A stretch of DNA of 38,269 bases, from positions 1 through 38,269 of the forward strand of contig JABFXX010000310.1 in assembly GCA_013368795.1 (NCBI GenBank), read 5' to 3'. This DNA is from Kofleriaceae bacterium (GTDB lineage Bacteria > Myxococcota_A > Polyangia > Haliangiales > Haliangiaceae). The position numbers were made by a program, and so were the translations under genes. Of this stretch, positions 1 through 38,269 are shown in pieces (position 1 is the stretch's first letter; every line of letters starts with the position of its first letter). The notes beneath the pieces are model-generated. The model was not told the origin of the DNA. It saw only the letters and a program-made list of their open reading frames with translations, and made no database searches.

Positions 1-1
1 C

Positions 2-1390
2 CCGGACGCGTCCGTCCCGCCGATGGAGGATTCCAACACCGGCCCGATGTGCACGGAGACCGCGATCGCGCCGACCCAGACCCTCGTTGACTCCACCGAG
101 GACGCGATCCTGTGGTCGGGACCGGTGACCACGAACCTCGGCGGCACCGGTGAGACGAACATCTATCTCGAGTTCTACAGCGGCCTCCAGGCCCTGACTG
201 GGGCGATCGATCTCGCCGCTGGCAGCCAGGCCAACTACCAGACCTGCGCGGCGTGCATCCGCGTGGTGGCGCTCGACGCCGCCGGCAAGCTCGAGAAGGA
301 GTACTTCCAGTCGGGTGGCACGATCACGCTCACCGAAGACCCGTTCACGCACCAGCGCATGATCGGCTCCGTCACGAACTTGAGCCTGGTCGAGGTGAAC
401 ATCGACCGCTCTGACACGTGCGATGAGACCTGTTACCAGTCGACGCCGGTCGCGGGTGGCGTCTGTCTGAGCCTCGGCAACCTCACCTTGAACGCGGACG
501 CGGTCCCGGCCGAGTGGACGTGCCCGAAGGCCGACTACGCCGACGGCGCCACCTGCAATTGCGCATGCGGTGCCCACGATCCCGACTGCGATGTCGCGAA
601 CGCTCCGGTCGCTGGCTGCACCGGCGCCCAGGTCTGCGGCGACGAGGACACCTGCATCGACGTCTGCAACGTGCTGTCGACGCCGCCCATGGGTTGCCCT
701 GCAGGCACCTGCGGCTTCTACAGCTCCACGCAGGACATCTGCTACACGGATGCGACGCTCTTCGATCCGGCGGCGCTCGGCGGCACCTGCGCCAGCGCCA
801 CGCCGCTCTTCTGTGGCGTGGCCAACACCGTCGCCGCGGGCCTCTGTGACGTGTTCGAAGGTGATGACCTCGGTTGCCGCAAGGCCTGCGACGACGCCGC
901 CGACTGTGCCGCTGGTCAGGTCTGCAGCGCGATCGTCGGGGCCAAGGGCCTCTGCATCACCCCGCCGGCCAACGACACGTGCGAAACTGCGGCGACGCTC
1001 ACGATCGGCACGCCGGTCAACGGCAGCACCGGCGGCGCCGCGAGCAACTACAACGCCGGCCTCGAGGCCATGACGTGCACGGGTGGCGCCCAGAAGGGCG
1101 CCGATGTTGCCTATCAGGTCACGCTCGCCGCGAACCAGGCGATCACCGTGACGCTGACCAATGTTAGCCCGAACTTCGATCCGAGCCTCGCGCTGCTCGG
1201 GCCGGGTACGGCCGCGGTCTGCAACGCGAACCCGATCACCGCCTGCGTGAAGGGCGCGGATGCGAACTTCGACGGAGACGGCGAGACCTTCACGTTCACC
1301 GCGACTACCGCGGGCACGTACTACGTGATCGTCGACACGTTCTATCAGACGCAGGGCGGCAAGTTCACGCTGACGGTCACGTCTCCGTAA
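2..1390 (+). CDS. Cys-rich secreted protein with C-terminal pre-peptidase (PPC) domain, 5' truncated
   Basis: The frame is open to the left edge of the window, so the true start is upstream; the ATG at 23 is only the first Met inside it, and the preceding codons read PDASVPP, a typical linker after an exported N-terminus. The middle is very Cys-rich, including NCACGAHDPDC and several CxxxC-type spacings, as in myxobacterial surface proteins. From about residue 320 of the visible part (DTCETAATLTIG) to the end it reads as a pre-peptidase C-terminal beta-sandwich: GTYYVIVDTF and FTLTVTSP are the characteristic last strands. Such domains occur at the C-termini of secreted proteins and are often processed. 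No catalytic domain is visible, so the role is unknown; cell surface or extracellular location is inferred. It ends in a convergent arrangement with a hairpin about 55 bases downstream. Confidence 0.8.
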   Translation, partial: PDASVPPMEDSNTGPMCTETAIAPTQTLVDSTEDAILWSGPVTTNLGGTGETNIYLEFYSGLQALTGAIDLAAGSQANYQTCAACIRVVALDAAGKLEKEYFQSGGTITLTEDPFTHQRMIGSVTNLSLVEVNIDRSDTCDETCYQSTPVAGGVCLSLGNLTLNADAVPAEWTCPKADYADGATCNCACGAHDPDCDVANAPVAGCTGAQVCGDEDTCIDVCNVLSTPPMGCPAGTCGFYSSTQDICYTDATLFDPAALGGTCASATPLFCGVANTVAAGLCDVFEGDDLGCRKACDDAADCAAGQVCSAIVGAKGLCITPPANDTCETAATLTIGTPVNGSTGGAASNYNAGLEAMTCTGGAQKGADVAYQVTLAANQAITVTLTNVSPNFDPSLALLGPGTAAVCNANPITACVKGADANFDGDGETFTFTATTAGTYYVIVDTFYQTQGGKFTLTVTSP

Positions 1391-1443
1391 CTTGCGCGTA
1401 GTCGGCGACGATGCGCTGTCATCGTCGTCGCGTTTTCGCGAAT

Positions 1444-1473
1444 CGAACGCGGGCTCTGCGGAGTCCGCGTTCG
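1444..1473 (+). terminator. Hairpin, candidate terminator of the PPC-domain gene
   Basis: CGAACGCGG and CCGCGTTCG are perfect 9-base arms. The stem continues through a G-T(U) pair and CTC/GAG to a TGCG loop, giving about 13 paired positions. It lies 54 bases after the stop codon and is followed only by TCGTTTCGG, so there is no true U-tract. This is a plausible GC-rich terminator between two convergent genes; the missing U-run keeps confidence moderate. Confidence 0.5.
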
Positions 1474-1541
1474 TCGTTTCGGCCCTCGTCTGGCGCCTGA
1501 ACAATGCACCTATTCGCACCCGCGAGCCCGGCGACGCCGGG

Positions 1542-2375
1542 TCAGTGAGGCCGCTGGATCGGGAACTCGAGGTCGAGCGGATCGACGGGCGGGACGGTGG
1601 TGAGCTCCGCTGGCACGAGCGCCCTTGCGCAGATCTCGTCGAGCGCCGCGCGGAAGCAGACGCCGATCGGCGCGTTCGCGAGCGTGCCGCCGACGGTCCC
1701 GGTGAATCTCCGCTGCGCAGGGTCGAACTGCACCGTGACACTGATCGAACCGTTCGCGTTCGCGTTTCCAGCGATGCACAGTTCGGCCTGCGTCGACCTG
1801 CCGAGCGCGGCGTAGATGCCGCGGACGAGCAGCTCGCCGAGCTTGTCGACCGGCTCTAGCGCGAACATCACGCGTTCGGCGGTGAAGCTCATGCTGCCGA
1901 ACATCAGCCGCTCGGGCGGCTGTTGAATCGCCTGGGACCAGTCAGCCGGGTCGAGGGAGCTCTGGAGTGTGCACACGTTGCCGTGACACTCGAGGCTGTA
2001 CGGCGAGCCGATGCCGGCGGACCCCGCGTCCGCAATCGACGCGAACATGTGGTCGAGGACCACCTTTGCGCGTGCCTCCGATTCCGACGAGCGACTCGCT
2101 CGGTCGTATTGCTCCTCGAGCGGAAGGTGCACTTCGATCTCAGCTTCGACGCGCAGCAGCCGCTGTTCGAGCTGCACACGGTCGAGCGCCGACGGAGGTG
2201 ACGTGGAGGACGCCGATGCCGGGGCGGAGGACGACGCGGTGGTGTTGCGGGCAAGCGCGGTGATCGGCATCGCTCTCGGCGCGCGCCGTTGGCTCGTCGC
2301 GGTGGGACGCGTCAGCCACAGGTATACGTTCGCGGCGAGGCTCGCGAGGAGGATGAGCCATGCGGCGCGTTTCAT
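1542..2375 (-). CDS. Membrane-anchored hypothetical protein, paralogue of the upstream gene
   Basis: 277 aa if started at the ATG at 2375, which overlaps the stop of the upstream paralogue as ATGA. A longer open frame exists but its N-terminal extension is Arg-rich out-of-frame sequence. MKRAAWLILLASLAANVYLWL is a signal anchor; a Pro/Ala/Ser/Thr-rich linker follows. The body has a helical stretch (LDRVQLEQRLLRVEAEIEVH) and then YSLECHGNVCTLQSS, a Cys pair shared with the neighbour (YELECRGRICRVTS). I do not recognise the family. The Cys pair five residues apart (C-x4-C) in an exported domain suggests a disulfide. Location facing the periplasm is inferred. It is the last gene of a minus-strand run that begins upstream with a hybrid kinase and a thioredoxin-like lipoprotein. 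Confidence 0.7.
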   Translation of the reverse strand: MKRAAWLILLASLAANVYLWLTRPTATSQRRAPRAMPITALARNTTASSSAPASASSTSPPSALDRVQLEQRLLRVEAEIEVHLPLEEQYDRASRSSESEARAKVVLDHMFASIADAGSAGIGSPYSLECHGNVCTLQSSLDPADWSQAIQQPPERLMFGSMSFTAERVMFALEPVDKLGELLVRGIYAALGRSTQAELCIAGNANANGSISVTVQFDPAQRRFTGTVGGTLANAPIGVCFRAALDEICARALVPAELTTVPPVDPLDLEFPIQRPH

Positions 2376-3193
2376 GGGCTCACCACCGGAAAGGGCGCCT
2401 CGTAGATCTCCGTGACGTCTGACGGCACGGGCGTCGCGGCAACGAGCTCCTCGAAGTGCCTTCTCACGCAAACGCCAAACGCGGCAGTCTCGAGCGAGCC
2501 GGCTGCGACCACGATCACGCGACGCGAGGCGCGATCAAACCGCAACGCGAGGGTGAGGGAGCCGGGCGTCGAATCGTCGCGCCGGCAGTCCGCGACGATG
2601 GTCGACTCCGCGAGCGCCTGGAAGAGCGCGACCGTGAATCGGATGCCCGCCGCCGTCTTCGTTTCGGTCAGCTCGACATAGACGTCGTGGCCGACCTGCG
2701 CCTGCTGGAACATGCCCGTGCTGTCAGGGTGTGCCCCCATCTCGTTGCGCCAATCGAATGACGTCACGTCGCTCGTCACGCGGCAGATCCGACCTCGACA
2801 CTCGAGCTCGTACGGTGGTTCGGCATCAGCGGGTGCATCGAAGACCTCGTCGAGCAGCGGCTGAAGCTCGAGCTCGACCTCTGGCGATCGCCCTCGTCGA
2901 TCGAACTTCTCGTTCGGCCGGAGCATCGGCTCGAGCCTGGCTTCGGCGGTCGCGAGTCGTTGCTCGAGCGCGGTGCGGTCGAGCGTGGCGATCTCCGCGG
3001 GGACGGGGAGGGGAACCTCGTTCGGCGGTGCGGTCGGCGCCGTCGGCGCGACCGGCGACGTCCTCGGCGGCGCGTGCGGAACGCGCTGCGTGCGACGTGG
3101 CTCGACTGCCTCGGTGCGGCCCAGCATCAGGTAGATGTTGGCCGCGAGGCTCGCGCACAACGCGAACGCGAACACCGCCCACCTTCGTTGCAC
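2372..3193 (-). CDS. Membrane-anchored hypothetical protein, tandem paralogue
   Basis: 273 aa from a GTG at 3193, placed 7 bases after the stop of the thioredoxin-like gene with GAGG just upstream. The longer open frame overlaps that gene and has a non-protein-like extension. VQRRWAVFAFALCASLAANIYLML forms a signal anchor with the same CASLAAN/LASLAAN core as the downstream gene. The shared order of features is anchor, Pro-rich linker, LDRTALEQRLATAEARLE helix, then YELECRGRICRV with the conserved C-x4-C. This marks the two genes as products of a tandem duplication that have since diverged strongly. No known domain is recognised. The ATGA overlap with the next gene suggests coupled translation, perhaps of partner subunits. 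Confidence 0.7.
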   Translation of the reverse strand: MQRRWAVFAFALCASLAANIYLMLGRTEAVEPRRTQRVPHAPPRTSPVAPTAPTAPPNEVPLPVPAEIATLDRTALEQRLATAEARLEPMLRPNEKFDRRGRSPEVELELQPLLDEVFDAPADAEPPYELECRGRICRVTSDVTSFDWRNEMGAHPDSTGMFQQAQVGHDVYVELTETKTAAGIRFTVALFQALAESTIVADCRRDDSTPGSLTLALRFDRASRRVIVVAAGSLETAAFGVCVRRHFEELVAATPVPSDVTEIYEAPFPVVSP

Positions 3194-3200
3194 GAGCGCC

Positions 3201-3755
3201 TCAGTGCTTGCCGTGGCGGCGGTTCGTGTACGTGCCGTGCGCGAACGCGCCGAGCACGGGCGCCATGTTCTCGGGCACGTCGTCGTCCCATTCGCCACTC
3301 GTGATCGCGTCCTTGATCTCGAGTTTGTCGTCGAACAGCACGAACCACGGGACCGCGGAGGCCGAGAGGCCGACCGACTTGATCTCGTTCTCGTCGAACT
3401 GATCGATGTCGATGCGGGCGAGCGTCACGCCGGCGAGCGCCTTCGTCATCTGCGGATCGCCCGCGTACTTGGTGAAACCGATGCACGGGCGACACCACTT
3501 CGCGGTGGTCTCGACCATGAAGATGCGGTCCTTCGCGTTGCCGAGCCAGCCGAGCACCTGATCGCGGAGCGGGCCGTCATCGGGCGCGAGGTCGACCATG
3601 ACGAAGTCGTCGTGCGACGTGATCTTCGCGCCCGGCGTCAGGCCCCTGGTCGCGGCCGGCTTCGGGGCGGCCACCTCGGGTGACTTCACCTCGACGGGCT
3701 TCGCCGAAGGTTCCTTCGAGCACGCGACCAGGGCGACGGCGAGCAGGATGCGCAC
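3201..3755 (-). CDS. Thioredoxin-fold lipoprotein
   Basis: 184 aa from a GTG at 3755, 13 bases after the hybrid-kinase stop. VRILLAVALVAC is a lipoprotein signal with lipobox LVAC, so the mature protein should be lipid-anchored at the Cys. A Lys/Pro/Val linker follows, then a thioredoxin fold: ETTAKWCRPC has the WCxPC redox motif at about residues 87-91, and AVPWFVLFD carries the expected cis-Pro. It probably reduces or exchanges disulfides in envelope proteins, or acts as a DsbD/TlpA-like partner; the substrate is unknown. The two downstream genes encode anchored proteins with a Cys pair, which are possible clients (inference). The much longer open frame in this register only shadows the kinase gene. 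Confidence 0.8.
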   Translation of the reverse strand: MRILLAVALVACSKEPSAKPVEVKSPEVAAPKPAATRGLTPGAKITSHDDFVMVDLAPDDGPLRDQVLGWLGNAKDRIFMVETTAKWCRPCIGFTKYAGDPQMTKALAGVTLARIDIDQFDENEIKSVGLSASAVPWFVLFDDKLEIKDAITSGEWDDDVPENMAPVLGAFAHGTYTNRRHGKH

Positions 3756-3768
3756 GAGATCGTGCTTA

Positions 3769-5319
3769 TCACGAGCGCATCTCGACGAGGGCGTTGACCT
3801 CCTGGACGAGCGCCTGGCGCGTGAACGGCTTCGGGAGGAACACGCTGCGCGGGACGCGCGGCACGTGGGCGACCCGAGGGTCCTCGGGATAGCCGGAGAT
3901 GTAGAGGACGCGGACATTGGGCTGGAGCTCGCGCATGCGCAGTGCGAGCTCGTCGCCGCCCATCTTGGGCATGACGACGTCGGTGACGAGGACGTCGATG
4001 GGGAGCGTGCGAGCGAGCTGGAGCGCGGCATCAGGATCGTCGGCGACGACCACGTTGTAGCCGGCGGAGCGCAGGTGGCTGTCGAGGAGCTGGCGCACGT
4101 CGACGTCGTCCTCGACGATGACGACGGTGTGGCCGTTGGTCGTCGCATCGGGAGGGCGAAGGTCGGCGGCAGCGGCGACCGCGGGCGGTGTGATGACGCG
4201 CGGCAGGTAGACGCGGAAGCTCGCGCCGCGGCCGGGCTCGCTGTCGACCTCGATGTGGCCGCCGCTCTGCTTGACGATGCCATGGACCATGGAGAGACCG
4301 AGGCCCGTGCCTCTGCCGACCTCCTTCGTCGTGAAGAACGGGTCGAAGATGCGCGTCTTGGTGGCGGCGTCCATGCCCTTGCCGGTGTCGGTGGCGGTGA
4401 TGAGGACGTAGCTGCCGGGCGAGCACTCGACGCGCTGGGTGCAGAACGCCTCGTCGAGCTCGACGGAGTCGGTGCGGAACGTGAGGCGGCCGCCCGCGCC
4501 GAGTGCGTCACGCGCGTTGAGGGCGAGGTTCATGATGACCTGCTCGAGCTTGGCGCGATCGAACTTGGCGCCGCCGAGCTGAGGGTCGAGCTCGAGGCGC
4601 AGCTCGATGTGCTCGCCGATGAGGCGGCGGAGCATGTCGGCCATGCTCGAGATGACGATGTTGACGTCGAGGATCTCGGGGACGAGTAGCTCCTTGCGGC
4701 CGTAGGCGAGGAGCTGCTTGGTGAGGCCGGAGGCGCGCTCGGCGGCCTGGCGGATGCGCAACGCGTGTCTGCGCATGCCGGTGCCCTTCTCGAGTCCCTC
4801 GACGAGTAGCTCGCTGTAGCCGACGATCGTCGTGAGGATGTTGTTGAAGTCGTGCGCGATGCCGCCGACGAGCTGGCCGATCGCCTCCATCTTCTGGGCC
4901 TGGCGAAGCTGCTCCTCGAGCTGCTTGTGCGCGGTCATGTCGCGGACGAGGGCCGCGACGGTGCGCTCGCGACCGCCGGTCGGCGGCGTGATCAGGATGT
5001 CGGCGAGGAACCAGCGCCGGCCGCCACGGAGCACGAGCTCGTACTCGAGAGTTTCGGAGATGCCGGTGTCGTAGACACGGCGCACGCATTCGGCGAGTGG
5101 TCGGCCAACTTCTTCGCCGAGAGCCTCGACGATCGTGCGTCCGATCACCTCGCTGCGCGGACGGGCAAGCAGCGACTCCTCGTGCGTCCACAGATTGAGG
5201 TAGCGCGCGTCGCGATCGAACTCGAAGACGATCCCTTTCGTGCACCCGAGGATCGCGCGGAGGCGGCTTTCGCTCGCGACGAGCTCGTCACCGACACTGG
5301 CCGTCCCGTTCGCGGTCAT
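3769..5319 (-). CDS. Cytoplasmic PAS hybrid histidine kinase with C-terminal receiver
   Basis: 516 aa from the ATG at 5319, preceded by AAGAAGGAG; an upstream TTG at 5358 is less likely. Order of domains: PAS about 16-130 ([20 protein letters not shown]...[13 protein letters not shown]), HisKA with GGIAHDFNN and phospho-acceptor His156, HATPase about 245-375 ([10 protein letters not shown] as N box, DTGKGMD as G1, [12 protein letters not shown] as G2), and a receiver about 395-515 with [10 protein letters not shown] holding the acceptor Asp. No membrane segment is visible, so it senses an internal signal. It is the common phospho-relay hybrid type of myxobacteria. No output regulator is adjacent; downstream lie a thioredoxin lipoprotein (13-base gap) and two anchored proteins, perhaps in the same transcript. 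Confidence 0.9.
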
Positions 5320-5393
5320 CACTCCTTCTTTACGCCGCAGTGAGCCGGCGTGCAGCAACCGAACAGAGGGAAAACTTCTGTCGCTGCGATGCG

Positions 5394-6038
5394 CTACGGC
5401 TTCAGGCGTGCAGACCGGCTGGCGGTCGCCTTTGCCGCGTCCCGTGCGCGTGCCTGCTCGACGGCGAGATCGGAGACGACCGGAAGCGCACGATCAGCGA
5501 TTCGCTTGAGCGCGGAGGACAGCGCGCGTGCGAGGCCCTCCGGGTTTTGCGCGGTGAGAGGCTCGGTCTCCTCGTATTGCTGCGCCCACAGGACCTCGCC
5601 CGACGAGGTGTCGGTGAGCGTCAGCTCGATCACGATGCGGCCGAGCCACTCGGTGCGCGACTTGTCGACCTCCTCGAGCGCGACGACACGACCGCCGAGT
5701 GTGACCGGTGCGGCCGCGGTGCTCTCGCGGACGACCGAGCGGAACCGGCCGCTGCGTTCGAACGCACGCTCGAGGTAGTCGGCGACGAGCGTGCCGGGGG
5801 CCGCGCTCCAGCGATGGTAGTTGTAGTAGTCGAGCCGGTACGGAGTGACGCGATAGACGATGCGCTCGTCGTCGTATGCCTGATCGGTGTCGAGCGGCGC
5901 GACCGCGAGCGAGACGCCCGCGTTGTCGTGCGACTCGGCTGCAGGCGGCGCGGTCGAGGCGAGCTGGTAGTAGCGCGTCTCGGGCAGCTTGCCGCCGCAG
6001 GCAGCGAGGAGGAGGGCGAGGGCGAGCGTGCGCTTCAT
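5394..6038 (-). CDS. ABC-type transport auxiliary lipoprotein (PqiC/DUF330-like)
   Basis: 214 aa. MKRTLALALLLAAC is a lipoprotein signal with lipobox LAAC. The mature part opens TRYYQLAST, typical of the auxiliary lipoproteins that accompany MCE transporters, and continues with DDERIVYRV, YYNYHRW and TLVADYLERAF, matching the family core. It would sit on the inner face of the outer membrane and receive or guide the MlaD-like needle. Its ATG overlaps the stop of the MlaD-like gene as ATGA, placing it last in the mlaEFD-type operon. Length is normal for the family. Confidence 0.85.
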   Translation of the reverse strand: MKRTLALALLLAACGGKLPETRYYQLASTAPPAAESHDNAGVSLAVAPLDTDQAYDDERIVYRVTPYRLDYYNYHRWSAAPGTLVADYLERAFERSGRFRSVVRESTAAAPVTLGGRVVALEEVDKSRTEWLGRIVIELTLTDTSSGEVLWAQQYEETEPLTAQNPEGLARALSSALKRIADRALPVVSDLAVEQARARDAAKATASRSARLKP

Positions 6039-6865
6039 GGCAGTTTCCGATCGGGCGCGGGGTTCGAGAAGAACAGGCGAGACGGCTTCTGGCGGACCTC
6101 GCGCGCGAGCTCCTTGAACGAGCGGCTCGCCTGACGAAGGTCGGAGACGGCCGCCTTGACCTGCGTCGGATCGACGAGCTCGGCGGTGCGCTTCGCGGCG
6201 GTCTCGATCGCGGCGATCGACGACTTGAGGCCGGCGCGGTTGTCGTCGATCAGGGCACGCATCGCGACGCCGACCTGCGCGAGGTTTGCGGCCGCAGCGC
6301 GCGTCTGCTCGACGATCTCGCCGAGGTGCTTCGGATCGGTCACCTCGGTGAGGTTCGTGACGACCTGCTGCGTCGACGACACGATCTCGTTCGCGTTCGC
6401 GATGAGCTCGGTCGATTCGTCGACCATGCGCTGGGCTCGCTCCTGGAGCTTGTCGATCGCGGTCTCGCCGACGGGAATGATGCCGCCGGGTGCGAGTCGC
6501 GGCGACGTGAGCGAGCCGCCGCGCAGGTCGATCACCTTGAGGCCGGTGAGGCCGGCGTACTGGAGGATCGCCTTCGTGTCGGTGCGGACCGGTGCGTCCT
6601 CGCGGATCTCGATCTCGACACGGACCTTCTTCAGGTCGTCGGGCGCGATGCCGATGCCCGAGACGGTGCCGACGCGGATGCCGTTGACGTGGACATCGGC
6701 GCCCTTCTCGAGGCCGTAGACCGTGTCATCGAACACGATGTAGTAGCGCGAGCGCGACTGCCAGAAGTGGAGACCGGCGAACACGACGAGCACGACGCCG
6801 AACAGCGCGCCCGCGACGACGGCGAACAGACCGACGCGGATCTTTTGTTGTTTGGTGGTGGTCAT
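6035..6865 (-). CDS. mlaD: MlaD/MCE-domain lipid-transport protein
   Basis: 276 aa from the ATG at 6865, which overlaps the ATPase stop as ATGA. MTTTKQQKIRVGLFAVVAGA begins a single N-terminal membrane helix (about 10-33). The MCE domain follows at about 40-115: YIVFDDTVYGLEKGADVHVNG is split here by the family signature GLEKGADV, then GIRVGTVSGI, and LTGLKVIDLRGG. The C-terminal half is a long helix with periodic Ala/Val/Leu, as in MCE proteins that form a hexameric tunnel. It shuttles phospholipid or other hydrophobic molecules across the periplasm with the permease and ATPase encoded upstream and the lipoprotein downstream. The long upstream open frame in the same register is a shadow of the ATPase gene. 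Confidence 0.9.
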   Translation of the reverse strand: MTTTKQQKIRVGLFAVVAGALFGVVLVVFAGLHFWQSRSRYYIVFDDTVYGLEKGADVHVNGIRVGTVSGIGIAPDDLKKVRVEIEIREDAPVRTDTKAILQYAGLTGLKVIDLRGGSLTSPRLAPGGIIPVGETAIDKLQERAQRMVDESTELIANANEIVSSTQQVVTNLTEVTDPKHLGEIVEQTRAAAANLAQVGVAMRALIDDNRAGLKSSIAAIETAAKRTAELVDPTQVKAAVSDLRQASRSFKELAREVRQKPSRLFFSNPAPDRKLP

Positions 6866-7620
6866 CCGGTCCTCGCGTGGAAGAATTGGTGAACCGTCTC
6901 GTCGCCGCTGTGCACGAGCTCGTCGATCGTGCCGGTCGCGACGACGCTGCCCTTGGCGAACATGATCGCGCGGTCGGCGGTCGCTCGAATCGACTCGAGC
7001 TCGTGGCTGACGACGACGATCGTGCTGCCGAGCGCCTCGCGGAAGCGCACGAGCGTGTCGTCGACCTCGGCGGCGACGACCGGATCGAGACCGGCGGTCG
7101 GCTCGTCGCAGAAGATGACCTCGGGATCGAGGATCGACGCGCGGGCGAGTGCGGCGCGCTTGCGCTGACCACCGGAGATGTTCGCGGGCATCCGGCGCGC
7201 GAGGTTGCCGATGCCGACGAGCTCGAGTCGCATGCGGACCATCTCGCGGATGAGCGCGCTGGGCAGGCGCGTCAGCTCGCGCAGCGGCAGCGCGACGTTG
7301 TCCTCGATCGTCATCGACGAGAACAGCGCCTCCTGCTGGAACGCGACGCCGAGCCGGTGCCGCAGCGCGTTCTGCTGCTCGGGATCGAGGTCGTAGAACG
7401 ACTCGCCGAACAGGCGAACGTCGCCGGCGATCGGCGGCGTGAGGCCCGACAGCGAGCGGAGCAGCGTCGACTTGCCGCAGCCGGAGCCGCCGAGCAGCGC
7501 GACGATCTCGCCGTGGCGGATCTCGAGGTTCACGTGCTGCAGCACGGGCTTGCCGTAGCCGACCGCAACATCGACGCACTGGATCAACGGCGGGCGCCGG
7601 TTGGAATTCGCGGGCTTCAT
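6862..7620 (-). CDS. mlaF: MlaF-like ABC transporter ATPase
   Basis: 252 aa from the ATG at 7620 (ATGA overlap with the permease stop). Walker A GGSGCGKST at about 44-52, Q-loop in VAFQQEALF, signature ISGGQ at about 148-152, Walker B VIFCDEPTAGLDP at about 168-180 and the switch His in VVVSHEL. ALFSSMTIEDNVALPL is characteristic of the MlaF branch. It energises lipid transport through the MlaE-like permease. The order permease, ATPase, MCE protein, lipoprotein with four-base overlaps throughout means the subunits are co-translated in proportion. Confidence 0.92.
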   Translation of the reverse strand: MKPANSNRRPPLIQCVDVAVGYGKPVLQHVNLEIRHGEIVALLGGSGCGKSTLLRSLSGLTPPIAGDVRLFGESFYDLDPEQQNALRHRLGVAFQQEALFSSMTIEDNVALPLRELTRLPSALIREMVRMRLELVGIGNLARRMPANISGGQRKRAALARASILDPEVIFCDEPTAGLDPVVAAEVDDTLVRFREALGSTIVVVSHELESIRATADRAIMFAKGSVVATGTIDELVHSGDETVHQFFHARTG

Positions 7621-8741
7621 GCGGGCGGCCCCGCGAGGGTGATGATCGTCGCGAACACCGCGTCGACGATGATGATGAGGAAGATGCTCACGACGACGGC
7701 GCGCGTCGTGGCGCGGCCGACGCTGCTCGCGTCGGTGTTGGCGCGAAGGCCGAGGTGGGAGCCGGTGAAGCCGATGATCCACGCGAACACGAGGCTCTTG
7801 CCGAGGCCCTGCGCGAAGTCGGCGAACGTCACGCGCTGGACGACACGCAGCCAGAACGTCGTCGGTGCCATGCCGAGCACGAGCGAGCACACGAGCATGC
7901 CGGCGACGATGCCGACGAACATCGCCATGAGCGTCAGCGCCGGCTGGATGAACGTCAGCGACGCGATCCGCGGCACGACGAGGAAGCGCACCGGACTCAC
8001 GCCCATCGCGGTCAGCGCATCGATCTCGCGGCCGACGCGCATCGCGCCGAGCTCGGCGGCGATCGACGCGCCGGTGCGGCCGGTGAGCACGACCGCGGTC
8101 ATCAGCGGAGCGAACTCGCGCACCATCGACCAGCCGACCATGTCGGCGACGAACACACCGGCGCCGAACTTCGCGAGCTGCACGGCGCCCTGGAACGCGA
8201 TCGTCATGCCGAGCAGGAAGCTGAGCAGGGCGACGATGAACACCGCGTCGGCGCCCATGAGCAGGATCTGGTGGCCGATCGAATTCTTCGGCAGGTGACG
8301 GCGGCGCGCGAGCACAGCGCAGCCCTGCGACACGGTCTGGCCGACGAGGTGCCCGAGCTCGCGCAGCGTGGCGCCAATGTCGATCACCCGCTCGCCGATC
8401 GCCTCGAGCCACGTCGGTCCCGGATCGAACGGTGCTTGCTTCGAGCGGCCGTCGGGTGCGAGCTCGAGCGCAGCGCGATGGTGTTCGTCGAGCTGGTCGA
8501 GCTCGAGGTCCTTGCCGGCGTGCTGGAGCGACCGCCGCGCGAGCTCGACGACCGCAACACCCGACGAGTCGAGCCTGCCGACCTCACCGAAGTCGACGAC
8601 GACCTTGTGGACGTCGCGTCGCTTGTTGAGGCCGCGCAGCGTGTTGTAGAGGTGCCGCGACGTCGAAATCACGACATCGCCGCGCACGCGCACGACGGCG
8701 GTCCGTCCGTGACGTTCGACCGACGTGGCGGCGCTCGGCAT
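7617..8741 (-). CDS. mlaE: MlaE-like permease with N-terminal STAS domain
   Basis: 374 aa from the ATG at 8741; a TTG at 8771 is an alternative but has no usable ribosome binding site. Residues about 8-95 form a STAS domain (TAVVRVRGDVVISTS, VVVDFGEVGRLDSSGVAVVELAR). In E. coli the STAS partner MlaB is a separate protein; here it is fused, as in many MlaE homologues. The permease follows, with MTIAFQGAVQLAKFGAG, LLTGRTGASIAAELGAMRV-type family core (here VVLTGRTGASIAAELGAM), EIDALTAMGVSP and several membrane helices. It is the membrane channel of the lipid transporter and the first gene of the overlapped operon. Confidence 0.9.
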   Translation of the reverse strand: MPSAATSVERHGRTAVVRVRGDVVISTSRHLYNTLRGLNKRRDVHKVVVDFGEVGRLDSSGVAVVELARRSLQHAGKDLELDQLDEHHRAALELAPDGRSKQAPFDPGPTWLEAIGERVIDIGATLRELGHLVGQTVSQGCAVLARRRHLPKNSIGHQILLMGADAVFIVALLSFLLGMTIAFQGAVQLAKFGAGVFVADMVGWSMVREFAPLMTAVVLTGRTGASIAAELGAMRVGREIDALTAMGVSPVRFLVVPRIASLTFIQPALTLMAMFVGIVAGMLVCSLVLGMAPTTFWLRVVQRVTFADFAQGLGKSLVFAWIIGFTGSHLGLRANTDASSVGRATTRAVVVSIFLIIIVDAVFATIITLAGPPA

Positions 8742-8810
8742 TGGGGCCCAGCACTGCAAGATCGAGGACAACCTCGGGCACGTTTAGAGGGCCGTCCTGC
8801 TGTGTGCCGT

Positions 8811-8833
8811 CGGGCGCACCGCGCGTGCGCCCG
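8811..8833 (-). terminator. GC-rich hairpin between lipoprotein gene and mla operon
   Basis: CGGGCGCAC and GTGCGCCCG are perfect 9-base arms around CGCGC. It lies about 22 bases after the minus-strand lipoprotein stop (8855) and about 70 bases before the permease start. There is no U-tract. It may end or attenuate transcription from the lipoprotein gene before the lipid-transport operon. Confidence 0.4.
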
Positions 8834-8854
8834 CGCACGGTGAGTCGCGCGAGC

Positions 8855-9850
8855 CTACGAGGCTTCGTTACACAGCGCGGCGCGTATCACCTTCACGTCG
8901 CCGGTCTCGAGATCGACGATCGCGACGCTCCCGTTCGCAGGCGTCCCGCCGATGACTGCGAGCTTGCCCGAGCCGAGGCGCACCAGTGCCGATTCGCCCG
9001 GGTTGCCCATGTTCGCCGCGGCGACCGTCGTGAACAGCATGCTCGTATCGATCCGCTTCGTCACCTTGCCGGAGGCGACGTCCTGGATGACGAGCTTGTT
9101 GCCGTTCTCGCCGAGGAACGCCCAGGACTTGTCGTCGAGCTGCGTGAACGCGCCCCCGAACGTGCCGAAGTCGGCCCTGCCGCCGACGTTTGCGATCTTC
9201 TTGCCCTTGATCGAGTAGAGCGCGGCGCGACCCGACGGTGCCTCGCACACGTTCTGCTCGACGTAGATCGTGTTGCCGAGCATCGCGATCTCGCCGCACT
9301 TGAAGTCGCCGCGGGCGTAGCGGAACGTCGCGAGCCGCTTCGCCTTCGCGACGTCGTACACGTCGACATAGCCCTTGCCGGCGGTCGCGTCGCCGAGCAT
9401 CACCGCCGCGATCGCGCCGTTCGTCGCGGCACGCAGCGGCGCCGCGCCGGGCCATACCTGCGGCGTCAACGTCTTGCATGCCTCGCCGCTGCAGACCTTG
9501 AGCTCCGGGTTCGTCGTCTCGATCCGGCCGACCGCGCCCTGGCTGCGCGACTGCGGCTCGGGCGGCTTGTCGATCGCCTTCAACGCGCCGGTCGCGAGAT
9601 CCAGCGAGAAGCACTGATCGACGGCGGTTCCGACGCAGTAGCTGACCCGCGAGGAATCGCCCGTCGCGCTGTTGATGGTCCCTGTCTCTTCGGGCGGGCG
9701 AATGCACGCCGGCTTCGGAGGCACGACGGCGGCGACGGGCTGGATCGAGATCGGTTTAACAGCGTGCGTCGCATCGCTACCGCCACACGCGAAAACTCCA
9801 GCGAGGAGACACGCACGGGCAAGCGAAATGCTCACGGCGCGAATGTACAC
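8855..9850 (-). CDS. Hypothetical lipoprotein, possible beta-propeller
   Basis: 331 aa from a GTG at 9850, with GGAG 11 bases upstream. SISLARACLLAGVFAC is a lipoprotein signal (lipobox VFAC, acylated Cys followed by Gly-Gly). The mature protein has no recognised family signature but repeats a pattern of strand-turn-strand with paired phrases such as SLDLATGALKAID, VDVYDVAKAKRLATF, VIQDVASGKVTKRI and AIVDLETGDVKVI. These resemble blades of a beta-propeller of the PQQ/YVTN type. Several Cys pairs (CSGEAC, CGE...CEAP) suggest disulfides. Probably an envelope-anchored binding or scaffold protein; function unknown. A hairpin follows the stop, so it need not be in the mla transcript. Confidence 0.75.
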   Translation of the reverse strand: MYIRAVSISLARACLLAGVFACGGSDATHAVKPISIQPVAAVVPPKPACIRPPEETGTINSATGDSSRVSYCVGTAVDQCFSLDLATGALKAIDKPPEPQSRSQGAVGRIETTNPELKVCSGEACKTLTPQVWPGAAPLRAATNGAIAAVMLGDATAGKGYVDVYDVAKAKRLATFRYARGDFKCGEIAMLGNTIYVEQNVCEAPSGRAALYSIKGKKIANVGGRADFGTFGGAFTQLDDKSWAFLGENGNKLVIQDVASGKVTKRIDTSMLFTTVAAANMGNPGESALVRLGSGKLAVIGGTPANGSVAIVDLETGDVKVIRAALCNEAS

Positions 9851-9918
9851 GATCGCTTTTTCTCCGTGACGGGGCGGTGCGTGCGGCGCTGTCGCCCACG
9901 TGCTGAACTTAGCGATAC

Positions 9919-11235
9919 ATGCTCACCGAGCTCCTGATCCTGTTCGCGCTCGTGGTCGCGAACGGTCTCTTTGCCGGCGCGGAGATCGCCGTGCTGACGG
10001 CTTCGAAAGCAAAGGTCCAGCAGCGCGCCGCGTCCCGCGATCGCAAGGGGCTCGCGGTCCAGTCACTCCGCGAGCAGCCCGAGCGGTTCCTCGCGACCGT
10101 CCAGATCGGCATCACGGTCGTCGGCGCGGCGGCCGCCGCGTTCGGTGGTTCGAGCATCGCCAGCGACCTCGCACCTCGCCTCGAGCCGCTGTTCGGCGCC
10201 AGCGCACACGAAGTCGCGATGGTGATCGTCGTCGCGAGCGTGTCGTTCCTGTCGCTCGTGATCGGCGAGCTCGTTCCGAAGTCGCTCGCGCTTCGCTACT
10301 CGAACGGCTACGCGTTCCTGATCGGCTGGCCGCTGCTGCGGCTCTCGGTGGTGATGCGGCCGCTCGTGTGGTTCCTCACGAAGTGCTCCAACCTCGTGCT
10401 GCGCATGTTCGGTGACAGCACGTCGTTCACCGAGTCGCGCGTGTCTCGCGACGAGATCCGCGAGCTGGTGAACGAGGCGGCGAAGGTTGGCTCGGTCGAC
10501 GCTCGGTCGAGCGAGATCGCGTCGCGCGCGCTCGAGTTCGGCGATGTGGTCGTCGCAGAGGTCATGGTCCGCCGCGATCGCGTGATCGCGATCCCTCACG
10601 ACGCGGCGCCCGAGGAGGTCCAGCGCATCCTTCTCGAGGAAGGCCACAGCCGCATGCCGGTCTACGAGGGCGACCTCGACCGCGTCATCGGCTACGTCGT
10701 CGCGCGCGACGTGCTCGCGCTCGCCTGGGAGCGCAACCTGATCGCGCTGGCCGACATCATCCGTCCGCTCGTCTACGTGCCGCTCTCGGCGAGGATCGGC
10801 GCGGTGCTGCGCGAGATGCAGGCGCGGCAGACGCAGATCGCGGTCGTCGTCGACGAGCACGGCGGCAGCGCGGGCCTCGTCACGATCGAGGACCTGATGG
10901 AGGAGCTCGTCGGCGACATCACCGGCGAGTACGACACGTTCGAGTCCAGCGTCCGGTTCGACGGCGACGGCTCCGCGCTCGTCCCGGGCTGGCTGCCGAC
11001 GCGCAAGGTCAACCGCACGCTCAACACCGCGCTGCCGATCGGCCGCGAGAGCATGACGATCGCGGGCCTGTGCATCGCGCTCGCGCTCGCGGTGCCGTCG
11101 GTCGGCGCCAAGCTGACGACGCCCGACGGCACGCTGCTCGAGGTCGTCGATGCGTCGCCGCGCCGCGTGCGCATGGTCCGCGTGACCCGGCGGTCGGCGG
11201 ACCAGCCGAAACCGAATCCAGTCGTTCGCGCTTAG
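9919..11235 (+). CDS. CNNM/CorC-HlyC family membrane protein
   Basis: 438 aa from the ATG at 9919; no good ribosome binding site is visible. The first ~190 residues are the CNNM transmembrane (DUF21) domain, opening MLTELLILFALVVANGLFAG with the AEIAVLTAS motif and ITVVGAAAAAFGG. A CBS pair follows (VMVRRDRVIAIPHDA, RMPVYEGDLDRVIGYVVARD, IAVVVDEHGGSAGLVTIEDLMEELVGDI), then a C-terminal CorC_HlyC domain ending near residue 420. Family members mediate Mg2+/Co2+ export or resistance; annotated haemolysin activity is historical. The acidic EHGGSAGLVT segment is the usual family hallmark. Its last four bases overlap the convergent outer-membrane factor gene. Confidence 0.9.
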   Translation: MLTELLILFALVVANGLFAGAEIAVLTASKAKVQQRAASRDRKGLAVQSLREQPERFLATVQIGITVVGAAAAAFGGSSIASDLAPRLEPLFGASAHEVAMVIVVASVSFLSLVIGELVPKSLALRYSNGYAFLIGWPLLRLSVVMRPLVWFLTKCSNLVLRMFGDSTSFTESRVSRDEIRELVNEAAKVGSVDARSSEIASRALEFGDVVVAEVMVRRDRVIAIPHDAAPEEVQRILLEEGHSRMPVYEGDLDRVIGYVVARDVLALAWERNLIALADIIRPLVYVPLSARIGAVLREMQARQTQIAVVVDEHGGSAGLVTIEDLMEELVGDITGEYDTFESSVRFDGDGSALVPGWLPTRKVNRTLNTALPIGRESMTIAGLCIALALAVPSVGAKLTTPDGTLLEVVDASPRRVRMVRVTRRSADQPKPNPVVRA

Positions 11236-12425
11236 CGGCCGTGTGCGGCGCGTCTGACGTCGAGCTCGGCGTCGGCGACCGCCGCTCGAAGCTCGAGCTC
11301 GCGCAGCTTTGCCTCGGTGATCGCGTCGAGCGCGTCGAGTAGCTCGACGATGCCGCCCTGGCCGCTCTTGTACGAGGCCTCGGCCATGAACCGCACCTTC
11401 GACAGGCGCTGGAGGGCATCTGCCCGGAACCGGGCGAGCGCGTCGCGGCGCGCCTTGGCCTCGGCCGACGCACGGTCCAGGGCGGTCGTCAGCTCGCTCT
11501 GCGTCGCGGCGAGCTCGAGGGTGGCGCGATGTGCCTCGGCGCGCGCGCGAGCGACCGCACCCTGGTTGCGATCGAAGAGCGGCAGCGGCACCGACACGCC
11601 TGCGGTGACCGCCCAGCCCGCCGGATCGGTCGTCGCGAACGTCTGGAGCCCGATGCTCGGCGTGGGGATGCCGTCGGCCTTCGCACGCGCGATGTCGGCG
11701 CGAGCGGAGGTGGCGTCGGCGCGATCGGCGACAAGCGCGGGATGTGCTGGATCGATCGCCTGCGGTGGGGACATCGCGGCGAGGTCGCCGAGCGCGTGCG
11801 GGCGCCAGCCGGGCAGCCCGACGACCAGCGCGAGGTCCGCGGCGCGCGTGCTCTCGTCGGTGGTCGCCTCGTCGACCCGGCTCGCGAGTGCCGCGATCGC
11901 GAGGTCGATGCGCTCGACCGCGTACGCGCTACCGGCACCGGCCGACGAGCGACCGGCGACGATGTCGCGCAGCGCCTTCGCATCGGCGAGCGCACCGGCA
12001 AGGACCGAGGTGCGATCCTGCGCCGCGAGCAGCGTCGCGAACCGCGCGCGGATCTCGAGCTCGGCGTCGCCCTGGTCGCGCGCGGCCGATGCCCGGGCCA
12101 CGTCGACGTGAGCCTTCGCGGCGTCGGCGCGTCGTCCCCGCTGGCCGCCGATCAGGATCGGTACGTCGAGCGACAGTGTGGGCTGTGTGTGACCGATCGT
12201 GTCGGTCCCCGAGACCGTCCGCGCCGCCGAGAGGCCGAGCGTCGGGTTTGGATAGATCCGGGCGTCGACCAGATCCGCCTGGGCCACGCCGATATTCGCT
12301 TGCGTCGCGGCGAGGCGGGGCGAGTGCTGGCGATAGAGCTCGATCGCCTGATCGATGCTGACGTCGGCAGGCGCGGCCGAGGCCGAGGAGGCAAGCACGA
12401 GTACGAGAACGGGTACGACCTTCAT
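11232..12425 (-). CDS. TolC-family outer-membrane factor of the metal efflux system (CzcC-like)
   Basis: 397 aa from the ATG at 12425 (ATGA overlap with the RND pump). MKVVPVLVLVLASSASAAPA is a cleavable signal peptide. The rest is two TolC-type repeats: DQAIELYRQHSPRLAATQANIG opens the first, PNPTLGLSAARTVSG and VPILIGGQRGRR mark its strand-turn, and VPLPLFDRNQGAVARARAE marks the second. Long Ala-rich helices alternate. It would form the outer-membrane exit duct for the pump. The very long open frame that extends upstream in this register is a shadow of the pump gene. Confidence 0.9.
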   Translation of the reverse strand: MKVVPVLVLVLASSASAAPADVSIDQAIELYRQHSPRLAATQANIGVAQADLVDARIYPNPTLGLSAARTVSGTDTIGHTQPTLSLDVPILIGGQRGRRADAAKAHVDVARASAARDQGDAELEIRARFATLLAAQDRTSVLAGALADAKALRDIVAGRSSAGAGSAYAVERIDLAIAALASRVDEATTDESTRAADLALVVGLPGWRPHALGDLAAMSPPQAIDPAHPALVADRADATSARADIARAKADGIPTPSIGLQTFATTDPAGWAVTAGVSVPLPLFDRNQGAVARARAEAHRATLELAATQSELTTALDRASAEAKARRDALARFRADALQRLSKVRFMAEASYKSGQGGIVELLDALDAITEAKLRELELRAAVADAELDVRRAAHGR

Positions 12426-15400
12426 GGCTCTTCCTCCGCAGGAGCGCCGAGGACCTTGCGGGTGATCAGGCGGTAGATGACGGGCAGGACGGTCAGTGCG
12501 ACAAGCAGCGTCGTCACCATGCCGCCGATGATCACGACCGCGAACGGTCGCTGGGTCTCGCTGCCGACCGCATGCGACAGCGCCATCGGCATCAGGCCGA
12601 GCACGGCGAGCAGCGCGGCCATGACGAGCGCACGGAACCTCCTCGTCGGACCCTCGACGAGCGCCTCGTCGAGCGACGTGCCGTCGCGCCGCAGGCCCTC
12701 GATCGCCGATACCACGAGCAGGCCCGCGAGCGAGACCTGGCCGAGCAGCGCGATGAAGCCGACGGCCGCGCTGACCGACAGCGGGATGCCGGCGATGCGC
12801 AGGCCGAACAGGCCACCGGTGAGCGCGAACGGCGCGATCGCCAGCACCGCGAACGCGCTGCGCGCCGAGCCGAGCGCCGAGAACAGGAGGACGAGCACGA
12901 TCACGAGCGCGACCGGCACGACGACCTGAAGCCGCGCCATCGCGCGCTGCTGGTTCTCGAACTCGCCGCCCCACACGAAGTAGTGACCGTCGGGCGGCTT
13001 GACCTTCTCGGCGACGACCTTCTGCGCTTCGGTGATCACCGAGCCGAGGTCGCGGCCCTGGACGTTGAACTTGAGCGACGCGACGCGGCTGTTCGCCTCG
13101 TGGTTGATCGCGGCACGGCCCGAGGCGACGCCGATCTGCGCGAGCTCGCGCAGCGGCACCCGGCCGCCGCTCTCTGTCGGAACGGCGAGCGCGCCGATCG
13201 TCGTATCGTCCTCCCGCTCTGCGGCGGGGAGACTGACGCGCACGGGCACGAGCCGCTCGCCTTGCCACATGTTCGTGACGATCCGGCCGGCGAGTGCGGT
13301 CTCGATCAGACCCTGCGCGTCGTCGACGGCGATACCGGCGCGCGCGAGTGCTTGCCGATCGAGATCGATCTGCAGCTGCGGCACCATCGAGTCGCGGTAG
13401 AGGTCGAGGTCGACGATGCCGGGGACCTGCGACAAGGTGGCCTTGGCCTTGTCGAGCGTCGCACGCATCGCCTCGAGGTTCGTGCCGAAGATCTTCAGCA
13501 CGACCTGTCCGCGCACGCCGGAGACCGCCTCCTCGACGTTGTCCTTGATCGGCTGCGAGAAGTTGAATCGCACGCCGGGAATCTGCTCGAGCGACTCGCG
13601 CATCTTCTCGACGAGGTCGTCCTTGGTCATTCCATCCGGCCACTGCTCGCGCGCCTTCAGGCGGACGAACGTCTCGCTCATGTTGATGCCCTCGTTGTCG
13701 GTGCCGTCCTCCGGGCGTCCGTGCTCGGATAGCGTCGCGATCACCTCGGGGAACGCGAGCAAGCGGCGGCGAACATCGAGCAGGATGTCCCGGCTCTTAT
13801 CCTGCGCGATGCTCGGTGGCATCTCGACGAAGACGACGATGTCGCCCTCGTCGAGCGCGGGTAGGAACTCCTTGCCGATGCCGCCGGAGACGACGACCGC
13901 GCCGACGATCAGCGCGCCGGCGAGCACGAGCGTCACCACCCGCAGGCGCAGGATGGCGCCGAGCGCGCGGCGATAGCCGTGTTGCAGCCACTCGATCCAG
14001 CGCGGCTCGCTACCGGCAGCATCGCGCGGGCGAATCGCAATCGCGCACAACGCCGGCACGAGCGTCAGCGCCAGCACGAGCGCGCCGAGCAGCGCGAACG
14101 TGTAGGTCAGTGCGAGCGGCCGGAAGATGCGACCCTCGACGCGCTGGAGCGTGAACACCGGGATCAGCGCGGCGATGATGATCGCCATCGAGTAGAACGT
14201 CGGCCGCGACACGTCGAACGCGGCCTTGCCGACGATGCCGAGCATCTCGCGGCGTGACTGCGGCTGCTTCTCACGCGCCGAGTGGATGACATGCTCGACA
14301 AGGATCACCGCGCCGTCGACGAGGATGCCGAAGTCGATCGCACCCATCGATATGAGGTTTGCGGGCAAACCGATCGCGTGAAGCCCGATGAACGCGCCGA
14401 GCAGCGCGATCGGGATGACGCTGACGACGATCAGCGACGCGCGCAACGTGCGCAGGAACAGCCACGTGACACCGAGGATCAGCAGGGCACCGAACAGCAG
14501 GTTGTGGTGCACCGTGCCGAGCGTGTGATCGACGAGCCGCGACCGATCGTAGAACGGCTCGATTCGCATGCCCGCGGGCAGGATCTTCGTGTCGAGCTCC
14601 TCCATCTTGGCGTGCACGGCGTCGAGGACGCGCGTCGGGTTCTCGCCGCGCCGGAGCAGCACGAAGCCCTCGACGATCTCCGGAACGCCGTTGAGCCCGA
14701 CGTCGCCGCGACGGGGCGTGCCCGAGAGCACGAGGCGAGATACATCGCCGACGGTGATCGGCGTGCCGTCGCGACTCGCGAGCACGACATCCTGGACATC
14801 GCGCGGCTCGCGCAGGTAGCCGATGCCGCGGACGACCATCTCCTGATCGCCGTGCTTGAGGAAGCCGCCGCCGACGTTGAGGTTCGACTTCTCGAGCGCC
14901 TTCGTGACGTCCTCGAGCGTGAGGTCGTACGCGCGCAGGCGCGCCGGGTCGACCTCGACGTGCATCTCGGGGACGAAGCCGCCAAACGCGACGACGTCGC
15001 CGACGCCCTGCACCTGGCGAAACTGCGGACCGATCACCCAGTCGAGCTCGGAGCGTAGCTCCTGGAGCGTGTGGCGATCGCTCGCGAGCCGGAACTGAAA
15101 GATCTCGCCGAGCGGAGTGACCTCTGGTCCGAGCTCGGCGTCGATCCCCTCGGGCAGGTCCGCCGTCGCGACGCGCTCGGAGATCCGCGTGCGTGCCCGG
15201 AACGCGTCGACGTCGTCGTCGAATGTCAGGTAGATCAGCGACAGCCCGAACAGGCTCTCCGAGCGCATCGAGATCACTTCGGGCGTGCCGTTGAGCGCGC
15301 GCTCGAGCGGAAGCGTGACCTGCTTCTCGACCTCCTCGGAGGCCAGGCCAGGGGCCTTCGTGATCACGTTGATCTGGTAGTTCGTGACGTCGGGAAACGC

Positions 15401-15511
15401 CTCGATCGGAGTATCGGTGTACGCGCGGAATCCATACAGCGCGATGCCGAGCGTGAACGCGAGCACGGCGAATCGCCGCGACACGCAGGTGTCGATCAAC
15501 TTCTTCAGCAT
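12422..15511 (-). CDS. czcA: CzcA-type heavy-metal RND efflux pump
   Basis: 1029 aa, full length for the HME-RND family. Opens MLKKLIDTCVSRRFAVLAF and carries PIEAFPDVTNYQ, typical of CzcA/CusA. In membrane helix 4 the motif GAIDFGILVDGAVILVE gives Asp393, Asp399 and Glu406, with the same 6- and 7-residue spacing as the proton-relay acids of CzcA. The DFG...DG...E form is that of divalent-cation pumps (Zn, Co, Cd, Ni) rather than the Cu/Ag class. Two large periplasmic loops and twelve helices fit. It moves metal from periplasm outward with the adaptor and TolC-type protein of the same operon. The start lies 12 bases after the adaptor stop. Confidence 0.93.
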   Translation of the reverse strand: MLKKLIDTCVSRRFAVLAFTLGIALYGFRAYTDTPIEAFPDVTNYQINVITKAPGLASEEVEKQVTLPLERALNGTPEVISMRSESLFGLSLIYLTFDDDVDAFRARTRISERVATADLPEGIDAELGPEVTPLGEIFQFRLASDRHTLQELRSELDWVIGPQFRQVQGVGDVVAFGGFVPEMHVEVDPARLRAYDLTLEDVTKALEKSNLNVGGGFLKHGDQEMVVRGIGYLREPRDVQDVVLASRDGTPITVGDVSRLVLSGTPRRGDVGLNGVPEIVEGFVLLRRGENPTRVLDAVHAKMEELDTKILPAGMRIEPFYDRSRLVDHTLGTVHHNLLFGALLILGVTWLFLRTLRASLIVVSVIPIALLGAFIGLHAIGLPANLISMGAIDFGILVDGAVILVEHVIHSAREKQPQSRREMLGIVGKAAFDVSRPTFYSMAIIIAALIPVFTLQRVEGRIFRPLALTYTFALLGALVLALTLVPALCAIAIRPRDAAGSEPRWIEWLQHGYRRALGAILRLRVVTLVLAGALIVGAVVVSGGIGKEFLPALDEGDIVVFVEMPPSIAQDKSRDILLDVRRRLLAFPEVIATLSEHGRPEDGTDNEGINMSETFVRLKAREQWPDGMTKDDLVEKMRESLEQIPGVRFNFSQPIKDNVEEAVSGVRGQVVLKIFGTNLEAMRATLDKAKATLSQVPGIVDLDLYRDSMVPQLQIDLDRQALARAGIAVDDAQGLIETALAGRIVTNMWQGERLVPVRVSLPAAEREDDTTIGALAVPTESGGRVPLRELAQIGVASGRAAINHEANSRVASLKFNVQGRDLGSVITEAQKVVAEKVKPPDGHYFVWGGEFENQQRAMARLQVVVPVALVIVLVLLFSALGSARSAFAVLAIAPFALTGGLFGLRIAGIPLSVSAAVGFIALLGQVSLAGLLVVSAIEGLRRDGTSLDEALVEGPTRRFRALVMAALLAVLGLMPMALSHAVGSETQRPFAVVIIGGMVTTLLVALTVLPVIYRLITRKVLGAPAEEEP

Positions 15512-15523
15512 GTCGGCTCCGCG

Positions 15524-16654
15524 CTACAGCAATTGCTCGGCGGCGCCATCGACGAGCAGCGCGCCCTTCACGATGACGTTCTCGCCGACCGTCAGACCCG
15601 AGAGGATCTGGACCGCACCGTCGACCGAGCGGCCGACGCTGACTTCACGTGCTCGGTACTTGCCGTGGTCCTCGACGTAGACGACGTACTTCTTGCCGTT
15701 CTTGACGAGCACGGCCTCGGCGGGCAGCACGATGCTCTGCCCGGCAGGCGCCTTGATCGTCGCGCGCGCGAACATGCCGGCGCGCACGTCGGTGGTGTTG
15801 CCATCGAGCGCGATGTACACGGGCGCCGTGCGCAGCGATCCGGTCAGCGCCGAGCCGACCGTGACGACCTTGCCGTGCAGCGGCTTGTCGTTCGTCGTGA
15901 TCTCGATGTCGACGTCGGCCCCTTCGTGCACCTGAACGAGGTCGCGCTCGAACACCTCGGCGACGACCCACAGCGACGTCGGATTGCCGATCTCGATCAG
16001 GGGCTCGCCACCCGGCTCCGCCGCCGTCCCGACCGTCGCGCGCCTCGCGATCACCGTCCCGTCGAACGGTGCGCGCAATACAATGACCGACCCGCCTCCG
16101 CCTCCGAGCAGGCTCGCGGTCGACGACGCGCGCGCCAGCTCGGCATCACTCTGTTTCAGCTTCGCCTGCGCCGCGACCCTCTCGCTGTCGATGCCGACTC
16201 CCGATGTCGCCATCTGATCCTGACGCGCCAGCTCCTTGCGTGCCGCCTCGTGCTCGGCCTGCGCTGCAGCGAGCGCTGCGCGCGCCGCCGCCGCTTCGGG
16301 GGACGACAGGGTCAGCAGCGGAGCGCCCGCCTTGACCTTGTCTCCCGTCTTGACGTGGACCTCGGTCACGCGGCCGGGGACCGGCAGGTTGATCTGGGAC
16401 ACGGCGCCGTCGCGAAACGCGAGCCTTGCGGGGGCGCGGACCACGGGCGCCGCTGCCTCGAGCGCGATCGCCTTGGTCTGGACGTAGGGCTTGCTAGCCT
16501 CGCCGACAGTGATCGTCCCGTCGGAGGCCGGCGTCGATGGGGCCGGAGAAAAGCTCGGTTGCGACTCGGCCGTGCCGGAGCATGCGGCGAGCAGCAGAAC
16601 GGCACATAACTGGAAGGACTGCACGGGCGCCGGCTGTTCCACCCGGCGTGCCAC
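15524..16654 (-). CDS. czcB: CzcB-type periplasmic adaptor lipoprotein of the metal efflux system
   Basis: 376 aa from a GTG at 16654 with GGGG upstream; GTGs at 16642 and 16624 are alternatives. FQLCAVLLLAAC is a lipoprotein signal (lipobox LAAC). Order of domains: VRAPARLAFRDGAVSQINLP and GRVTEVHVKTGDKVKAGAPL (lipoyl half-motif), a coiled-coil hairpin (AAARAALAAAQAEHEAARK), the second lipoyl half (VIVLRAPFDGTVIARRATVG), a beta-barrel (TSLWVVAEVFERDL) and the membrane-proximal domain. It bridges pump and outer-membrane duct. Unlike some CzcB proteins it has no His-rich N-terminus. First gene of the efflux operon, divergent from a sensor-kinase gene. Confidence 0.9.
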   Translation of the reverse strand: MARRVEQPAPVQSFQLCAVLLLAACSGTAESQPSFSPAPSTPASDGTITVGEASKPYVQTKAIALEAAAPVVRAPARLAFRDGAVSQINLPVPGRVTEVHVKTGDKVKAGAPLLTLSSPEAAAARAALAAAQAEHEAARKELARQDQMATSGVGIDSERVAAQAKLKQSDAELARASSTASLLGGGGGSVIVLRAPFDGTVIARRATVGTAAEPGGEPLIEIGNPTSLWVVAEVFERDLVQVHEGADVDIEITTNDKPLHGKVVTVGSALTGSLRTAPVYIALDGNTTDVRAGMFARATIKAPAGQSIVLPAEAVLVKNGKKYVVYVEDHGKYRAREVSVGRSVDGAVQILSGLTVGENVIVKGALLVDGAAEQLL

Positions 16655-16705
16655 GTGTAACCCCGCGACTTCGGCCTGCCGTCTCGAGAGGTCGCAAACA
16701 ATTTC

Positions 16706-16719
16706 GCCCCACGTGGGGC
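16706..16719. promoter_or_regulatory. Perfect 14-bp palindrome in the divergent pump/sensor promoter region
   Basis: GCCCCACGTGGGGC is a perfect palindrome 12 bases before the sensor-kinase ATG and about 50 bases from the adaptor start. A second CCACGTG core (TGCCACGTGT, 16649-16658) overlaps the adaptor start codon. The setting, between a metal pump and its likely two-component regulator, makes it a candidate operator. It could also be a hairpin in the kinase leader. No clear sigma-54 -24/-12 element was found in the gap. Confidence 0.45.
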
Positions 16720-16731
16720 AGGGCTGATTCC

Positions 16732-18169
16732 ATGTCCATCCGACTGCGCTTCACGCTCGCGCTCACGACGGTCGGTGTCCTTCTGTTCGGTACGTACTCG
16801 GTGTGGTCGTACCGCAGCGAGCGCGAGGATCTCCGAACCGCCGCGACGACCGAGATGCGCCTGATCGGCCAATCGCTGGAGACCTCGATGGGGAACGCGC
16901 TTCGCGATCGCCAGCGCGCGGACGTCGAAGAGGCGCTGACGACGCTCGAGGCGCTGGCACCGAACGTCGATATCCACATCCACGACTCGGGTGGCACGGC
17001 GCTGGCGCACTCGCACGGCGCTGCGGCGGATCGGACGATCGAGGACTACGTCGATCGGGCGGCAACCGCGCGCACGGTGATCGTCGCGTTCGATCCGCCC
17101 GACGAGCCGCGTCGGCTCATCTACGCCGCGCCGCTCACCGGCGACGATGGCTCGCTGCTCGGCGCGCTCGCGATCGCGCGGCCCACCGACGATCTGATCG
17201 CCGACCTCGCGCGTACGCGCAACCGTCTCCTCGTCGCGGTGTTCGCATTCATGATCGCGACGCTTGCCGTCGGCCTCGTGCTCGGCACGATCCATGTCGC
17301 GCGTCCGATCAGCCGCATGCTCGAGGGCGTGCGCAACGTCCGCGAGGGCGACTTCCGGGCACGTGTCGCGCCGGGTCGTCACGACGAGATCGGCCGGCTT
17401 GTCGACGAGTTCAACGTCATGATCGGCGTCCTCGAGGATTCGCGCGCCCGCACCGAATCCGAGGCGGAAGCGCGCATGCGCCTCGAGCTCGGCCTGCAGC
17501 GCGTCGACAAGCTCGTCACGATCGGCCAGCTCTCCGCCGGCCTCGCGCACGAGATCGGCTCGCCGCTCCAGGTCCTCTCCGGCCGCGCCTCCGCGCTCCT
17601 CGATCACCCCGACCCGGCGGTCCAGCGCCAGGCGCGCTTGCTCGTCGGCCAGTGCGAGCGCATCACGCGCATCATCGAGCAGCTGCTCGCGTTCGGTCGT
17701 CGCAAGGCCGCCAACGTCGGCCCGTGCGATCTCGCGCTGCCCGTGCGCGCGGTCATCGAGCTCCTCGGCGGCGAGGCGCGACGTCAGGGCGTCGAGCTCG
17801 TCGTCGAGACCGAGGGTGGTCCGTACGAGATCGTCGGCGATCCCGATCAGCTCCAGCAGGTGACGCTCAACCTCGTGCGCAACGCGATCCACGCGACGCC
17901 CACAGGTGGCCGCATCCGCGTCACGATCGATCACGTCGACGGCGCCGTCCGCCTCTGCGTCCGTGACACCGGCCCGGGTATCGACGCCGCCACGCAGGCT
18001 CGCCTGTTCGAGCCGTTCTTCACGACGCGTGGCTCCGAGGGCGGCACCGGTCTCGGCCTCGCGGTCGTACGCTCGATCGTCGACGAGCACCGCGCGCACA
18101 TCGATGTCATCTCGGAGCCGGGCGACGGTGCCGCCTTCATCGTGCGGTTCCCGAGCCGGGAGGTCAGCC

Positions 18170-18177
<8 letters not shown>
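16732..18177 (+). CDS. ZraS-like membrane sensor histidine kinase
   Basis: 481 aa from the ATG at 16732; the open frame extends upstream but that part overlaps the divergent adaptor gene. Helix 1 at about 5-25, periplasmic sensor about 30-164, helix 2 about 165-188 (LLVAVFAFMIATLAVGLVLG), HAMP about 190-240, HisKA with GLAHEIGSPLQ and His273, and HATPase (NLVRNAIHATPTGG, DTGPGID, GTGLGLAVVRSI). The sensor contains IHIHD and LAHSHG within 15 residues, a cluster of four His suitable for metal binding (inference). It probably phosphorylates the NtrC-type regulator with which it overlaps by eight bases. Divergence from the CzcCBA-type operon suggests it senses periplasmic metal. Confidence 0.88.
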
Positions 18178-19503
<1,326 letters not shown>

Positions 19504-19507
<4 letters not shown>

Positions 19508-20130
19508 CGGTGCATCTCGACGTCGTCCGCCGTCGCCTTCCAGAGCGCGGCGGCGTGCTTGTAGAACGCGCGCGGCCACTTCGCCTCGGCCGGTTCCGGC
19601 GTGAACTCGCCGCCCGGCGGTGCGTCGTCGACGGGGAGACGGCTCGTGCCGCGGAAGATGTACTTCTTGCCGTTCTCGACGACCAGCAGCTTGTACGTCG
19701 CGCTGCTCACGTCGCCGCGGCACGCGAGCTGATAGCCATACGTGACCTCGGCGAGCCCATCGGCGTCGAGGTCGGTGACTCCGAACGCGCCGTCGACGAA
19801 CTTCGCGACGAGGTCCAGCGGGCAGGTCTCGACGAAGTCGCGCGCGGGCAGCAGCGTGCGCGCCTTCTTGCCCTTCGCGACCGCCCAGTGGTCGATGAAC
19901 AGCACGCGCTTGCGCTCCGGGCCCATGCCGCTATCCGGCTTCTCGCTGTCGGTCGACGAGAACGCGACGTAGTTGGTGCCGTTCTTGTCGCTGAACGTGA
20001 CCGCGCGCTCGACCTTGGCGCCGCGAGCCTTCAGGTCGGTGGGCAGATCCTTCACGTTCGTGACGGCGATCTCGCCGGCCGCGGCGGTGGCGGAGACGAG
20101 CGAGAGGACGAGGACCAGGCGGAACTGCAT
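19504..20130 (-). CDS. Exported hypothetical protein with DxDxDG loop
   Basis: 208 aa from the ATG at 20130. MQFRLVLVLSLVSATAAAGE is a cleavable signal peptide. The mature part contains VTFSDKNGTNYVAFSS, ETCPLDLVAKFVD and VTDLDADGLAEVTYGYQLACRGDV. The DLDADG loop is of the calcium-binding/FG-GAP kind, and the phrase around YQLACRGDVSSATYKLLV resembles a family named after a surface-polysaccharide gene (M949_RS01915); that match is from memory and uncertain. Last gene of the run that starts with the fused ABC transporter, 29 bases after the di-iron protein stop. Function unknown. Confidence 0.7.
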
Positions 20131-20159
20131 CGCGCCAGGGTATCGCACGGGATCGCCTG

Positions 20160-20879
20160 CTACTGCGAGAGGCCGACCGCTGCAGCGACGCCATCGCGAT
20201 AGGCACGCCACGCCTCGAGCGTCTTCTCCATCGCATCGATGACGCCCGCGTACTCCGACGCCGGCACGTGATCGAGGATCATGCGCCACGCGGCTTCGCG
20301 GTGGCTGCCCTCGACGCGGCGGTGCGCCTTGGTGAGTGCGAGGCCTTCGAGCGGCAAGCCGTAGTGGACGACGAGCGGGTGCGCCTCGAGCGGCGGGGCA
20401 GGGCGCTTCGGCGCAGCGGCATCGAGCTCGCCACGCTCGTGGTCGGTGCCCTCGACGAAGATCGTCGTGACCGCCGCGGCCTGCGCCCAGCCGTTGCGCT
20501 GGGTGTATTCGTCGAGGACGCTGCGGTACTCGCGCGACGCCGGGAGCAGCTCGATGCGCTCGAACCGCGAGAGGTCCATGCCGAGGCCCTTGGGATACTC
20601 GAGGAAGAGATCCGGATGCGGCCGGCCCGCGATCACGCCACCGGTCTCCTCTTCGTAGAGGTTCTCGGCGAGGTCCCGCCGGACTTCGGCGACCGGGCAC
20701 TGGACGTAGGCCCAGCCGACCATGACGGGGAAGTCGCGCACGTAGGTCGCGTACTCCTGCTCGAAGTGCACGTGGAGTCGCTCCTTGGCGACGCGCCCCG
20801 ACGTGAAGTGCGGCCACGCCCAGTGCACCTTGCGCTCCATGATGGCGAGGAGCGCTTCCTTGAAACCCTCTCGGTCCAC
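20160..20879 (-). CDS. Haem-oxygenase-fold di-iron protein (TenA/PqqC/CADD-like)
   Basis: About 239 aa from a GTG at 20879; a TTG at 20900 that overlaps the previous stop is the other candidate, and neither has a strong ribosome binding site. The protein is all-helical in pattern. ENLYEEETGG followed by HPDLF, and the C-terminal AHRRVEGSH (H-x3-E-x2-H), match the ligand layout of the iron-containing redox enzymes in the haem-oxygenase-like di-iron oxidase superfamily (CADD, UndA/BesC relatives). Those enzymes use O2 to oxidise or fragment amino acids, fatty acids or self-derived residues. The substrate here is unknown; its place next to a lipid-type ABC system makes a lipid substrate possible (inference). 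Confidence 0.75.
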   Translation of the reverse strand: MDREGFKEALLAIMERKVHWAWPHFTSGRVAKERLHVHFEQEYATYVRDFPVMVGWAYVQCPVAEVRRDLAENLYEEETGGVIAGRPHPDLFLEYPKGLGMDLSRFERIELLPASREYRSVLDEYTQRNGWAQAAAVTTIFVEGTDHERGELDAAAPKRPAPPLEAHPLVVHYGLPLEGLALTKAHRRVEGSHREAAWRMILDHVPASEYAGVIDAMEKTLEAWRAYRDGVAAAVGLSQ

Positions 20880-20896
20880 CTGCTGATCGTACGCGA

Positions 20897-22399
20897 TCAA
20901 TGCGGAGGGACAAGCTTGGCGGTGAGGTCGAGATGGAGTGTCCCGGCACCCGAAAGAGTTGGCACGGCGCGGTCGATCACGAGATCCGCGGGCAATCCCG
21001 TCGCACCGATGCGGCGATCGACAAAGATGTCCGCCAGGATCTTCGCGAACGCCTCCGTGAGTGCACCGTGAAACTCGGCGCCACGGTCGCGCACGGCAGA
21101 TACGAGATCGCCGTAGCAAGGGACGAGGATGTTCGGGCTGCGCTGACACGAGAGCTCGAGCGCACCGAGATCGACCGCGAGCGGGAGATCACTCTTGCCG
21201 GGACCGGCGAACGAGAAGTCGAGCGCGCCGAACACGTTGCCGGTGGTGTCGTACGCGCCGTCCTGGATCGTGACGCGTGCGTCGGCGGCGAGGCGGAGTG
21301 AGCTGGCAGAACCTGGCGAGAGCACGGGCGGCAACGCCAGCCGCACGGGAGAGATCCGGATCGAGAGATAGTCGGTGACGATCGGCTCGGTGTTGAACCG
21401 CCTGTCGAGGCCGACCTCGGCGAGCCGGTCGTCGAGCCAGCCCGTGCGCCACAGCTCGTAGAGCAGCGTGTTCAGCGCGTCGAGGTCGAGGTCGAGTGCG
21501 AGCGTGGTGTCCGGACGCGGCGAGGGCCGAGAGGCGAGCGCGAACTTCGGCGGCAGGATGTCGGGCGCATTCGGCATGCGATCGAACGCGACCGCGAATG
21601 GCAGCGCGCCGTATGCGTTGTCGACGATCTCGACGGGGCCGTCGCAGTACGTGAAGCGCAGCTTCTGGCCGCCGGGCAGCTCGAACGGCGGCGGCGGCGC
21701 GAACGTCGTGACGAGAACGTCGTCGATCTGCTCGCGCGCGATCTTGCTGGCGATCGCATCGGCACCGAGCTTGTCGGAGACCCACTGCAGGACGCGATTG
21801 TCGAAGTCGAGGTCGGCCTCGGCGGCGATGCGGAACGCGAGCGCCTTGGCATCGCGCTGCGGCACGAGCGCGACGGTGATCGGCACCTCGACGCGCTCGA
21901 AGACGACCCGCGCGGTGGCACGGACGTAGCCGTCGGGTGCGCCCGCCTTGCCGAGCAGGCGGCGATCGGTAGGGTTGGACTCGAGCCGCGCCCACTCGAG
22001 CGAGAGGCCCTTGATACGGCGGTACTTGCCGACCGGGAAGATGTCCATGCCGCGCAGCTGCGCGTCGATCTCGCGCTGCATCAGGCCCGCGATCGTGTGC
22101 GTGCCACCGCTGCCATCGTCGAGGAGGCGCTGGCCGAGCACGATGCGCCCGGTGCACGATGGCGTGGCGGGATCGAGGAACGGGCCGACGAGCTTTGTCG
22201 CCGCGACGTCGCGCGTGTAGCCGCCGCGATAGGAATGCGACCAGTGCTTGCGCACGAGGCCGGGGCCCGCGGGCCAGTCGGTGACGCTCGAGGTGTCGAC
22301 CGCGAGCTCGTCGCCGCCGGACTTGCCCGCGATCCACATGAAGCCCGCGCCGTGCGCGACGACGAGCAGCACGCCGGCGATCGCGGCGAACGCCTTCAC
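20897..22399 (-). CDS. Large membrane-anchored envelope protein, family not recognised
   Basis: 500 aa from a GTG at 22399 whose GTGA overlaps the stop of the fused ABC transporter. VKAFAAIAGVLLVVAHGAGFMWIAG is a single N-terminal membrane helix; the rest should face the periplasm. The body alternates long beta-like stretches (RATARVVFERVEVPITVALV, LAFRIAAEADLDFDNRVLQW) with short amphipathic helices and has the phrases GGQKLRFTYCDGPVEIVD and LGALELSCQRSPNILVPC. The topology, anchor plus repeated long strands, recalls lipid-binding TULIP/DUF4403-like or AsmA-like proteins, but I cannot assign a family. It takes the position that an MCE protein would hold next to an MlaEF-type transporter. Confidence 0.75.
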   Translation of the reverse strand: MKAFAAIAGVLLVVAHGAGFMWIAGKSGGDELAVDTSSVTDWPAGPGLVRKHWSHSYRGGYTRDVAATKLVGPFLDPATPSCTGRIVLGQRLLDDGSGGTHTIAGLMQREIDAQLRGMDIFPVGKYRRIKGLSLEWARLESNPTDRRLLGKAGAPDGYVRATARVVFERVEVPITVALVPQRDAKALAFRIAAEADLDFDNRVLQWVSDKLGADAIASKIAREQIDDVLVTTFAPPPPFELPGGQKLRFTYCDGPVEIVDNAYGALPFAVAFDRMPNAPDILPPKFALASRPSPRPDTTLALDLDLDALNTLLYELWRTGWLDDRLAEVGLDRRFNTEPIVTDYLSIRISPVRLALPPVLSPGSASSLRLAADARVTIQDGAYDTTGNVFGALDFSFAGPGKSDLPLAVDLGALELSCQRSPNILVPCYGDLVSAVRDRGAEFHGALTEAFAKILADIFVDRRIGATGLPADLVIDRAVPTLSGAGTLHLDLTAKLVPPH

Positions 22400-23982
22400 A
22401 GCCGGAACACCACGAGTACGGTGACGAGCTCCCAGCCGACGACCCACAGCGTGCACGCGACGACACTGGACGTCATGCCGCGCGTGACCGCATCGGCCTC
22501 GGGCTTCGGCGCGCCGCCCTTGGCGACGACGTCGCTCGCGATGCCCCACGCGTAGATCCACACGAGGAACGCGGCGCGCACGGCATAGCGCAGGCGCTCG
22601 GGCCGCGGATCGAAGATATCGGCGGTGAGCAGCTCCCACGCGTTCGTGATCCCGTACGACTCGCACACGAGCATGCCGCCGAGAATCATGCCGAGCGCGA
22701 ACAGCGCGGCGACCGCGAGATAGGAGAGCGCGACCAACAACCAGGCAGGCGCCCACAGATAGCTCCTCCGGTCGACACCGAGCGCGTCGAGCGCGAGCGT
22801 CTGCTTGGTGAGCCCCATCGAGCCGAGCCACGCATTCGTCGCGCTGCCGCTCGCTGCGACGAACAGCAGGGCAGAGAGCGCGGGCGCGAGCGCGATCACG
22901 TGGCTGCCGCCGATCTGGCGAAGCAGCGCATCGGCGCGGACACCGGCGCCGCCGACCTTGCTGACGACGAACAGCACGGTGTAGCCGATCAGCGTCGACA
23001 CGATCGCGTAGAACGGCAGGGGCCGGACGAGCGTCTGCATCAGCACGCGACGCGCGACGATCGCGAAGTCACGCGGACGCTTGAGGAGCTGCAGCGGCGC
23101 CCTCGCCGCGGCGATCGCGGCGACGCGAAACGGCGCGAGCAGTGGCTCGGCGACGCGCGCGAGACCTCGCACGACGCTCTTCGGCTTCGGCGCGCCCGAC
23201 GGTGGCGGACGATCGCCGTGGGCCTCGAGATGATCGACCATCTCGCGCTCCAGCTCGACGAGCCAGCGGCCGCGCTCCTCGGCCGAGTGGCCCGGATCTT
23301 CGAGCGCGCCCGGCCAGCGGCCCTCGAACAATTGATCGAGCTTGCGATCCTCGAGCGACAGCAGGAACAGCCGATCGGCGACGCCCGCTGCGAGCGCGAC
23401 GTCATGCGTGACGACGATCGCCGAGATGCCGAGCGCCTTCACCTGCTCGCGGATGAGTCGCGCGAGCATGCGCACGCGATGCGGATCGAGCCCGACGCTC
23501 GGCTCGTCGAGGAACAGCAGCGTGCGCCGGCTCGCGAGCACGCGGGCGACCGCGACGCGCTGGGCCTGGCCACCCGAGAGCTTCGTCACCGGCGTGCCCG
23601 GCTTGGCGAGCGCAGGATCGAGCCCGACGCGCTCGAGCCACTTCTCCGGCGCATCGCCTTCACCCGAGCCGCTCGCGTGGCGCAGCGCGATCTCGAGGTT
23701 GCCGCGCACGTCGAGGTGATCGAACAGCGCGCCTCGCTGCGGCACGAGACCGAGCTGACCGCGATCGAGATCGAGCTGCGCCGCGACGACATCGAAGCCC
23801 GCTTCGTCGAGCTCGTCGCGCTCGAATAGCACGCGCGCGAACGTCGACTTGCCGGCGCCCGAGCCACCGAGGAGAACGACGACTTCTCCCGCACCGATCT
23901 CGAGATCGATGCCGTCGATCAGCACGCGTCCATCGGGAAGCGCGACGCGCAGCCCGCGCACCAGCAAGGGGCCAACACCCAT
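22396..23982 (-). CDS. Fused ABC ATPase and MlaE-like permease
   Basis: 528 aa from the ATG at 23982, preceded by TAGGG eight bases upstream; a GTG at 24003 is possible. Residues about 1-230 are an ABC ATPase: Walker A GGSGAGKS at 39-46, signature LSGGQ at 135-139, Walker B LLFLDEPSVGLDP, and the switch His in IVVTHDV. After a charged linker, about 285-528 is a membrane region with PLPFYAIVSTLIGYTVLFVV, ALAPALSALLFVAASGSATNAWLGSMGL and ALDALGVDRRSYL, which line up with the MlaE permease core (GRxGSAIAAELGTM, IDALxxMGVDP). ATPase and permease are normally separate in this family. Function: probably lipid movement across the inner membrane. Confidence 0.85.
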   Translation of the reverse strand: MGVGPLLVRGLRVALPDGRVLIDGIDLEIGAGEVVVLLGGSGAGKSTFARVLFERDELDEAGFDVVAAQLDLDRGQLGLVPQRGALFDHLDVRGNLEIALRHASGSGEGDAPEKWLERVGLDPALAKPGTPVTKLSGGQAQRVAVARVLASRRTLLFLDEPSVGLDPHRVRMLARLIREQVKALGISAIVVTHDVALAAGVADRLFLLSLEDRKLDQLFEGRWPGALEDPGHSAEERGRWLVELEREMVDHLEAHGDRPPPSGAPKPKSVVRGLARVAEPLLAPFRVAAIAAARAPLQLLKRPRDFAIVARRVLMQTLVRPLPFYAIVSTLIGYTVLFVVSKVGGAGVRADALLRQIGGSHVIALAPALSALLFVAASGSATNAWLGSMGLTKQTLALDALGVDRRSYLWAPAWLLVALSYLAVAALFALGMILGGMLVCESYGITNAWELLTADIFDPRPERLRYAVRAAFLVWIYAWGIASDVVAKGGAPKPEADAVTRGMTSSVVACTLWVVGWELVTVLVVFRL

Positions 23983-24025
23983 CGCCGCGACCCTACCAGA
24001 CACCGACTACCTCGGCGCGGTTGCA

Positions 24026-24049
24026 GCGATTTCGCACGGCGAAAATCGC
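24026..24049. promoter_or_regulatory. Imperfect inverted repeat in the divergent ABC/AgmX-like promoter region
   Basis: GCGATTTCGC and GCGAAAATCGC pair around ACG with one bulged A. The 174-base gap (23983-24156) separates two divergent genes. A second small repeat, CGCTTG-AAC-CAAGCG, lies at 24108-24122 in the leader of the plus-strand gene. Either could be a regulator site; no clear -35/-10 pair was found. Confidence 0.25.
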
Positions 24050-24156
24050 GGAACCTGCTCGATAGCTCGTTGTCTGACTTTTCGACCGCAACGATTCACC
24101 GAAAGGACGCTTGAACCAAGCGCTCGGTGGACGCGGCCCGACGGAGGTCTATCCAC

Positions 24157-25872
24157 ATGTCTGCCCAGCGCACCGCATTTGCTCTCCCACCACCCGACAC
24201 CACCAACGACGAGCTCGGCGCGAAGGCGATCGAGGTCGCCACGATGCTTGGCGACTCGGTCGTCGACGTCAAGCACTGCATGGATCCGCAGAGCGGCAAG
24301 ATCACGCCGCGTACGTGGGGCATGCTCGCGACGGGCGCGGTCTCGCTGATCGTGTCCGCGATCGCGTTCTACGTGTCGGTGCACACCGCCGCGTTCAACA
24401 AAGGAGCGCTCGACTACTGGACGCGTGTCGCGCACAAGCCGGCACACGGCTTCCGCCCGGAGATGCTGAGCGCTGGCTACGACTGGCTCGCGTTCGGCGG
24501 CTTCGCGCTCGGTCTCGTCACGCTCGCGATGGCGCTGTTCCGCATCCGCCGCGAGCTCAAGAGTCCGTACTACCGCATCGGCACCGCGCCCGGCGTCGAG
24601 CAGCCCGTCACCGGCGCACCCGCCGAGGACTTCCCGCTCGTCGCGCCGCGCGGCGATGACTTCGTCTTCAACTTCGGCGCCGGCATCACCGGCGAGATGA
24701 GCGTCAACGGCAAGACCGTCGGCCTCGCCGAGCTCGCGGCGTCGGGCCAGGCGCGTCCGTCGACGACAACCGTCGGCGCGTTCGAGCTGCCGATCCCGCT
24801 GCACTCGCGCATCCGCGCCAACATTGGCAACACGCAGTTCCTCGTGTCGGGCGTCGCGAAGCCGCGCACGCACGCTGCGCCGCTGATGGCGCTCGAGAGC
24901 CGCACGCTCTCGTACTTCGCGGGCTCGCTCGCCGTGCACCTCGGCATCGTGCTGCTGTTCCAGCTGATGCCGATCGAGTCGAGCACCGCGTCGTGGGAGC
25001 TCGCGACGCAGGAGCCGACCGGTATCGAGTCGCACTCGAAGGTGCAAGAGGATGCGGTGCTGGAGCCCGAGGACGCCGACAAGGGCGGCGCCGGTGCCGC
25101 GGCATCGGGCAAGGCGATGGCGCTAAACGAGGGCCAGGCCGGCACGACGAAGTCGACGAACGTCGACGGCCACATGCGGATCAAGGACAACGGTCTGCCG
25201 CCGCAGCTCGCGCGCGCCCAGGCGATCGAGGAGGCGCGCACCGCCGGCATCCTCGGCTCGACACGGCTCATGACGGGTGACGCGTTCGCATCGCTGACCG
25301 CGACCGACAACCTGTCGAGCGGCGCCGACGGCGTGAACGTGTGGGGACCGATCTACGGCGCCGACGGCGAGGGCCACGGCTTCGGTGGCTACGGCCGCCA
25401 GGGCTTCGGCGGCGGTGGCGGCTGCCTCGGCGGCGACTGCGGCATCATCGGCACCAAGGACGGCTACGGCAAGCTCGGCCTTGGCAAGTTCCCGGGCAGC
25501 GGCTGGGACGTCCCCGGCGGCGGTATCCCGGGCGGCAAGCGCCACACGCCGAACATCCCGAAGCCGATCGTCGGCACGCCGACCGGCACGCCGGGCCTCG
25601 ACAAGGAAATGATCCGTCGCTACATCCGCCGCAACATCGCCAAGATCTCGTACTGCTACGAGAAGGAGCTGCTCGCGAATCCCGGCCTCGCCGGCGACGT
25701 CCAGATCGCGTTCTTCATCCAGCCGGACGGCACGGTCACCGGCTCGACGGGCAAGGGCGTGAGCCCGGCGGTCGCGAACTGCGTCGCCGATGTCGTCGGT
25801 GGGATCGAGTTCCCGAAGGCCGCGGGCGGCGTGCAGGTGAACTATCCGTTCACGTTCCGTCCGGCCCAATGA
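24157..25872 (+). CDS. AgmX/PglI C-terminal domain protein (TonB-like, envelope energy transduction)
   Basis: 571 aa from the ATG at 24157, with GGAGG nine bases upstream. Three membrane helices are visible: about 50-70 (LATGAVSLIVSAIAFYVSV), 110-130 (LAFGGFALGLVTLAMALF) and 248-272 (LSYFAGSLAVHLGIVLLF). Between the second and third is a compact FHA-like/beta segment (DDFVFNFGAGITGEMSVNGK). A Gly-rich linker (GFGGYGRQGFGGGGG) follows, then the C-terminal domain YIRRNIAKISYCYEKELL ... GKGVSPAVANCVADVVGGIEF, which is the AgmX/PglI C-terminal (TonB-like) fold with its two conserved Cys. Relatives in myxobacteria belong to gliding or ExbBD-linked envelope complexes. The precise partner is not evident from the neighbours. 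Confidence 0.85.
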   Translation: MSAQRTAFALPPPDTTNDELGAKAIEVATMLGDSVVDVKHCMDPQSGKITPRTWGMLATGAVSLIVSAIAFYVSVHTAAFNKGALDYWTRVAHKPAHGFRPEMLSAGYDWLAFGGFALGLVTLAMALFRIRRELKSPYYRIGTAPGVEQPVTGAPAEDFPLVAPRGDDFVFNFGAGITGEMSVNGKTVGLAELAASGQARPSTTTVGAFELPIPLHSRIRANIGNTQFLVSGVAKPRTHAAPLMALESRTLSYFAGSLAVHLGIVLLFQLMPIESSTASWELATQEPTGIESHSKVQEDAVLEPEDADKGGAGAAASGKAMALNEGQAGTTKSTNVDGHMRIKDNGLPPQLARAQAIEEARTAGILGSTRLMTGDAFASLTATDNLSSGADGVNVWGPIYGADGEGHGFGGYGRQGFGGGGGCLGGDCGIIGTKDGYGKLGLGKFPGSGWDVPGGGIPGGKRHTPNIPKPIVGTPTGTPGLDKEMIRRYIRRNIAKISYCYEKELLANPGLAGDVQIAFFIQPDGTVTGSTGKGVSPAVANCVADVVGGIEFPKAAGGVQVNYPFTFRPAQ

Positions 25873-26230
25873 TCCACATGAGGATCGGTCGCGCCTCCTG
25901 AGACGTGATCTTCGCGCGAATCGAACGCCCGCAGCCTCCGTCGGCTAGCGGGCGTTTCCAGTTTCGGTTCGCGTAGTAGATCGTCATCGCGGTCTGCGTG
26001 CCGAGCGACAGGATCTGGAACCGGCCGTCGTCGCCGCTCTGGCCGACCTCGGCCTGCGTCGGTGCGCCGTCGAGCACGACCGTGGCCATCGAGATCGGTG
26101 CGTCGGTCTCGATGGTGGTCAACCGGCCCGACACGATGCACGACCGCGTCCGCTCGACGTTTGCGAGCGTCGGCGAGGGCGCCGCTTTGCAGGCGGCGAT
26201 CACGACGACCGCGAACGCGAGCGATCTCAC
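25850..26230 (-). CDS. Small lipoprotein with carboxypeptidase-regulatory-like fold
   Basis: 126 aa from a GTG at 26230, directly after AAGGA, which is unusually tight for a ribosome binding site. RSLAFAVVVIAAC is a lipoprotein signal (lipobox IAAC). The mature part has VSGRLTTIETDAPISMATVVL and SGDDGRFQILSLG, the pattern of carboxypeptidase-regulatory/transthyretin-like beta-sandwiches, in which GxF marks the central strand. Two further Cys may pair. Probably an envelope protein of unknown role. The 3' end overlaps the AgmX-like gene by 23 bases, and a terminator-like hairpin of the opposite strand is embedded in it. Confidence 0.7.
   Translation of the reverse strand: MRSLAFAVVVIAACKAAPSPTLANVERTRSCIVSGRLTTIETDAPISMATVVLDGAPTQAEVGQSGDDGRFQILSLGTQTAMTIYYANRNWKRPLADGGCGRSIRAKITSQEARPILMWIIGPDGT
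25924..25956 (+). terminator. Hairpin downstream of the AgmX-like gene, inside the convergent CDS
   Basis: AACGCCCGC and GCGGGCGTT are perfect 9-base arms, extended inside by AGCC/GGCT around TCCGTC with one bulged A. It lies 52 bases after the plus-strand stop and is followed by TCCAGTTTCGG. It starts with the same CGCGAATCGAACGC phrase as the hairpin at 1444, which supports a shared terminator type in this genome. It is part of the coding sequence of the minus-strand lipoprotein. Confidence 0.5.
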
Positions 26231-26293
26231 TCCTTCGTGTCTACGCGATCTTCCCCACGCTCATTACGCGCCGTTCGTGACGCGATGTGACCA

Positions 26294-26327
26294 CCTGCGA
26301 CGGTCCCCCGACACCCCATGTCGCAGG
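26294..26327. promoter_or_regulatory. Inverted repeat upstream of the Ser/Thr kinase gene
   Basis: CCTGCGAC and GTCGCAGG are perfect 8-base arms separated by 18 bases, in the 139-base divergent gap between the small lipoprotein and the kinase gene. The spacing suits two half-sites of a dimeric regulator; chance is not excluded. Confidence 0.25.
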
Positions 26328-26369
26328 CAACGCGATCCGAGCCCGCCTCGGCCGGCAAGGTCGGCTACG

Positions 26370-27809
26370 ATGGACGTCGTGAGCGAGCCCGAGGAGTTCG
26401 GCTCGTACCTGGTCTACGAGCAGCTCGGCATCGGTGGAATGGCATCCGTCCACGTCGCCGAGTCGCGCAGCATGGGCGGGTTTCGCAAGCGCGTCGCGCT
26501 GAAGCGTCTGCTCGCGCACGCCGCCGACAACCCCGAGCTCGTGCAGTCGTTCATCGACGAGGCGCGGCTCGTTCGCTACCTCAAGCACGCCAACATCGCC
26601 CAGACGTACGACTTCGGCAAAGTCGGCGGCATCTACTTCATCGCGATGGAGCTCGTGCCCGGGCCGACGCTCACGCAGCTGATCCGGCAGTGCATCGCGA
26701 CGATCGGCGTGATCCCGTTTCCGATCACGATGAACCTCCTGATCCAGATCTGCGACGCGCTCGACTACGCCCACAACCTGCGCGACGAGCACGGCAAGCC
26801 GCTCGGGATCATCCACCGCGACGTCTCGCCGCCAAACGTCATCATCTCGAACACCGGCATCCTCAAGCTGATCGACTTCGGCGTCGCCAAGGCCGCGAGC
26901 TCGTCGAACCAGACGCAGGTCGGCACGGTGAAGGGCAAGTTCAGCTACATGGCGCCGGAGTATCTGTCGGGGCAGCGTCCCGATCCGCGCGTCGATCTGT
27001 GGGCGGTCGGCGCGATGGCGCACGAGCTTTTGACCGCGCACCAGCTGTTCGATGCCGACGACGACTACCGCGTGATCGAGCTCGTGAAGGCCGCGCCGAT
27101 CGTGCTGCCGTCGCGCAAGAACCCCGAGGTGCCGCCCGAGCTCGACGCCGTCGTGATGACCGCGCTCGAACGCGACCCGGCTCGCCGCTGGCAATCGGCC
27201 GCCGCGATGCGCACCGCGCTCGCCAACGTCGCGAAGGAGCTGCAGACCGTCGTCTCGAACGCGCAGCTCATCCAGTGGGTCGACTACGCGTTCTCGCAGA
27301 AGCCGCCGCACGAGGGCAGCGACCTCTCGCAGCTGATCGAGCTCCTCGAGGCGCCGAGCCGGCCGTCGGGCAAGCTCGCCGATCGGCCGTCGCGGCGCTC
27401 GACGCAGGACATGGACGACGGCGGCTTCGACGACCGCCGCACGCGTGTGCGCGACGACGGCGGCTTCGACGACCGGCGCACCCGCAAGCTCGCCGAGTTC
27501 GACGACAGGCTCACGCGTACGGCCAGCCGCGGCGATCCGACGAAGGCCGAGCGCGGCAATCGCAAGAACCGCGACGCGACGCCGCCGCGCAAGCTCAGCG
27601 AGGACGGCGATCGCGATCCGACCCAGCGCGCCGTCCCGCGCAAGCGCTCGTTCCTGACGCCGCGCGTGGGCTCGGCGATGATCGAGCGCCACACGCGCGG
27701 CCATCGTCTCGTGCTCTGGCTCGTCGCGCTGCTCGTGCTCGCCGGCGCCGGCCTCGCCTCCGCGCACTTCTTCGGCCACCCGGCGTTCCTCGCAGACCTG
27801 CTCGGCTAG
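26370..27809 (+). CDS. Eukaryotic-type Ser/Thr protein kinase with C-terminal membrane anchor
   Basis: 479 aa from the ATG at 26370 (AAGG nine bases upstream); a GTG at 26379 is possible. Kinase domain about 12-290: Gly loop LGIGGMASV, Lys45 in VALK, catalytic HRDVSPPN (His149-Arg150-Asp151 ... Asn156), DFG at 169-171 and YMAPE. All residues needed for activity are present. Residues 340-440 form a charged, low-complexity linker with a repeated DDGGFDDRRTR (349-359 and 362-372) and EFDDRLTR (376-383), each with a Thr between basic residues. A single helix at about 446-466 (LVLWLVALLVLAGAGLASA) anchors it, leaving only a short tail outside, so it lacks a large sensor domain. It would phosphorylate cytoplasmic targets; substrate unknown. 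Confidence 0.92.
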   Translation: MDVVSEPEEFGSYLVYEQLGIGGMASVHVAESRSMGGFRKRVALKRLLAHAADNPELVQSFIDEARLVRYLKHANIAQTYDFGKVGGIYFIAMELVPGPTLTQLIRQCIATIGVIPFPITMNLLIQICDALDYAHNLRDEHGKPLGIIHRDVSPPNVIISNTGILKLIDFGVAKAASSSNQTQVGTVKGKFSYMAPEYLSGQRPDPRVDLWAVGAMAHELLTAHQLFDADDDYRVIELVKAAPIVLPSRKNPEVPPELDAVVMTALERDPARRWQSAAAMRTALANVAKELQTVVSNAQLIQWVDYAFSQKPPHEGSDLSQLIELLEAPSRPSGKLADRPSRRSTQDMDDGGFDDRRTRVRDDGGFDDRRTRKLAEFDDRLTRTASRGDPTKAERGNRKNRDATPPRKLSEDGDRDPTQRAVPRKRSFLTPRVGSAMIERHTRGHRLVLWLVALLVLAGAGLASAHFFGHPAFLADLLG

Positions 27810-27845
27810 TCCTTTCCAGGCGATAGCCGATTCTTCGCATCCTGC

Positions 27846-27874
27846 TTGACGCATTCGGCTCGGCGTCGTATTTA
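27846..27874 (+). promoter_or_regulatory. Probable promoter of the ArsR-type gene
   Basis: TTGACG at 27846-27851 and TATTTA at 27869-27874, with 17 bases between, resemble a sigma-70 -35/-10 pair. The -10 falls in the left arm of the operator, so repressor binding would block it. The predicted start is about 15 bases before the ATG, leaving a very short leader without a ribosome binding site. Confidence 0.5.
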
Positions 27875-27894
27875 ACAAGCACGTTAAATACGAC
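27865..27894. promoter_or_regulatory. Operator: perfect 12-bp inverted repeat before the ArsR-type gene
   Basis: GTCGTATTTAAC and GTTAAATACGAC are perfect arms around AAGCAC. The right arm ends two bases before the ATG at 27896. The AT-rich core stands out in GC-rich surroundings. ArsR-family repressors bind such palindromes at their own promoters, so autoregulation is likely. Confidence 0.8.
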
Positions 27895-27895
27895 C

Positions 27896-28273
27896 ATGCG
27901 GAACCTGGACGCCACCTTTGCCGCGCTCGCCGACCCGACCCGTCGGGCGATCGTCGCTCGCCTCGCCAAGGGCGACGCGACGGTGCTCGAGCTCGCCGAG
28001 CCGTTCGATATCAGCCTCCCCGCGATCTCGCGTCACCTGAAGGTGCTCGAGCAGGCGGGCCTGATCGCGCGCGAGCGCGACGCCAACAAGCGGCCGTGCC
28101 GCCTCGTCGGTGACGCGCTCGGCGACGTCATCGAGTGGGCCGAGCACACCCGGCGCGCATGGGAAGAGCGGTTCGACCGCCTCGACGATTACCTGCGCGA
28201 GCTGCAGCAGCGCGAGCAGAACGCCTCAACCGATTCGCCCAAGGAGAAGAAACATGTCCGCAAGCCCCGCTAA
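27896..28273 (+). CDS. ArsR-family winged-helix repressor
   Basis: 125 aa. MRNLDATFAALADPTRRAIVARL is the family opening, ISLPAISRHLKVLEQAGLIARER the recognition helix and wing. The ELCVC-type metal site is absent (VLELAEPFDIS instead) and only one Cys occurs, so it is unlikely to be a thiol-based metal sensor. This type pairs with an SRPBCC/AHSA1 gene, as it does here, with a 20-base overlap, and probably represses the pair through the adjacent palindrome. The inducer is unknown. The basic tail (PKEKKHVRKPR) overlaps the start of the next gene. The leader lacks a ribosome binding site, so initiation is close to leaderless. Confidence 0.92.
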   Translation: MRNLDATFAALADPTRRAIVARLAKGDATVLELAEPFDISLPAISRHLKVLEQAGLIARERDANKRPCRLVGDALGDVIEWAEHTRRAWEERFDRLDDYLRELQQREQNASTDSPKEKKHVRKPR

Positions 28274-28739
28274 CCGTCTCGACTGGGATCTCGATCGCGA
28301 GATCGTCATCACTCGCGTGTTCGATGCGCCGCGCGCACTCGTCTTCAAGCTGTTCACGCAGGCCGAGCACATCTGCCAGTGGTGGGGCCCGAAGGGCTTC
28401 ACCTGCAACACGCACTCGATGAACGTTCAAGTCGGCGGGCAGTGGCGGTTCGACCTCGTCGCGCCGAACGGCCACGTCTATCCGAACCGCATCGAGTACG
28501 TCGAGATCGCGCCGAACGAGCGCCTCGTGTTCGATCACGGCAGCGACCAGGACGACGACCCGGGCAAGTTCCGCGTGACGATCACGTTCGACGAGCAGAG
28601 CGACAAGAAGACTGTCGTGATGATGCGCCAGCTCCACCCGACCAAGGCGCAGCGCGACGCGACGATCGGCTTTGGCGCCGTCGAGCTCGGCTACCAGACG
28701 CTCGACAAGCTCGCCGAGCTCCTCCGCGCGAACCGCTAG
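28254..28739 (+). CDS. SRPBCC (AHSA1-like) domain protein
   Basis: 161 aa from the ATG at 28254, with AAGGAG seven bases upstream. DREIVITRVFDAPRALVFKLFTQ opens an SRPBCC helix-grip fold; ICQWWGPKGFTC, GGQWRFDLVAPNGH and RIEYVEIAPNERLVF are the family's characteristic strands, and the last helix is GAVELGYQTLDKLAELL. These proteins have a hydrophobic ligand cavity; the AHSA1 name comes from the Hsp90 activator but the bacterial members bind unknown small molecules. Pairing with an ArsR repressor suggests a ligand-responsive operon. Confidence 0.9.
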   Translation: MSASPANRLDWDLDREIVITRVFDAPRALVFKLFTQAEHICQWWGPKGFTCNTHSMNVQVGGQWRFDLVAPNGHVYPNRIEYVEIAPNERLVFDHGSDQDDDPGKFRVTITFDEQSDKKTVVMMRQLHPTKAQRDATIGFGAVELGYQTLDKLAELLRANR

Positions 28740-28763
28740 ACTGTCCGGCTACCGGCCAAACCC

Positions 28764-28968
28764 GGGGACGGTCTTCACTTGTTTAACTTGCGTGTTGCAA
28801 GACCGCGGATTCACACATTCCTGTACCGGTAAATTTAACTTCCGCTCCACCGGCGGTGCGCCACCATGACGATCCGTTGTCGTGGTTCGGAAGTAAAACT
28901 TACTGGTACGTGTCCCTGGGATTTCGCGGGGATAGCGAACGTAAGTTAAGCAAGTGAAGACCGTCCCC
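28764..28968. mobile_element. MITE/REP-like element: ~205-bp nested inverted repeat
   Basis: Outer arms of 30 bases (28764-28793 and 28939-28968, opening GGGGACGGTCTTCACTTG) pair with two mismatches. Inner arms of 20 bases (28825-28844 and 28888-28907, opening ACCGGTAAATTTAACTTCC) pair with three mismatches. The core holds a small CACCG-G-CGGTG palindrome. TTTAACTTGCG in the outer arm and TTTAACTTCCG in the inner arm are near-copies. Base composition is richer in A/T than the flanks and there is no reading frame of note. The layout fits a non-autonomous element moved by a REP-associated tyrosine transposase, or a REP/BIME. It fills the gap between two convergent genes, ending one base before the protease stop, so it may also serve as a terminator. 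Confidence 0.7.
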
Positions 28969-28969
28969 G

Positions 28970-29812
28970 TTAGCCGCGGCGGTACACGAGCGTGCCGACC
29001 CACTTGCGCCACTTGGGCTCGAACGTGTCGAGCTTCTCGCCGAGCACGGCCTCGAGCGCGGCGGCGCCGGTCAGGTCCTTCTTGTCGGCGAGGAACTTCT
29101 TGTAGAACTCGTGCAGCTTCCCCTGCTCCTGCAGGTAGAACACGATGTAGCGCGCGTAGGCATACGCGTCGTAGTCGGCCTCGTAGAACTGATCGCGCGT
29201 CGTCGACAGCAGCGTCGACATCGACGGCAGGGTCTTGGCCTTGATCTCCTTCTGGAGGTTCGGCAGGCGCCAGTTGACGCCGCCGGTCAGATGGCCGTTC
29301 TTCTCGCGCGGCTGCTCGAACAGCGACGCGAGGCCCTCGTTGAACCACGACGGCACGTCGGGGAAGTTCGCCTCCATGTACGGATGGACGAGCTCGTGCG
29401 ACAGCGTGCCGAGACCCGACGCGTTCATGATCAGCGCGTTCTCGTCGGGCGAGTAGTAGCCGAACGGCGTGTCGGGCGCCTCGCCGAAGAACTTCTTCAC
29501 GCCCTTGCGGAACGTCTTCTCGTTGCGGAAGAGCCACACCTCGAGGAGCTTGTCGGGGCGCTTGGTGAAGAAGTCCTTCTCGAGGAGCGCGGCCTTCGAG
29601 CGAAGAAAGCCCGTCGTGATCCGCTTGACCTCGCTCGCCGCCGAGTCACCGATCACGACGAACGGCGGCTCGACGAGGACCGTGTAGCCCTGGCCGGAGA
29701 GCTTCTTCTCGAGCTCCTTGGCGCGGGCCTCGAGCTGCTTCTGGGTCGGTTCGGCGTGTGCGACGGCAAACGTGGAAACGAGCAGGGCGGCGATCGCGGT
29801 GGTCCTCATCAT
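28970..29812 (-). CDS. Exported gluzincin-type zinc metallopeptidase
   Basis: 280 aa from the first ATG of a Met-Met pair at 29812 (29809 is equally possible); a longer open frame begins upstream without a better site. TTAIAALLVSTFAVAHAEP is a cleavable signal peptide. LSHELVH (about 138-143) gives HExxH, and WFNEGLASLFEQ supplies the third ligand Glu159, the pattern of the MA-like/DUF1570 peptidases. A helical Lys-rich region precedes it. It should act in the periplasm or outside as a zinc endopeptidase; substrate unknown. The stop codon lies one base from the end of the repeat element. Confidence 0.85.
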   Translation of the reverse strand: MMRTTAIAALLVSTFAVAHAEPTQKQLEARAKELEKKLSGQGYTVLVEPPFVVIGDSAASEVKRITTGFLRSKAALLEKDFFTKRPDKLLEVWLFRNEKTFRKGVKKFFGEAPDTPFGYYSPDENALIMNASGLGTLSHELVHPYMEANFPDVPSWFNEGLASLFEQPREKNGHLTGGVNWRLPNLQKEIKAKTLPSMSTLLSTTRDQFYEADYDAYAYARYIVFYLQEQGKLHEFYKKFLADKKDLTGAAALEAVLGEKLDTFEPKWRKWVGTLVYRRG

Positions 29813-29910
29813 CGCAACGACAGACAGCGTGGTGTCTCCTGATGTTGCGCGGACTTTCGCGAAAAGACTCGCCAAATCGACCCAAGGTCGGGCGTCCTCC
29901 GAGTGTCAAC

Positions 29911-29940
29911 GCACGTGGCCGGGCTACCATTGCCACGTGC
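29911..29940. promoter_or_regulatory. Inverted repeat covering the CPBP-like start codon
   Basis: GCACGTGGC and GCCACGTGC are perfect 9-base arms with a 12-base spacer. The right arm contains the GTG start codon at 29937. Each arm itself holds CACGTG. It could be a paired operator or an RNA hairpin that hides the start codon. Confidence 0.4.
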
Positions 29941-30551
29941 CTCGCGAGCTGCGCGGCCTCGTGCCCTTCGAAGTCGCGGCCGTGCTGGCCGCGGCGTTCG
30001 TGCCGCTGCCGATCCCGAACGTCGTGCCGCTGCTCGTGCTCGCCACGATCTCGCTCTACGTGCGGCGCACGAGCTGGGCGGAGCGGATGCGCGGGCCCGC
30101 GCTCTACGCGGCGATCGGCGCGATCGCAGGCCTCGTCGCGCTCGTGCTCGCGATCTTTTTGGGCACGCCGCTCGTCGAAACGCTGAGCGATCAGGCGGTC
30201 AACTGGTCGATGTATCCGGTCGTGCGCGGCAGCGGCGTCACGGCGGTGACGTTCGCGATCGTCGTCGGCGTCGGCGCGCTCGCCTCGGAGCTCGTGCTGC
30301 GCGGCTGGATCGTCGAGCGCGTGCTCGAGCTCGGCCGCGGGAGCGCGGTGGTCGCGGTGATGGTCGGCGGGTTCGCCGAGGCGCTGCTCGCCGGTGGCCC
30401 ACTCGAGGAGCGGCTCGGCGCCGGCGTGTTCGGGCTCGGCCTCGGCGCGATGTATATCGCCGCCGGTCGCAGCGTCGTCGCGCCGATCTGTGCGCGCCTC
30501 GTGTTCTCGCTCGGCGCCGTGGTGCTCGAAGCGCTGCGCCTCGTCGGGTAG
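29937..30551 (+). CDS. CPBP-family-like membrane protein, probably inactive as a protease
   Basis: 204 aa from a GTG at 29937; no strong ribosome binding site is visible. Six or so membrane helices (VAAVLAAAFVPLPIPNVVPLL, ALYAAIGAIAGLVALVLAIF, GVTAVTFAIVVGVGALASE and others). ASELVLRGWIVERVLEL is the first motif of CAAX-protease/bacteriocin-processing (CPBP) proteins, but the EE pair is SE here. The later catalytic His positions appear as GVFGLGLGAMYIAAG and APICARLVF, without the His of the F-x3-H and H-x3-N/D motifs. It therefore looks like a degenerate or non-proteolytic member. Location inner membrane; role unknown. Confidence 0.7.
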   Translation: MPRELRGLVPFEVAAVLAAAFVPLPIPNVVPLLVLATISLYVRRTSWAERMRGPALYAAIGAIAGLVALVLAIFLGTPLVETLSDQAVNWSMYPVVRGSGVTAVTFAIVVGVGALASELVLRGWIVERVLELGRGSAVVAVMVGGFAEALLAGGPLEERLGAGVFGLGLGAMYIAAGRSVVAPICARLVFSLGAVVLEALRLVG

Positions 30552-30560
30552 AGTCCCCGC

Positions 30561-31094
30561 GTGACGATGACGCCCGATACCTCGAACCTGTCGATCCGCG
30601 AGGCCAAGCAGAGCGATGCCGCCGCGCTGATCGCGCACCTGAAGGCGCTCGTCGCAGAGCCCGGCATCAACATCCCGCTCGCGCCCGACGAGGTGACGAT
30701 GACCGTCGACCAGGAGAAGGCGATCCTCGCCGACTTCGAGACGTCGCCGCGGGCGATCATGTTCGTCGCCGACTCGGGCGACGATGGCATCGTCGGCGAG
30801 CTCAGCATCAAGGCGATCTCCTCGCGCAAGGCGGTACAGCACGTCGCGACGCTCGGCATGTCGGTGAAGCACGGCTGGCGCGGCAAGGGCATCGGTCGCC
30901 AGCTGATGGCGGCGGCGCTCGAGTGGGCACCGACCGCCGGCATCAAGCGCATCGAGCTGTACGTCTACGAGCGCAACGAGCCGGCGATCGAGCTCTACAA
31001 GTCGTTCGGCTTCGAGATCGAGGGTAAGCGCAGGCAGTTCATCCGCGAGGGCGACGCGTACCTCGACGACTACGTGATGGCGCGACTGCTGTAG
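30561..31094 (+). CDS. GNAT-family N-acetyltransferase
   Basis: 177 aa from a GTG at 30561 with GAG seven bases upstream (an ATG at 30567 is possible). LSIREAKQSDAAALIAHLK opens the GNAT fold. Motif A VATLGMSVKHGWRGKGIGR has the acetyl-CoA-binding RGKGIG loop, and ELYVYERNEPAIELYKSFGF is motif B. The C-terminal DAYLDDYVMARLL resembles ribosomal-protein or general L-amino-acid acetyltransferases. Substrate unknown. It is ten bases downstream of the CPBP-like gene, probably in one transcript. Confidence 0.88.
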   Translation: MTMTPDTSNLSIREAKQSDAAALIAHLKALVAEPGINIPLAPDEVTMTVDQEKAILADFETSPRAIMFVADSGDDGIVGELSIKAISSRKAVQHVATLGMSVKHGWRGKGIGRQLMAAALEWAPTAGIKRIELYVYERNEPAIELYKSFGFEIEGKRRQFIREGDAYLDDYVMARLL

Positions 31095-31227
31095 AGGCGC
31101 GCGCATCGAGGCCGATAAAAAAGAGCCGCCCCTTGGAGCTGCGCACATTCGCCGACGAAGAGATCGCAGCGATGCGGCCGAACCTGGAGCGACTCCTCCG
31201 CGACAAGGTGATTGCCGCGGTGAAACG

Positions 31228-31536
31228 CTAGCTGCGGCGATTCGAGCTGCTGCCGCTGTAGCCGTAGCCACTACTGCCGTAGCCCGTGACGTCCTGGCCC
31301 AGCTTCGAATCGGAGCTGAAGCCCTTCTTCTCCGTCGCATCCGAGACGTTGCTGGCAACGTCGTGCAGGCGCGACTCGGCCTCCGAGCGAAGGTCCTGCG
31401 CCTTGCCCTTGATGCCCTCGATCAGATCGCGGCCGCTCTGCTTGAAGCTCTCGAGCGTCATCTGGCCGCCGCGCTTCTTGTGCGCGTAAATGAGTCCACC
31501 GATCGCAGCGAGGCCGACGAGTTTACGGAAAGTCAT
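31228..31536 (-). CDS. Small membrane-anchored protein with Ser/Gly/Tyr-rich tail
   Basis: 102 aa from the ATG at 31536, with a very strong AAAGGAGGA. TFRKLVGLAAIGGLIYAHKKRGG is a short N-terminal helix with a basic stop. An amphipathic helix follows (LESFKQSGRDLIEGIKGKAQ, LRSEAESRLHDVASNV), of the kind seen in YtxH-like stress proteins. The tail GYGSSGYGYSGSSS is low complexity. No enzymatic motif. An upstream hairpin can mask the ribosome binding site, hinting at conditional translation. Function unknown. Confidence 0.7.
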   Translation of the reverse strand: MTFRKLVGLAAIGGLIYAHKKRGGQMTLESFKQSGRDLIEGIKGKAQDLRSEAESRLHDVASNVSDATEKKGFSSDSKLGQDVTGYGSSGYGYSGSSSNRRS

Positions 31537-31543
31537 GACGTTT

Positions 31544-31571
31544 CCTCCTTTGTCCTTGCTTGCAAAGGAGG
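31544..31571 (-). promoter_or_regulatory. Hairpin that sequesters the ribosome binding site of the 102-aa gene
   Basis: In the mRNA, CCUCCUUUG lies ten bases upstream of CAAAGGAGG, and the two are perfectly complementary over nine positions. The second arm is the Shine-Dalgarno sequence, placed just before the ATG at 31536. This is the layout of an RNA thermometer or other translation switch. Confidence 0.6.
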
Positions 31572-31618
31572 CAAGCCGCGTGCCTCGCGCATACGAGAGG
31601 AGCGTAGTGCTTGGGCGC

Positions 31619-32593
31619 TCAGAGCTCGCCGGTAACCACGCGCCGGAGCGTCGCCGCGTCGATGTTGCTGCCCGAGAGAATCACCGCCACCGTCTTGCCG
31701 GCGAGCTCGTCGCGCAGCGCGAGCAGTCCCGCGAGGCCCGCAGCGCCGGCACCTTCAGCGAGGTTATGCGTCGTGCGAATCAACACGCGGATCGCCTCGG
31801 CGATCGCCGGATCCGAGACCTTCACGAAGCCGGCGAGGCCCTCGCGGAGCGCGGGCCAGGTGAGGTCGTAGGTCGCGCGCGTCGCAAGTCCGTCGGCGAA
31901 CGTGTTCGCAGCATCGACAGTGAGCCGCGTGCGCGCATGCCACGAGTCATGGATGGCAGATGCGCCGGTGGCCTGAACTCCGAAGACCGAGACACCCGGC
32001 CGCAGCGTGCGCGACGCGGCGAGCGCGCCCACTGCTTGCGAGCCTCCTCCGACCGCGACGACCATCGCATCGAGATCGGGAGCTTGCTCGCAGATCTCCG
32101 CAGCCATCGTGCCCGCGCCCGCGATCACGTGACGGTCGTTCGTCGAGTGCGCGAGCACGAGGCCGCGATCGAGCACCAGCCGGTTCGCGACCTCTGCTGC
32201 TTCGTCGTAGTCGCGGCCTGCTTCGACGAGCTCGGCGCCGAACCCTCGCATCGCCGCGTTCTTCTCGGGGTTGTTGCCGTGAGGCACGCAGATCACGACG
32301 GGCACGCCGAGCTGCTCGCCCGCCCACGCGAGGCCCGCACCGTGGTTTCCGCGCGTCGCCGCGACGACACCGCGCGTGCGCTGCGCCGGCTCGAGCGCGG
32401 TCATCAGCGACAGCGCGTTGCGGGCCTTGAATGCGTTCGTCGGGAGATGGTTCTCGTGCTTGACGAGCACCCGGATGCCGTTGCCGACGACCTCGTCGAG
32501 CTCGCGGTAGTGGCGCAATGGCGTCGTCTGGAGGTACGGCGCGATCCGGTGGCGCGCCTCGGTGATGTCGTCAAACGTGATCGGCGAGGTCAC
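31619..32593 (-). CDS. PLP-dependent threonine dehydratase-like lyase (fold type II)
   Basis: 324 aa from a GTG at 32593; an ATG at 32617 is the alternative. ITFDDITEARHRIAPYLQTTPL is the standard opening of biosynthetic and catabolic threonine/serine dehydratases. HLPTNAFKARNAL holds the PLP Lys57, ATRGNHGAGLAWAG the substrate-Asn loop, VGGGSQAVGAL the phosphate loop (GGGS instead of the usual GGGG) and SGSNID the pyridine-N contact. It would deaminate threonine or serine, or a hydroxy-amino acid. It lacks the C-terminal ACT regulatory domain, so it is a single-domain catabolic-type enzyme or racemase. Divergent from the next gene. Confidence 0.85.
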   Translation of the reverse strand: MTSPITFDDITEARHRIAPYLQTTPLRHYRELDEVVGNGIRVLVKHENHLPTNAFKARNALSLMTALEPAQRTRGVVAATRGNHGAGLAWAGEQLGVPVVICVPHGNNPEKNAAMRGFGAELVEAGRDYDEAAEVANRLVLDRGLVLAHSTNDRHVIAGAGTMAAEICEQAPDLDAMVVAVGGGSQAVGALAASRTLRPGVSVFGVQATGASAIHDSWHARTRLTVDAANTFADGLATRATYDLTWPALREGLAGFVKVSDPAIAEAIRVLIRTTHNLAEGAGAAGLAGLLALRDELAGKTVAVILSGSNIDAATLRRVVTGEL

Positions 32594-32645
32594 GCAGAGA
32601 CTGTACCCGCTCGCCATTACCGCGGCGCGGCGGCACAATGCCGAT

Positions 32646-33431
32646 GTGGAAGTGTTCTTCCTCATGATGGGCCTCTGGCTCGTCGTCGCGGTCGCCCTCG
32701 GCATGCGGCGGCCGCGCGGATTCGGCGGCGCTGCACTGCGCGCCCGTCTCGACGCGGTCTACGGCGAGCCGCACGAGCTCGTCCGCGTGTCGCCAGCCGG
32801 CTTCCCCGAGGCCGACCTCGAGTTCTACGACCGCGCGAAGAAGGAGCTCGAGGCCAAGGGCTACACGTTCATCGCCGACGTCGAGGACACGACGCTCACG
32901 CGCATCTATCCGCACAATCGCACGTTCATGCGGCTATTCGTCGATGCGGGACGGATGATCCGCGCCAGCGTCTATCACCTGCACCCGCGCGGCGTCGTGA
33001 TCTCGATGCTGCAGCTCGTGCAGCTGTTCCCGCGCCACCTGCGCGTGATCGAGCTGTCGAGCGAGGTCGCCGGCACGTTCCTCGTCACGAGCAACACGCA
33101 CGGCGTCGATCGCCTCGAGCCGCCGCCCGAAGCGAAGGTCGAGCGCCTCCCACTCTCGACGCCGGTCCTCGAGGTCGTCGCGCGCCACGAGAAGCGCATC
33201 ACCGAGCTGTTGCGCGAGCACCCCGAGCGCTCGCCGGTCAGCTACGAGAGCTTCGACGACGTGCTCGCGTCGATCGCGCGCGCACACGTCGCGATGGCGC
33301 GGCACCGCCAGAAGGTCGGCGGCCTGTCGCGCGACGAGCTGGAGCGTCTCAAGGGCCGGCCGCTGTCGGCGACCGAGGAGGCGTTCTTGCGCGAGGTCCA
33401 GGGCAAGCCGGACCCCGACGCGGCGAAGTAG
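32646..33431 (+). CDS. Membrane-anchored hypothetical protein
   Basis: About 261 aa from a GTG at 32646; the ribosome binding site is weak and the open frame continues upstream into the divergent gene. VEVFFLMMGLWLVVAVALGM is an N-terminal helix followed by a basic RRPRG. The rest is soluble: FPEADLEFYDRAKKELEAKGYTFIADVED, then an alternating strand region with YHLHPRGVVISMLQLVQLF, and a helical end (ARAHVAMARHRQKVGG). I do not recognise the family; it has no obvious catalytic motif. It faces a convergent lipoprotein gene one base away. Confidence 0.65.
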   Translation: MEVFFLMMGLWLVVAVALGMRRPRGFGGAALRARLDAVYGEPHELVRVSPAGFPEADLEFYDRAKKELEAKGYTFIADVEDTTLTRIYPHNRTFMRLFVDAGRMIRASVYHLHPRGVVISMLQLVQLFPRHLRVIELSSEVAGTFLVTSNTHGVDRLEPPPEAKVERLPLSTPVLEVVARHEKRITELLREHPERSPVSYESFDDVLASIARAHVAMARHRQKVGGLSRDELERLKGRPLSATEEAFLREVQGKPDPDAAK

Positions 33432-33432
33432 C

Positions 33433-33960
33433 TCAGTTCTCGACGCAGACGTCGGTGTCGAACATGCCCGACATGCTGACCGGGCCGTTCGAGCTGACGC
33501 CGGTCGCGGTGAGCGACCCGATGATGTGAGCGCCGTGCTTGGCGTCCGCCGTCAGGCGGAACTGATCGAGCTTGAGGTTGCCCGTGATGTCACCGGAGCC
33601 GTTCGCGCTCATCACCGCGGCGGCATTGCCGAGGACCTTCGGCGGCGACATGGCGACGATCGAGATGTCGCCGATCTGCAGCAGCCCCTGCGGTGCGTCG
33701 GCGACCGGGGTGTTCGTGAAGATGCCGATCTTCGCGACGACGTCGAGATCGGTGCTGAAGCAGTCCGCGCCGGGCTCGTCCGCGAAGAACTCGATCTTCC
33801 AGCCGTGCACCTTCACGCCGTCCGCGTTCTCGCCCTGGAATGCGGTCGCCGTCGCCGATTTGGGGGCGGGATCGACACCCATCAGGGAGCCGGTACCGGT
33901 GCCCACGCCACTCGTGCAGGCGCCGGCAAACAGAAGTGCCACGTACGCGAATCGCTTCAT
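33433..33960 (-). CDS. Hypothetical lipoprotein
   Basis: 175 aa. MKRFAYVALLFAGAC is a lipoprotein signal (lipobox AGAC). A Gly/Thr/Ser linker (TSGVGTGTGSLMG) precedes a beta-rich body with KIEFFADEPGADCFSTDLD and SGMFDTDVCVEN; the two Cys may form a disulfide closing the C-terminus. No family is recognised. It is divergent from sbcD with 72 bases between. Location outer membrane or periplasm is inferred. Confidence 0.7.
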   Translation of the reverse strand: MKRFAYVALLFAGACTSGVGTGTGSLMGVDPAPKSATATAFQGENADGVKVHGWKIEFFADEPGADCFSTDLDVVAKIGIFTNTPVADAPQGLLQIGDISIVAMSPPKVLGNAAAVMSANGSGDITGNLKLDQFRLTADAKHGAHIIGSLTATGVSSNGPVSMSGMFDTDVCVEN

Positions 33961-34032
33961 GGCGCCGAACCTATCTCCCCGCCCGGGCCGGGCGCAACGA
34001 CATCAGACCCCCGTGCGATCGTCGACGGCGAC

Positions 34033-35265
34033 ATGCGACTCCTGCACACGTCCGACTGGCACCTCGGACACACCCTGAAGGAGGTGACTCGTGACCACGA
34101 GCACGCTGCCTTTCTGCGGTGGTTGCTGGAGACCTGCGTCCGCGAGGCGCCCGACGCGCTCGTCATCACGGGCGACGTATTCGACGCCGGCACCCCGCCC
34201 GCGAGCGCCGAGCGCATGTGGTTCGAGTTTCTCGCCGCGGCGCGTCGCGCTCGGCCCGCGATGGACATCGTCGCGATCGCGGGCAACCACGACTCGCCGG
34301 CGCGCCTGGGCGCCTCCTCGGCGGTCCTGCGCGAGCTCGGCGTCCACGTGATCGGTGGCCTGCCGCGTCTCGACGGCTCGATCGACCTCGACCGCGTGCT
34401 GATCCCGGTCGCCGGCGGCCAGGGCCTTGTCGCCGCGGTGCCATTCCTGCGTCCGATCGACATCCCGGTGCCGGTCGAAGACCCGCTCGCAACCGTCTAC
34501 GGCGAGGTGCTCGCCGGCGCGCGCGACCGGCGCCGTCCCGAGCAGGCCCTGATCGTCCTCGGCCACCTCTACGTCACCGGCGCCGATCCCTCCTATCTCA
34601 GTGAACGTCGCATCTCGATCGGCGGCCAGGAGTCGGCGTCGCTGCGGCTGTTCCCCGATGACATCGACTACGTCGCGCTCGGCCACATGCACCGCGCCCA
34701 GCGCGTCGGTCGCGACAGCATTCGCTACGCGGGGGCGCCGATCGCGCTGTCACTCGACGAGGCCGGCTATCGCCATGGCGTCGTCGTCGTCGATTTCGAG
34801 GGCGGCCGCGTGCGCGACCAGCGCGTGATCGATATTCCGCAGACCGTCGAGATCGTTCGCATCCCCGCGCGCGGTGCGGCGCCGCTGGCCGAGGTCGTCG
34901 CCGCGATCAGTGCGCTGCCGCCTCGTCTTGACGCCGACGATCCCGCACGGCCGTACCTCGAGATCGTCGTCGCGCTCGATCGTCCCGAGCCTCGGCTGCG
35001 CACCCAGGTCGAGACCGCGCTCGACGGCGAGCGCGCGCGCCTCGTCCAGCTCCATGTCCAGCTCAGCGGCGATGGTGCGGCGCTCGGCGATCGCGTGCAG
35101 ACCAAGCGGCTCGCCGAGCTCGATCCGCGGGACGTGTTCGCGCAGCTGTGGGCACGCAGCCATGCCGATCCCCCGAGCGCCGCGGTCACCGGCGCGTTCG
35201 AACGCCTGCTCGCCGAGGTGCAAGGCGACCTGGACGATCCGGAACGTGCAGCGAAGGTGTCATGA
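34033..35265 (+). CDS. sbcD: SbcD nuclease subunit
   Basis: 410 aa from the ATG at 34033; the longer open frame upstream belongs to the antisense of the lipoprotein gene. Calcineurin-like phosphoesterase motifs in order: HTSDWHLGH (Asp8, His10), GDVFDAG (Asp48), AGNHDSPARLG (Asn85, His86), then GHLYV and GHMHRAQ for the last metal ligands. These bind two Mn ions in the Mre11/SbcD active site. The C-terminal DUF-type capping region is typical. With SbcC it opens DNA hairpins and palindromes and trims blocked ends. Its ATGA stop/start overlap joins it to the mini-ORFs that precede sbcC. Confidence 0.94.
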   Translation: MRLLHTSDWHLGHTLKEVTRDHEHAAFLRWLLETCVREAPDALVITGDVFDAGTPPASAERMWFEFLAAARRARPAMDIVAIAGNHDSPARLGASSAVLRELGVHVIGGLPRLDGSIDLDRVLIPVAGGQGLVAAVPFLRPIDIPVPVEDPLATVYGEVLAGARDRRRPEQALIVLGHLYVTGADPSYLSERRISIGGQESASLRLFPDDIDYVALGHMHRAQRVGRDSIRYAGAPIALSLDEAGYRHGVVVVDFEGGRVRDQRVIDIPQTVEIVRIPARGAAPLAEVVAAISALPPRLDADDPARPYLEIVVALDRPEPRLRTQVETALDGERARLVQLHVQLSGDGAALGDRVQTKRLAELDPRDVFAQLWARSHADPPSAAVTGAFERLLAEVQGDLDDPERAAKVS

Positions 35266-35456
35266 AGAGGCTCGCGATCAGAGATCGGCACCTGGCGCTC
35301 GCCAGGTGGCTCGCCGCCGCGCTCGCGGCTAGCGCGCGCTCGCCCGAGATCGATCTCGCGTCTGGCGCGCTCGGCGGCGTGGGCGTGTTCGCGATCGTCG
35401 GCCCGACGGGTGCGGGCACGAGCACGCTGCTCGAGCGAGGAGGGCGCCTGTCATGA
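35262..35456 (+). CDS. Mini-ORF 1: SbcC N-terminal fragment with altered P-loop
   Basis: 64 aa from the ATG at 35262, which overlaps the sbcD stop. It reads MKRLAIRDRHLALARW..., then EIDLASGALGGVGVFAIVG and PTGAGTSTLLERGGRLS. This matches the first 47 or so residues of SbcC with a ten-residue insertion and with Thr in place of the P-loop Lys (GAGTST for GAGKST), so it could not bind ATP normally. It ends in an ATGA overlap with mini-ORF 2, nine bases after GGAGG. It may be expressed as a short peptide, or be a decaying duplicate. Intact frame and ribosome binding site keep both options open. Confidence 0.5.
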   Translation: MKRLAIRDRHLALARWLAAALAASARSPEIDLASGALGGVGVFAIVGPTGAGTSTLLERGGRLS

Positions 35457-35617
35457 GGATCCTCGCTATTCGCGGCTGCAACCTGGCGAGCCTCGCCGGC
35501 GAGTTCGAGATCGATCTCGCCACGGGTGCGCTCGGCGGCGCCGGCGTGTTCGCGATCGTCGGTCCGACGGGCGCGGGCACGAGCACGCTGCTCGAGCGTG
35601 GAGGGCGGCTGTCATGA
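35453..35617 (+). CDS. Mini-ORF 2: SbcC N-terminal fragment with the same altered P-loop
   Basis: 54 aa from the ATG at 35453, with GGAGG nine bases upstream. It reads MRILAIRGCNLASLAGEFEI, then DLATGALGGAGVFAIVG and PTGAGTSTLLERGGRLS. Up to the P-loop it is identical in protein to the start of SbcC, with Lys changed to Thr. The stop TGA overlaps the ATG of sbcC, and its last bases carry the GGAGG that serves sbcC. Near-identity to copy 3, with mostly silent changes, shows either a recent duplication or conversion between copies. Whether the peptide has a role is not known. Confidence 0.5.
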   Translation: MRILAIRGCNLASLAGEFEIDLATGALGGAGVFAIVGPTGAGTSTLLERGGRLS

Positions 35618-38269
35618 GGATCCTCGCGATTCGCGGCTGCAACCTGGCGAGCCTCGCCGGCGAGTTCGAGATCGATCTCGCCACGGGCGCGCTCGGCGGC
35701 GCGGGCGTGTTCGCGATCGTCGGTCCGACGGGCGCGGGCAAGAGCACGCTGCTCGACGCGATGTGCGTCGCGCTGTTCGATCGCACGCCGCGCCTCACGA
35801 ACCACAGCCGTGTGGTCGTCGGTCGAGGCGACGACGATCCGACCGCGCTCGGCGCGCAGGACGTCCGTACACTCCTGCGCCGTGGCGCGAGCTCGGGCTG
35901 GGCCGAGGTCGACTTCGAGAGCGGCGACTCGCGTCGCTACCGGGCGCGGTGGTCGGTGCGGCGCGCTCGCGGCGCGACCGACGGTCGGTTTCAGAGCCAG
36001 CAGGTGACGCTCGCGGCGCTCGATCGCAGCGGCCTTGTCGCCGAGCAGCTCGGCGGCACCAAGACCGAGACGCTCGAGGCGATCCACCAGCGTCTCGGTC
36101 TCACGTTCGATCAGTTCCGCCGCTCGGCGCTCCTCGCCCAGGGCGAGTTCGCCGCGTTCCTGCGCGCCGACGGCAAGGACCGCAGCGAGCTCCTCGAGCG
36201 CATGACGGGCACCGAGATCTACTCGGAGCTGTCGATCGCGGCGCACGTCAAGGCGGCCCTCGCCGAGCAGCAGCTGCGCGAGCGTCAGGCCGTCGCGCTC
36301 GCGATCGGCGTCCTCTCGCCCGAGGCGCGTGCCCAGGCCGAGGCCGATCTCGATCTCGCGAAGCAGGCGCAGGCGGCGTCGCGCGCTCGACTCACCGCTG
36401 CAGAGGCCGCCGCCCGTTGGCTCGCCGAGGCGAAGTCGCGCCGTCGCGCACTCGTCGAGGCGGAGACCGCGCGCTCCGCTGCCGAGCAGGCCGTCGAGGC
36501 GGCGCAGGTTCTCCGCGCCGAGCTCGCATTGCGCCGGCGGGCCGAGGCGATGCGTCCCGCGTGGGACGACGCGGCAAAGCTCGATCGTCAGCTCGCGATC
36601 GCGCAGGGCGACCTCGCCGCTGCGACCGAGGCTGCCGAGCGTGCGGGCGCGGCGCAGCGCGAGGTCGCCACGCGCCGGGCCCGGCTCGTCGAGCTCCACA
36701 CGCCGATCCGCGAGGCGCGCATCGCGGCGGGGCTGCGCATCGACGAGCGCGCGCCCAGGGTGAGCGCGTCGCCGCGACGGAAGCGCGGCACTGCCATCGC
36801 GGAGGACGCGGCACCGCGCGCTCGCAGTCGAGCGAGCGAGGCAATTGACCGAGCTCCTGCACCGGGGCACGTCGCATCGGCGATGGACGCGTTTGACGTC
36901 GATCTCGAAGCACGCGCCGTCGAGGCAACGACGCGCGATGCCGCTTGGCTCGCGGCGCGCGCTTCGCTCGTCGACGGCATCGCGACGTGGCGCGAGCTCG
37001 ACGGAAACCTCGCCCAGCACGCCGCGCTCGCCGCCGAGATCGTCGCGGCCGATCGCGCGCTCGACGAGCATGCGCGCCGCCGCGATCTGCTCGGCCGCCA
37101 GCGCACCGCTGCGGCGCTCGAGCACCAGCAGGCGCAGGCCAAGCTCGGCGAGGCACAGCGCGAGGCCGACGCATACTCCAAGCGCCGCGGTCTCACGCTC
37201 GATGCCGCACGCCGCGCCGAGGACGAAGCGCGCAAGCGCAGCGGCGATTTCGATCGCCTGCTCGCGCTGACCGGTGAAGCTCGCGGTGCCGCGACCGCGC
37301 GTGCCGAGCTCGAGCGCCAGGTCGGCGAGCTCGCCGCCGCCGCCGCTGCCGATGTCGAGGCGCGCCGGATTGCCGAATCCGCGCGCGACACCGCATCGAC
37401 ACTTCGTACCGAGCGCGCGCGTGTCGTCGAGGAGCTGCGCAAGGCCGCCGGCTATGCCCACGCTCGCACCGAGCTCGTCGACGGTGAGCCGTGTGCCCTG
37501 TGCGGCGCGACCGAGCACCCGTGGGCCAGCCGCGGCTCGTTCGAGCCGCTGATCGCCGACGCGCAGGACAAGCTCGCCGAATCATCCGACCGGTTCGAGC
37601 GCGCGCTCGCCACGCTCGCGGGTCTCGACGCACGCGACCAGCATCGCGCGGTCGAGCGCCAGCGCCTGACCTCGTGCCTCGCGACGGCGGAGCGGAGCGC
37701 GGCGGCGGCGCAGGCGAGCTGGCGCGAGCAACTCGCCGCGCTCGGCGAGCTGCTGCTCGTCGACGATCCGTCGAGCGACGCGGCCAAGCAGCTCGCCGAC
37801 GACCGCATCGTCGCCGCCCGCTCGAAGCTCGATGCCGCGCGCACGGCGCGTCACCAGGCCGAGGCCGTCGCGAAGGCCGGCGCCGATGCACAGGCGCTGG
37901 TCCAGACCCGCCACAACGATGTCGAGCAGCACGCGCGCTCGCTGCGCGAGCTCGACACGGCGCTCGCCTCGATCGAGGCCTCTGTCGCCCGCGTGCGCGG
38001 CGAGCGGGCGGGGAAGGTCGCGCGCGAGATCGAGCTACTCGTCGCGATCGATGCCGCGCTCGCCCACTGGACCGACGGCCTCTCGCCGGTCGAGCAACGC
38101 GCCATCGAGCAAGCGCGCGCCGTGATCGCGCCGGTGACCAACAGGGCTCCCGAACGACGTCCCGCGAAGCCCACCCCGAAGCCCAGCGCATCCTCCGGCG
38201 TCGTCGAGACCGCGACCGACGCCGGCAAGAGCGAGCGGCTGCTCGCGCCCGACGCGCTCGCGATCCTCG
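35614..38269 (+). CDS. sbcC: SbcC ATPase subunit, 3' truncated by window end
   Basis: At least 885 codons, open to the last base. MRILAIRGCNLASLAGEFEI begins the SMC-like head; Walker A is GPTGAGKST at about 38-46, LLDAMCVALFDRTPRL follows and RSALLAQGEFAAFL is the family Q-loop region. Long Ala/Glu/Arg-rich coiled coils occupy the rest, interrupted by EPCALCGATEHPW, the Rad50-type zinc hook (CxxC). The second coil then runs back toward a C-terminal head that lies beyond the window. A short stretch around 36760-36900 is Pro/Arg-rich and less regular but stays in frame. With SbcD it forms the ATP-driven hairpin nuclease. ATG at 35614 overlaps the mini-ORF 2 stop, GGAGG nine bases before. Confidence 0.93.
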   Translation, partial: MRILAIRGCNLASLAGEFEIDLATGALGGAGVFAIVGPTGAGKSTLLDAMCVALFDRTPRLTNHSRVVVGRGDDDPTALGAQDVRTLLRRGASSGWAEVDFESGDSRRYRARWSVRRARGATDGRFQSQQVTLAALDRSGLVAEQLGGTKTETLEAIHQRLGLTFDQFRRSALLAQGEFAAFLRADGKDRSELLERMTGTEIYSELSIAAHVKAALAEQQLRERQAVALAIGVLSPEARAQAEADLDLAKQAQAASRARLTAAEAAARWLAEAKSRRRALVEAETARSAAEQAVEAAQVLRAELALRRRAEAMRPAWDDAAKLDRQLAIAQGDLAAATEAAERAGAAQREVATRRARLVELHTPIREARIAAGLRIDERAPRVSASPRRKRGTAIAEDAAPRARSRASEAIDRAPAPGHVASAMDAFDVDLEARAVEATTRDAAWLAARASLVDGIATWRELDGNLAQHAALAAEIVAADRALDEHARRRDLLGRQRTAAALEHQQAQAKLGEAQREADAYSKRRGLTLDAARRAEDEARKRSGDFDRLLALTGEARGAATARAELERQVGELAAAAAADVEARRIAESARDTASTLRTERARVVEELRKAAGYAHARTELVDGEPCALCGATEHPWASRGSFEPLIADAQDKLAESSDRFERALATLAGLDARDQHRAVERQRLTSCLATAERSAAAAQASWREQLAALGELLLVDDPSSDAAKQLADDRIVAARSKLDAARTARHQAEAVAKAGADAQALVQTRHNDVEQHARSLRELDTALASIEASVARVRGERAGKVAREIELLVAIDAALAHWTDGLSPVEQRAIEQARAVIAPVTNRAPERRPAKPTPKPSASSGVVETATDAGKSERLLAPDALAIL

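Follow-up and report, generated by a model that had tools for sequence, protein, structure and literature searches.

Anatomy of the sbcD–sbcC Locus

The window, i.e., the whole stretch of 38,269 nucleotides that was analyzed, corresponds to one entire contig (G000:C351) of an uncultured bacterium and includes sbcD and sbcC, which encode subunits of one complex, the SbcCD nuclease of the Mre11-Rad50 type. All features described here lie on the forward strand. The sbcD gene (34027–35265; 412 amino acids, C-terminus ...ERAAKVS*) matched Pfam Metallophos (7.8e-19) and SbcD_C (8.4e-9), and sbcC (35614–38269), of which 885 codons are present before the contig breaks off, matched AAA_23 (4e-21). Between the two genes, a first-pass annotation had described two closed mini-ORFs repeating the beginning of sbcC as far as the P-loop, and we could confirm both: copy 1 (35262–35456) with 64 amino acids and copy 2 (35453–35617) with 54 amino acids, sbcC itself providing the third head. 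The P-loop lysine of sbcC (Lys43; AAG, 35740–35742) is replaced by threonine in both mini-ORFs (ACG, 35418–35420 in copy 1 and 35579–35581 in copy 2), and both close with ERGGRLS*, as had been noted. The three junctions are formed by ATGA (35262, 35453, and 35614), the first joining the sbcD stop to the ATG of copy 1, and a walk along the chain showed every start to overlap, or lie almost next to, the stop before it. Start-to-start spacings are 191 nt (copy 1 to copy 2) and 161 nt (copy 2 to sbcC).

The stretches preceding the three starts, referred to as tails, differ in strength. Tail 1 (35241–35261), the end of sbcD ahead of copy 1, has a weak Shine–Dalgarno (SD) sequence and lacks a GGAGG, whereas the ERGGRLS ends of copy 1 (tail 2; 35432–35452) and copy 2 (tail 3; 35593–35613) each carry one (35439–35443 and 35600–35604, the latter being the SD before sbcC). 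The reported placement of GGAGG 9 nt upstream of the next ATG was thus seen for the starts of copy 2 and sbcC. SD duplex energy was −4.0 for tail 1, compared to −12.3 before copy 2 and −9.8 before sbcC.

Copy 1 is an unfaithful copy: its second half is sbcC-like, and its first half has diverged, with much of it replaced and a length increase of 30 nt. It also contains a near-perfect 20-bp palindrome (35289–35308; CACCTGGCG-CT-CGCCAGGTG) that copies 2 and 3 do not show in this form in the alignment. Matches to AAA_23 stayed under the Pfam cut-off for copy 1 (0.0059) and copy 2 (4e-5; 24.8 bits, cut-off 27), and both stop at profile position 37 of 201. Judged by the Walker A lysine and both ATPase halves, neither mini-ORF classes as an ATP-binding Rad50/SbcC head, Lys43 being changed to threonine. 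No Rfam match at gathering scores was found anywhere in the window, and a promoter and terminator scan of positions 35000–35800 returned none.

The Repeat Array and Its Unit

At the 161-nt spacing, with 93% matches, the array repeats a gene segment directly, head to tail, beside the intact sbcC, and it reached a TRF score of 741. Among 145 arrays in 684,447 bases drawn from another 60 stretches of this genome, the longest period was 81 and the top score 185 for those with a period of 40 or more, which places the array far beyond chance. When the array DNA was compared to its own genome, 15 other matches were obtained, all of them short, and nine of these cover the P-loop end of the query.

In our judgment, the array is probably best read as a tandem partial duplication with a 161-bp unit carrying the native sbcD-stop/sbcC-start module. 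Such a unit explains why the junctions are ATGA, why GGAGG is present, and why the copies end in RGGRLS. Its length, 161 = 3 × 54 − 1, follows a rule that binds any duplication restoring an NTGA overlap. Beyond the breakpoint, the sequence matched the continuation of sbcC at 10 of 21 positions and the sbcD end at 14 of 21 (tail 1 against tail 3, ATG-anchored), a score attained by 36 of 76,496 21-mers of the window, tails included. The sbcD end of congener G014 (RERGRSS*), the best among 13 relative junctions tried against the tails, matched tail 2 at a level equaled by a fraction of 0.0005 of 4000 random pieces, and tail 3 at 0.019. Gapped local alignment of the tails to the present sbcD end of the genome itself was not significant (equaled by 0.42–0.47 of random pieces), and among 17 other TCATGA sites of the window, one gives a closer fit to tail 3 than the sbcD end does (13 vs. 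12 of 19). If the old sbcD end resembled that of G014, a 3-nt homology (CGA) at the breakpoint is possible.

Changes Among the Three Heads

Copies 2 and 3 differ at five positions over 48 codons, as previously counted: three differences are silent, one is K43T, and one is a D/E change at the breakpoint. For polarity, we used 13 heads from 12 related genomes. The states shared by copies 2 and 3 at codons 6 and 37 are absent from 11 and all 13 of these heads, respectively, and copies 1 and 2 have K43T in common. The middle copy therefore looks like a hybrid, with an sbcC-like 5' part and a copy 1-like P-loop end, as might result from unequal crossing-over or gene conversion. The sites concerned are two silent sites on one side and one site on the other. 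The earlier suggestion of duplication products kept in frame is thus supported in a refined form: the unit would span the stop-start junction, at least two steps would be required, the middle copy looks hybrid, and copy 1 is not very recent.

Within codons 19–47 of copy 1, A30V and K43T alter the protein and one change is clearly silent (G40); codon 24 shows S/T at a variable position, with unclear direction. The coding changes specific to copy 2 are three, all silent (p = 0.021–0.028 under neutrality), a pattern compatible with constraint but comprising too few changes. Reading selection off raw copy-to-copy counts was rejected, as comparison to the 13 relative heads assigned some silent differences to sbcC and gave copy 1 a neutral appearance. 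Overall, the evidence for selection on the peptides was not convincing.

The sbcD–sbcC Junction in Relatives

Of the 30 family genomes searched, the 29 besides that of the window (24 with a head match, five with none whatsoever) gave no second P-loop-long sbcC head on one contig. As no long copies occur in the relatives examined, a conserved uORF or peptide was ruled out. The refuting condition named in the first-pass annotation, sbcD directly followed by a single sbcC start, holds for 10 of 14 readable junctions of the genus, which show a plain 4-nt overlap. Conservation therefore does not extend to the long copies, but three other congeners have short mini-ORFs of their own at this junction.

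One congener, G007, has a single sbcD and two sbcC heads (94% alike) on two contigs; C289 stops 239 bases into sbcC and C238 begins 97 bases upstream of sbcC. The 62 bases of C238 ahead of the shared part resemble copy 1 of the window (equaled by 0 of 1000 shuffles) and the sbcC head of the window (p = 0.002), and do not resemble the sbcC head of C238 itself (p = 0.15). On C289, the long sbcD end shows no resemblance to its head (p = 0.79). The two heads may reflect either two strains or a broken array; in the junction counts, C238 was left out and C289 entered as a plain overlap.

Loci were collected from the best 80 of 255 matches, from genus and family searches, from 118 of 377 genomes with a match (weaker matches left out), and from 80 hand-chosen stretches. 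The 189 loci yielded 179 distinct junctions and, after L018 and L337 had been dropped for lack of an upstream sbcD, 177 junctions, among which close species remain. A direct 4-nt overlap of sbcD and sbcC was present in 147 of the 177, identifying the NTGA overlap as the native state. Extra stop-start mini-ORFs were present at four of the 14 genus junctions, namely the window, G004 (16 amino acids), G013 (11 + 9), and G009 (5), compared to three of 163 elsewhere (Fisher 0.0008; 0.0056 without the window). For the tandem type only, the counts were 4/14 and 2/163 (0.0003; 0.0029 without the window), the two events outside the genus being those of an Enhygromyxa (exact 11-nt repeat) and of G248 (8 nt, 7/8). 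Start-to-start spacing is 2 mod 3 in all six tandem-type events, a rule violated by the NTGA-type junctions L290 and L311. An unbiased repeat scan (13/17) detected only the repeats of the window and of Enhygromyxa between the genes.

As a background, we used 60 G000 stretches and the window, with mechanically called ORFs that certainly include non-genes. Here, 51 NTGA chains of short ORFs were counted against 150 direct pairs; since chance chains of this kind are common in this G+C-rich genome, a chain alone proves little without a repeat. Tandem-unit similarity in the other chains was at most 0.62 (a 5-nt unit; next 0.59, 38 nt), compared to 0.75–0.79 in G013 and G009. The measure rates the first unit of the window itself at just 0.39 and hence misses diverged units.

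Proposed Origin and Alternative Explanations

The explanation that probably fits best overall is a duplication origin with an array that preserves translational coupling. In the order of events that we infer, about 20 nt of the sbcD end, whose stop overlaps the sbcC start, would have been tandemly duplicated together with sbcC through codon 47/48. The upstream head, freed to drift, would have acquired K43T, and a later head-to-head exchange by unequal crossing-over or gene conversion would have created a third, hybrid head combining an sbcC-like 5' part with the K43T end of copy 1. With the complete stop-start module inside the unit, each copy would be a closed ORF from the previous stop to the next start, and a ribosome leaving sbcD could still be handed stepwise into sbcC by termination–reinitiation. 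We propose that such duplications survive because this coupling into sbcC is kept. The peptides themselves most likely do nothing, and the array may at most alter the strength of the link between SbcC synthesis and SbcD.

A less likely, though not negligible, extension is that the relay itself is selected. Extra stop-start steps would tune the SbcD:SbcC ratio, lineages of the genus would repeatedly gain and lose steps, and duplication of the module, with mini-ORFs gained in the relay-keeping phase, would be a recurrent retuning of subunit ratio in a coupled complex; the relay of the window would then have grown to two P-loop-length ORFs. The excess of mini-ORFs in the genus, which persists for the tandem type and without the window, argues for this explanation, as do the uniform spacing and the high unit similarity in G013 and G009. 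However, mutation bias combined with loss of uncoupling duplications can also yield recurrence, the numbers are small, the genomes are related, and the genus was picked because of the window. Furthermore, diverged events were recognized through their chain, so that out-of-phase duplications are under-detected. The sparse yield of the unbiased scan, the blindness of the similarity measure to diverged units, and the two rule-violating junctions also weigh against it.

An assembly artefact or a strain mixture appears improbable. The assembly is of the metagenome type, with 723 contigs and 6.9% contamination, and the unit length is close to a short-read length. Yet the three copies are non-identical, copy 1 has unique sequence, and related events occur in congeners from other assemblies. 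Moreover, a strain bubble should not be able to create the junction of an sbcC head to an sbcD tail, which at least one real molecule would therefore have to contain. The suggestion that the peptides act as ATP-blind decoys, i.e., SbcC-head fragments with a dead P-loop that hinder or aid SbcC, is very improbable: both mini-ORFs are open and carry K43T, copy 2 is preceded by the strongest SD and its own coding changes are all silent, but copy 1 has lost the greater share of the initial head sequence, both AAA_23 matches end early and under the cut-off, and no P-loop-bearing mini-ORF was kept by any congener or other relative examined.

Relation to Known Systems and Implications

Local tandem duplications can arise by short-homology recombination or slippage and be followed by unequal crossing-over. 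The duplication inferred at sbcD–sbcC resembles them in its head-to-tail repeat, the possible 3-nt homology, and the hybrid-looking middle copy; its distinguishing points are a unit that extends across a stop-start module and the recurrence of similar events at this junction in related species. Compared to other SbcCD loci, gene order and recognized domains are as usual, and only the 5' end of sbcC is repeated, the enzyme being unchanged as far as the contig shows. The predominant 4-nt overlap likens the locus to described cases of termination–reinitiation coupling at ATGA overlaps (PMC6728339; PMC10666635), for which short upstream stretches were enough in the tests reported, but here one or more tiny ORFs repeating the junction split the coupled pair into a chain of overlaps. 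In the two-reporter work described in PMC10666635, coupling was all but lost at a spacing of ~20 nt, and for both E. coli pairs under test 15 nt of upstream gene was enough; as one pair bridges 14–15 nt, uncoupling by distance is gene-dependent among the pairs reported there. In the literature searched, we found no report of stop-start module duplication at sbcD–sbcC.

What is new here is the weaker recurrence of stop-start mini-ORFs at sbcD–sbcC within the genus. The locus cautions that short domain-bearing ORFs beside their parent gene are not necessarily functional proteins. It also illustrates a simple way for tiny ORFs to originate within operons while the following gene can still be translated, since a duplication across an overlapping stop-start pair comes with a restart signal of its own. 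Should the recurrence reflect selection, the congeners would form a natural series, with 0, 1, and 2 relay ORFs, for relating the number of reinitiation steps to the stoichiometry of a two-subunit complex.

The Array at the sbcD–sbcC Junction Is a Tandem Duplication

The window, which is contig C351 in full, belongs to an assembly of 9.8 Mb in 723 contigs (completeness 90%, contamination 6.9%). Pfam identifies sbcD (34027–35265) and sbcC (35614–38269), the latter truncated by the contig end. A contig end within sbcC was also seen in the congeners G003, G008, G009, and G013. Between the two genes lie the mini-ORFs copy 1 (35262–35456) and copy 2 (35453–35617), and ATGA was found at all three junctions; the first-pass annotation, which had described this repeat, was correct in the details compared. 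Repeat spacing is 161 from copy 2 to sbcC and 191 from copy 1 to copy 2, including 30 additional bases inside copy 1. Copy 1 also contains a near-perfect 20-bp palindrome (35289–35308), only imperfect in its sbcC counterpart, which looks like a template-switch change. The array reached a TRF score of 741; across 60 other stretches of the genome (684,447 bases), no array exceeded a period of 81, and 185 was the top score printed (periods of at least 40 only). As a tandem duplication, the array stands out in its genome and is understandable in origin; the proposal that the mini-ORFs encode decoy peptides found no support.

Origin of the Repeated Unit

Both mini-ORFs diverge from sbcC at codon 47/48, past the P-loop, and then read ERGGRLS before a stop that overlaps the following ATG. 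The stretch coding for ERGGRLS agrees with the continuation of sbcC at 10/21 positions, i.e., it is no continuation. Anchored at the ATG, the tail matches the sbcD end (ERAAKVS and stop) at 14/21 positions, a score attained by 36 of the 76,496 21-mers of the window, the tails themselves counted. Free local alignment to the present sbcD end was not significant (0.42–0.47), and among 17 other TCATGA sites there is one that matches the tail of copy 2 slightly better. In congener G014, the best match among 13 junctions, sbcD ends in RERGRSS and stop; this end resembles the tail of copy 1 (0.0005 of random pieces equally good) and that of copy 2 (0.019). Most simply, the duplicated segment would have started about 20 nt upstream of the sbcD stop. 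ATGA overlaps, GGAGG, and closed frames would then all arrive with the unit, and, as the stop–start is included, no separate selection would be needed beyond the one-in-three phase chance at the breakpoint.

Order of Events and Divergence of the Copies

We compared the copies with 13 sbcC heads of relatives (12 genomes). Copies 2 and 3 (the latter being the sbcC head) share ATT at codon 6, where copy 1 and 11 of the 13 heads have ATC, and GGT at codon 37, which occurs in none of the heads and is GGC in copy 1. K43T is common to copies 1 and 2 only. Through codon 37 or beyond, copy 2 therefore groups with sbcC, but at codon 43 it sides with copy 1, a hybrid of the kind expected from gene conversion or from unequal crossing-over in an array of two copies. 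With two silent sites on one side and a single site on the other, the shared states may instead have come from repeated mutation. Counted from hybrid formation, copy 2 has acquired three silent and no other coding changes (P 0.021–0.028 under neutrality, numbers too small to lean on). In its sbcC-like half, copy 1 carries A30V, K43T, and, at codon 24, which is variable, S in place of T (ambiguous in direction), versus one clear silent change; codons 7–18 of copy 1 are mostly replaced. Copy 2 differs from sbcC at 3/31 four-fold sites versus 32/75 between the sbcC genes of the window and congener G007 (ungapped codons), so the second step is young relative to the species split, yet not fresh.

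Proposed Translational Coupling

In a reporter study in E. coli and Haloferax (PMC10666635), reinitiation nearly ceased at a spacing of about 20 nt; for coupling in both E. coli pairs tested, 15 nt from the upstream gene were enough, and one of these pairs could bridge 14–15 nt. Given these spacing results, a duplication would uncouple sbcC by placing its start hundreds of bases beyond the sbcD stop, unless the insert forms an ORF running up to that start, an arrangement the array provides twice. Shine–Dalgarno duplex energies are −4.0 (weak) before copy 1, a detail the earlier description lacked, −12.3 (strong) before copy 2, and −9.8 (good) before sbcC (median of 80 relatives, −8.6). Since the site before sbcC is good, SbcC may be initiated partly independently.

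Junctions in Related Genomes

An sbcC-head match was obtained in 25 of 30 family genomes searched, and no contig except the window's had more than one strong match. NTGA overlaps were walked from the sbcD stop at 189 loci, which represent 179 distinct junctions, 177 with sbcD located. The native state is the direct 4-nt overlap (147 junctions); 7 have at least one mini-ORF ending exactly at the next start, and 23 are chainless. Besides the window (64 and 54 aa), the chains comprise G013 (L021/L046), which about 90 bases before sbcC has the sbcD end repeated in tandem (32 nt, 24/32) and NTGA-chained mini-ORFs of 11 and 9 aa, and G009 (5 aa; 14-nt repeat, 11/14). In G004 (L235, C508:1–3000, reverse strand end), sbcD ends in IAS and is followed by the 16-aa mini-ORF MRILAIRGVDLVRSSS, whose first eight codons exactly repeat the sbcC start; an exact 26-nt repeat of that start follows at a spacing of 47, where the contig ends and the expected sbcC was not found. 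Outside the genus, chains occur in Enhygromyxa salina (L089, upstream of 3001; 4-aa MRAP, exact 11-nt repeat across the junction), G248 (L267; 3-aa MSR, 8-nt repeat, 7/8), and a Holophagaceae genome (47 aa, by the chain walk). G007 (L138 3′ end, L139:1–97) may be a further case: it has a single sbcD, but its two sbcC heads, 94% alike, lie on separate contigs, each broken at the junction, and on C238 a 27-aa frame (MKTLAI...ERPVDGDVS) similar to copy 1 precedes sbcC.

Nine junctions combine NTGA at the sbcD stop with an sbcC start farther downstream, and seven are chains (not L290 and L311; binomial 0.008 against one-third). The bias toward chain-keeping duplications is suggestive, given that both this test and the enrichment test below were devised post hoc, that the genomes compared are relatives, and that an out-of-phase duplication would escape detection once diverged. 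As a control, the 60 stretches plus the window contained 150 direct NTGA pairs (mechanical ORFs of at least 200 codons) and 51 chains, none besides the window's with a tandem unit similarity above 0.62; owing to the divergence of copy 1 and its extra bases, the measure scores the window's own first unit at just 0.39, and thus detects well-kept units only. The junction was not obtained in two of 16 genus genomes (G002 and G006). Chains occur at 4 of the 14 readable junctions in the genus versus 3 of 163 elsewhere (Fisher 0.0008; 0.0056 without the window). A new observation is that, within one genus, stop–start modules at the sbcD–sbcC junction seem to have undergone duplication on several occasions.
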